DNA of 40,812 nt from Clostridia bacterium. Its GTDB lineage: Bacteria > Bacillota > Clostridia > Oscillospirales > CAG-272. Below, in pieces: positions 1 through 40,812 of the stretch. The first letter of the stretch is position 1. Each line of letters opens with the position of its first letter. The translations under genes and the position numbers were made by a program. A model generated the notes under the pieces. It was given only the letters and a program-made list of their open reading frames with translations. It made no database searches and was not told where the DNA came from. The stretch is from positions 1-40,812 of the forward strand of contig JAFTOI010000009.1 in the NCBI GenBank assembly GCA_017463865.1, in the 5' to 3' direction.

Positions 1-933
<933 letters not shown>

Positions 934-952
934 TTTAGTCTGAACCACATTG

Positions 953-983
953 CAGGGTGGACGCTTCGGTGTCCACCCTGTTT
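953..983 (+). terminator. Intrinsic terminator of tuf
   Basis: A stem of 10 bp (953-962 with 971-980), extended by a G-T and a C-G pair onto a TTCG tetraloop, is followed by TTTCAT. It lies 20 bp after the tuf stop and before the FMN riboswitch, so it separates the two units. Confidence 0.85.
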
Positions 984-996
984 CATATGCATAATC

Positions 997-1174
997 TATC
1001 TTTGGGGATTGGTGAAATTCCATACCGGCGGTACAGTCCGCGAGTCGAAAGACCGACAGGGTGCGATTCCCTGACCGACAGTAAAGTCTGGAAGGGAAAA
1101 GATAAGGATGTCCCCGTGTGTTTTTACACACGGGGGTTATCTTTCCTCCCATTTTGCCCCGCAATTTGGAGGAA
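997..1174 (+). promoter_or_regulatory. FMN riboswitch (RFN element) with expression platform
   Basis: The aptamer spans about 997-1104. It shows the conserved RFN blocks GGTGAAATTCC (1011-1021), ACCGGCGGTA (1024-1033), GTCCGCGAG and CCGACAGTAAAGTCTGG (1075-1091). P1 pairs TATCTTT (997-1003) with AAAGATA (1098-1104). Downstream is a 10-bp hairpin (1112-1121 with 1126-1135, loop TTTT) with no real T-tract. Next comes TTCCTCC (1143-1149), exactly complementary to the ribosome site GGAGGAA (1168-1174) of the next gene. A second copy of the P1 5' strand (TATCTTT, 1138-1144) abuts this anti-ribosome-site strand. The arrangement suggests translational control by FMN; see findings. No convincing -10/-35 pair was found between the tuf terminator and P1. 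Confidence 0.95.
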
Positions 1175-1180
1175 TTTAAC

Positions 1181-1861
1181 ATGAAAAATCGAAAATTTGA
1201 CACAAAACGGATGGTCGTGATCGCACTGTTCTGTGCGATCGCGTATGCTACCATGTTCGTCCTGCGCATCAAGGTCTCGTTTCTGACTTTCGATGCCAAG
1301 GATGCGGTCATTACCATCGCCGCGATGCTGTTCGGGCCGGCCACTGGCGCGGGCATTTCGCTGGTTGTGGCTACGCTTGAGCTGATCACGGTCAGCGACA
1401 CCGGCATCTACGGCTGGGTGATGAATTTTGCCTCGTCTGCCGTCTTCGCGATCATGGCCAGCGCCATCTACCAGCACAAGCGCCGCATGGCGTCGGCGAT
1501 CGTCGGCCTTGCTGCGGCTGTGGTGAGCGTGACGGCGGTGATGATGGGCATGAATCTGCTCATTACGCCGCTTTACACCGGCGCGTCGGCGCGTGACGTT
1601 GCGGCTATGATCCCGACGCTGCTGCTCCCCTTTAATCTGACAAAGGCTTCGCTGAACGCCGCGCTCGTGATGGTGCTCTACAAGCCGATCTCGACTGCGA
1701 TGAAGAAGGCGCGCGTCACCGACACGGTCGGCGGGGAAGGGTATCATGTCAACCGCCAGAGCCTGATCTTCACGCTGGTGGGCCTTGCGGTGACGGTTGC
1801 ATGCGTTTGTGTGATGATTTTCGTCCTTGACGGCAGCTTTTCGCTCATCAAGGGGGCGTAA
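1181..1861 (+). CDS. ribU: Riboflavin ECF transporter S component RibU
   Basis: Substrate-binding membrane subunit of an energy-coupling-factor transporter that imports riboflavin. The protein has 226 residues and about six membrane segments. It carries the RibU-type stretch around LTFDAKDAVITIAAMLFGP near residues 40-60 and later GWVMNF. The ATG at 1181 is chosen because GGAGG (1168-1172) sits 8 nt upstream and the open frame before it is the riboswitch. A hydrophilic linker (about 180-195) leads to a last membrane helix. The energising EcfA/EcfA'/EcfT genes are not in the window and are presumably encoded elsewhere, as is usual for group II ECF transporters. Regulation by FMN is inferred from the upstream riboswitch. 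Confidence is high for the family, and the riboswitch supports the substrate. Confidence 0.93.
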   Translation: MKNRKFDTKRMVVIALFCAIAYATMFVLRIKVSFLTFDAKDAVITIAAMLFGPATGAGISLVVATLELITVSDTGIYGWVMNFASSAVFAIMASAIYQHKRRMASAIVGLAAAVVSVTAVMMGMNLLITPLYTGASARDVAAMIPTLLLPFNLTKASLNAALVMVLYKPISTAMKKARVTDTVGGEGYHVNRQSLIFTLVGLAVTVACVCVMIFVLDGSFSLIKGA

Positions 1862-1923
1862 GCGCAAGACAGCAAATTGAACAAAGAAAGGACGCCTTTG
1901 TCTGCCAAAGGCTGCGTGCAAAG

Positions 1924-2400
1924 ATGGGTTCGTTCAAAAACATTCTCTGGGTCGCTTTCATTTCGATGGTTCCGATCATCGAGCTGCGCGGTGCGATCCC
2001 GGTCGGTACGGCGCTCGGCCTGCCGTGGTATACCAACATGCTTGCTGCCGTGGTCGGCAACTGCATCCCGGTGCCGTTTATCCTGCTCTTCATCCGGGTC
2101 ATCCTTGACTGGATGAAGCGCTGCCCGGTAAGCCTTTTCCAGAAGGTCGCAGAGTGGCTCGAGCGCAAAGCGAACAAACACGCCTCCAAGGTCGAGCGGT
2201 TCGCCTTCTGGGGGCTTCTGATCCTGGTCGCTATCCCGCTGCCCGGGACGGGCGCGTGGACGGGGGCGCTGGTTGCCGCGCTGTTCCAGGTCAAGCCGAA
2301 GATCGCCGTCCCGGCGATCGTGCTGGGCGTGCTCGGTGCCGGCGTGATTGTGACGCTGATCAGCTATGGCGTGCTGTCGTTTTTGTCCTTTTTGCTTTGA
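1924..2400 (+). CDS. Small multidrug export family membrane protein (COG2426 type)
   Basis: A 158-residue integral membrane protein of the COG2426 / 'putative small multi-drug export' family (PF06695), distantly like DedA. Typical features are the early MVPIIELRGAIPVG motif (about 13-27), a re-entrant or membrane segment NMLAAVVGNCIPVPF, a basic cytoplasmic linker, and the IPLPGTGAWTGALVA motif near residue 105 followed by a last helix. Transport of drugs is the family label only; the true substrate is unknown. The start ATG has AAAGG about 12 nt upstream. It lies 62 nt after ribU with no terminator or promoter visible between, so it is probably co-transcribed with ribU under FMN control. A strong terminator follows at once. 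Confidence 0.85.
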   Translation: MGSFKNILWVAFISMVPIIELRGAIPVGTALGLPWYTNMLAAVVGNCIPVPFILLFIRVILDWMKRCPVSLFQKVAEWLERKANKHASKVERFAFWGLLILVAIPLPGTGAWTGALVAALFQVKPKIAVPAIVLGVLGAGVIVTLISYGVLSFLSFLL

Positions 2401-2403
2401 GAG

Positions 2404-2426
2404 GGGAGGCTTCGGCCTCCCTTTTT
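2404..2426 (+). terminator. Intrinsic terminator of the ribU unit
   Basis: A perfect 7-bp stem GGGAGGC/GCCTCCC (2404-2410 with 2415-2421) with a TTCG loop is followed by five T, 3 bp after the upstream stop codon. Confidence 0.92.
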
Positions 2427-2444
2427 GCTTGCCGAAAGAAGGCC

Positions 2445-2473
2445 TTGACAGAACCGATGATTTGCCGTATAAT
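2445..2473 (+). promoter_or_regulatory. Sigma-A promoter of the lipoprotein gene
   Basis: Consensus TTGACA (2445-2450), a 17-bp spacer and TATAAT (2468-2473), 33 bp before the ATG at 2507. Confidence 0.93.
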
Positions 2474-2506
2474 AGTGGAAGAATCCACCACAGAAAGGAC
2501 ATCCTC

Positions 2507-4303
2507 ATGACTGCTTTCCACCGATATTTGCCCGCTTTGCTGGCTGTGGTCTGCCTGCTCGGCCTCTCCGCCTGCCAGACTGCGCCTGCGCAGGACACCG
2601 TTACCACTGCTGCGCCCGCGCCTGTCACTGAGCCCGCTTCGACCGACCTTGTCCTCGTCTCGGGCGGCGAGGCGAAGGTACAGCTGATTCGCTCGGACGA
2701 TGCGAACGCCGAGACGACGGCTGAGTTTACCCGCCTCTACAAAAAGATTGCTGAGGTGACTGGCGTTTACCCTGAGTTCACCACCGACTACATCCGCGGC
2801 ACGCACACCCGCTCGGCGGAAGAGGACGGCATCCCCGCCATTCTCGCCGGCCAGACCAATTACTCGGCCTCGGGGGAGGTCATACGCGGCCTGTCCTACG
2901 GTGAGGGCGTAGCCAAGGTCGTCGGCCAGCAGCTGATCGTGGCCGCGGTTGATCAATCGGCCGCCATCCAGCTGGTCGATGAGCTTTGTGCCTACATCGA
3001 GGCGAACGGCAGGGCGGGGGAGTTGAGCATCCCTGCTGACTACAGCCTCACCGTCGAGGCAAGCGAACAGCTGATGGGCGTTCCTGTCGTCGATGGTGGG
3101 ATCTTTGCCGGGCGCACCGATGTGGGGGACAACGCCTACACCCTTAACATCGGCCACGTCACAAGCGAGGAGTATGACGCCTATCGCGCCCGCCTCGCGG
3201 AGAGCGGCCTGACGCAGTATTCGGCCAGTGAGATCGGGAAAAATCGCTTTGTCACATACATCAGCGATGCGTTTGTTTACAACTATCTCTACACCCCCAC
3301 CGACGAGATGCTGCGTGTCGTGATCGACAAAAAGAGCAACACCGCGCTGCCGCCCGTCGCGGAGCCGGCCTACACCAAGGTCTGCGATACCTCGCTGACC
3401 CAGCTCGGCCTTGAGTACAACTACGATAACCCCTCCAATCCCTACAAATTTACCCAGTCCGACTGGCAGATTGGCATGTGCTACATCTTCCGCCTCGAGG
3501 ACGGCAGCTTTATCATCATCGACGGCGGCTTCAACCAGGGCCGCAATGCCAAGATGCTTTGGGATAAGCTGAAGGAACTGTCGGCCGACTACAAGCCCAA
3601 TAAGATCACCATCGCCGCGTGGTTCCTGACCCACGCGCACGGCGACCACTACGGCACTTTCAAAAATTTCATGGAGACCTACGGCCAGCACGTCGAGCTG
3701 AACTACCTCGTCTACAACGCCGCTTCCGATGCGCAGTACAAATCCTGCAATTCCTCGGCCGGCGGGATGACGGCGGTCGCCGCGACCTATGTGCCGAAGG
3801 CGAAGACCATCATCGCCCGCCCCGGCCAGACCATGCAGCTGGCCAATGCCGACATCGAGATGATCTTCTCCGACGAATTCCTTGGTGCATCGGTCAAATC
3901 GGCCAACTCGCTCTGCATCCATTTCCGCATCACGGTCGCCGGGCAGACCTTCATGTTCGCCGGCGACAGTGACACCGATGCCACCAATCAGGTGGTCAAG
4001 CTCTACGGCAAGGAGCTGGCCTCCGACTTTGTGCAGGTCATCCACCACGGCGCGACGGGCGGCACCGTTGCGTACTACCAGTGCGTCGATCCCACCATCG
4101 TCCTCTGGCCGCTGGGCGAGTATGACTATTTCGTCGACACCGGTGTCCCCGGCAAGACGACGCGCAGTACCGAGACCTACAATTCGTACATCTTCACCTC
4201 GACCAAGATCCGCGAGGTCATCCTCGCGGGCCATACCGACCGCACCATCGCCTTGCCCTATGCCTACCCGGCCGACCGCGTCGACCCTGTCCGCGTGGGC
4301 TGA
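2507..4303 (+). CDS. Lipoprotein with C-terminal metallo-beta-lactamase-fold domain
   Basis: A 598-residue secreted lipoprotein. The N terminus is a type II signal peptide with lipobox LSAC (acylated Cys23), followed by a Thr/Ala/Pro-rich linker. Residues about 40-300 form a domain I do not recognise. The C-terminal half is a metallo-beta-lactamase fold of the ComEC/hydrolase type, with the metal motif THAHGDH (residues 375-381), FAGDSD near 485 and the HH pair at 513-514. Metal-dependent hydrolysis outside the cell is therefore likely, but the substrate cannot be told from sequence. The ATG at 2507 has GAAAGGA just upstream and follows a consensus promoter; the open frame before it has no ribosome site. 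The gene is monocistronic, enclosed by its own promoter and terminator. Confidence 0.85.
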   Translation: MTAFHRYLPALLAVVCLLGLSACQTAPAQDTVTTAAPAPVTEPASTDLVLVSGGEAKVQLIRSDDANAETTAEFTRLYKKIAEVTGVYPEFTTDYIRGTHTRSAEEDGIPAILAGQTNYSASGEVIRGLSYGEGVAKVVGQQLIVAAVDQSAAIQLVDELCAYIEANGRAGELSIPADYSLTVEASEQLMGVPVVDGGIFAGRTDVGDNAYTLNIGHVTSEEYDAYRARLAESGLTQYSASEIGKNRFVTYISDAFVYNYLYTPTDEMLRVVIDKKSNTALPPVAEPAYTKVCDTSLTQLGLEYNYDNPSNPYKFTQSDWQIGMCYIFRLEDGSFIIIDGGFNQGRNAKMLWDKLKELSADYKPNKITIAAWFLTHAHGDHYGTFKNFMETYGQHVELNYLVYNAASDAQYKSCNSSAGGMTAVAATYVPKAKTIIARPGQTMQLANADIEMIFSDEFLGASVKSANSLCIHFRITVAGQTFMFAGDSDTDATNQVVKLYGKELASDFVQVIHHGATGGTVAYYQCVDPTIVLWPLGEYDYFVDTGVPGKTTRSTETYNSYIFTSTKIREVILAGHTDRTIALPYAYPADRVDPVRVG

Positions 4304-4315
4304 GCACACTCTTTT

Positions 4316-4355
4316 TCCCGGCGTGCAAGATATGACTTGCCACGCCGGGATTTTT
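4316..4355 (+). terminator. Intrinsic terminator of the lipoprotein gene
   Basis: The stem 4316-4329 pairs with 4336-4350 with one bulged C (4340), loop ATATGA, followed by TTTTT (4351-4355). Its 3' arm contains the -35 box of the next promoter. Confidence 0.88.
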
Positions 4356-4365
4356 GTGCTATAAT
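4337..4365 (+). promoter_or_regulatory. Sigma-A promoter of the ktr operon
   Basis: TTGCCA (4337-4342), a 17-bp spacer and TATAAT (4360-4365), 35 bp before the ktrB ATG. The -35 box and spacer are embedded in the upstream terminator. Confidence 0.85.
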
Positions 4366-4400
4366 GAAGCATCGGAACGATTTTCCACGGAGGTTCAGAT

Positions 4401-5744
4401 ATGCGAAAACTCACGCCCACGCAGGTGCTGGCGCTCGGCTTTCCCCTCATTATGCTCATCGGCGCGCTGCTCCTGATGCTCCCTGCCGCAAGCGCGGCGG
4501 GGGAGGGGACACCATTCCTCACCGCTGCCTTCACCTCAGTCAGCGCGACCTGCATCACAGGTCTGGTCGCGGTCGACACCGGCACCTATTGGAGCACTTT
4601 CGGGCATGTGATCATCCTCCTGCTGGTGCAGGTCGGCGGCCTCGGGTTCATGAGCATCGCCGTCATGCTGTCGATGCTCATCCGCCGTCGCGTCACGCCG
4701 CGCGAGCGGATGCTGATCGCACAGTCCTACGGCCTGGACAGCGTCGAGGACATGACCGCGCTGGTGAAGCGGGTCATCCTCGGTACATTGCTGTTCGAGG
4801 GGGCAGGTGCGGTGCTGCTGGCGACGCAGTTCGTCCCCATTTTCGGCTGGGGACGGGGGCTGTGGTACGGCATTTTCCACTCGGTCACCGCCTTCTGCAA
4901 CGCCGGTTTTGATCTGCTCGGCGGCTACAGCGGGGCGTACACCTCGCTGATCGTTTTCGCCGACAATCCCGTTGTTTGCCTGACCATCATCCTGCTGATT
5001 TTCCTCGGCGGCATCGGCTTTCTGGTCTGGACTGATTTCCTGCAGTTCTTCCGCCATCGCCGTCGCTTCTCGGTCTACACGAAATTTGTGCTGATCCTCT
5101 CGGCTGTGCTGCTGTTCGGCGGCGCACTGCTTTTTCTCGTGTTCGAGTGGGACAACCCCGCTACCCTTGGTGGAATGTCCTTCGGGGAGAAGCTCGTCGC
5201 GGCGCTTTTCCAGTCGATGACCCTCCGTACTGCCGGCTTTGCAACGGTCGACAATGCACTGCTGACCGCGCCCTCCAAGCTGCTGGGCGTGCTGCTGATG
5301 ATCGTCGGCGGGGCCTCCGGCTCGACGGCGGGCGGTGTGAAGGTCGTCACGGTGGGCATTGTCGTGCTGACCGTCGCCCGCACTCTGACCGGCCACCGTG
5401 AGATCAACCTCTTTGGCCGGCGGATCACGGCTGAGCAGTTCATGCGCGCCGCCGTGCTGCTCTTCATCCAGTTTACTGTGATTTTGGTCGGGACGGTCAT
5501 CTTCATCGCCCACGGCGGCGCCGATCCCATGGCCGCGCTGTATGAGATCACCAGCGCCGCCGGCACCGTCGGCATCTCCTTTGGGCTCACGCCGTCGCTG
5601 GGCGTGGCGGAAAAGCTGGTGCTGATGGTGCTGATGTACTTCGGCCGCGTCGGCATCCTGACCGTCACCTATGCCGTCTCACTCGGCCAGAGCCGCGAGA
5701 AGGACTGCATTACCTACCCCGATGCGAATCTGCTGATTGGATGA
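4401..5744 (+). CDS. ktrB: K+ uptake channel subunit KtrB/TrkH family
   Basis: Membrane subunit of a Trk/Ktr potassium (sodium-coupled) uptake system; 447 residues, the length of KtrB rather than the longer TrkH. It has repeated M1-P-M2 units, visible as pore-loop/filter segments such as TSVSATCITGLVAVDTGTY (about 48-66), HSVTAFCNAGFDLLGG (about 160-175), TLRTAGFATVD and SAAGTVGISFGLTP. The start ATG is set by GGAGG at 4389-4393. A sigma-A promoter precedes it. The regulatory partner ktrA lies two genes downstream, separated by a phospholipase C-like gene. The stop is 13 nt before the next start. Confidence 0.93.
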   Translation: MRKLTPTQVLALGFPLIMLIGALLLMLPAASAAGEGTPFLTAAFTSVSATCITGLVAVDTGTYWSTFGHVIILLLVQVGGLGFMSIAVMLSMLIRRRVTPRERMLIAQSYGLDSVEDMTALVKRVILGTLLFEGAGAVLLATQFVPIFGWGRGLWYGIFHSVTAFCNAGFDLLGGYSGAYTSLIVFADNPVVCLTIILLIFLGGIGFLVWTDFLQFFRHRRRFSVYTKFVLILSAVLLFGGALLFLVFEWDNPATLGGMSFGEKLVAALFQSMTLRTAGFATVDNALLTAPSKLLGVLLMIVGGASGSTAGGVKVVTVGIVVLTVARTLTGHREINLFGRRITAEQFMRAAVLLFIQFTVILVGTVIFIAHGGADPMAALYEITSAAGTVGISFGLTPSLGVAEKLVLMVLMYFGRVGILTVTYAVSLGQSREKDCITYPDANLLIG

Positions 5745-5757
5745 AAGGAGGCCATTC

Positions 5758-6513
5758 ATGGCCGGTTGGATCACCCACACCATCATCGCCGACGATCTTC
5801 TGCGCCGCTTGCCGGCGCTGGATGCGCGCGGCTTCTGCATCGGCAGCATTGCGCCCGACTGCAACATCGAGAACGCCGACTGGACGGCCTTTACGCCGCC
5901 CCGCGAGGTGACGCACTTCATGCGCGGCAAAAGCAAGCTGACCGCCGACTGCGAGGGCTTCTGGGCCGAGTATGTCGAGGGCAGACGCTTTGCATCGGCG
6001 GAGGAATATGCCTTTTTCTGCGGCTATTACGCTCACCTCATCACCGACGTCGAATATCAGCGCTTCGGCCGCGACGAGGCGCGGGTCTCGGCGATGCTTG
6101 CCCGCGTCAAGGCGGAGCCGACACTGGCCGCGCAGATCGCGGGGATGCCCGAGACCTTCGACACATGCAAAGCGATGTTTAGCCGGAAGCGGCTCTTTGC
6201 AGATATCGCGCGCTATGAGTCGCGATATCTCCGCGATAACCCCGATGCTAGCTACCTGACCATCCTCCGCCCGACTGAGGCGTTTCCCGATTACCTTGAC
6301 TTTCTCCCGCCCGGCGCCATTGCGCGCAAGATCGGAATCATGGCGACGCTGCCCGAGGCGGACGGTGCAGACGGGGACGGCGTTTTCTTCACTGAAGCGG
6401 AATACCGCCGCTACCTTGCCCAGACGAGTGAACGGATATTCATGCTGCTCGACCGGCGAATCGGTCGGCATTTTTCCGCCGCAGTGCGGGAAAGCGAGAA
6501 AATTTATCAATAA
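5758..6513 (+). CDS. Zinc-dependent phospholipase C-like protein (PF00882 type)
   Basis: A 251-residue protein with no signal peptide. The metal-ligand pattern of the zinc-dependent phospholipase C/D family is intact: WITH (His7), IAPD (Asp34), THF (His53) and HLITD (His93, Asp97), in the order and spacing usual for the small clostridial and bacillary members. The known family activity is phospholipid hydrolysis, but most of these intracellular short homologues are uncharacterised. The ATG at 5758 is preferred over one 21 nt upstream because AAAGGAGG (5746-5752) lies between them. It sits between ktrB (13 nt) and ktrA (19 nt), clearly in one operon with K+ uptake genes. Function is inferred from family only. 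Confidence 0.8.
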   Translation: MAGWITHTIIADDLLRRLPALDARGFCIGSIAPDCNIENADWTAFTPPREVTHFMRGKSKLTADCEGFWAEYVEGRRFASAEEYAFFCGYYAHLITDVEYQRFGRDEARVSAMLARVKAEPTLAAQIAGMPETFDTCKAMFSRKRLFADIARYESRYLRDNPDASYLTILRPTEAFPDYLDFLPPGAIARKIGIMATLPEADGADGDGVFFTEAEYRRYLAQTSERIFMLLDRRIGRHFSAAVRESEKIYQ

Positions 6514-6532
6514 ACATCACGAGGTATAAACC

Positions 6533-7186
6533 ATGAAAAGCTTCTGCGTCCTCGGCCTCGGCCGATTCGGCAAGACCCTGGCTCTCACACTGGCCCAGTC
6601 GGGCTATCAGGTCCTCATCATCGACGATGACTCCGACGCCATCAACGCCCTGGCTGATTCGGTCACCAGTGCCGTCGTCGGCGATCCGACCAACGAAGCC
6701 GTCCTCCGCGCCGCTGGCGTTCGCGACTACGATTGTGCCATCGTCTGCTCGGCCAGCAATATCAACGACAATATCCTCCTCACCATCATGCTTAAGGATC
6801 TCGGTATTCCGAAGGTCGTCGTGCGCGCCCTCAACGAGGGGCACAAGCGCGTCCTCGAGCGGCTGGGCGTCGATCTCATCGCCTTTCCCGAGCAGGACAT
6901 GGGCGAAAAGCTGGCCTACATGCTCGGCCACGACAATGTAATCGAGAGTCTAGATTTCGACAGCGGCTACCGCATTGTGGAGATGCGTGTCCCCTCCGCC
7001 TGGATCGGCAAGACGCTGCTTGACCTCGACCTTCGCCGCCGGGATAAGGTCAACGTCATCGCTGTCCGCGCGCCCGGCCAGCCGGTCGACTGTGCGCCCT
7101 CCCCGACCCGTCCGTTTACCGCCAACGACACCGTGTCGATCATCGGCGCAGACGAGGATGTCGACCGGCTGACGATGAAGAAGTGA
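6533..7186 (+). CDS. ktrA: K+ uptake regulatory subunit KtrA/TrkA (RCK)
   Basis: Cytosolic gating ring subunit that binds nucleotides (ATP/ADP, NAD(H) in the family) and c-di-AMP, and controls KtrB. 217 residues: an RCK_N Rossmann domain with LGLGRFG (about 6-12), an acidic strand end IIDDD (about 29-33) and the usual AIVCSASNINDN segment near 65-77; an RCK_C domain at about 135-217 with VPSAWIGKTLLDLDLRRRDKV split by the usual loop. The ATG follows GAGG 10 nt upstream. It is the last gene of the ktr operon and is followed by a strong terminator. Confidence 0.93.
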   Translation: MKSFCVLGLGRFGKTLALTLAQSGYQVLIIDDDSDAINALADSVTSAVVGDPTNEAVLRAAGVRDYDCAIVCSASNINDNILLTIMLKDLGIPKVVVRALNEGHKRVLERLGVDLIAFPEQDMGEKLAYMLGHDNVIESLDFDSGYRIVEMRVPSAWIGKTLLDLDLRRRDKVNVIAVRAPGQPVDCAPSPTRPFTANDTVSIIGADEDVDRLTMKK

Positions 7187-7200
7187 ATCACCCGCTGTGA

Positions 7201-7227
7201 AAAAGGGACGCGAGCGCGTCCCTTTTT
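7201..7227 (+). terminator. Intrinsic terminator of the ktr operon
   Basis: AAAAGGGACGC (7201-7211) pairs with GCGTCCCTTTT (7216-7226), with a GAGC loop and a T-run, 14 bp after the ktrA stop. Confidence 0.93.
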
Positions 7228-7384
7228 CGGTTACGGATTTTCCTGCGCGGGAATAAAATATGATTTCTTCCTAAAACACAGCGTTGCTTCATCCCGTATC
7301 TGTATTTACTTGGTGGAAACTGCACGAAAATATGATATAATATAATCACAAAAGCGCTTTTGAATCCTTTTTCGGAGGTAGATC

Positions 7385-8437
7385 ATGTCTATCGGAACAA
7401 CAATTAAAAAGCTGCGTCATGCGCATGATATGACGCAGGAACAGCTTGCGGAATACCTTGGGATCACCGCAAACGCCGTTTCGCAGTGGGAGTGTGACAG
7501 AACGGCACCGGATATTTCCCAGCTTCCCCTCCTCGCGTACATTCTGGACGTCTCCACCGATGAGCTGCTCGGTGTGGATTTGATGAAAAACGAGGAAAAG
7601 ATCGCAAAGATCATTGATGACGCCGCAGTCTGCTACGCAAAGGGCGATTTCGCGGCATCGGCGGATATTCTGCGCAGCGGCCTGAAACAGTTCCCCAAGT
7701 CGCATCGACTCATGGCAAAGCTCGCGGAATCGCTCGGGGGGATCCGCGGGTGCGGAAACGACGTGATATCGCTTTGCATGAAGGTGATCGAGGAATGCAC
7801 CGACAACGATATCCGTGACTCCGCGTTTCAGACGCTGATTTATCAGTACAAAAACATGGGCAAGCGTGACGAGGCTATCCGGTATGCAAAGAAAATGTCC
7901 CATATGTGGGTCTCGCAAGAGGATATGTTGATGTATCTTCTCGAGGGCGAAGAAGCACGGGCGAATCTCATCAACTATGTCAAGTTCTGCTCCGGCAGGC
8001 TGATGATGTGTCTTGGAGCCCTCGCAGAGCATCCGGTCTATTCGGCAGAGGAAAAGATCGCCCTCGATAAACAGTGCGCGGCGGTCGCAGAGCTTCTGTA
8101 TCCGGACGGAGATTACCATTATTACGCGCAGTATCCTGCAGATGCTTACGAGGCTGCCGCCAGACGGTACGCGGAGATGAAGGATGCGCAGGGCACCCTC
8201 GAGGCTCTGGAGAAGCTGTGCAAATTCGCGATCCACTTCGACACCTACGCAAAGGATGCGGTGAATACATCTCCTGCCGTGCGCGGATATTGTGATGGCG
8301 GCTGGATCCCCATGCCGGACGGAAATTACAGCGCGGATAAGCTGAAGCGGATCCGCGAGGAGGAAAAGTTCGACTTTATCCGCGAGGAGCCGCGTTATCT
8401 TCGCATGATGGAGACGCTCGCGCAGTACGCGGAATGA
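7385..8437 (+). CDS. Xre-family regulator with helical C-terminal sensor region
   Basis: A 350-residue DNA-binding protein. Residues about 7-60 are a classic HTH_3 domain (TQEQLAEYLGITANAVSQWE), ending in the usual DELLG. The remaining 280 residues are alpha-helical with TPR-like A/G patterns, for example DFAASADILRSGLKQFP and KRDEAIRYAKKM, suggesting a peptide- or protein-binding sensor. Ligand and targets are unknown. The ATG has GGAGG 7 nt upstream. AT-rich DNA upstream holds overlapping -10-like boxes (TATGAT 7331, TATAAT 7336 and 7341) without an ideal -35. Codon use is somewhat less GC3-biased than the neighbours. A paralogue with the same architecture is the cargo of the element at 25548-27258. 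It converges on spoIVB and shares its terminator. Confidence 0.85.
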   Translation: MSIGTTIKKLRHAHDMTQEQLAEYLGITANAVSQWECDRTAPDISQLPLLAYILDVSTDELLGVDLMKNEEKIAKIIDDAAVCYAKGDFAASADILRSGLKQFPKSHRLMAKLAESLGGIRGCGNDVISLCMKVIEECTDNDIRDSAFQTLIYQYKNMGKRDEAIRYAKKMSHMWVSQEDMLMYLLEGEEARANLINYVKFCSGRLMMCLGALAEHPVYSAEEKIALDKQCAAVAELLYPDGDYHYYAQYPADAYEAAARRYAEMKDAQGTLEALEKLCKFAIHFDTYAKDAVNTSPAVRGYCDGGWIPMPDGNYSADKLKRIREEEKFDFIREEPRYLRMMETLAQYAE

Positions 8438-8448
8438 CGATGTATACG

Positions 8449-8478
8449 AAAAGCCAAGGCGCACCGCCTTGGCTTTTT
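8449..8478. terminator. Bidirectional terminator between xre and spoIVB
   Basis: The 10-bp stem 8451-8460/8466-8475 (AAGCCAAGGC, loop GCACC) is flanked by A's on the left and T's on the right, so it can stop transcription from both converging genes. Confidence 0.9.
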
Positions 8479-8480
8479 CA

Positions 8481-9692
8481 TCACCCCAGCACATCCGGCA
8501 TGCTGGTAAGCATATTCTCGATAAATATCCCATACCCCGTGTCGGGCTGGTTGATGAGCACGTGGGTAACTGCTCCCACAATTCGGCCATTCTGCAAAAT
8601 CGGTGACCCCGACATGCCCTGCACGATGCCGCCTGTCTTCTCGAGCAGTGCCGGGTCGGTTACCTTGACGACGAAGCATTTCGAGCCGGTCGCGCCCTTA
8701 TTGATCGACGAAAGCTCGACTGCGTATCTGCACGGCCCGTTTTCGTCCAGGGTGCACCAGATATAGGCCTCGCCCGCGCGGATCTCGTCCTTAAGCGCGA
8801 TGGGCAGCGGCTCCTCGGGGGCGGCGGGCAGGGAAGAGAAGACACCGAACACGCCGCAGGTGGTGTTGCGGATCAACGCGCCGCGCTTGGCCGCGAGGAA
8901 GCTGCCCCGCAGCTCACCCGGCGCGCCAGGCGCACCCGGGACGACGCCGTTGATGGTCACATCGACTACCGTTCCCCGCTGCATGGGCATCAGTTCGCCG
9001 GTGTCGACGTCGCAGATGCCGTGGCCGAGGCCGCCGAAGGCGCCGGTGGTTGGGTCAATGAAGGTCACCGTGCCGATACCCGCGCCGCTGTCGCGGACCC
9101 ACATGCCGGTCTTGTACTTGCCCTCCGACACCGAGCGCACCGGCGTGACGGTGGTGGAGAATACCTCGCTGCCCCGTGTGTAGGTGACGGCAATGGGCGC
9201 GCCGCCGCCGGCTTCGATCATGGCGGTCAGGCCATCAACACTTTGCAGGGGGTGGCCGTTGAGGTGGGTGATGACGTCCTTGACCCGCAGTCCGGCCTGA
9301 TAAGCGGGATTGACTGCGCCGCTCTCACTGTCCACATCGCCGAAGCCGACCACCAGCACCCCCTCGGTGTAGAGCTTCACTCCAAACGGCATTCCGCCGG
9401 GATAGAGACGGATGTCGGCGCATTTGACCAGATCGACCTGCTTGAGCGGCAGTCCAAGCAGGCGCAGCTCCGCCCGGGTGGTGGTCATCCCCGCCGTCTG
9501 CCCGTCGGCGAAGGCGGCGACACTCTCAGCTTCGGTGCAGCTGAGGCCGAAGAAGACCGGTGCGGCCTCCCCCTCGCGATAGCTGACCCGATCGGGCAGA
9601 ATGAAGTCGTACACCCCCAGCAGAGCGACCAGACAGAAGGTCAGCGTCAGACACACGCCGACTGTATATTGAATGAATCTGTTCTGTTTCAT
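8481..9692 (-). CDS. spoIVB: SpoIVB peptidase (stage IV sporulation protein B)
   Basis: Signalling serine protease made in the forespore; in Bacillus it crosses to the intermembrane space and cleaves SpoIVFA, releasing pro-sigma-K processing in the mother cell. 403 residues: an N-terminal membrane anchor (about 9-30), a PDZ domain (about 100-190) with the AYQAGLRVKDVI segment, and an S55 peptidase domain from about 200. The catalytic His is in GLGHGI (His224) and the Ser in GMSGSP (Ser361). The ATG is supported by GAAAGGA 8 nt upstream on the minus strand. It is a strong marker of endospore formation. Regulation by a forespore sigma factor is probable; a candidate site is listed separately. 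Confidence 0.95.
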   Translation of the reverse strand: MKQNRFIQYTVGVCLTLTFCLVALLGVYDFILPDRVSYREGEAAPVFFGLSCTEAESVAAFADGQTAGMTTTRAELRLLGLPLKQVDLVKCADIRLYPGGMPFGVKLYTEGVLVVGFGDVDSESGAVNPAYQAGLRVKDVITHLNGHPLQSVDGLTAMIEAGGGAPIAVTYTRGSEVFSTTVTPVRSVSEGKYKTGMWVRDSGAGIGTVTFIDPTTGAFGGLGHGICDVDTGELMPMQRGTVVDVTINGVVPGAPGAPGELRGSFLAAKRGALIRNTTCGVFGVFSSLPAAPEEPLPIALKDEIRAGEAYIWCTLDENGPCRYAVELSSINKGATGSKCFVVKVTDPALLEKTGGIVQGMSGSPILQNGRIVGAVTHVLINQPDTGYGIFIENMLTSMPDVLG

Positions 9693-9745
9693 TGGAAATT
9701 CCTTTCACGCGCATCTCGGTCCGGGCAGACGTGCCCGGCTGACTT

Positions 9746-9774
9746 TATCATGGCGTCGGCGCGCGATTTCATGT
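9746..9774 (-). promoter_or_regulatory. Candidate forespore (sigma-G/F type) promoter of spoIVB
   Basis: On the minus strand, ACATG (9770-9774) and CATGATA (9746-9752) are 17 bp apart. They fit the sigma-G pattern of a GHATR-like -35 and CATnnTA -10 with one mismatch. A GC hairpin (9720-9737) lies in the resulting leader. The match is short and could be chance; the support is that Bacillus spoIVB is read by forespore sigma factors. Confidence 0.35.
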
Positions 9775-9834
9775 GTAACAATTTTTTATCCCGACGCCAA
9801 ATTGCCTAAAAATTGTAAACATTATTCATATGTA

Positions 9835-9884
9835 TTGACATGGTTCGAGTTAGTGTGCTATAATTAATTTGAAAACTAATTAAT
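9835..9884 (+). promoter_or_regulatory. Sigma-A promoter and probable MarR operator
   Basis: TTGACA (9835-9840), an 18-bp spacer and TATAAT (9859-9864). Overlapping the -10 and start region is the inverted repeat ATTAATT (9863-9869)/AATTAAT (9878-9884) with an 8-bp spacer, a size and place typical for an autoregulating MarR protein. Confidence 0.85.
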
Positions 9885-9896
9885 CTGGAGGCTATT

Positions 9897-10382
9897 ATGG
9901 AACAAAAAAAATGCCACTGCTGCAGCAATCCCCCACCCCCGATGCTGATTAATGAGATCTCGCGCCTTTTCCAGGAATGGATGCACCGCACGCGTGTCGA
10001 GCCGCTGCAGGGGCAGCATAGCTGCCGCATGCTGCTGCGCAGTCTTGGGCATATGGAAGGATGCACGCAGCTTGATCTGGTCAAGGAGACGCACCTCAAG
10101 CCTCCCACGGTCAGCGTCACGCTGAAAAAGCTGGAGGAAAACGGTTTTGTTGAGCGTAAGACCGATGAGCACGACCTGCGCGCCATCCGCGTTTTCCTGA
10201 CCGACAAGGGCAGGAAGCTGAACGAGTCGACCATTGCCCGCTGCAAAATGGCGGATGATATTTTCATGAGCGATATTTCCGAGGAAGAGGTAGAGATCCT
10301 TCTTCGAGTGTTGACCAAAATGCGCAACAATATGCTGCAAAGATTAGAAAGTGAGCCTGAACCCGATCATGAAGCTGATTAA
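9897..10382 (+). CDS. MarR-family transcriptional regulator
   Basis: Winged-helix repressor, 161 residues, expected to act as a dimer and to control the exporter genes it precedes. The DNA-binding helices are at about 57-82 (CTQLDLVKET...PPTVSVTLKKLEENG) and the wing has the conserved D-x-R-A-I-R of the family (HDLRAIRVFLTDKG). The N terminus is unusual: a Cys cluster (Cys6, Cys8, Cys9) followed by four prolines, with more Cys at about 44 and 57, which could allow redox or metal sensing. The ATG has GGAGG (9887-9891). Its 3' end overlaps the next gene by 14 nt. An operator-like palindrome overlaps its own promoter. Confidence 0.9.
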   Translation: MEQKKCHCCSNPPPPMLINEISRLFQEWMHRTRVEPLQGQHSCRMLLRSLGHMEGCTQLDLVKETHLKPPTVSVTLKKLEENGFVERKTDEHDLRAIRVFLTDKGRKLNESTIARCKMADDIFMSDISEEEVEILLRVLTKMRNNMLQRLESEPEPDHEAD

Positions 10383-12099
10383 ATATCTCAAGCCCTATTG
10401 GCTGTTCGCTGTGCTGTCGCCGATTTTGATGATCGGCGAGGTCGTCGTCGACCTGATGCAGCCCAAGCTGATGAGCCGCATCGTCGACGAGGGCATCCTC
10501 GGCGGCGACATTTCGCTGATTATCGAAACCGGCCTGCTGATGCTCGGGCTGGTCATCCTCGGCGGCGCGTCGGGCTTCCTCTGCGCCGTCACCGCCACCT
10601 ATGCGTCGCAGAGCTTCGGTCACGATCTGCGCGTCGATACATACAGCCGTGTCATGGGCCTCTCGCTGGAGCAGACTGACGATTTCACCACCGGCTCGCT
10701 GGTCACCCGCCTGACCAACGACGTCAGCATGGTGCAGGATCTCGTCTCGATGGTGCTGCGCATGTTCGTCCGCGCGCCCATCTTCTTTATCGGCGGCATC
10801 ATCATGGCCGTTTCGCTGAACACCAGCTTCGCGCTGGCACTGGTCATCGCGCTGCCCATCCAGCTGATCGCCGTGCTGATCCTGCTCAAGAAGGCCGGCC
10901 CAATGTACGGCAAGGTGCAGACTAAGCTCGACCGCGTCAACTCGGTCGTGCAGGAGAATGTCAGCGGCACCCGCGTCGTCAAGGCCTATGTGCGTGAGGA
11001 ATACGAAAACGCCCGCTTCGGCCAGGCCAACAGTGAGCTGCGCGACAACAACTACCGCGTACTCAAGCTGATGAGTATCCTCAACCCGATCCTGATGCTC
11101 ATTATGAACCTCACGGTTATCGCCATCATCCTCATCGGCGGCTATCAGGCCGAAGCGCAGGCCATCCAGCCCGGCGATATCATGGCGGCTGTGACCTATG
11201 TTACCCAGATCCTGCACTCGGTGATGATGATCAGCAATATGTTCCAGTCGCTCTCTCGCGCGTCGGCCTCGAGCAAGCGCATCGTCGAAGTCCTCGAGTG
11301 CGCGCCGGTCATCGAGAGCGGCCGCGGCGGTGAGGGCGACAGCAAGAGCGAGACCTGCATCGAGTTTAAGCATGTCTCCTTCCGCTACCCCGGCACCACC
11401 GGCCTGCCGGTGCTGTCCGACATCAACCTCAAGGTCGGCCGCGGTGAGACGGTTGCCGTCATCGGCGCCACCGGCTGCGGCAAGACTTCGCTGGTCAACC
11501 TTATCCCGCGCTTCTACGACGCCACCGAGGGTACTGTCCTCATCGACGGCCAGCCGGTCGAGGACTGGGATCTGACCGCACTCCGCCGGAAGATCGGCTT
11601 CGTCATGCAGAAAAGCGAGCTCTTCTCGGACACCATCGCCAACAATATCCGCTGGGGCAAGCCCGAGGCATCCATGGACGAGGTCAGAGCCGCCGCCGCG
11701 ACGGCGCAGGCCGCCTCCTTCATCGAGGGCTTCAGCGACGGCTACGAGACCTTCATCGCCGAGAAGGGCGCATCCCTCTCCGGCGGCCAGAAGCAGCGCA
11801 TGTCTATCGCCCGCGCCCTTGTCCGCCGCCCCGAGATCCTTATCCTCGACGACGCCACCTCTGCCCTCGACCTTGCCACCGAGGCCAAGCTGCAGGCGGC
11901 CCTGCGCGAGGAGCTGAAGGACACCACCGTTGTCATGATCGCCCAGCGCATTGCCAGCGTCCGCAGCGCCGACCGCATCGCTGTCATCGAAAAGGATGGC
12001 CGCATCCTCCACTGCGCCCCGCACGACGAGCTGATGAAGATCAGCCCGACCTATCAGGATATCTATCAGTCCCAGATGAAGGGAGGGGAAGACAAATGA
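10369..12099 (+). CDS. ABC exporter half-transporter, first of a heterodimer (MdlA/YheI type)
   Basis: Fused membrane-ATPase half of a multidrug-type ABC exporter, 576 residues. The transmembrane domain covers about 10-310; the nucleotide-binding domain has Walker A GATGCGKTS (near 365), signature LSGGQKQR and Walker B ILILDDATSALD. The second Asp of DDAT replaces the usual catalytic Glu, the common sign of the degenerate site of a heterodimer; the partner gene has a full DEAT. I chose ATG 10369 because MKLIKYLKPYW is the usual beginning of the family; a GTG at 10351 would add six residues. It overlaps the MarR gene by 14 nt and the next gene by 4 nt, so it is translationally coupled. The substrate is unknown. 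Confidence 0.92.
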   Translation: MKLIKYLKPYWLFAVLSPILMIGEVVVDLMQPKLMSRIVDEGILGGDISLIIETGLLMLGLVILGGASGFLCAVTATYASQSFGHDLRVDTYSRVMGLSLEQTDDFTTGSLVTRLTNDVSMVQDLVSMVLRMFVRAPIFFIGGIIMAVSLNTSFALALVIALPIQLIAVLILLKKAGPMYGKVQTKLDRVNSVVQENVSGTRVVKAYVREEYENARFGQANSELRDNNYRVLKLMSILNPILMLIMNLTVIAIILIGGYQAEAQAIQPGDIMAAVTYVTQILHSVMMISNMFQSLSRASASSKRIVEVLECAPVIESGRGGEGDSKSETCIEFKHVSFRYPGTTGLPVLSDINLKVGRGETVAVIGATGCGKTSLVNLIPRFYDATEGTVLIDGQPVEDWDLTALRRKIGFVMQKSELFSDTIANNIRWGKPEASMDEVRAAAATAQAASFIEGFSDGYETFIAEKGASLSGGQKQRMSIARALVRRPEILILDDATSALDLATEAKLQAALREELKDTTVVMIAQRIASVRSADRIAVIEKDGRILHCAPHDELMKISPTYQDIYQSQMKGGEDK

Positions 12100-13973
12100 A
12101 CCAGAAACCGCAAACCCGTCCCGTCATCGGCCCCGGCGGCCCCGGACGCGGCCCCGGCGGAGGCGGCCCCATGGGCGCCCGCATGAACGTCCAGAAGCCG
12201 AAGAACCTCTGGAAGACCATCCGCCGGCTGATTGGCTACCTCGGACACAGCCGCACCACCCTGTTTGCCCTCCTCTGCGTCATGCTGATGGTCACCGGCC
12301 TCGAGCTGGCCGGCCCCGCCCTGCAGGGCGCGGCCATCGACACCATCGCCTACGACGCAGCCGCGGGGAAGATTGTCGTCGATTTCCCGAAGCTCCTCTT
12401 CCTGCTCGGCTGCATGGCGGCCATCTTCGCCTGCTCGTCGCTGCTCACCTACTTCCAGGGCCTGCTCGCCGCACGCCTGTCACAGAACACCGTCCACACC
12501 CTGCGCACCGACCTCTTCGCCAAGATCACCCGCCTGCCCATCAGCTACACTGACACCCATAAGCACGGCGATCTCATGAGCCGCATGACCAACGACGTCG
12601 AGAACGTCTCGAACACCGTCGCCCAGTCGATCGCGTCGCTCTTCTCGAGCGTGCTGACCATCATCGGCGCATTCATCATGATGCTGCGCTACAGCTGGGT
12701 CATGACGCTCATCGCCTTCGTCACCATCCCGCTGACCATCCTTGTGTCGTCCTCGCTCTCGAAGTTCATGCGCAAGTATTTCGTCGAGCAGCAGAAGCTG
12801 CTGGGTGCGCTGAACGGCCAGGTCGAGGAAATGGTCACCGGCTACAAGACGGTCATGGCCTACGGCCGAGAGGGCGAGTCGGTCGAGCGCTTCAAGGAGA
12901 CCAGCCGCCGGCTGCGTCATGTCAGCATCCGCGCCCGCATCTGGGGCGGTGTCATGGGCCCTTGTATGAATATCATCGGCAACCTCAACTACCTGCTGAT
13001 CGCCACCTTCGGCGGTATCTTCATCTGCAACCCCGTCCCGTGGGTCAATATCACCATCGGCAACATCCAGTCGATCCTGCAGTATTCGAAGAAATTCTCC
13101 CGCCCCATCAACGAGATCGCCAACCAATACGCCCAAATCCTCACCGCCATCGCCGGCGCTGAGCGTATCTTCGAGATCATCGACACCCCCGACGAGATTG
13201 ACGAGGGCAGGGAGCCGCTCGATATTCCCGCCATCCGCGGCGACATCGACTTCAACCACGTCAAGTTCTCCTACGTCGAGGGCGAGCCCGTCCTCACCGA
13301 CTTCGACCTCCGCGTCAAGGCCGGCCAGAAAATTGCCATCGTCGGCGCGACCGGCTCGGGCAAAACAACGGTCGTCAACCTGCTCACCCGTTTCTACGAG
13401 ATCGACGGCGGCGAGATCCTGCTTGACGGCGTCGATATCCGCGATATCCCCAAGGCCGAGCTGCGCCGCTCGATCGGCATCGTGCTGCAGGATACTGTCC
13501 TCTTCTCGGATACCATCCGCGCCAACATCAAGTACGGCCGCCTCGACGCCACCGACGACGAGATGAAGGCCGCTGCCGACATGGCCAACGCGGACATCTT
13601 CATTGAGCGCATCCCCACCGGCTACGACACGCTGCTTGCCGAGTCCGGCTCCAACCTCAGCCAGGGCCAGCGCCAGCTGCTGGCCATCGCCCGCGCTGTT
13701 CTCGCCGATCCGAAGATCCTCATCCTCGACGAGGCGACCTCCTCGGTCGATACCCGCACTGAGATGCAGATCCAGCAGGCCATGGTCGCGCTGATGCAGA
13801 ACCGCACCAGCCTCATCATCGCCCACCGCCTTTCCACCATCCGCGACGCAGACAAGATTATCGTCCTCAAGGGAGGCGTCATCTGCGAGGCGGGCAATCA
13901 TGACGAGCTGCTGGCCCGGGGCGGCGAGTACGCCAAGCTCTACCAGAACCAGTTCGCCGGTTTCGCTACCTGA
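12096..13973 (+). CDS. ABC exporter half-transporter, second of a heterodimer (MdlB/YheH type)
   Basis: Second half of the exporter, 625 residues. It begins with a Gly/Pro-rich soluble tail (about 10-28) seen in many clostridial members, then a six-helix membrane domain (about 45-340). The ATPase has Walker A GATGSGKTT, a signature variant LSQGQRQ and Walker B ILILDEATSSVD with the catalytic Glu, so this subunit should supply the active Walker B residue. The ATG overlaps the upstream stop (ATGA), fixing the start. Export of drugs, lipids or peptides is typical for this MarR-linked pair, but the substrate cannot be named. Its stop codon overlaps the next start (TGATG). Confidence 0.92.
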   Translation: MNQKPQTRPVIGPGGPGRGPGGGGPMGARMNVQKPKNLWKTIRRLIGYLGHSRTTLFALLCVMLMVTGLELAGPALQGAAIDTIAYDAAAGKIVVDFPKLLFLLGCMAAIFACSSLLTYFQGLLAARLSQNTVHTLRTDLFAKITRLPISYTDTHKHGDLMSRMTNDVENVSNTVAQSIASLFSSVLTIIGAFIMMLRYSWVMTLIAFVTIPLTILVSSSLSKFMRKYFVEQQKLLGALNGQVEEMVTGYKTVMAYGREGESVERFKETSRRLRHVSIRARIWGGVMGPCMNIIGNLNYLLIATFGGIFICNPVPWVNITIGNIQSILQYSKKFSRPINEIANQYAQILTAIAGAERIFEIIDTPDEIDEGREPLDIPAIRGDIDFNHVKFSYVEGEPVLTDFDLRVKAGQKIAIVGATGSGKTTVVNLLTRFYEIDGGEILLDGVDIRDIPKAELRRSIGIVLQDTVLFSDTIRANIKYGRLDATDDEMKAAADMANADIFIERIPTGYDTLLAESGSNLSQGQRQLLAIARAVLADPKILILDEATSSVDTRTEMQIQQAMVALMQNRTSLIIAHRLSTIRDADKIIVLKGGVICEAGNHDELLARGGEYAKLYQNQFAGFAT

Positions 13974-14722
13974 TGATCGACACCACATATTTTTCCCGTC
14001 TTTGCTACGAGGCGGCGGCCAATCGCATCAGTCGGGACGGCGGCATCAACACCATGGCCGAAAAGCGCCTGCATCAGGTGCTCAAGCGCTATTACGAGCC
14101 TGACGAGACCCGTCACGAGCAGAAGGTGGGCCGCCACATTGCCGACATCCTGCGCGGCGAGGAGATCGTCGAGATCCAAACGGCGGGCTTCCACCCGCTG
14201 AAAGCCAAGATCGCATCCTACCTCGCCGACACCGACTATCGTGTCACCATCGTCCACCCCATCCTCGAGCGGAAGTGGGTGACCTGGGTCGATCCCGCGA
14301 CCGGCAACATGTCGAAGCGGAACCGCTCCCCCAAAAAGGGGAGCCTCCTCGGCGAGCTGGATGAGCTGATCTACCTCGCCGACCACCTGCCCAGCGACCG
14401 CCTGCGCTTCGTCTTCCCTCACCTTGAGGTGTCTGACTTCCGCCTCCTCGACGGCTGGAGCCGGGATCGCAAGCGGGGCTCGACCCGCTATGAGCGCATC
14501 CCCCTCGCCCTGCTGGGCGAGGATGTCCTCGAGACGCCCGTCGACTTCGCCGCGCTGATCCCTGCCGAGCTCCCCGATCTCTTCACCGCCCGCGACTTTG
14601 CCCGCGCAGCTCACATCGCGTCGCGGCCAAGCTATGCCGTCATCAAGGTGATGTGCGCCGTCGGCGCGCTCACGCCGGACGAAAAGGTCGGCCGCAGCCA
14701 GACCTGGCGGCGGATCGGATGA
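13973..14722 (+). CDS. Conserved clostridial protein of unknown function (DUF8091-like), possible nuclease fold
   Basis: A 249-residue soluble protein. It resembles an uncharacterised family I know from many Clostridia that shares the segments KRLHQVLKRYYEPD, ADILRGEEIVEIQT, KKGSLL and WSRDRKRGSTRYERIP. The pattern His47/Glu49 ... Asp58 ... Glu67-x-Gln69 with strand-like surroundings looks like a PD-(D/E)XK nuclease core with Gln in the Lys place; this is my inference. The last 55 residues (LFTARDFARAAHI...) look like a winged helix. It overlaps the upstream ABC gene by one base and so belongs to the MarR operon, although the family often stands alone elsewhere. A 16-bp terminator starts on its stop codon. 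Confidence 0.7.
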   Translation: MIDTTYFSRLCYEAAANRISRDGGINTMAEKRLHQVLKRYYEPDETRHEQKVGRHIADILRGEEIVEIQTAGFHPLKAKIASYLADTDYRVTIVHPILERKWVTWVDPATGNMSKRNRSPKKGSLLGELDELIYLADHLPSDRLRFVFPHLEVSDFRLLDGWSRDRKRGSTRYERIPLALLGEDVLETPVDFAALIPAELPDLFTARDFARAAHIASRPSYAVIKVMCAVGALTPDEKVGRSQTWRRIG

Positions 14723-14756
14723 AGAAAAGCATTGCCAAAAGGCAATGCTTTTCTTC
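14721..14756. terminator. Terminator of the MarR/ABC operon
   Basis: A perfect 16-bp stem (14721-14736 with 14741-14756) around an AAAA loop. The arms end in GCTTTTCTTC, so the T-run is inside the 3' arm. The hairpin begins on the stop codon (14720-14722). Confidence 0.88.
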
Positions 14757-14805
14757 GTCAAAACGCCCAAAAACAGGCGAATATGTCCAAATTGTAAAAA
14801 CCCCC

Positions 14806-14834
14806 TTGCAAACTGCCCGGCTTTCTGGTATACT
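14806..14834 (+). promoter_or_regulatory. Sigma-A promoter of a short transcript
   Basis: TTGCAA (14806-14811), a 17-bp spacer and TATACT (14829-14834). No established gene starts nearby; a terminator-like hairpin follows about 220 bp later, just before the dehydratase gene. Confidence 0.75.
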
Positions 14835-14840
14835 GACAAC

Positions 14841-15056
14841 ATGCTATTGTCAAGGATATCGAGGTGGTAGACACCACAGACGCTCTACTGCGATCTGTCT
14901 TCATGACCAGCAGCTGCGGCCTCGCCATCCTGACGCATTGCCGCACCATCATCACCAACAACGCGCCAGCCGCTTCGACCCTGTCCAAGGTGACCAAGGT
15001 CTATGAAAAGCAGCTGCAGCGCCAGACAAATCGTTCGTTGAATAAATTACACGCAG
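14841..15056 (+). other. Leader, small RNA or decayed small gene between promoter and terminator
   Basis: This stretch lies between a good promoter and an intrinsic terminator. It contains a nine-codon ORF (ATG 14841, MLLSRISRW). In another frame, a GTG at 14864 has AAGGA 7 nt upstream and is followed by about 50 codons with the GC3 preference of the host (VVDTTDALLRSVFMTSSC...), but this frame runs through the terminator without a stop. Local hairpins (14864-14877, 14876-14898) are possible. I recognise no RNA family. It may be a dehydratase leader with attenuation, an sRNA, or a frameshifted remnant. Confidence 0.4.
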
Positions 15057-15087
15057 ACGGGGGAAGCGTTCGCGCTGCCCCCGTTTT
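15057..15087 (+). terminator. Terminator or attenuator before the dehydratase gene
   Basis: ACGGGGG (15057-15063) pairs with CCCCCGT (15078-15084), with an inner AGCG/CGCT stem and a TTCG loop, then TTTT. It ends 21 bp before the ATG at 15109. Confidence 0.75.
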
Positions 15088-15108
15088 GGTGTCGAAAAGG
15101 GAAGTATT

Positions 15109-16176
15109 ATGGAAATTGCATTTGAACAGCTGCTCAGCCGCCGGCCTGTCGCGGCGGATGAGCAGAGTCTCGCCTTCGTCCGGGGCAGAACAGTCGCCGT
15201 CACCGGTGGCGGCGGCTCGATCGGTGCCGAGCTCTGCCGGCAGATCGCCGCGCGCCAGCCCCGCCGGCTGATCGTCATCGACATCTACGAAAACAACGCC
15301 TTCGCCATCGAGCAGGAGTTGCTTGCCGCCTATGGAGACGAGCTCGATCTGCGGGTGTATATTGCCTCGGTGCGGGACGCAGCGCGGATCGAGGCCATTT
15401 TCGCCGCCGAGCGCCCCGACCTCGTCCTGCACGCCGCCGCCCACAAGCATGTCCCGTTGATGGAGGCTTCGCCCGGTGAGGCGATCAAAAACAATGTGTT
15501 CGGCACCCTCAACACCGCCCGTGCTGCCGTCAGCGCCGGCGCGGCCCGCTTTGTCCTGATCTCGACCGACAAGGCGGTTTACCCGACCAGCATCATGGGG
15601 GCGACCAAGCGGGTCTGCGAGCGGATTATGCAGCTGTTTGCCGGCGGCGGAACCGTCTTCACGGCGGTGCGCTTCGGCAATGTCCTCGGCTCCAACGGCT
15701 CGGTCGTACAGCTTTTCGCCGAGCAGCTTCGCCGGGGCCAGCCTCTCACCGTTACCGACCCGCGCATGACGCGCTATTTCATGACGGCCGCCGAAGCCGC
15801 ACAGCTGGTGCTGTCCGCCGCCGCCATGGCCGAGGGGGGGGAGATCTTCGTCCTCGACATGGGCGAGCCGGTCAGCATCGACGCCATCGCGCGGCGCATG
15901 ATCGTCCTCGCGGGGGCTGATGTCCCCATCCGCTACACCGGCCTGCGCCCGGGCGAGCGCCTGACCGAGGTCTGCCTCACCGATGCCCCCAGCCTGCGCC
16001 CCACCGCCTGTCCGGCCATCTTCGTCAGCCGTGACGCCCCCCTCGACTGCGCCAGCTTCACCGCGCAGCTCGACGCCCTGCACGTGGCCGCCGCCAAGCC
16101 GGCGCTGACCCTGGCCGAGGCGGAGGCCGCCCTGCGTGTGCTCGTTCCCGAGTTTCGCCGGGAAGCCGCCGATTGA
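15109..16176 (+). CDS. Nucleotide-sugar 4,6-dehydratase, short CapD/PglF type
   Basis: NAD(P)-dependent dehydratase/epimerase of the polysaccharide biosynthesis family (PF02719), acting on a UDP-N-acetylhexosamine-type substrate to start synthesis of deoxy-amino sugars. 355 residues; the N-terminal membrane part of long CapD/PglF proteins is absent. The Rossmann motif is TGGGGSIG (32-39). The catalytic region STDKAVYPTSIMGATKR (152-168) has Met163 in place of the classic Tyr of YxxxK, with Lys167 kept, as in PglF-like enzymes. The C-terminal motif LRPGERLTE is also typical. The ATG follows AAAAGGGAAG. It may feed the envelope polysaccharide assembled with the O-antigen-ligase-family protein at 17577. 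It is monocistronic with its own terminator. Confidence 0.88.
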   Translation: MEIAFEQLLSRRPVAADEQSLAFVRGRTVAVTGGGGSIGAELCRQIAARQPRRLIVIDIYENNAFAIEQELLAAYGDELDLRVYIASVRDAARIEAIFAAERPDLVLHAAAHKHVPLMEASPGEAIKNNVFGTLNTARAAVSAGAARFVLISTDKAVYPTSIMGATKRVCERIMQLFAGGGTVFTAVRFGNVLGSNGSVVQLFAEQLRRGQPLTVTDPRMTRYFMTAAEAAQLVLSAAAMAEGGEIFVLDMGEPVSIDAIARRMIVLAGADVPIRYTGLRPGERLTEVCLTDAPSLRPTACPAIFVSRDAPLDCASFTAQLDALHVAAAKPALTLAEAEAALRVLVPEFRREAAD

Positions 16177-16180
16177 CCCA

Positions 16181-16210
16181 AACGCCGATGCGTCCGCATC
16201 GGCGTTTTTT
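16181..16210 (+). terminator. Terminator of the dehydratase gene
   Basis: AACGCCGATG (16181-16190) pairs with CATCGGCGTT (16197-16206), followed by TTTT, 4 bp after the stop. Confidence 0.92.
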
Positions 16211-16248
16211 GCTAGATTGTGAATTGTGGGGAAAAATCCCGACGCGGC

Positions 16249-16277
16249 TTGATATTTTTTCCATTGTATGATATAAT
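16249..16277 (+). promoter_or_regulatory. Sigma-A promoter of the rimM-trmD operon
   Basis: TTGATA (16249-16254), a 17-bp spacer and TATAAT (16272-16277), 40 bp before the rimM ATG. Confidence 0.88.
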
Positions 16278-16317
16278 AACAACATCTAACAATTTTACCG
16301 AAACCATAAGGAGCACT

Positions 16318-16824
16318 ATGAGCCGTCAACCTTATCTTGAATGCGGAAAGATCATCAACACCCACGGCGTGCGCGGCACCGTGAAGCTCGAGTCCTGGTG
16401 CGATTCGCCCGAGATTCTGGCCGACCTGCCCACCCTCTGGCGCAAGGTCGGGGATGAGTTCCGCCCCATCCGTGTCCTGCGGACGTCGATTTTCAAGCAG
16501 TTCGTCCTCGCTGACCTTGAGGGGATCACCGACGTCGACGCCGCCATTCCGCTGAAAAATACCATCGTTTACGCCGCCCGTGAGGATCTCGATCCCGGCG
16601 ACGGCTATTTCATCGCCGATCTCATCGGTCTTCCGGTCATTGATCAGACCACCGGCAGCGAGTGCGGCAAGCTGACCGATGTCATCAACCGCGGTGCGCA
16701 GGATATTTATGTCATCGACACCCCGAACGGCGAGCGCATGATCCCGGTTGTCGACGAGTTCGTCGCCCGCGTCGACCTCGATGCCGGCATCTACATCACC
16801 CCCATCCCGGGGATGCTCGACTGA
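16318..16824 (+). CDS. rimM: 16S rRNA maturation factor RimM
   Basis: Assembly factor that binds ribosomal protein S19 and helps 30S subunit head maturation. 168 residues, the usual length. The N-terminal RimM domain begins with the hallmark GKIINTHGVRGTVKLES (about 8-24); a C-terminal PRC-barrel domain covers about 95-165 (YFIADLIGLPV...IPVVDEFV). The ATG is fixed by AAGGAG 6 nt upstream and lies 40 bp after a sigma-A promoter; the longer open frame upstream crosses the promoter and is ignored. It is followed 7 nt later by trmD, the order conserved in most bacteria. Confidence 0.95.
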   Translation: MSRQPYLECGKIINTHGVRGTVKLESWCDSPEILADLPTLWRKVGDEFRPIRVLRTSIFKQFVLADLEGITDVDAAIPLKNTIVYAAREDLDPGDGYFIADLIGLPVIDQTTGSECGKLTDVINRGAQDIYVIDTPNGERMIPVVDEFVARVDLDAGIYITPIPGMLD

Positions 16825-16831
16825 GGCCGCC

Positions 16832-17572
16832 ATGCGATTCGACATCATGACCCTGTTCCCCGCCATGGTGCGCGCCGTGCTGGATGAGAGCATCATCGGC
16901 CGCGCCCAGAAGGCGGGATACATCACCGTCGAGGCCCACAACATCCGCGACTACTCGCAGGACAAGCACCATCGCGTCGACGACACACCCTATGGCGGCG
17001 GCCGCGGTATGCTGATGGCCGCGCCACCCGTCTACGACTGCCATGCCGCCGTCTGCGCGATGGCCGACGCCGCGCTTGGCGGCAATGTCAAGCGCCGCAC
17101 CATCTATCTGTCGCCGAAGGGCAGGGTACTGACCCAGGATTACGCCCAGACGCTGACGGAGTACGACCATCTTATCCTCCTCTGCGGCCACTATGAGGGC
17201 ATCGACCAGCGGGTGCTGGACGAGATCGTCGACGAGGAGATCTCGATCGGCGACTATGTCCTGACCGGCGGCGAGCTGCCGGCCTGCATCCTCGTCGACT
17301 GCGTCGCCCGCATGATCGACGGCGTGCTGCCCGAGGCCGTCTGCTACGAGAGCGAGAGCATCGCCTGCGGCCTGCTCGAGTACCCGCAGTACACCCGTCC
17401 CGCCGTCTGGCATGACGTGCCGGTGCCCGAGGTGCTGCAGTCGGGGCATCACGAGAAGATCGACGCCTGGCGCCTCGAGCGGGCGCGGGAGCTGACCGGC
17501 GTACTGCGCCCCGACCTCCTTGCCGCCTACGACGCCGCCCATCCACCGAAACCCAAGAAAAAAAGGAAGTGA
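16832..17572 (+). CDS. trmD: tRNA (guanine-37-N1)-methyltransferase TrmD
   Basis: Uses S-adenosylmethionine to methylate G37 next to the anticodon, preventing +1 frameshifts. 246 residues. SPOUT-fold hallmarks are the start MRFDIMTLFP, the loop VDDTPYGGGRGMLM (about 50-63), LLCGHYEGIDQRV (about 113-125) and the knot region ISIGDYVLTGGELPA. The C-terminal domain has LQSGHHEKIDAWR and ends in a Lys-rich tail. The ATG 16832 is 7 nt after rimM, with GAGG overlapping the rimM stop. Co-transcription with rimM and the downstream envelope gene is clear from the 4-nt gap to the next start. Confidence 0.95.
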   Translation: MRFDIMTLFPAMVRAVLDESIIGRAQKAGYITVEAHNIRDYSQDKHHRVDDTPYGGGRGMLMAAPPVYDCHAAVCAMADAALGGNVKRRTIYLSPKGRVLTQDYAQTLTEYDHLILLCGHYEGIDQRVLDEIVDEEISIGDYVLTGGELPACILVDCVARMIDGVLPEAVCYESESIACGLLEYPQYTRPAVWHDVPVPEVLQSGHHEKIDAWRLERARELTGVLRPDLLAAYDAAHPPKPKKKRK

Positions 17573-17576
17573 GGCA

Positions 17577-19538
17577 ATGCGCCAAAAAATCCAGCTCTGG
17601 CTGAAGACCAGCCTGATCCTGTCGCTGCTCGACCGCGCGTCGGCGGCGGTCTACCGGATGCTCCGCGAAGGCCTGTTCGGCTATCTCTTCACCGCCTATT
17701 CCCGTGAGGACGCCGCCTTTGCCCGGAGCATGATCGGCAACCGCTTCCGCCGCAACGCCATGCGCCGCGAGAGCTTCCTCACCCGCGCACACCACGCCAT
17801 CGCCCGCTCCTTCGAGGACAGCGCGTTCCTGCGCGTTTGCGCAAGGATCTCAAATTGCCTGCTCGGCTGTTCACTGCGGGTCTATGGCCTCTTTTTCACC
17901 TCGTTCGGCATCTATGTCGTGCTGATCTACCTCATCAAGCGCTTCGCGCTCTCGCTCGAGACGGCAAGTCTGTCCCATCTGCTCATCGGGGCCTGCGTCC
18001 TGATCTCAGCCTGGCCGCTCCTCTTCTCCCGGCAGCCGCTGGCTGAGGCGATGCTGGAAAGTGCCATCATGCGGCCCCTTCTGCTGGGTGTCGCCGGCAT
18101 CCCGCGGGAGCAGCTGGAGAATCGCCGCACCCCCGGCGGCGGGCGCAACAATGTTGCCTTTATCCTCGGCATGCTGGTCGGTGCGCTGTCCTATTTTGTC
18201 CCGCCCCACCTCATGCTGATCGCCTTTTCGGGGGTTGTTGCCGTGATGGTTGTCGTCTGCTTCCCCGAGATCGGCGTGCTGGCGATGATCGCCCTGCTGC
18301 CCTATCTGACCATCCTGCCGCATCCCTCCATCACCCTGGCCGCCATGGTGCTGATGACCGCCTTCTGCTACCTCATCAAGCTTCTGCGCGGCAAGCGGGT
18401 CTTCCGGCTCGAGCTGCTGGATGCCGGTGTGACCCTTTTCATGCTGGCTTTCCTCCTCGGCGGCCTCGTCTCCTTCAGCGGCACCGGCTCGATCAAGACG
18501 ACAGCCATCTACGTTTGCTTCATGATCGGCTACTTCCTCGTGGTCAACCTCATGCGCACCCGTGTCTGGCTGCGGCGGTGCACCGGCACCTTCCTCGTCT
18601 CGGGCCTCGGTGCGGCGCTTTACGGCATCTACCAGAATTTCTTCGGCCTGACCGAGACGAAGTGGCTGGACGCCGAGATGTTCGAGGACATCGAGGGGCG
18701 TGTCGTCTCGATGTTCGAGAATCCCAACATGCTGGCTGACTATCTCATCATGCTCTTTCCCATCGTCATTGCGGTCTGCCTCTGCACGAAGTCGCGGCAT
18801 GTCCGCGCGGGAGCGCTCTTTGTCGCCGCCGCGCTCGGGTTATGCCTGATCTATACCTGGTCGCGCGGTGCCTGGCTGGGGCTGATGATCGGCATGCTGG
18901 TCTTTCTGCTGCTTTGGAACCGCCGGACGCTCAGCGCCCTCTTCCTCGGCTGCTTCGCGCTCCCTATCGTCCCGCTGGTCATGCCCGAGTCGATCATGAA
19001 CCGCCTGCTCAGCATCGGCGACCTTGCCGATTCGTCGACCAGCTACCGTGTCTCGATCTGGAAGGCTGCGTTCGGGATGGCGGGCGACTTCTTCACCACC
19101 GGTATCGGCGTCGGCGAGACTGCCTTCCGCCAGGTCTATCCCCTCTATTCGCTCTCAGGTATCGAGGCGGCACCCCACAGCCACAACCTCTTCCTGCAGA
19201 TCCAGATCGAGCTGGGCATTGTGGGTCTGCTGCTCTTCCTCGGCGTGTTGATCCTCTTCGCGCAGTGCTGCTTTGACTATAATGCCGCCGCGACCGACCG
19301 CGAGACCCGCATCATGTCCATCGGCTGCTTCGCCGGCCTGATCGCCGCGCTGGCGCAGGGCATGACCGACTATATCTGGTACAACTACCGCGTCTTCTTC
19401 GTCTTTTGGTTCGTCCTTGCGCTGGCCTCGGCTTATATCCGCGTCGGCCGGAGCGAAGCCACCCGCGACAACGCGAAAAGTGCCTCCAACGCCGACGCGA
19501 CCTGCGCCGCCATTGATATCCCGCTGCAGCGGATGTGA
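17577..19538 (+). CDS. O-antigen ligase/polymerase family membrane protein
   Basis: A 653-residue polytopic membrane protein of the Wzy/WaaL superfamily (PF04932), which joins or polymerises lipid-linked sugar chains at the outer face of the membrane. About 12-14 hydrophobic segments are visible. The signature SRGAWLGLMIGM is near residue 430 and PHSHNLFLQIQIELGIVG near 530, with a large external loop between and no signal peptide. The first 100 residues are a soluble basic region, longer than in most homologues. In a Gram-positive it more likely builds a cell-wall polysaccharide or teichuronic-type polymer than LPS. The ATG 17577 follows AAGGAAGTGAGG and is 4 nt after trmD. Two DUF4330-type genes follow within the same run. 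Confidence 0.85.
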   Translation: MRQKIQLWLKTSLILSLLDRASAAVYRMLREGLFGYLFTAYSREDAAFARSMIGNRFRRNAMRRESFLTRAHHAIARSFEDSAFLRVCARISNCLLGCSLRVYGLFFTSFGIYVVLIYLIKRFALSLETASLSHLLIGACVLISAWPLLFSRQPLAEAMLESAIMRPLLLGVAGIPREQLENRRTPGGGRNNVAFILGMLVGALSYFVPPHLMLIAFSGVVAVMVVVCFPEIGVLAMIALLPYLTILPHPSITLAAMVLMTAFCYLIKLLRGKRVFRLELLDAGVTLFMLAFLLGGLVSFSGTGSIKTTAIYVCFMIGYFLVVNLMRTRVWLRRCTGTFLVSGLGAALYGIYQNFFGLTETKWLDAEMFEDIEGRVVSMFENPNMLADYLIMLFPIVIAVCLCTKSRHVRAGALFVAAALGLCLIYTWSRGAWLGLMIGMLVFLLLWNRRTLSALFLGCFALPIVPLVMPESIMNRLLSIGDLADSSTSYRVSIWKAAFGMAGDFFTTGIGVGETAFRQVYPLYSLSGIEAAPHSHNLFLQIQIELGIVGLLLFLGVLILFAQCCFDYNAAATDRETRIMSIGCFAGLIAALAQGMTDYIWYNYRVFFVFWFVLALASAYIRVGRSEATRDNAKSASNADATCAAIDIPLQRM

Positions 19539-19551
19539 AAGGAATCCTGCC

Positions 19552-20046
19552 ATGAAAACTACCAATGAAAAACGAGCCTGGCGCTTCACCGCGCTTGATC
19601 TCATCATCCTTGTCGTCCTGCTGGCGGTCATCGCCGCGGCGGTCTGGTTCTTTGGCCCCTTCCGGGACGGAAGTTCGGGGGACAGTACACTGGTGAACAT
19701 CGAGTATACCGTCGAGGTCAAGGGCATGGAGGAGGAATACCTCGGCAATATCCGGGTCGGCGACACCGTCATCGACTCGGTCACCAAAAAGGAGATCGGC
19801 ACCATCACCGCCGTCGAGACCATGCCGCTGGTCGAGTATGTCCTCAACACCGAGGACGGCATCATGATGGAGAAGGAATACCCCGGCCAGTCCACGCTGC
19901 TGGTGACCATCAGCTCGCCGGCCACCTTCGATGAACGCGGCTACAGCATCGAGGGCTACCGCGTCGCCATCGGTGTCCTGCACTACATGCAGCTGCCCAA
20001 CTTCGTCGGCAGCGGCTACTGCATCGGCATCGAGGCCGCAAATTGA
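19552..20046 (+). CDS. DUF4330-type membrane-anchored protein, copy 1
   Basis: A 164-residue protein with one N-terminal membrane anchor (LDLIILVVLLAVIAAAVWFF, about 15-34) and an extracytoplasmic beta-rich domain. The pattern (W/I)RF-x-x-(L/I)D, VNIEYTVEVKGM, VGDTVIDSVTKKEIGTI and a final GSGYCIGIEAA matches the DUF4330 family common in Clostridia. Function is unknown; members usually lie beside envelope polysaccharide genes. The ATG has AAAGGAAT 9 nt upstream and lies 13 nt after the O-antigen-ligase-family gene, so it is in the same operon. It is a diverged paralogue of the next gene. Confidence 0.8.
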   Translation: MKTTNEKRAWRFTALDLIILVVLLAVIAAAVWFFGPFRDGSSGDSTLVNIEYTVEVKGMEEEYLGNIRVGDTVIDSVTKKEIGTITAVETMPLVEYVLNTEDGIMMEKEYPGQSTLLVTISSPATFDERGYSIEGYRVAIGVLHYMQLPNFVGSGYCIGIEAAN

Positions 20047-20075
20047 GCGATCCGCACAGAAAGGAATGAGAAATT

Positions 20076-20600
20076 ATGGCACAAACCGATAAGAAAAAAA
20101 CGAAAAATGCTGCGCGGATCCGCTTCAATATCATCGATCTGGTGCTGATCATTGCCGTGCTGGCCTGTCTGGTGGGCGTGTACCTGCGCTATAACATCAG
20201 CGAGCAGTTCGGCGTCAATCATGAGATGGGCGAGTATGTGCTTTCGTTCGAGATCAAAGATATTCGCTACACCTCAGCCGATGCCTTCCCCGAAGGGGAC
20301 ACCTTCTTCCTCAACGGTGACGATACCGTGCTCGGCACGGTCATCGCCATCGACTCGACCTCGCCGAGTGAGGTCATCTACACTGACAGTTGGGGCGACT
20401 ACAAGACCATCTACTATCCTGAGGACAGCCGCATCGACCTGACCGGCCGTCTCCTCTCCGCGGGCATGATGACCGATCGCGGCTACATGCTCAATGGAAA
20501 CACCTACCTTGCCCCCGGCCAGACCTACTATGTCGAGACACCGCACATCAATGTCAGCGTCACCATCACCGGTATCGAGTCGGCCGACACCGCCGGCTGA
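20076..20600 (+). CDS. DUF4330-type membrane-anchored protein, copy 2
   Basis: A 174-residue paralogue of the preceding gene with the same plan: a basic cytoplasmic tail, an anchor helix (IIDLVLIIAVLACLVGVYL, about 20-38) and an outside domain with YVLSFEIKDIRY, GDTFFLNGDDTVLGTVIAID and TYYVETPHINVSVTITGIE. It carries an insertion relative to copy 1 before the final strand. GAAAGGAATGAG lies just upstream of the ATG. The two proteins could form a pair around the polymerase/ligase; this is inference from order only. It is the last gene of the rimM-trmD run. Only a weak TTTTTG/CAAAAA hairpin follows. Confidence 0.8.
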   Translation: MAQTDKKKTKNAARIRFNIIDLVLIIAVLACLVGVYLRYNISEQFGVNHEMGEYVLSFEIKDIRYTSADAFPEGDTFFLNGDDTVLGTVIAIDSTSPSEVIYTDSWGDYKTIYYPEDSRIDLTGRLLSAGMMTDRGYMLNGNTYLAPGQTYYVETPHINVSVTITGIESADTAG

Positions 20601-20676
20601 TTGCTTTTTGTCACATTCGGCAAAAAACATGAGAAGCCTATCGCGAAAATTGAGAAAAAAATATCGCCGCGCCCTC

Positions 20677-20705
20677 TTGCTTTTCCGCGCAGATTTTGAT
20701 ATAAT
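20677..20705 (+). promoter_or_regulatory. Sigma-A promoter of the HPr gene
   Basis: TTGCTT (20677-20682), a 17-bp spacer and TATAAT (20700-20705), giving an RNA leader of about 85 nt before the ATG at 20797. Confidence 0.82.
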
Positions 20706-20732
20706 ATAGGTAATCAAATCAGGTCAATCTTC

Positions 20733-20768
20733 GCGGCGGCCGATGCGGCCGCCGCACTCTCCCTTTTT
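20733..20768 (+). terminator. Terminator-like hairpin inside the HPr leader (possible attenuator)
   Basis: A perfect all-GC 9-bp stem GCGGCGGCC/GGCCGCCGC (20733-20741 with 20747-20755) has a five-base loop and, 8 bases on, CTTTTTATTT. It lies between the HPr promoter and start codon, so it may attenuate transcription or stabilise the RNA. Confidence 0.55.
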
Positions 20769-20796
20769 ATTTCATTCACGATAGGAGCGAATACGC

Positions 20797-21060
20797 ATGA
20801 TCTCTCGCAACGTACAGATCACGAACAATGTGGGCCTGCATGCCAGACCTGCGACCTTCTTTATTCAGAAAGCCAATTCTTACAGAAGTTCCATCTGGGT
20901 GGAAAAGGATGACCGCAGAGTCAATGCCAAAAGCCTTCTTGGCGTGCTGTCCCTTGGCATCGTCAAGGGCATGACCATCACCCTCATCGCCGACGGTCCC
21001 GACGAGGCCGACGCACTCGAGGGCCTGGCCGTTCTGATCAACACCGGCTTCAACGAGTAA
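20797..21060 (+). CDS. HPr-family phosphocarrier protein
   Basis: Small phosphocarrier of the PTS, or its regulatory relative; 87 residues. Both phosphorylation sites are intact: the active His15 in VGLHARPA and the regulatory Ser46 in NAKSLLGVLSLG. It can therefore take part in sugar transport (with enzyme I) and in HPr kinase/CcpA-type catabolite control, as in other low-GC-lineage Gram-positives. The Cys-free sequence FFIQKANSYRSSIWVEKDDR is typical of the clostridial form. No enzyme I is present nearby. AGGAGCG precedes the ATG. It has its own promoter and a structured leader; hairpins separate it from uvrC. Confidence 0.93.
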   Translation: MISRNVQITNNVGLHARPATFFIQKANSYRSSIWVEKDDRRVNAKSLLGVLSLGIVKGMTITLIADGPDEADALEGLAVLINTGFNE

Positions 21061-21096
21061 GCAAAACGCCAACTGAACAGGCGCAAACACCAGGCG

Positions 21097-21147
21097 AGCG
21101 AACACAGCGGGGCAAAAGCTCTGAGCGGTGTTCGCTTTTGCTTTATT
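21097..21147 (+). terminator. Terminator with two alternative stems between HPr and uvrC
   Basis: AGCGAACAC (21097-21105) can pair with GTGTTCGCT (21128-21136). Alternatively GCAAAAGC (21112-21119) can pair with GCTTTTGC (21134-21141), ending in TTTATT. The two stems share bases 21134-21136 and exclude each other. At least one is probably the HPr terminator; partial read-through to uvrC is likely because no new promoter is evident. Confidence 0.6.
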
Positions 21148-21166
21148 CCCGAAAGGAGGGATCGCC

Positions 21167-23002
21167 ATGCCCGAGGATCGCCTTGCCGCGCTGCTGGAGA
21201 AGGCCAACTCGCTCCCACGCTCGCCCGGCGTCTACCTGATGAAGGACAAGGCCGACCGCGTCATCTATGTCGGCAAGTCGCGCAGCCTCAAAAATCGCGT
21301 GTCGCAGTATTTCCAGCAGAGCGAGAAAAACGCCAAGACCGAGCGCATGGTCTCGCGCGTTGCCACCTTCGAGTATATCCTCACTGATACCGAGATCGAG
21401 GCGCTGACGCTCGAGAACAGCCTCATCAAGCAGTACGCTCCCAAATACAACATCCGCCTCAAGGACGCGAAGTCCTACCCTTATATCAAGGTCACGACCG
21501 ACGAGGACTATCCCCGCATTGTCATGACTCGCCGCCGCTCGAACGACAAGGCGCGCTACTTCGGCCCCTATTCGGGCACGGCGATGGTCTTCAGCGTCAT
21601 CAACACCCTGCACAAGACGCTCGGCCTGCCCTCCTGCAAGCGCAGCTTCCCCCGCGACATCGGCCGCGACCGGCCGTGTCTCTACTACCAGATGGGGCAG
21701 TGTGCAGGGCTGTGCACCGGTGAGATCTCCCGCGAGGAGCATGGCCGCATGATCCGCTGTGCCCTCGATATTCTGCGGGGCAGCGACAAGGAGGCACGCC
21801 GCGAGCTGGCGGCGCAGATGTACCGCGCCGCCGAGGAGGAGCGCTTCGAGGCGGCTGCCCGTCTGCGGGACAGCATTGCTGCCCTTGACCGTCTCGGAGA
21901 GCGCCAGAAGGTTGTCGCGGCGCCGGACGCCGAGCAGGACGTCATCGCGCTCTGGTCGGACGAGGCCTGCTCCTGCCTGTCGGTCTTCTATATCCGCTCG
22001 GGCCGCGTCACTGACCACGAGGAATTCCTCTTCACAGCCGACCAGATCGACGACGAAAGCGCCCTTGTCTCCTTCCTCTGTGAGCTTTACACCCAGCGCG
22101 AGTATATCCCGCGCGAGCTGCTGCTCGGCATCCAGCTCGATGATGAAGACCGCGCCGTGCTGAGCGAATATATATCGCAGCTGGCCGGCCGCAAGGTCGC
22201 CTTGCGCATCCCCGAGCGGGGGACCAAGCACCAGCTGGTCGGCATGGTGGAATCGAACGCCGCCGACTACGTCCGCGAGTACCGCCGCCGTACCGAGAAG
22301 GATGACGCTACCCTCGTCAAGCTGGCGTCACTCCTTGCCCTCGAGGTCATCCCCGACCGCATCGAGGCCTACGACATTTCCAACCTCGGCAGTGAGCATA
22401 TCACCGCCGGCATGATCGTCTGGGCCAACGGCTCCTTCCGCCGCCGCGACTACCGCACCTTCACCATCCGCGGCAACGACGGCCCCGACGATTACGCCGC
22501 CATGCGCGAAGCCCTCTCCCGCCGTCTCGGCCACCTCGGCGAGGGCACCTTCGGCGAAACGCCAGATCTCATCCTCCTCGACGGCGGCCGCGGCCACGTC
22601 TCGACCGTCCGCAGCCTGCTTGAAGAGCTCGGGCTCGATATCCCCGTCTACGGTATGGTCAAGGATAGCTTCCACAAAACCCGGGCACTCACCGATGAGC
22701 ACGACGAGATCAGCATTGCCCGCGAACAGGCCGTCTTCACCTTCATCTACCGCATCCAGGAGGAAGTCCATCGCTATACCGTCTCCCGTATGCAGGGGGC
22801 CAAGCGCAAAACACTGACCACATCCTCCCTCGAAAAAATCCCCGGCATCGGCCCCGCCAAAGCCAAACGACTGCTGGCCAAATTCGGCAGCATCAAAAAG
22901 ATCCGCGAAGCCACGCCAGACGAGATCGCCGCCGTCCAAGGCCTGGGCCAAAAGGACGCCGAAGCCATTTTCGCTTTCTTCGCCAAAGAAGATGACGAAT
23001 AA
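21167..23002 (+). CDS. uvrC: Excinuclease ABC subunit UvrC
   Basis: Nuclease of nucleotide excision repair that cuts on both sides of a lesion held by UvrB. 611 residues. It has the GIY-YIG domain with GVYLMKDKADRVIYVGKS at 21-38, a UVR (UvrB-binding) motif with EEERFEAAARLRDSI around 220-235, the RNase H-like C-terminal endonuclease region (EAYDISN..., ILLDGGRGHV...), and helix-hairpin-helix motifs at the end (IPGIGPAKAKRLLAKF). The ATG 21167 follows GAAAGGAGG; an earlier in-frame ATG lies within the terminator and is rejected. No partner uvrA or uvrB is in the window. Confidence 0.95.
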   Translation: MPEDRLAALLEKANSLPRSPGVYLMKDKADRVIYVGKSRSLKNRVSQYFQQSEKNAKTERMVSRVATFEYILTDTEIEALTLENSLIKQYAPKYNIRLKDAKSYPYIKVTTDEDYPRIVMTRRRSNDKARYFGPYSGTAMVFSVINTLHKTLGLPSCKRSFPRDIGRDRPCLYYQMGQCAGLCTGEISREEHGRMIRCALDILRGSDKEARRELAAQMYRAAEEERFEAAARLRDSIAALDRLGERQKVVAAPDAEQDVIALWSDEACSCLSVFYIRSGRVTDHEEFLFTADQIDDESALVSFLCELYTQREYIPRELLLGIQLDDEDRAVLSEYISQLAGRKVALRIPERGTKHQLVGMVESNAADYVREYRRRTEKDDATLVKLASLLALEVIPDRIEAYDISNLGSEHITAGMIVWANGSFRRRDYRTFTIRGNDGPDDYAAMREALSRRLGHLGEGTFGETPDLILLDGGRGHVSTVRSLLEELGLDIPVYGMVKDSFHKTRALTDEHDEISIAREQAVFTFIYRIQEEVHRYTVSRMQGAKRKTLTTSSLEKIPGIGPAKAKRLLAKFGSIKKIREATPDEIAAVQGLGQKDAEAIFAFFAKEDDE

Positions 23003-23004
23003 TC

Positions 23005-23033
23005 TTGCACTTTCCCGTCAAATATGCTATGAT
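23005..23033 (+). promoter_or_regulatory. Sigma-A promoter of rsmD-coaD
   Basis: TTGCAC (23005-23010), a 17-bp spacer and TATGAT (23028-23033), beginning 3 bp after the uvrC stop. The RNA leader is about 150 nt. Confidence 0.8.
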
Positions 23034-23061
23034 AGTGTCATCTCGAGCGGGAGAGCCAAGG

Positions 23062-23143
23062 ATGAGAGGGGTGTCGGGGGGAGAAAACTTCGGAGTTTGA
23101 GATGGATTCTCCCCCCGACTCGCGCGGGAGCGCGAAAAGCTCC
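23062..23143 (+). other. Structured leader of rsmD with a mini-ORF
   Basis: A 13-bp perfect stem (23073-23085 with 23107-23119) carries a small inner hairpin AACT-TCGG-AGTT (23086-23097). It is followed by TCGCGC/GCGCGA (23120-23125 with 23130-23135), which competes with GGAGC/GCTCC (23127-23131 with 23139-23143). A 12-codon ORF (ATG 23062 to TGA 23100, MRGVSGGENFGV) spans the 5' arm, with CAAGG just upstream. No T-tract follows, so it is not a simple terminator. It may be a regulatory leader or a dispersed palindromic repeat. Confidence 0.5.
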
Positions 23144-23192
23144 GCTATAACAATAAAATCACAAGATTACGATAGAAAAGAGGAACAAAACC

Positions 23193-23768
23193 ATGATGCG
23201 AATCATCACCGGCACCGCCCGCGGCACCAAGCTCGCCACCCTCGAGGGCGACATGACCCGCCCCACCACCGAGCGTGCCAAGGAAGCCATTTTTTCCATG
23301 ATCCAGTTCGATATCGAGGGCCGCTCCGTCCTCGACCTCTTCGCCGGCTCGGGCCAGATGGGCCTCGAAGCCCTCAGCCGCGGCGCAGAGCATGCCACCC
23401 TCGTCGACCAGGCAAAAGCCCCTATCGGTATTATCACCCAGAACGCCCAGAAAACCCGCCTCGCCGACCGCTGCCGCATCGTCTGCGCCGACTACGCAGA
23501 ATTCCTGCGCAGCCGCACCGGCAGCGAGCGCTATGACCTCGTCTTCCTCGATCCCCCCTACGGCGATAACCTCCTCCCCGGTGCCCTGCGCCTGCTGATG
23601 GAGAAGCGCCTGCTCAAGCCCGGCGCACTCCTCGTCTGCGAGAGCGGCAGCGAGACCATCTTCGGCGACACCGCCACCGCCGCCAAATACACCGTTCTCC
23701 GCACGGCCAAGTACGGCGTCTCCTACGTCACCCTCCTGACCCCCGCCGAGAAGGAGGCCGACGCATGA
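23193..23768 (+). CDS. rsmD: 16S rRNA (guanine-966-N2)-methyltransferase RsmD
   Basis: Rossmann-fold methyltransferase that modifies G966 of 16S rRNA in the assembled small subunit. 191 residues, the usual length. The family beginning MRIITGTARGTKL, the TRPTTERAKEAIF block (about 22-34), the SAM-binding DLFAGSGQMGLEA (48-60) and the catalytic DPPY (120-123) are all present. ATG 23193 is used, but the adjacent ATG 23196 is equally possible (MMRI/MRI). AAGAGGA lies 8-14 nt upstream. It overlaps coaD by 4 nt, a pair conserved throughout Firmicutes. Confidence 0.95.
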   Translation: MMRIITGTARGTKLATLEGDMTRPTTERAKEAIFSMIQFDIEGRSVLDLFAGSGQMGLEALSRGAEHATLVDQAKAPIGIITQNAQKTRLADRCRIVCADYAEFLRSRTGSERYDLVFLDPPYGDNLLPGALRLLMEKRLLKPGALLVCESGSETIFGDTATAAKYTVLRTAKYGVSYVTLLTPAEKEADA

Positions 23769-24253
23769 GCCTCGCCCTCATCCCCGGCAGCTTCGACCCG
23801 CTGACCCTCGGCCACGTTGACCTCGTCGAGCGCACCGCGCGCCTCTTCGACCGCGTCGTTGTCGCCATCATGGTCAACGGCGCCAAGCATGAGTCGGGCG
23901 GCGGCACCTTTACCTTCGCCCAGCGCGAAGCCATCGCCGCCGCGTCGCTGGCCCACCTCGACAACGTCGAGGTCATCACCGACAGCGGCCTGCTCGTCGA
24001 GCTGGCACAGCGCATCGGCGCGACCTGCCTTGTCAAAGGCGTCCGCGGTGCCGGCGACTTCGACTACGAGTACACCCTCGCCCAGATCAACCGCCGACTG
24101 CCCCCCACCGTCGAGACCCTCTTCCTGCCCGCCGACTCGGCCTATGACCACATCAGCGCCACCCTCGCCCGCGAGATGCTGCGCTATGGACGCCCCCTCG
24201 ACGGTGTTTTGCACCCGGCGGGGATCAAGGTCGTGGAGGGGCTGCGGAAATGA
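23765..24253 (+). CDS. coaD: Phosphopantetheine adenylyltransferase CoaD
   Basis: Fourth enzyme of coenzyme A synthesis: ATP plus 4'-phosphopantetheine gives dephospho-CoA. 162 residues. The nucleotidyltransferase signature GSFDPLTLGH (8-17) is complete; the substrate loop KGVRGAGDFDYE (about 88-99) and HISATLAREMLRYG (about 136-149) are present, with Ala-Thr in place of the usual Ser-Ser of ISSSLVKE. It starts within the rsmD 3' end (ATGAGC..., 4-nt overlap) and itself overlaps the following nucleotidyltransferase gene by 4 nt, giving a tightly coupled operon. Confidence 0.95.
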   Translation: MSLALIPGSFDPLTLGHVDLVERTARLFDRVVVAIMVNGAKHESGGGTFTFAQREAIAAASLAHLDNVEVITDSGLLVELAQRIGATCLVKGVRGAGDFDYEYTLAQINRRLPPTVETLFLPADSAYDHISATLAREMLRYGRPLDGVLHPAGIKVVEGLRK

Positions 24254-25023
24254 TCGAGCCCCGCGCCGCCGCGCTCCTTGACTGCATTGTGCGCGATACG
24301 AAGGCCATCCTGGGGGATGGCCTTGTTGGTATTTACGTCCACGGTTCGCTGGCCTTCGGCTGCTTCAACTGGGCGAAAAGCGACATCGACTACCTGACCG
24401 TGGTCGAGCGCGAGCCGACCCAGGCGCAGAAGGAGGCGCTGATAGCTGCCATCCTCGCGCTCGACGATCGCTGCCCCGAGAAAGGCATCGAGATGAGCGT
24501 CGTTCTTGCCCGCGACTGCCGCGCCTTCACCTACCCGACGCCTTATGTGCTGCATTACTCGAACGATTATCGCGGCCGTTACCGCGCCGATCTTGCCGGC
24601 ACCTGTGCCGTCGTCCATGGTGTCGACCGCGACCTCGCGGCCCACTTCACCGTCACCCGCGCTGTCGGTATCCCGCTCTGCGGCGCGCCGATCGCCGACG
24701 TCTTCTCCCCGGTTCCTGCCGCAGATTATCTTGACAGTGTTCTGTTCGATATCGAGAGCGCTGAGCAGAATGTCGCGGATAACCCCATCTATGTGATCCT
24801 CAATCTCTGCCGTACACTGGCCTATCTGCAGGACGGCAAAATCCGCTCGAAGGCACAGGGCGGGGAATGGGGTATTGCCGCGCTGGCCGATGATGCCGGC
24901 CTTATCCGCGCTGCACTGGCCGCCTATCGCGGCGGTGCCGCCTTTCCGCCAATCGATGTGTCAAAACTGTCTGCCTTTGCCCGGCGGATGCTGATTCAGA
25001 TCAACTTGCTTTTGGAGAATTAA
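24250..25023 (+). CDS. Aminoglycoside nucleotidyltransferase-like protein (AadA/DUF4111 type)
   Basis: A 257-residue nucleotidyltransferase. The N-terminal motif GSLAFGCFNWAKSDIDYL (32-49) is the Gly-Ser ... Asp-x-Asp signature (Asp45, Asp47). The C-terminal part with NPIYVILNLCRTLAYLQDG and SKAQGGEWG matches the AadA (ANT(3'')/DUF4111) family. Known members adenylylate streptomycin and spectinomycin, but many chromosomal homologues have untested substrates, so resistance must not be assumed. It starts inside coaD (4-nt overlap) and is followed 2 nt later by a GNAT gene. Codon use matches the host, so there is no sign of recent gain. Confidence 0.82.
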   Translation: MIEPRAAALLDCIVRDTKAILGDGLVGIYVHGSLAFGCFNWAKSDIDYLTVVEREPTQAQKEALIAAILALDDRCPEKGIEMSVVLARDCRAFTYPTPYVLHYSNDYRGRYRADLAGTCAVVHGVDRDLAAHFTVTRAVGIPLCGAPIADVFSPVPAADYLDSVLFDIESAEQNVADNPIYVILNLCRTLAYLQDGKIRSKAQGGEWGIAALADDAGLIRAALAAYRGGAAFPPIDVSKLSAFARRMLIQINLLLEN

Positions 25024-25025
25024 CG

Positions 25026-25517
25026 ATGACCGATCCAGTCTTTCGTTTCGTTACCGCCGATGATCTTGACGCCTGCGTCGCCCTCATCCGTGACAGCTTT
25101 GCTACTGTAGCCAACGAGTTCGGCTTCACCCCCGAGAATGCACCCCGCTTCACCGCATTTGCCACCACCCGTGACCGCTTGGCCTGGCAGATGAAGGAGG
25201 GGCGCCCCATGTTCTGCGCTGAGGTTGATGGCCGTATTGTTGGCTACTACTCGCTCTGCGTTAAGCCTGACGAAGCCTGCGAGCTGAACAACCTCTGCGT
25301 CGCCCCCAACTGCCGCCATCAGCGCATCGGGGAAGCACTGCTTCATCACGCCTTCGCTGAAGCCGCCTCACGCGGCTGGCGCATCATGCACATCGGGATC
25401 GTGGAAGAAAATCAACGTCTCCGCCGCTGGTACGAGCGGTTTGGATTTGTGCATACGGGGACGCAGAAGTTCGATTTCTTCCCCTTCGCCTGCGGATACA
25501 TGCAGAAAGAGCTGTGA
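25026..25517 (+). CDS. GNAT-family N-acetyltransferase
   Basis: A 163-residue acetyl-CoA-dependent acetyltransferase. Motif A is clear: ELNNLCVAPNCRHQRIGEALLHHAFAEA split across about residues 83-112, with RHQRIG as the pyrophosphate-binding loop. The C-terminal strand WYERFGFVHTGTQKF is typical. The acceptor is unknown; position directly after an aminoglycoside-nucleotidyltransferase homologue hints at drug or small-amine modification, but this is only context. The start is 2 nt after the upstream stop, with GGAG within the upstream 3' end. Its native terminator was split by the element at 25548-27258. Confidence 0.88.
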   Translation: MTDPVFRFVTADDLDACVALIRDSFATVANEFGFTPENAPRFTAFATTRDRLAWQMKEGRPMFCAEVDGRIVGYYSLCVKPDEACELNNLCVAPNCRHQRIGEALLHHAFAEAASRGWRIMHIGIVEENQRLRRWYERFGFVHTGTQKFDFFPFACGYMQKEL

Positions 25518-25528
25518 TCTCTACCACA

Positions 25529-25547
25529 AAAAGCAGGCAGCCCGCGC
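25529..25547 (+). terminator. Left half of an intrinsic terminator split by insertion
   Basis: Bases 25529-25547 (AAAAGCAGGCAGCCCGCGC) joined to 27269-27279 (TGCCTGCTTTT) rebuild a perfect hairpin: 9-bp stem GCAGGCAGC/GCTGCCTGC, loop CCGC, flanked by AAAA and TTTT. The halves now lie 1.7 kb apart, with the insertion in the loop and 3' arm. Confidence 0.85.
25538..25547 (+). repeat. Target-site duplication, left copy
   Basis: CAGCCCGCGC (25538-25547) is repeated directly at 27259-27268, exactly outside the two terminal inverted repeats. Confidence 0.88.
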
Positions 25548-25585
25548 CAATGTCATTTAGATAAGGCTGTGTAAGTTTAGATAAG
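25548..25585 (+). repeat. Terminal inverted repeat, left
   Basis: A 38-bp repeat starting CAATGTCATT, matching the reverse complement of 27221-27258 at 37 of 38 positions (T/A difference at position 11). It contains TTTAGATAAG twice, 20 bp apart. Confidence 0.93.
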
Positions 25586-25601
25586 TCAACCACAATGAAT
25601 T

Positions 25602-25636
25602 CCCTCGGTTGTAATCACAATCGAGGGGTTCTTTTT
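25602..25636 (+). terminator. Terminator inside the left end of the element
   Basis: CCCTCGGTTGT (25602-25612) pairs with ACAATCGAGGG (25617-25627), one G-T pair, followed by GTTCTTTTT. It would stop read-through from the GNAT operon entering the element. Confidence 0.85.
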
Positions 25637-25723
25637 GAATGCGAGTTTTATAATATCGTTAAAAACTAAGCCGATAAACCTGAAACTCTCTCCGTGGGAG
25701 AGTTTCACTCGACAACGTGGATG

Positions 25724-25752
25724 TTGTGAGATTGATTCAGATATGTTATACT
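25724..25752 (+). promoter_or_regulatory. Probable promoter of the element-borne xre gene, with operator-like repeats
   Basis: TTGTGA (25724-25729), a 17-bp spacer and TATACT (25747-25752). The inverted repeat ACAAC-GTGGAT-GTTGT (25712-25727) overlaps the -35, and another hairpin AAACTCTC/GAGAGTTT lies at 25683-25705. Autoregulation is plausible. Confidence 0.6.
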
Positions 25753-25801
25753 ATATACGGAAGCAGAGCTCGGCTTACTATTTTGGAAGTGAGGCATCTC
25801 T

Positions 25802-26917
25802 ATGAATAATATCGGACAACGAATCAAGGAACTGCGGAAGAAGAACGATTTGACGCAGGAGGCTCTGGCAGATTTTCTCGGCATAACGTATAAGGCTGTC
25901 AGTAAGTGGGAGTGCGGCATGACAGTACCGGATATCTCGCTGATTATGCCGCTGACCCGAATTCTGCACGTGACAGCGGACGAACTGCTGGGCGGAAAAA
26001 CAGAAGAAGCAGATGCACGACGTGCTGAACTGGACGAACGATGCGATAATTATTGGAAATACGATCAGAAAGAAATGTATCAAATGGCAGATCAAGCGGT
26101 CAGGGAATATCCGGGAGATTATAAGTATCTGACATGGTTAGCAGGAATGGAATACTTCATGGCTTATGAGGATCAGTACAAAGAAGATCCTGCAAAACCT
26201 TATTCGCTGGAAATGATAGAGCGTTCCATCAGGCACAGCAATATGGTGATTGATGGATGCACAGATTCCCGACTCCGTGAAAAAGCAATCTGGAACGCCA
26301 TGATCTGTTGTCAATATTCTGAACAGTATGACGAAGCTTTAAAATATGCGGAAATGTTCCCTGAGAGAAAACCGATTACTCGTGATAAGGCAATGGAAGT
26401 CTGTCTGCGCGGTGAACAACTGACTACCCATCAACAGATGATCGCACATAGCGCACTGAATGATTTCTGTATGTCAATGCTGGAACTTTATCGTTTCAGA
26501 GTACAGAAAGGCTCTCATGTGATGGTTGCACTTGACACAGAAGAAGCAGTAATCAAAACCGTATTTCCTGACGGAAATTATCTGTCTTTTCACTGGCATC
26601 TGTCCTGTATATATGAAGCACGGGCACAGTTGGAAATACATGAGGGAGACTATAATAAAGCTACGGAATACCTGCGTATCATGCTCGACCACGGAAAACA
26701 GTATTCGGATTTAATTGAAAGTGAGAATCGGCGTTTTTCCTGCGGTATCTTTGACCGGATAATAGTAAACCCAACAAACTGCGGGCATTCTGTACAGGGT
26801 CTTAAGCTCAGTTCAGACGACAAACCGTTCTTTGATAAAGTAAAAGATGAGCTGTTGACGGAAAAAATTTACGCACCTCTCCGCGATCGTGAGGACTTCA
26901 AAGCCTTATTTGAATAA
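25802..26917 (+). CDS. Xre-family regulator with helical C-terminal region, element cargo
   Basis: A 371-residue regulator with the same plan as the protein at 7385: HTH_3 domain at about 5-60 (TQEALADFLGITYKAVSKWE, ending DELLGG), then about 300 residues of TPR-like helices with shared blocks such as LREKAIWNAMICCQYSEQYD followed by EALKYAEMF, and a late PDGNYLSFHW (PDGDYHYYAQ in the other). It is the only gene of the element. Codon use is much more AT-rich (AAA, GAA, TAT, ATA) than the neighbours, showing recent acquisition from another genome. GTGAGG lies about 8-13 nt before the ATG. Targets and ligand are unknown. Confidence 0.88.
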   Translation: MNNIGQRIKELRKKNDLTQEALADFLGITYKAVSKWECGMTVPDISLIMPLTRILHVTADELLGGKTEEADARRAELDERCDNYWKYDQKEMYQMADQAVREYPGDYKYLTWLAGMEYFMAYEDQYKEDPAKPYSLEMIERSIRHSNMVIDGCTDSRLREKAIWNAMICCQYSEQYDEALKYAEMFPERKPITRDKAMEVCLRGEQLTTHQQMIAHSALNDFCMSMLELYRFRVQKGSHVMVALDTEEAVIKTVFPDGNYLSFHWHLSCIYEARAQLEIHEGDYNKATEYLRIMLDHGKQYSDLIESENRRFSCGIFDRIIVNPTNCGHSVQGLKLSSDDKPFFDKVKDELLTEKIYAPLRDREDFKALFE

Positions 26918-27104
26918 TCGCAATACCACAGCGGTATCGCGATATCTAAACGTATTGTTCTCAATTCTATATTTCAAACTCTGTCAGAAATGATAAAACT
27001 TTTTATATTTTCAAAATGAGGAAAAATATAAGGGTATTATTTCTCACAAAAGTACGCTCTACAAGTAATGTTTTCAGAAAAATAAATTATTTTTGAATCA
27101 AAAA

Positions 27105-27160
27105 GGGAACATCCATGACACCGAAATTACTGCGGCGGCGAGGATGTTCCCGTCTTTTTT
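27105..27160 (+). terminator. Terminator-like hairpin near the right end of the element
   Basis: GGGAACATCC (27105-27114) pairs with GGATGTTCCC (27142-27151) around a 27-base loop, then GTCTTTTTT. The 26918-27220 stretch has no gene; it is AT-rich, with another weak hairpin at 26918-26941. Confidence 0.75.
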
Positions 27161-27220
27161 ATTGAAATGCTTAACTAAATAGTATTACACCGATAAGGGA
27201 AAAAGAATTATGCTTTTCGC

Positions 27221-27258
27221 CTTATCTAAACTTACACAGCCTTATCTTAATGACATTG
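27221..27258 (-). repeat. Terminal inverted repeat, right
   Basis: Reverse complement of the left 38-bp repeat with one mismatch; its outer end reads CAATGTCATT on the minus strand. Confidence 0.93.
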
Positions 27259-27268
27259 CAGCCCGCGC
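27259..27268 (+). repeat. Target-site duplication, right copy
   Basis: CAGCCCGCGC, identical to 25538-25547. Bases 27269-27279 complete the original terminator's 3' arm and T-run. Confidence 0.88.
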
Positions 27269-27280
27269 TGCCTGCTTTTG

Positions 27281-27309
27281 TCATAATCCTCGTCCGTCCC
27301 GCATACCAT
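27281..27309 (+). promoter_or_regulatory. Sigma-E promoter of spoIVA
   Basis: TCATAAT (27281-27287), exactly 14 bp, then CATACCAT (27302-27309). Against the Bacillus sigma-E consensus (KMATATT, N14-15, CATACAMT) this is 6 of 7 and 7 of 8. spoIVA is a classic mother-cell sigma-E gene, which supports the call. Confidence 0.8.
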
Positions 27310-27343
27310 GTAGCAAATTCCACAGCAACACGGAGGAGCAGAT

Positions 27344-28816
27344 ATGGCAAACCTTTATCAGGATATCGCACAGCGCACCGGCGGGGACATCTACATCGGT
27401 GTCGTGGGGCCGGTGCGCACCGGCAAATCTACCTTCATCAAGCGCTTCATGGAGTCGCTGGTTCTGCCCAATATCGCCGGCGGCTACGACCGCGAGCGGG
27501 CGCGGGACGAAATGCCGCAGAGCGCCGCGGGCAAGACGGTCATGACCACCGAGCCGAAGTTTATCCCCGACGAGGCGGTGCCGATCAGCCTCGGTGAGGG
27601 CGCGGGTCTGCGCGTCAAGATGATCGACTGCGTCGGCTACATCGTCCCCGAGGCGATGGGCCACATCGAGGACGGCCAGCCACGCATGGTGCAGACCCCG
27701 TGGGCCGACGAGCCCATGCCCTTCGCCGACGCCGCCGAGATCGGCACCCGCAAGGTCATCCGCGAGCACTCGACCATCGGTATGCTGGTCACGACTGACG
27801 GCACCATCGGCGAGATTCCGCGCCAGAGCTATATCGAGGCAGAGGAGCGGGTCGTCGCTGAGCTGAAGGAAATGGGCAAGCCCTTCGCCCTCGTGCTCAA
27901 CTCGGCCGAGCCGGCCAGTGAGGCGGCCAACCAGCTGGCGTGGTCGCTCGAAGAAAAGTACGGCGTCCCGGTGGCGCTGGTCAACTGCCTCGAGCTTGAC
28001 GCCGAGGATATCCGCCACATCCTCGAGCTCGTCCTGCACGAGTTCCCGGTGCGCGAGATCCGCGTGAATCTCCCCGCCTGGACGCGCGCGATGGAGGAGT
28101 CGCACCCCATCCGCGCCGCCATCACCGCCGCTGTCCGCAAGTGCGCCGAAGGCGTCCGCAAGGTCGGCGAGATCGCCCCCGCCTTCGCCGCCATGACCGA
28201 CTGCGAGTACATCAAGGCGGCCCCGCTGCAGCAGCTTGATCTGGGCACCGGCTCGGCCGTCATCGACGCCGCGCTGGAGGATCATCTCTACTATCAGGTG
28301 CTCAGTGAGCTGACCGGCCTTACCATCCCGGGCGAAGCCGAGCTGATCGACACCATCCGCACCCTTGCGGCGGTCAAGACCAAATATGACAAGATCGCCG
28401 AGGCGCTGAACGCCGTCGACGAGCGCGGCTACGGCATCGTCATGCCCGACGTGACCGACCTCAAGCTTGACGAGCCTGAGATCGTCAAACAGGCCGGCGG
28501 CTATGGCGTGCGCCTGCGCGCCTCGGCGCAGTCGGTGCACATGATCCGCGCCAACATCGAGGCCGAGATCAACCCCATCGTCGGCACCGAGCAGCAGTCG
28601 GAGGATCTGGTGCGCAACATCCTGCGCGAATTCGAGGAGGATCCCCAGCGCATCTGGGAATCGAACATGTTCGGCAAGAGCCTCTATGAGCTGGTCAACG
28701 AGGGATTGCACGCCAAGCTCGAGCACATGCCCGACGACGCCCGTGCCAAGCTGGCCGAGACGCTGGAGCGCATCATCAACGAGGGCAGCGGCGGTCTGAT
28801 CTGCATTCTGCTGTGA
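27344..28816 (+). CDS. spoIVA: Stage IV sporulation protein A (spore coat ATPase)
   Basis: Morphogenetic ATPase that polymerises on the forespore surface, anchored by SpoVM, to form the basement layer of the coat; made in the mother cell. 490 residues, the usual length. Walker A GPVRTGKST is at 22-30, the Walker B-like MIDCVGY near 97-103, and the conserved EHSTIGMLVTTDGTIGEIPR region around 145-165; the hydrophobic C terminus GGLICILL is the family ending. The ATG follows CGGAGGAG. A sigma-E promoter lies 34-62 bp upstream, and the foreign element ends 22 bp before it. Together with spoIVB this shows an endospore former. Confidence 0.97.
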   Translation: MANLYQDIAQRTGGDIYIGVVGPVRTGKSTFIKRFMESLVLPNIAGGYDRERARDEMPQSAAGKTVMTTEPKFIPDEAVPISLGEGAGLRVKMIDCVGYIVPEAMGHIEDGQPRMVQTPWADEPMPFADAAEIGTRKVIREHSTIGMLVTTDGTIGEIPRQSYIEAEERVVAELKEMGKPFALVLNSAEPASEAANQLAWSLEEKYGVPVALVNCLELDAEDIRHILELVLHEFPVREIRVNLPAWTRAMEESHPIRAAITAAVRKCAEGVRKVGEIAPAFAAMTDCEYIKAAPLQQLDLGTGSAVIDAALEDHLYYQVLSELTGLTIPGEAELIDTIRTLAAVKTKYDKIAEALNAVDERGYGIVMPDVTDLKLDEPEIVKQAGGYGVRLRASAQSVHMIRANIEAEINPIVGTEQQSEDLVRNILREFEEDPQRIWESNMFGKSLYELVNEGLHAKLEHMPDDARAKLAETLERIINEGSGGLICILL

Positions 28817-28824
28817 GAAAAGAA

Positions 28825-28855
28825 CAGGCGCCCGACTTTCGTCGGGCGCCTGTTT
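28825..28855. terminator. Bidirectional terminator between spoIVA and the VWA gene
   Basis: CAGGCGCCCGAC (28825-28836) pairs with GTCGGGCGCCTG (28841-28852), a 12-bp perfect stem, loop TTTC, T's on the right and A's on the left. Confidence 0.9.
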
Positions 28856-28886
28856 GGTCGTGGGAGGGAAGGCCCGGAGTGGACGG

Positions 28887-30263
28887 TCATACCGTCACAT
28901 CACAGCAGCAGTCAAAATCGTTGTCGATATAGTTGGCGATGAATCTTGCCTTGAATTTTCGCGTGCTGCAGATGGAGCCTGCGGGATTGGCGGCGTCCAG
29001 ATCCTCGGGAAGCACAAATTTGATACAGCGTATCGTCACATCATGGCAGCTCCCCTTGGTGTGCGCGGGAACGGTCAGCGTTTTCAAGCCTCGCTTGTGC
29101 TCACAGCCGCAGGAATCCACCTCGTTCAACAGGACAGCCAGGGCGATGCGCTTATTGGGACACACGTTCCGCAGTGTCACGTCCAGCTGCAGAATGCGTC
29201 CGAGTGATTCCATGCACAGCTCGCCCGCGTCGAATTCAACCGAGTCGGTGCATCCGTCCACCGTGACGTCGACGGGGGCGGGGCAGCCTTCGGGACAGAC
29301 CACAACGCCGCAGTCCACCTCGATCGTGGGCGACGGGAAGGTGACGATATTGTTTTCGTCGTCCTCGTAGGCGGTGCTTTCGTTTACCTCGACCGTTCCC
29401 GAGCAGGGGCCGATGTGCTCCACGGTGAACGCAAAGACCGCACCCTCGCTCTTGCTGACGCCCAGTTCATCGATTTTCCATTCCACGGTGTTCGCATCCA
29501 CCATGCTTGCCGCCCCCTTTGTCGGAGAGGACAGTGAGGTGATGCGGAAACAGGGCGCCACCTTGTCAGTGATGACGATATTGGTCGCACCCGGCTTTGC
29601 GATATTCCGCGCGAGATCCTTGAACAGCTCCTCCAGCTCCTCATCGTTCGGCGTGATCGCCACATACGCCGAGTCGGGATCGGACGCCCAATCCCGGAGC
29701 GCTTGCTCGTCGATCCCGCCGTTGCCCGAAAGACCGATGCTGTAGATGATCACGCCCTGTGCTTTGGCAGCCGCGGCAACCGGGCCGGGATCTCCTCCCG
29801 CAGTCGTCACACCGTCGGTGAACATGATCATCACCTTTGCATTGGTCGATGCGGGATCAAAGAGCGCGAGCGCCTTGTTGAATGCATCCTCATGGTTGGT
29901 CGAACCGTCTGCGGCCAGTGCATCCACAGCCGATTTCAGATCGGCGACAGAGGTAATCAGCTGTGTGTCCTGTGCGGCGGTGCTGGCAAAGCTGACGATG
30001 CCGATCCGGCTGCCCGACCCGATCTGACCGTCCTGCGCGCCGTCGGTTGCCTCATCGATGATATCAATAAATGCCTTCGCACCGTTTTTCAAATTGGCAA
30101 GCGGACTGCCCGCCATGCTCCTGGAACGGTCGAGGATCAGCACGATATCGGTAGGATTTGAGGTGATGTCCGGCTCTGCCGTCAGAGAGAGCTTGATCTT
30201 GAAGGCGCCGCCGCAATCGATCTGCGTGACGCTCAGCTCCTTGTTTGTGTTGGTTACACCCAT
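28887..30263 (-). CDS. von Willebrand factor A domain protein with Cys-rich C-terminal half
   Basis: A 458-residue protein. Residues about 38-215 are a VWA domain with an intact metal-ion-dependent adhesion site: DRSRSMAGS (DxSxS), a Thr in the STNHEDAF loop and FTDGVTT. Residues about 220-310 look like a beta-sandwich of the DUF11/cell-surface repeat type. The last 150 residues are rich in Cys (CPEGCPAP, CGCEH, a final CCCDV), suggesting disulphide cross-linking or metal binding. There is no signal peptide or anchor, so an intracellular site such as the spore coat is possible; that is my inference from its position beside spoIVA. The ATG has AAAGGA upstream on the minus strand. I do not recognise a named homologue. 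Confidence 0.8.
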   Translation of the reverse strand: MGVTNTNKELSVTQIDCGGAFKIKLSLTAEPDITSNPTDIVLILDRSRSMAGSPLANLKNGAKAFIDIIDEATDGAQDGQIGSGSRIGIVSFASTAAQDTQLITSVADLKSAVDALAADGSTNHEDAFNKALALFDPASTNAKVMIMFTDGVTTAGGDPGPVAAAAKAQGVIIYSIGLSGNGGIDEQALRDWASDPDSAYVAITPNDEELEELFKDLARNIAKPGATNIVITDKVAPCFRITSLSSPTKGAASMVDANTVEWKIDELGVSKSEGAVFAFTVEHIGPCSGTVEVNESTAYEDDENNIVTFPSPTIEVDCGVVVCPEGCPAPVDVTVDGCTDSVEFDAGELCMESLGRILQLDVTLRNVCPNKRIALAVLLNEVDSCGCEHKRGLKTLTVPAHTKGSCHDVTIRCIKFVLPEDLDAANPAGSICSTRKFKARFIANYIDNDFDCCCDVTV

Positions 30264-30299
30264 ACTGTTTGTTCCTTTCTGTATGTGGGATTGAAATGG

Positions 30300-30314
30300 A
30301 TACTGTACAGTATA
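30300..30314 (-). promoter_or_regulatory. Palindrome overlapping a possible -10 box of the VWA gene
   Basis: ATACTGTACAGTAT (30300-30313) is a perfect 14-bp palindrome. On the minus strand TATACT (30309-30314) could be a -10, but no good -35 is found at 17 bp, as expected if an activator or alternative sigma factor is needed. Confidence 0.4.
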
Positions 30315-30420
30315 ATGATGTAAAACGGTAAATGGTTAATGATTTATGAGGGCTGTCGAATATGGCGCGTTTTGGGAGCGAGTTCAAGGCCGTGAAACGC
30401 GGGGAAATGCCCGTGAAAAG

Positions 30421-30452
30421 AAAAATCGGAGGTTCGATTGAACCTCCGATTT
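30421..30452 (-). terminator. Terminator of the tRNA operon
   Basis: A 13-bp perfect stem (30423-30435 with 30440-30452), loop of 4. On the minus strand it is followed by TTTTTCTTTT. It starts immediately after the tRNA-Pro CCA end. Confidence 0.9.
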
Positions 30453-30528
30453 TGGTCTGAGTGACAAGACTTGAACTTGCGGCCTCTACCACCCCAAGGT
30501 AGCGCGCTACCAGCTGCGCCACACCCAG
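30453..30528 (-). tRNA. tRNA-Pro (anticodon GGG)
   Basis: A 76-base cloverleaf read on the minus strand: acceptor CTGGGTG/CACTCAG, D arm GCGC/GCGC, anticodon stem CTACC/GGTAG with loop TTGGGGT (anticodon GGG), T arm GCAAG-TTCAAGT-CTTGT, discriminator A and an encoded CCA. Resembles bacterial tRNA-Pro throughout. Confidence 0.95.
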
Positions 30529-30624
30529 ATCTTTGACAGCCTTAATATTATAACACATAATTCGCGGCTTGTCAAGGGGTTTTTACAAATTTTTTGCAAA
30601 ATTTGTTTGAGCGATGATTCGCTC

Positions 30625-30700
30625 TGGTGACCCATCGGAGAGTCGAACTCCGGACACCATGATTAAAAGTCATGTGCTCTGCCATCTGAGCTAATGGGTC
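30625..30700 (-). tRNA. tRNA-Lys (anticodon TTT)
   Basis: A 76-base cloverleaf on the minus strand: acceptor GACCCAT/ATGGGTC, D arm GCTC/GAGC, anticodon stem CATGA/TCATG with loop CTTTTAA (anticodon TTT), T arm CGGAG-TTCGACT-CTCCG, A discriminator and an encoded CCA. It is upstream of tRNA-Pro in one transcript; the 96 bases between are AT-rich spacer. Confidence 0.96.
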
Positions 30701-30717
30701 GTTTGCATTACCAGACT

Positions 30718-30746
30718 ATTATATCACATCCGGCGCAGTTTGTCAA
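30718..30746 (-). promoter_or_regulatory. Sigma-A promoter of the tRNA-Lys/tRNA-Pro operon
   Basis: On the minus strand TTGACA (30741-30746), a 17-bp spacer and TATAAT (30718-30723): a full consensus, as expected for stable RNA. Confidence 0.93.
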
Positions 30747-30796
30747 TCCTTTTTTTGCTTTTTACGGGATTTTTTTTGCCCAATAAAGGAGAACTG

Positions 30797-30816
30797 CCCG
30801 GCAGTGGTCTGCCGGG
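30797..30816 (-). terminator. Hairpin after the rubredoxin gene
   Basis: CCCGGCAG/CTGCCGGG (30797-30804 with 30809-30816), loop TGGT, can be extended by CTG/CAG past one bulge. On the minus strand it is followed by CTCCTTTATT, a modest T-tract. Confidence 0.65.
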
Positions 30817-30835
30817 ACAGCTCTATATTACCGGC

Positions 30836-31027
30836 TTACTCGAAGGACAGCTCGGGCGCATCGGTTTCCTCAGTCTGAACGAATTCATCCTTGCCGACGC
30901 CGCACAGCGGGCATACCCAGTCCTCGGGCAAATCTTCAAACTCAGTCCCTTCGGGGATACCGTTTTCCGGATCGCCGACTTCGGGGTCATACTCATAGCC
31001 GCACATTTCGCATGCGTACTTTTTCAC
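30836..31027 (-). CDS. Rubredoxin
   Basis: Small one-electron carrier with a single iron held by four Cys; in anaerobes it feeds oxygen- and peroxide-removing enzymes. 63 residues with both knuckles, CEMCGY and [11 protein letters not shown], and the central [18 protein letters not shown] core. The last ten residues ([10 protein letters not shown]...) form an acidic tail beyond the usual 52-54-residue length. The start is GTG at 31027, with AAAGGAGA upstream on the minus strand. It has its own consensus promoter. Confidence 0.95.
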
Positions 31028-31065
31028 GTCGATTCTCCTTTCCTCTGTGGTGGTGGGACAGCTAT

Positions 31066-31094
31066 ATCATATAGCATCACAGCGCACTTGTCAA
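31066..31094 (-). promoter_or_regulatory. Sigma-A promoter of the rubredoxin gene
   Basis: Minus strand TTGACA (31089-31094), a 17-bp spacer and TATGAT (31066-31071). Confidence 0.9.
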
Positions 31095-31157
31095 GAGTTT
31101 TTTTTCTTGTCAGGGAAATTTTTTTCACTGCGCATAGCTTGCCCTGTTCCTTGGCTC

Positions 31158-32282
31158 TTATGCGTACAATTTGAAGGGCTCCACTTCACGCGCAAAGGCG
31201 GCCAGCGCGGCCTCGTCGCGGGCGGCGAGGGCGTCTGGATCGAAGTTGCCGCACAGGGCATCGCTGCCGTAGCGGAGGCACAGGCCGGCGTCGCGCCGTT
31301 CGAATTCGGGATAGCGGCAGACATGGGCGAGGATGCAGAGGGAAGTGTAGAGCGGGCGATAGGCGGTTCGGTCGGTGATGTGCAGCTCGATGCCCTCGCA
31401 GACCTCGCCGGCGTGCTTGTTGAACTGCGGCGTGAAGGCGGCGCGGCGGACGGTGACGCCGGGCAGGCGGCGGGCGCGGAGCTCGTCGCAGAGGGCAGCC
31501 GAGTCGATGAAGGGTGCACCGACCAGATCAAACGGACGGGTAGTTCCGCGCCCCTCCGAGAGGTTGGTCGCCTCAAAAAGGCAGGTGCCGATGTAGTTGA
31601 TGGCCGAGCCGACCGAGGGGATGTTGGGGGAGGGATTGACCCAGAGCAGGTCGGTTTCGTCGGCGTAGGCTCCGCGCGGCCAGCCCTGTACCTCGAGCAC
31701 ATGCAGCTCGGCGCCGATGCCCTTGGACGCGTTGACCCAGCGGGCGAACTCGCCGACGGTCAGCCCGTAGCGGGTGGGCAGATCATAGCGGCCGATGCCC
31801 GAGGCAAAGCGGGTTTCATCCAGCCGTGGGCCCTCGGTAAGCAGGCCGCCGATGGGATCGACGCGGTCAAGCACCAGCACAGGCAGGCCGCGGGCCGCGC
31901 AGCGCTGCATGAGGTCGGTGAGGTTGTAGAGGTAGGTGTAGAACCGCGCACCGACGTCCTGGATGTCGTAGACAAGCAGGTCAATGGTATCAAGCAGCGC
32001 GTCAAGGCGTTCGGTATCCTTGCGGCCGAGGCTGCAGAGGGGAAGGCCGGTCTCGGGATCAGCGCCGTCGTCCCCCCATTTGCCGTCCTGTAAATTGCTG
32101 CGGATGCCGTGCTCGGGTGCGAAAAGGGCGCACAGGCGGTATTTTTCCTGAAGCAGGGCATAAGTGGGGATGCCGGCCTTGTTTACGCCTGACGCGGCGC
32201 TGAGCAGGCCCAGACGCCTGCCGCGCAGGAGATGCTCCGCGTCGCCGAGGCGGTCGACGCCGTTTCGGACTGTGATGGACAT
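31158..32282 (-). CDS. DUF1343/NamZ-family protein (exo-beta-N-acetylmuramidase family)
   Basis: A 374-residue protein of the DUF1343 family (PF07075, GH171), whose Bacillus member NamZ removes MurNAc from the non-reducing ends of peptidoglycan fragments. Family blocks are RRLGLLSAASG near 22, LFAPEHGIRSNLQDG near 53-67, DLLVYDIQDVGARFYTYL near 100-117, VLDRVDPIGG near 137 and NPSPNIPSVGSAINYIGTC with EGRGTTRPF near 215-245. No signal peptide is visible, so it may act inside the cell in wall recycling, unlike secreted NamZ. The ATG has AAAGGAG on the minus strand. It has its own promoter. Confidence 0.88.
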   Translation of the reverse strand: MSITVRNGVDRLGDAEHLLRGRRLGLLSAASGVNKAGIPTYALLQEKYRLCALFAPEHGIRSNLQDGKWGDDGADPETGLPLCSLGRKDTERLDALLDTIDLLVYDIQDVGARFYTYLYNLTDLMQRCAARGLPVLVLDRVDPIGGLLTEGPRLDETRFASGIGRYDLPTRYGLTVGEFARWVNASKGIGAELHVLEVQGWPRGAYADETDLLWVNPSPNIPSVGSAINYIGTCLFEATNLSEGRGTTRPFDLVGAPFIDSAALCDELRARRLPGVTVRRAAFTPQFNKHAGEVCEGIELHITDRTAYRPLYTSLCILAHVCRYPEFERRDAGLCLRYGSDALCGNFDPDALAARDEAALAAFAREVEPFKLYA

Positions 32283-32313
32283 AGATGGCTCCTTTCGATG
32301 TTTCTATGGCTGA

Positions 32314-32342
32314 ATTGTAGCATCTCCCGGCGGAAATGTCAA
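32314..32342 (-). promoter_or_regulatory. Sigma-A promoter of the DUF1343 gene
   Basis: Minus strand TTGACA (32337-32342), a 17-bp spacer and TACAAT (32314-32319). Confidence 0.88.
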
Positions 32343-32378
32343 TAGGAGCGATGGATTTTTCCCGCGCCGACCGCCACT

Positions 32379-32428
32379 TTGCACCTCCGCGCTCCTCAGG
32401 ACATATACTGAAATCGACACATTGTGTC
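32379..32428 (+). promoter_or_regulatory. Possible promoter and palindromic operator of the DUF2935 gene
   Basis: TTGCAC (32379-32384), a 19-bp spacer and TATACT (32404-32409); the long spacer makes this weak. Just downstream, GACACA-T-TGTGTC (32416-32428) is a perfect palindrome placed like an operator before the AAAGGAGGAG ribosome site. Confidence 0.4.
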
Positions 32429-32443
32429 AAAGGAGGAGCCCAT

Positions 32444-33349
32444 ATGGAAAAGCCACAGCATTATATCACAGCTTCACTCGAGCTGCATTTATTTTTCGCC
32501 CGCATCATGAAGGAGCACGCCTTCTTCCTCAAGGTCGGCTTTCTGCCCCCGCAGGCGAACCTCGCGCGGGAGGCTGAGCAGTTCCTGCGCCGCTTTGAGG
32601 CGCTGCTTGCGCGCGCCATCGCGCTGAGCAACCGCGTTGTGCGCAGCCGCGTGCTCGAATCGGGCGAGGTCTTCACCGAATTCACCGCCCGCGCCGAGCA
32701 GCAGACCCAGCGCTACACCGGTACCATGCTCGACCAATCGCTCACCGTCCGCGCCATGCGGCTGCACGGCCGGGACTGCGCAGATGATTTCCCGGTCAAG
32801 CCGGCGCACCTGCGGCAGGTGCGTCAGCTGAACCGCGAAGCGCTGGCCCTGGTCGAGCGGCTGATCGCCTTCAAGGAGCGCCTGCTGGATCGCGTCGACT
32901 GCTGCGAGATGTTCACCGTCAACTACCCCCTGCTGATCGAGCACATTCTGCGCGAGGCGCGGTTCTACCGCGCCTATCTGATGCATCTGGAAGGGATCGG
33001 CGACTGCGGAGAGAGCGAGCTGCGCGACAGCGAGCTCTTCTGGAACCGCATCATGATGGAGCACGCTCTCTTTATCCGCGGCCTGCTCGACCCGACCGAG
33101 ACGGAGCTCATCGACAGCGCCGACGGCTTCGCGGAGGAGTATAAACGCCTGCTCCGCGCCTCGGTGAAGGCCAACGACTGCGTCATCGAGCACAACGACG
33201 CCCTCGCCCTGACGCGCGATTTCCGCGACTTCAAGCATGCCGGCACCGAGGGGATCGCCGACTGCAAGATCCGCTCGATCATTCTGCCCCTGCTGGCCGA
33301 CCATGTCCTGCGCGAGGCGAATCACTACCTTCGCCTGCTTGAGGAGTGA
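32444..33349 (+). CDS. DUF2935 family protein (duplicated four-helix bundle)
   Basis: A 301-residue all-helical protein of the DUF2935 family (PF11155). Two repeats are visible: FFARIMKEHAFFLKVGF (about 18-34) and FWNRIMMEHALFIRGLLDPTE (about 199-219), each with a conserved Glu-His pair that in ferritin-like bundles binds metal; the second half of each repeat has HILREARFYRAYL or HVLREANHYLRLL. The function is unknown; metal or di-iron binding is an inference from fold and residues. The ATG 32444 is fixed by AAAGGAGGAG; the frame upstream runs through the divergent promoter region. A clear terminator follows. Confidence 0.88.
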   Translation: MEKPQHYITASLELHLFFARIMKEHAFFLKVGFLPPQANLAREAEQFLRRFEALLARAIALSNRVVRSRVLESGEVFTEFTARAEQQTQRYTGTMLDQSLTVRAMRLHGRDCADDFPVKPAHLRQVRQLNREALALVERLIAFKERLLDRVDCCEMFTVNYPLLIEHILREARFYRAYLMHLEGIGDCGESELRDSELFWNRIMMEHALFIRGLLDPTETELIDSADGFAEEYKRLLRASVKANDCVIEHNDALALTRDFRDFKHAGTEGIADCKIRSIILPLLADHVLREANHYLRLLEE

Positions 33350-33358
33350 GCGGCAAAC

Positions 33359-33388
33359 GAAAAGCCCACCGAAAGGTGGGCTTTTCTG
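33359..33388 (+). terminator. Terminator of the DUF2935 gene
   Basis: GAAAAGCCCACC (33359-33370) pairs with GGTGGGCTTTTC (33375-33386), loop GAAA, with T's inside the 3' arm. Confidence 0.92.
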
Positions 33389-33440
33389 TTGGATTCCTGC
33401 CGCATTTTCCATCCCGGCGGAAATTTTTTTGCACACCCCC

Positions 33441-33505
33441 TTGACAGAGAACTGTATTAATGCTATAATACAGTCAAGCAAACCGTATTACTTGACTAAC
33501 ACAGT
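33441..33505 (+). promoter_or_regulatory. Promoter and two tandem GntR/YtrA operators
   Basis: TTGACA (33441-33446), a 17-bp spacer and TATAAT (33464-33469). Operator 1, ACTGTATTA-N6-TAATACAGT (33451-33474), fills the spacer and -10. Operator 2, ACCGTATTA-N6-TAACACAGT (33482-33505), has the same layout and starts 31 bp later. Both match the 9-6-9 plan; the first is perfect, the second has two mismatches between arms. Autoregulation by the encoded GntR protein is the natural reading. Confidence 0.85.
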
Positions 33506-33525
33506 CCGCGAAAGGAGGCCAGCGC

Positions 33526-33534
33526 ATGCCATGA
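33526..33534 (+). other. Two-codon mini-ORF overlapping the regulator start
   Basis: ATG CCA TGA: AAAGGAGG (33511-33518) is 7 nt before this ATG, the ideal distance, but 12 nt before the regulator's own ATG at 33531, which overlaps the mini-ORF's stop. It may tune initiation by termination-reinitiation. Confidence 0.45.
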
Positions 33535-33905
33535 TCGACTTTGAACGCTTCACCATGGAGGACGGCACGCCGATCTATCTGCAGATCATCCTCTACATCA
33601 AGCGCGGCGCGGTCGCGGGGAGCGTCCGGGATGGCGACGAGCTGCCCTCGCGCCGGGTGCTGTCGGCGCGGCTGGGGGTCAATCCCAACACCGTGCAGAA
33701 GGCCTACCGCACCCTCGAGGAGGAGGGCCTGATCGTGTCCCACGCCGGGGCGAAGAGCTATGTGGCGCTCTCCCCCGAACGACTCGCTCGCATCCGGGAA
33801 GAGCTGCTCGCGCAGGATGCGCGCAGTGTGATCGCCGCCATGCGCCAGATGGGCCTCGGTCGCGCTGAGGCGCTGGCGCTCATTGAGAAATACTGGGAGG
33901 AATGA
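33531..33905 (+). CDS. GntR-family regulator, YtrA subfamily
   Basis: A 124-residue repressor. The GntR winged helix spans about 10-78, with TPIYLQIILYIKRGAVAGSV, the LPSRRVLSARLGVNPNTVQKAY recognition segment written here as LPSRRVLSARL and GVNPNTVQKAY, and EEEGLIVS. The C-terminal tail is only about 45 residues, as in YtrA proteins that govern ABC transporter operons. It should bind the two tandem operators upstream and repress its own operon until an envelope-type signal appears. The in-frame ATG 33531 gives the family-typical start; a two-codon ORF precedes it. It overlaps the next gene by 4 nt. Confidence 0.92.
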   Translation: MIDFERFTMEDGTPIYLQIILYIKRGAVAGSVRDGDELPSRRVLSARLGVNPNTVQKAYRTLEEEGLIVSHAGAKSYVALSPERLARIREELLAQDARSVIAAMRQMGLGRAEALALIEKYWEE

Positions 33906-34651
33906 AGATGAAAAAGCATATTTCGGTCGTCCTGCTTTTCGCGCGCAGCACGATCTTTCCCACTCTCGCACTTCTCGCCGCCATGGCGGCGGTCGAGCTG
34001 GCACTGTTCCGCCATGAGCTGGATTCGCATCTGCGCAGCTATGCCAATGGCGACAATTTCGACAGCCTCGAGCAGCTCATCGACTACAGCAGTATTCTGC
34101 TCATCTTCAGTGCGGCCTTCCTGCTTATGACCGTCATCCTCTGCCTGCCCGGCTGCCGCTTCGGCAGCCGCACCGACTACACTGTCGGCCGCCTGTCGCT
34201 GGATGAGCGTACCATCTACTGGTGGCAGGTAGGCTACAATGCCGCGTGCTACGTCATCCTCTGGGCCGTCCAGCTGGGCGTCACCCTCGTCTGCTGTGCG
34301 CTCTACGTCGACGCCGCTCCCGCCGCATCGGTCACCGGGCAGACTGTCTTCCTCGCTTTCTACCGCAGTCCGCTGCTGCATGCGCTGCTTCCCCTCGAGG
34401 AGATCCTGCTCTGGCTGCGCAACCTCGCCTTCCTCGCAGGCCTCGCGCTCTCGACCGCCCGCGTGCCGGTCTGCCGCCGGCAGGGCAAAGCGGCAGTCGC
34501 CGTTATCCCGATGGTGGTGACGATGTTCTGCTTCCCCCGCGCCGTCGGCGACTACGCCTACGACGCGTTGATCCTTTGGCCCACCGCCGCCGTCATCGCC
34601 GGCGTGCTTTGGGCCGTGCTGCAAAAGGAGGAAGACGATGAAGCTGCCTGA
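33902..34651 (+). CDS. Uncharacterised multi-span membrane protein of the YtrA-type ABC operon
   Basis: A 249-residue protein with about six hydrophobic segments (near 8-32, 57-83, 112-138, 155-180, 195-212 and 220-242) and a basic N terminus. It shows no motif I recognise; position suggests an ABC-2-like permease subunit for the ATPase at 35138. The start ATG 33902 overlaps the regulator stop; a second ATG two codons on is equally possible. It overlaps the next gene by 14 nt, so translation is coupled. Confidence 0.75.
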   Translation: MKMKKHISVVLLFARSTIFPTLALLAAMAAVELALFRHELDSHLRSYANGDNFDSLEQLIDYSSILLIFSAAFLLMTVILCLPGCRFGSRTDYTVGRLSLDERTIYWWQVGYNAACYVILWAVQLGVTLVCCALYVDAAPAASVTGQTVFLAFYRSPLLHALLPLEEILLWLRNLAFLAGLALSTARVPVCRRQGKAAVAVIPMVVTMFCFPRAVGDYAYDALILWPTAAVIAGVLWAVLQKEEDDEAA

Positions 34652-35141
34652 TCTCACCCGCTATGCGCCCCTCGGCTACAGCCTCACGCTCGAGCGCACG
34701 CTGTATAAGTTCGGCTTGCTGTTCTCTGGCTTTTACAGCCTGTGCTTCATCGACCGCTACACGCGCTCGTTCAACAATCTGCGCGATTGGGAAAACAAGC
34801 GGTACGTCCTACGCGAGGGGGCTGTCATGCCCGACTTCGCCGATCTGATCGACACCGCCTTCATCGGCTTTGCGCTGGTTGCGGCGATGATGCTCTGTTT
34901 CATCGCCGTCCACTACAGCTATCACACCCAGGGCAGTCGCGCCGACTACCTCATGCGCCGCCTGCCCGACCGCCTCGAGCTCCACCGCCGCTGCCTGACG
35001 CTGCCCATCCTCGCCGCACTCGGCTGCGCCGTCTGCGCATTCGTTCTGCTGCTTGTCTATTTCGCCATCTACATGCTCTTCACGCCGCAGGCGTGCCTGC
35101 AGCCCGAGCAATGGTACAAGATTTGGAGGGATTTCCTATGA
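34638..35141 (+). CDS. Uncharacterised small membrane protein of the ABC operon
   Basis: A 167-residue protein with three hydrophobic stretches: KFGLLFSGFYSLCFI near 24-38, FIGFALVAAMMLCFIAVHYS near 76-95, and a long one near 120-148. The rest is basic and Tyr-rich. I know no named family. AAAGGAGGAAG lies just before the ATG. It overlaps the preceding gene by 14 nt and the ATPase gene by 4 nt, so it is almost surely a component or accessory of the same transporter, possibly a second permease-like half. Confidence 0.7.
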   Translation: MKLPDLTRYAPLGYSLTLERTLYKFGLLFSGFYSLCFIDRYTRSFNNLRDWENKRYVLREGAVMPDFADLIDTAFIGFALVAAMMLCFIAVHYSYHTQGSRADYLMRRLPDRLELHRRCLTLPILAALGCAVCAFVLLLVYFAIYMLFTPQACLQPEQWYKIWRDFL

Positions 35142-35884
35142 TCGAGATCAAGAATCTGACCAAGACCTATGTCGGCAAACGCGCCCTGACTGACGTTGAT
35201 CTCCGCCTGCCCGGCGGCGAGATCGTCGGTCTCTTCGGTGAGAACGGGGCGGGGAAGACCACGCTGATGAAGTGCATCCTCGGCTTCCTCCCCTACAGCG
35301 GGGAGATTACCCTCGACGGCGAGCCCATCACCCGCCGCAACATCGCCCGCCTTTCCTTTGCCACCTGCGAGCATTCCTTCTTCCCGAACCTCACCCCCAT
35401 GGCCCACCGCGACTTCTACGCCGTCCACTTCGACCGGTTCAACGATAAGCGCTTCCACGGCCTCATGGACTTCTTCGCTCTGCCGAAGCATAAGCCGCTC
35501 GCCGCCTTTTCGACCGGCCAAAAGAACCAGTTCGAGGTCATCATGGCCCTGTCGCAGGGCGCCGACTATATCCTCATGGACGAACCCTTCGCCGGCAACG
35601 ACATCTTCAACCGCGAGGATTTCTACAAGGTTCTGCTCGGCATCCTCGAGCCGAACGAGACGGTTCTGCTCTCGACCCACCTGATCGAAGAAGTCTCCGA
35701 CTTCATCGGCCGCGCGCTGCTGCTCCGCCGCGGGCGCATTGTCGGCGACGTGACCATGGATGTGCTGGAAGAGCAGGGAACCGACCTCATGGCTTACATC
35801 AAGGATACCTACCACTACCGTGCCGACCGCGTGAGCCGCGCGCTCGACGACCTGACCGGGGAGGGGGAGCGGGATGACAAGTAA
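35138..35884 (+). CDS. ABC transporter ATP-binding protein
   Basis: A 248-residue ATPase that powers the membrane proteins encoded beside it. Walker A is GENGAGKTT (34-42); the Q-loop region is replaced by SFATCEHSFFPNLT; the signature is a variant, FSTGQKNQ, in place of LSGGQ, and Walker B is YILMDEPFAG. The switch His is in LLSTHLIEE. Such STGQ-type ATPases are typical of YtrA-linked ABC-2 systems of the YtrB kind. The ATG 35138 lies 4 nt inside the upstream gene, with GGAGGG 8 nt upstream; the long frame before it is unrelated read-through. Confidence 0.92.
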   Translation: MIEIKNLTKTYVGKRALTDVDLRLPGGEIVGLFGENGAGKTTLMKCILGFLPYSGEITLDGEPITRRNIARLSFATCEHSFFPNLTPMAHRDFYAVHFDRFNDKRFHGLMDFFALPKHKPLAAFSTGQKNQFEVIMALSQGADYILMDEPFAGNDIFNREDFYKVLLGILEPNETVLLSTHLIEEVSDFIGRALLLRRGRIVGDVTMDVLEEQGTDLMAYIKDTYHYRADRVSRALDDLTGEGERDDK

Positions 35885-37367
35885 GCTTGCTCTGGCTGTT
35901 GCCATTCTGCTGCTGGTGCTGAGCCTCGCCGGCATCACGGCCGCCGCTGTCACGATCAACGCCGCGCGCGATCAGGTCGAGCTGACCGCCGCGACCATCG
36001 CCGGCGACCCCGCCGTCCTCGACGGCCTTGACCTGCGCCTGCGCACCACCCTCGGCCACTACCTCTTCTGGGACACTGCCTATACCCCCGCCTCCGCGCG
36101 CGACCCCGAGACCACCTTCGACTTCTCGACCATCCGCCGCGGGGAGACGAGCACACGCAGCTATGACGGTATCGAGCTGAGCAGCGCCCTCTCCTACGGC
36201 TTCAGCATGAGCGGAAGCGGCTATGACGAGGACGACTTCGCGAATGGCAAGAGCGGGCTGATCAAGGCTTACAACGAGCTTTACCGCGAGACACCGCTGG
36301 GCGAGGAGCGCACGAAGATCATCAACCTCAGTGACTACTACGACTATTACCCCATCACCGGCAGCATCTACCTGCCCGAATATCACCTCTCCATGGAGTG
36401 GGAGGACGCCCACCTTACCGCCGCACCGAGCAAGGCGAGCACACAGTACGCTGCGTGGCGGCTCAACCAATACTTCAAGATCCCCATGCTGCCCGACCAG
36501 ATGCTCAAGATTTCGCTTGAGAAGAGCGCGGACGGCCGTTCGGTTGGCGTCGGTGCGGGCACTTATCGGGTGGACGACACCGTGGAGACGGAGAGGTACA
36601 CCCTCGGTTCCTTCAGTGTTGTTGCTGATGATGCCTGCTACTTTACCATCAATGCCCGGACCACCTACGGCAATCCCATTGATATCAGTCAGATCGAAGG
36701 CGGCTATGGCATCTACCGCCTGCTTTACAGCGGCAAAACGATCAGCATCGACGCGATCGAGAATGTCTATCCTCTCGACCCCGCTGACGGCAGCATTCGG
36801 TGGCTTGCCCTGTCACCCGACCAGACACGGCTGCTGCTCTATCGCTCGGACGGCATTGCACTTACCCTCACTGTGATTGATCGCTCGGCGATGAAGACGG
36901 TACAGACGCTTTCGCTGCCCTGGCAATACCCGCAGGGGGAAGGGAGTATGACCGTCTACAATGGTGGCGATTACCACGTCCTCTGCCTCGACTATGCCCG
37001 TATGCTCCTTGTCGAGGCCGACGCGGACGGCGTGTACGGTGTCAGTCTCGACGTGGCGGTCGATGCCGACAGTCTCGGCCTTGGTGAAAAGGACAACGGC
37101 CACCTGCGACACATGTATTCGACACAAGTTATGGCTTGGGACGGCACGCGGCTGGCCATGGCCGACTATATGTCGCAGAGCGGGGGCTATTCGAAGTACA
37201 AGCAGGCCTGCGACCTCTACCTCGCCGTTTTCACCGCCGACGGCCTGCAATATTACGGCATCCACGAGACCAGCCTTAACACCGACACCGACCCGTACAA
37301 CACGAACGACAGCTGCTGGCCAATGAGCGTCGATCCGCTTAACCTCACCTGGCGCAAAACGCCATGA
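35874..37367 (+). CDS. Membrane-anchored exported protein, last gene of the ABC operon
   Basis: A 497-residue protein with an N-terminal hydrophobic anchor (LALAVAILLLVLSLAGITAAAV, written here as about residues 5-26) and a large outside region. Repeated beta-strand patterns with DGSIRWLALSPDQTRLLLY and DGIALTLTVIDRSAMKTVQTL suggest a beta-propeller-like middle part (about 280-460). No enzyme motif is seen. Its start overlaps the ATPase gene by 11 nt, so it belongs to the operon and may be a sensor or substrate-handling subunit of the transporter. I do not recognise a family. Its end is followed by a shared terminator. Confidence 0.75.
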   Translation: MTSKLALAVAILLLVLSLAGITAAAVTINAARDQVELTAATIAGDPAVLDGLDLRLRTTLGHYLFWDTAYTPASARDPETTFDFSTIRRGETSTRSYDGIELSSALSYGFSMSGSGYDEDDFANGKSGLIKAYNELYRETPLGEERTKIINLSDYYDYYPITGSIYLPEYHLSMEWEDAHLTAAPSKASTQYAAWRLNQYFKIPMLPDQMLKISLEKSADGRSVGVGAGTYRVDDTVETERYTLGSFSVVADDACYFTINARTTYGNPIDISQIEGGYGIYRLLYSGKTISIDAIENVYPLDPADGSIRWLALSPDQTRLLLYRSDGIALTLTVIDRSAMKTVQTLSLPWQYPQGEGSMTVYNGGDYHVLCLDYARMLLVEADADGVYGVSLDVAVDADSLGLGEKDNGHLRHMYSTQVMAWDGTRLAMADYMSQSGGYSKYKQACDLYLAVFTADGLQYYGIHETSLNTDTDPYNTNDSCWPMSVDPLNLTWRKTP

Positions 37368-37386
37368 CCGGTTTCCGCATAAAATT

Positions 37387-37416
37387 CTCCCCCTTGGCTG
37401 TACAGCCAAGGGGGAG
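37387..37416. terminator. Bidirectional terminator between the ABC operon and an xre gene
   Basis: CTCCCCCTTGGCTG (37387-37400) pairs with CAGCCAAGGGGGAG (37403-37416), a 14-bp near-perfect palindrome, with T-rich sequence on both outer sides. Confidence 0.88.
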
Positions 37417-37427
37417 CGCTTTTGCGG

Positions 37428-38021
37428 TCAATATATGTCGTCCTCGTTGAGCAAGCCCATTGCCACCTGCTCCTTGAACATGTCGAACATGTATTTTTTG
37501 TTCGAGGTGTGGTATTCCCACATTTTTTCCCGGCAGATATAGTGCTTATTTGGGCTGTGATCATCGATGATCTTGCCGTCGGCCAGCCGATAACTGTACA
37601 TATCGATCAGCCGCTTCGGCTTTAAGCATTTCTGCATGGTGTAGGGAAAATCATCCTCATTCGAGATCATCTGCACCCGAACCTCCCACTCGCCGTCCGC
37701 TTTCTTCAGCACACATTCCTTGATCGTTCCGTGATCCAGCACCGAGAGGTCGTTCAGATCAGCGAGTGAAAAGCCGGCGTGGTACTGATTGACGATCTTC
37801 AGCGGCTTGAATTCAAGCGAATAACCGAACAATTCATCCATGGTGATGTGAAAAAGCTGGGCGATCTGCGGCAGCAGCGTGATGTCCGGATAGCTTTCGG
37901 CTGTTTCCCATTTGCTGACGGCAGCCTTGGTCACGCCAAGCATACCTGCCAGCTCCTCTTGCGTCAGTTCCCGTTCCCGCCGCTTGGCTTTGATCATTTC
38001 GCTGATTTTGGGGCTGTCCAT
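37428..38021 (-). CDS. Xre-family transcriptional regulator
   Basis: A 197-residue regulator. The HTH_3 domain spans about 6-62 (LTQEELAGMLGVTKAAVSKWE and the usual DELFGY). The C-terminal 130 residues form a mixed domain with no motif I know, ending in a Met/Phe-rich helix. It is unlike the two long helical-repeat Xre proteins in this window. AAGGAGG precedes the ATG on the minus strand. It is transcribed divergently from the PadR gene, with separate promoters. Confidence 0.88.
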   Translation of the reverse strand: MDSPKISEMIKAKRRERELTQEELAGMLGVTKAAVSKWETAESYPDITLLPQIAQLFHITMDELFGYSLEFKPLKIVNQYHAGFSLADLNDLSVLDHGTIKECVLKKADGEWEVRVQMISNEDDFPYTMQKCLKPKRLIDMYSYRLADGKIIDDHSPNKHYICREKMWEYHTSNKKYMFDMFKEQVAMGLLNEDDIY

Positions 38022-38067
38022 CGTTCGTCCTCCTTGATTTGCTTTTGTTTGGATGGTTCGCGCATAT

Positions 38068-38096
38068 AGTATAGCACAAGCAGCCGAAAAAGTAAA
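38068..38096 (-). promoter_or_regulatory. Sigma-A promoter of the xre gene
   Basis: Minus strand TTTACT (38091-38096), a 17-bp spacer and TATACT (38068-38073). Confidence 0.7.
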
Positions 38097-38164
38097 GGGA
38101 GCGTTGATTTATCCGGTCGAGTGTCGGTTGACTGTGATGCACCTGCGCAAAAATGCTGAAATAC

Positions 38165-38221
38165 TTGACAAAATCGCAATGTCGTGCTATAATATCAATA
38201 CACGATATCAAGAAACGATAT
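38165..38221 (+). promoter_or_regulatory. Promoter and overlapping PadR-type operators
   Basis: TTGACA (38165-38170), a 17-bp spacer and TATAAT (38188-38193). Two inverted repeats of identical plan, ATATC-N7-GATAT, lie at 38192-38208 and 38205-38221, sharing four bases and set 13 bp apart. They cover the transcription start, the usual place for a PadR repressor. Confidence 0.82.
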
Positions 38222-38238
38222 AGCGAGGAGGCGCCGTT

Positions 38239-38571
38239 ATGCCAAAGAAAGCAATGGAACAGCTGACCGAGTCGATGTTCTACGTCCTCATGGCGTTCAG
38301 TCGGGGGGAGATGTGCGGCATTGACGTTGCCGGCTACATCGAACGCCGCACCGACGGCCGCGTGCTGATCGGCCCGGCCACGCTTTACACCATCCTTGCC
38401 AAATTTGAGAAGGAAGGCTATATCCGCGAGACGGCCGTCGAGGGCCGCAAGCGCACCTACACCATCACCGAGCGCGGACGGCATGCCTATGTCAGCGAGG
38501 TCGACCGTCTCTGCCGCTGTCTGGGTGATGCCGCGCACGCCGAAAAAGAGGGAGGGGACAGCAATGCCTGA
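38239..38571 (+). CDS. PadR-family transcriptional regulator
   Basis: A 110-residue repressor of the short PadR-s2 type. The winged helix is complete: LTESMFYVLMAFSRGEMCGIDVAGYIE (about 8-34, split here at the helix turn), IGPATLYTILAKFEKEGYI and a basic wing EGRKRTYTITERG. A short C-terminal helix serves dimerisation. GAGGAGG precedes the ATG. It overlaps the DUF2812 gene by 8 nt, a pairing seen throughout Firmicutes, where the regulator controls the membrane protein. The promoter carries two matching operators. Confidence 0.93.
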   Translation: MPKKAMEQLTESMFYVLMAFSRGEMCGIDVAGYIERRTDGRVLIGPATLYTILAKFEKEGYIRETAVEGRKRTYTITERGRHAYVSEVDRLCRCLGDAAHAEKEGGDSNA

Positions 38572-39787
38572 AGAGATCCGCTACGCCTACCGCCTCGCGC
38601 CCTGCCCGGCCTACGACGTCGAGGGCACCGAAAGCTGGCTGACCGACCTCGCTGCCGAGGGGCTGATCCTCGCGCCCGACGGCTTCTTCTGCGGCTTCGG
38701 CATCTTCGAGCGCCGCGCGCCGCAGCAGATCCGATACCGCCTCGAGGCGGCCGAGCGGGCCGCTGACCCGCTCGGGGACAGCACCCCGCCCGGCGACGAG
38801 GCCGTCGCCATCAGCGAATCGCTGGGCTGGCGCTACGTCACCCGCCGTGGTGACTTCTACGTCTATGCATCTGCCCAGCCCGGTGTGCGGGAGCTGAACA
38901 CTGACCCGGCCGTGCAGGCGTTGGCGCTGGCCCAGGTCACCCGCCGCGTGCGCGGCTCGGTCATCGACGTCATGGTCGAGCTGCTCATCTGGTGCGTGCT
39001 CTTCCCCTTTTTCCGGGGGCATGGGCAGTTTCTCATCACCGCCGTCAGCATCGGGACGTGGTTCTGGCTCTGGGGGCACCTGTTGGTCGCGTGGTTCATC
39101 GTCGATGCCTTCCGCCGGGCCTTCCATCTGCGCCGCCTGCAGAAGCGGCTCATCCGCGACGGCTGCATCGACCATGCCAAGGACTGGCGCGCCGCCGCGC
39201 TGCGGCATTACCTCTACCGCGCGGCGAAGATCATATTGGTCGCTGCATGGATCATCGTTCTGCTTGTTCTGCTCAATCATGGTATCCTCGGTACATATGA
39301 GACTCCGTTGGCCGACTATACCGGTGACCCGCCGTTCGCCACGCTGGCCGACCTTGCGCCCGAGGGAGAACACACCTACAAGCCGATGTTTGACAACATC
39401 GGCAACACCGTCCGCGTCTGGTCGGACTGGCTCGCGCCGGTCAACTACGCCTGGGACGAGATCGCAGCGATCAGCGGCGGGGAGCGTGTCATCCTCGAGG
39501 GCGGGCTCTACATCGACTACCACGAGACCGCCGCGCCGTGGATCGCCCGCGTGCTGGCGAAGGAGTACCACCGTACCCAGCGCTGGGATCTCGGCGGCCA
39601 CTACGAATTGCTGGATGTCGACCTCCCCGACGTCGACTATGCCGTCGCCTTTTCCGACAGTATCCACCTGCCCACCGTTGTGATGCAGAAGGGGAAGAAG
39701 GTTATCCACGCCACCTTCCACCAGTACGGTGACGGCGGCATGCCGATGGAGGAATGGGCGGCCTGTCTGGCTGAATGTCTGAACTGA
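38564..39787 (+). CDS. DUF2812 membrane protein
   Basis: A 407-residue protein. The N-terminal 100 residues are the DUF2812 domain (YDVEGTESWLTDLAAEGLILA near 17-37, LGWRYVTRRGDFYVYAS near 86-102). Three or four membrane helices follow between about 130 and 245, with a soluble domain behind. The function is unknown; PadR-DUF2812 pairs are thought to answer to envelope or antibiotic stress. The ATG 38564 is set by GGGAGGGG 5-12 nt upstream; the longer frame inside padR is not used. The C-terminal soluble part (about 250-407) is longer than in many homologues. Confidence 0.87.
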   Translation: MPEEIRYAYRLAPCPAYDVEGTESWLTDLAAEGLILAPDGFFCGFGIFERRAPQQIRYRLEAAERAADPLGDSTPPGDEAVAISESLGWRYVTRRGDFYVYASAQPGVRELNTDPAVQALALAQVTRRVRGSVIDVMVELLIWCVLFPFFRGHGQFLITAVSIGTWFWLWGHLLVAWFIVDAFRRAFHLRRLQKRLIRDGCIDHAKDWRAAALRHYLYRAAKIILVAAWIIVLLVLLNHGILGTYETPLADYTGDPPFATLADLAPEGEHTYKPMFDNIGNTVRVWSDWLAPVNYAWDEIAAISGGERVILEGGLYIDYHETAAPWIARVLAKEYHRTQRWDLGGHYELLDVDLPDVDYAVAFSDSIHLPTVVMQKGKKVIHATFHQYGDGGMPMEEWAACLAECLN

Positions 39788-39790
39788 AAA

Positions 39791-39822
39791 ATATCCCGTT
39801 TGACTCGTGTCAAACGGGATAT
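39791..39822. terminator. Bidirectional terminator
   Basis: ATATCCCGTTTGAC (39791-39804) pairs with GTCAAACGGGATAT (39809-39822), a 14-bp perfect stem, loop TCGT, between the converging DUF2812 gene and the last gene of the window. Confidence 0.9.
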
Positions 39823-39827
39823 TTCCT

Positions 39828-40812
39828 TTATTCTGCGCTCTCGTCACTCTTTTTGCGGACGTCCATCCAATAGTGCGGCTGTGTGGGATCGAGCGTCACG
39901 CGGGTGATGCCGTTCGCGGGATCAAAGCCGAAGTTCTGGTCGGCGATCTCGATCAGCTCCGCCGACTTGATCGACGCATACTGCGCCGTGAAAGCCAGCG
40001 TCGAGCCCAGTTGTGTGACCATGTCATAGCCATTGCGATCCTTCAGACTGCCCACAAAGTCGATGCTGGCTTCCTTCGTCATGGCCGCCGTGACTGCGAC
40101 AGAGCCCCCTGCGGGCACCGTGACCGGGAAGGAGAGGTAGATGACCCGCCCCATGCTGCCGGTCTCGGAGAAGTAGGTCTCGATGTCGTTGAAGCTGTAG
40201 CGCTCGATCGGGTCGTCGGCGAAGAGGCCGTAGTCCTGCATCATCTCGGCGCAGAGGCCGATGAAGATGTCGGCGTCGAGCGTGTCCAGCAGGCAGTCGG
40301 CTTCGACAAAATCCCAGTAGCCGACGGTGAACTGCCGCAGCATCTCGCTCAGTGTCGACTCGTACCGTGTGACCGTCGCTGTCGCCTCGATCTCCTCGCC
40401 CTCGTCACATCCGCCGTCGGCGTAGCCCTGCAGGCGGTAGCCGGTCAGGTCGTCGCCGAGGACGAGCAGATAAACCGATTCGCCGTAGCCCGGCTCCCAT
40501 TCCTCTGGGATTGAGAAGTGGCGCGCGAGATGGCCGCCGTCGGGATCGTGCCGCCCGCCGTTGGTGCCGTAGGTGAGTACGGTCGTCCGGCTGTAGTCGA
40601 TGGTCGTCTCAAAGTTGAGGGTGGGATTCGAGGCTTCGACGGTGCAGATCGGGTTGCTGATCTCGTAGACGACGACCGGCTGGTCGAGGGCAGGGAAGGC
40701 GGCGAAGGCGTCGGCCATGTATTCGCCCGATTCGAGCAGTGCTGCATAATCAGACCACGACGCGCTGCCCGAGCGGTTCATGCGGCGGGTGTCGCTCTCG
40801 TCCCCGCCGAGC
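39828..40812 (-). CDS. Unrecognised protein, 5' end outside the window
   Basis: The minus-strand frame is open to the window edge, so at least 327 residues are visible and the true start is probably beyond base 40812; the Met at 40781 has no ribosome site before it. The product is rich in Asp, Glu, Thr and aromatic residues with many beta-strand patterns (AVTAAMTKEASIDF, ITRVTLDPTQPHYWM), and looks like a secreted or surface domain of a larger protein, but the signal region is not visible. No family motif is recognised. Codon use is that of the host. Confidence 0.65.
   Translation of the reverse strand, partial: LGGDESDTRRMNRSGSASWSDYAALLESGEYMADAFAAFPALDQPVVVYEISNPICTVEASNPTLNFETTIDYSRTTVLTYGTNGGRHDPDGGHLARHFSIPEEWEPGYGESVYLLVLGDDLTGYRLQGYADGGCDEGEEIEATATVTRYESTLSEMLRQFTVGYWDFVEADCLLDTLDADIFIGLCAEMMQDYGLFADDPIERYSFNDIETYFSETGSMGRVIYLSFPVTVPAGGSVAVTAAMTKEASIDFVGSLKDRNGYDMVTQLGSTLAFTAQYASIKSAELIEIADQNFGFDPANGITRVTLDPTQPHYWMDVRKKSDESAE

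Follow-up and report, generated by a model that had tools for sequence, protein, structure and literature searches.

How does a low-GC segment that carries a regulator gene and no transposase gene come to lie inside a terminator of a Clostridia genome, and what kind of element is it? For the window (the whole stretch of 40,812 nucleotides that was analysed), sequence comparison points with high probability to a non-autonomous mobile insertion cassette, in which a regulator sits between ends recognised by an IS4-family DDE (YREK) transposase acting in trans. It is a cassette of the mobile insertion cassette (MIC) type with IS4-type ends, and it belongs to a scattered family that mostly carries regulators.

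Cassette boundaries and the interrupted terminator

The cassette proper spans positions 25548–27258 (1,711 bp), while the interval originally given, 25529–27279, takes in the split host terminator beside it. The terminal inverted repeats at 25548–25585 and 27221–27258 are 38 bp each and match at 37 of 38 positions, a direct 10-bp target duplication, CAGCCCGCGC, is present at 25538–25547 and 27259–27268, and GC is 0.409 within the cassette compared with 0.607 across the remaining window; recomputation thus confirmed the repeats, the duplication and the drop in GC that a sequence-only reading of this DNA had listed. All 12 exact inverted 16-mer pairs spaced 200–5000 bp in the window are explained by the 38-bp ends, and a 29-bp core of the end had no matches with three or fewer mismatches over 100 shuffles. 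A gene for a DDE/YREK transposase is absent from the cassette according to both the ORF list and the domain scan, and the longest ORF is the cargo gene. The features are, in order:

25529–25547, + strand: left part of the interrupted host terminator, comprising its A-run and 5' stem arm and including the duplication copy at 25538–25547; from the empty-site fold and the intact terminator at the orthologous place in genome G167
25548–25585, + strand: left terminal inverted repeat, 38 bp, with CAATG and then two TTTAGATAAG motifs 20 bp apart; from the sequence
25601–25628, + strand: inward-facing terminator-like hairpin immediately inside the left end; from folding and a terminator scan
25724–25752, + strand: weak candidate promoter of the cargo gene, TTGTGA-17-TATACT; from a promoter scan
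25802–26917, + strand: cargo gene for a 371-aa HTH_3 (XRE) regulator; from the ORF and Pfam
27100–27156, no strand assigned: hairpin flanked by an A-run and a T-run, candidate bidirectional terminator behind the cargo gene; from folding
27170–27179, − strand: a further TTTAGATAAG-like motif (the third), roughly 80 bp inwards of the right end; by eye
27221–27258, − strand: right terminal inverted repeat, 38 bp; from the sequence
27259–27279, + strand: duplication copy (27259–27268), with the 3' arm and T-run that complete the interrupted host terminator; from the empty-site fold

Once the cassette and one duplicate are removed, the site folds into 13 consecutive pairs at −22.8 kcal/mol, bearing out the claim that excision restores a native hairpin, of which the 9-bp stem described earlier is the G+C part. 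The genes on either side, both on the + strand and named from reading of the sequence, we take to be a GNAT acetyltransferase before the cassette and spoIVA after it. The spoIVA region is present in three of the five genomes of the genus, including the window's own. At the orthologous place, where the split arms lie in the window, G167 (79% identity there) has an uninterrupted terminator, GCAGGCAGCTTTGCTGCCTGCTTTTGTCAT, and G017 has a different, uninterrupted terminator-like hairpin. There was no DNA match to the GNAT gene between coaD and spoIVA in either relative, with the interval in G167 holding about 0.6 kb of other sequence. As the GNAT gene is unmatched in both relatives that hold the locus, the orthologous context is coaD–spoIVA; the uninterrupted terminator predicted for relatives was recovered, and the predicted coaD–GNAT–spoIVA context was not. 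The window region 24250–25517, covering nucleotidyltransferase-like and GNAT genes, has no DNA match in the loci of these two relatives (L113 and L114).

Distribution and cargo of the cassette family

A pattern search located the cassette ends in six of 295 family genomes, including the window's own, and a collection of genome contigs contained eight stretches with such ends, all from metagenome assemblies titled Clostridia or Oscillospiraceae and five of them named from deer, sheep or goat gut. A profile built from 17 ends, run with tighter filters at the cost of weak matches, hit 21 of 395 family genomes at E ≤ 0.01; matches of at least 25 bits occurred in 13 genomes from eight genera, including the window's own, and the remaining eight genomes reached at most 20.5 bits. 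Two of 394 genomes matched in an order-level search, the window's own and G701, the latter with short MITE-like units. One viral contig also carries a cassette (L018), the only one retrieved by looser end patterns in viral scans, and neither 50,697 phage records nor 72,556 plasmid records matched the whole window cassette.

The copies analysed comprise 13 complete cassettes (12 from genomes and L018) and 10 one-ended copies, many of which are cut by a contig end, and all but the viral copy come from draft genomes of 54–96% completeness. Weak end matches (L065, L068, L071 and L072–L074) were excluded from all cassette counts, and L056 was excluded as a duplicate of L055 (99.6% over 1943 bp). 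Cassettes range from 1.4 to 2.1 kb, and no transposase-length ORF besides the cargo is present in any of the 13 complete copies, in agreement with the proposal of a transposase-free mobile element. A transcription regulator is the cargo in 12 of these 13, so that the element is, as proposed, usually regulator-bearing: eight carry an XRE regulator (the window, L018, L019, L020, L021, L022, L057 and L066), three an ECF sigma factor with a long C-terminal part (L013, L063 and L067) and one an AraC regulator (L061), while L017 carries tandem GNAT genes. Copies with other cargo, anticipated from the window alone, therefore exist. L067, located in a genome (G080) of the window's genus, was assigned to ECF sigma through 84% protein identity to L063.

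Duplications of 9–10 bp flank 11 of the 13 complete copies when one mismatch is allowed, with 9 bp in four, and no recognisable duplication was found for L018 and L063. On its viral contig, L018 (2386–4027) lies between halves of two different terminators with no duplication, as if two copies had recombined. The inner motif is missing from one end of L066 (2559–2596), and a deletion from one TTTAGATAAG repeat to the other could account for this.

Relation of the ends to IS4-family elements

The window cassette end, CAATGTCATTTAGATA, matches the IS4-subgroup pattern -AATR--------WTW (Table 1 of PMC2266710) at every named position, and as the ends begin with CAATG they differ from the IS231 ends given in the same table (CAT-------AA--TAA). 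Duplication length is 10–13 bp for the IS4 subgroup and 8–10 bp for IS4Sa, compared with 10 bp for the window and 9 bp for four copies, and the loose end pattern of IS4Sa also fits. Autonomous elements with such ends were identified, including L102, whose left end equals the outer 18 bp of the window cassette's right end, and L150, on a viral contig, both ends of which are identical to the outer 19 bp of the window cassette's left end; other autonomous elements deviate at a few positions (e.g., L109, TAATGTCAATAAGATAAG). The transposases adjoining such ends have, by reading of the sequence, a YREK motif, the five that were tested all score above the NCBIfam IS4 cut-off, and relatives of one fragment occur in 14 of 395 family genomes. 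The expectation of an autonomous element with the same ends was thus met for the outer 18–19 bp, and the inner TTTAGATAAG repeat, and with it the doubled 38-bp end, is absent from all autonomous elements compared.

A helper was sought in the genomes that carry the cassette. None of 13 carrier genomes, two of them counted as at least 90% complete and clean, contained an IS4 transposase above the NCBIfam cut-off; below it, there were two fragments in G191 and a 17.8-bit match in G000 to an IS5-type gene. Repeated insertion sequences are often lost in metagenome assembly, and for this reason the absence of a helper from the carriers is weak evidence. A separate search with PF01609 in eight carrier entries, two of which (G295 and G296) seem to duplicate G030 and G039, gave a single match, in G000, which was read as an IS5-type transposase without cassette ends and rejected. 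In 11 more genomes, PF01609 matched in G088, G142 and G191, with a cassette-type end at L080 alone among the eight loci.

An unseen transposon family of another kind, similar to IS4 in the outer 18 bp alone, is improbable as the source of the 38-bp ends. Such a family would account for the lack of the inner repeat in the autonomous IS4 elements compared and of a cognate transposase in the 13 carriers, but the ends share their outer 19 bp with L150, the duplications are of similar length (9–11 bp in three autonomous elements) and the A-runs outside the junctions have the same geometry, as described below. The cassette family probably borrows an IS4-type transposase, which, supplied in trans, would recognise the cassette ends and move the cassette by a cut-and-paste mechanism.

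Insertion into terminators

An A-run with its end 12–18 nt beyond the junction is present in 22 of 26 cassette flanks, six of 10 one-ended copies and 14 of 18 flanks of autonomous elements (leaving out L153, L148, which is the same element as L147, L107, L089, and L091/L099, at the same place as L109), compared with 1075 of 20000 random positions. When G–T pairs were allowed, the empty site formed an A/T-flanked hairpin of at least nine pairs for nine of 13 cassettes versus 411 of 20000 random flank positions, with L057 and L066 passing this rule yet folding weakly (−3.2 and −6.7). With Watson–Crick pairs only, seven of 13 empty sites qualified versus 16 of 2432 intergenic positions; the six that fail are L013, L017, L018, L057, L063 and L066, although L063 still folds at −25.0. 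Among three autonomous elements, one passes the stricter rule (L147), while L150 folds at −19.3 and L109 only at −5.5. Terminators are therefore a preferred target, as had been suggested from the window, and the insertion point would be the loop region of a Rho-independent terminator, with the A-run some 12–18 nt outside the junction.

The same preference is seen in IS4 of Escherichia coli, for which 11 loci among the matches listed (40 of 2739 matching records) and the K-12 copy gave 12 loci (L156–L167) at eight distinct sites. Seven of the eight are terminator-like hairpins (−18.7 to −25.5 kcal/mol, duplications of 11–14 bp), a count that stands without a random control, and they are located after adhE, by typA, at zapB/rraA, by bamD, at nupC/pdeA, by ogrK and by glcA. 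The duplication spans the loop and inner stem of these hairpins, and the K-12 site folds at −12.7. IS4 was reportedly found long ago in the pheST attenuator, with a consensus of AAA-N20-TTT; neither the insertion nor the consensus was found among the literature matches listed. No paper stating terminator targeting for IS4 was found in the open-licence literature, including the available parts of PMC2266710, PMC9208149 and PMC7290912, the first of which remarks on the ‘spectacular apparent insertion specificity’ of some IS4-subgroup elements.

Given the A-run geometry shared by autonomous IS4-family elements and the terminator sites of E. coli IS4, the targeting of terminators is most likely a property of the transposase and not the mark of a new class; the suggestion that terminators as safe targets define one is not supported. 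An A-run, a palindrome and a T-run offer a simple rule for IS4-type insertion sites.

Comparison with known non-autonomous elements

Transposase-free cassettes between insertion sequence ends are already known as mobile insertion cassettes (PMC3913671), and the present family is for that reason not a new class. As in MIC231 of Bacillus cereus and the qnrD mic element, a passenger gene lies between inverted repeats with a target duplication and without a transposase, and the transposase of IS231A acts in trans to mobilise MIC231A1 (PMC3913671). Unlike MIC231, the cassettes have ends of the IS4-subgroup type, not the IS231 type (CAT...), and Clostridia hosts, and they differ from both MIC231 and the qnrD mic element in a cargo that is nearly always a transcription regulator, a doubled end motif and often an inward terminator. 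In a 2008 survey, the IS231 subgroup was the only part of the IS4 family in which passenger genes had been recorded up to then (PMC2266710). The cassettes share with IS4 the end pattern, a duplication of about one helix turn and insertion in terminators, while the window cassette differs in lacking a transposase and in having a second copy of the end motif further in. Prokaryotic MITEs are non-autonomous, have IS-like ends, are mobilised in trans and measure 50–500 bp (PMC10969869), whereas the cassettes, at 1.4–2.1 kb with a protein gene (371 codons in the 1,711 bp of the window), fall outside that description. Copies of ISPpu9 sit in extragenic REP palindromes (PMC8450116), a similar choice of site, but ISPpu9 is autonomous and its target is a repetitive palindrome and not a terminator. 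A literature search of open-licence papers found no prior description of recurrent regulator cargo, a doubled end motif or terminators inside cassette ends.

Cargo regulators and internal signals

The regulator cargo is the most interesting trait of the cassette. The earlier description of the window cargo as an Xre/helical-repeat regulator was right as to the HTH_3 (XRE) domain. Pfam gives no repeat domain in the C-terminal part; weak TPR matches are present in some relatives of cassette cargo proteins. PADLOC matched four scanned XRE cargo proteins in the N-terminal part only and gave no match for four other cargo proteins, and six peptide patterns of the window regulator had no match in viral contigs. 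A mosaic origin of the window regulator was looked for and was not supported.

The window regulator has homologs in 109 of 246 family genomes. In a capture test restricted to matches that received a locus, none of 29 close homologs (some cut by contig ends) lay between paired cassette-type ends, with one locus having a single decayed cassette-type end (L131) and another a 17-bp inverted pair without a duplication (L129). Since close homologs do not lie between pairs of ends, the regulators look, from these comparisons, like an ordinary gene family on which the cassettes drew more than once. For five pairings of related cargo genes, which are not fully independent of one another, dN/dS was 0.21, 0.19, 0.15, 0.18 and 0.11, which indicates that the cargo genes are kept functional; the distant pair L013–L063 gave 0.34 and the window–L018 pair was saturated. 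It is thus very improbable that the cassette is an internally deleted relative of IS4, a decayed insertion sequence or MITE, that picked up one regulator by chance and whose cargo is meaningless: the IS4-like ends and the short MITE-like units with the same outer ends in G088 (143 and 167 bp) and G701 (252–533 bp) would suit such an origin, but the presence of a regulator in 12 of 13 complete copies, the lack of another transposase-length ORF in all of them, the purifying selection on related cargo genes and the derivation of the cargo from different lineages and families all argue against it.

Promoter sites of the TTGTGA-17-TATACT type number six in the stretch compared with a mean of 4.2 in shuffles, and the candidate for the cargo gene is weak. 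Inward terminator-like hairpins lie within 140 nt of the end in 11 of 26 cassette ends versus 36 of 1500 control stretches, with loops of up to 9 nt counted and controls drawn from the flanks, coding DNA included. The hairpin at 27100–27156 is unlisted in the terminator scan, which allowed loops of 3–8 only. In many copies, one end combines by eye the terminal inverted repeat with an inward hairpin plus a third TTTAGATAAG-like motif; in several, the other end has the repeat and a different inward hairpin. The third motif accompanies XRE as well as ECF cargo and so likely serves transposition rather than a single regulator. In the window, the hairpin at 25601–25628 would halt transcripts coming from the GNAT gene; hairpins just inside the ends may replace the host terminator broken by insertion and may also shield the cargo gene from read-through.

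Signs of movement between genomes

Between L059 (G267) and L022 (G220), which come from different genera, 234 of 234 bp are identical while the flanks and target sites differ; mis-binning of a contig could alter the host assigned to L059 but would leave both target sites unchanged. The ECF sigma cassettes L063 and L067, also from two genera, share 81.6% identity over 1789 bp. That the segment is an immobile, hairpin-flanked gene inherited in place can scarcely be believed, given the uninterrupted orthologous terminator in the same genus and the copies at other loci in other genera, even though the window's own genome (67% complete) holds a single copy.

The cassette suggests a route by which single regulators could pass between bacterial genera, landing where damage is small. 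A wider proposal, that transposase-free transposons form a dispersed family normally loaded with regulators (XRE, ECF sigma and AraC), self-insulated by terminators and delivered into host terminators, a system that moves regulators between Clostridia genera without gene breakage and whose regulator may also control the helper transposase, is doubtful as a whole. Such cassettes are easily overlooked because they are without a transposase and, in most genomes examined, have few copies. There were 17 end matches in the single genome G088, where MITE-like units (e.g., L069 734–876 and L070 1699–1865) have the same outer ends. L023, L058, L060 and L062 are 84–93% identical to L019 over their best-aligned stretches, and a 192-bp MITE-like unit with ends CAATGTCATTAACTTAAG is nested within the one-ended cassette copy L054 (2285–2476).
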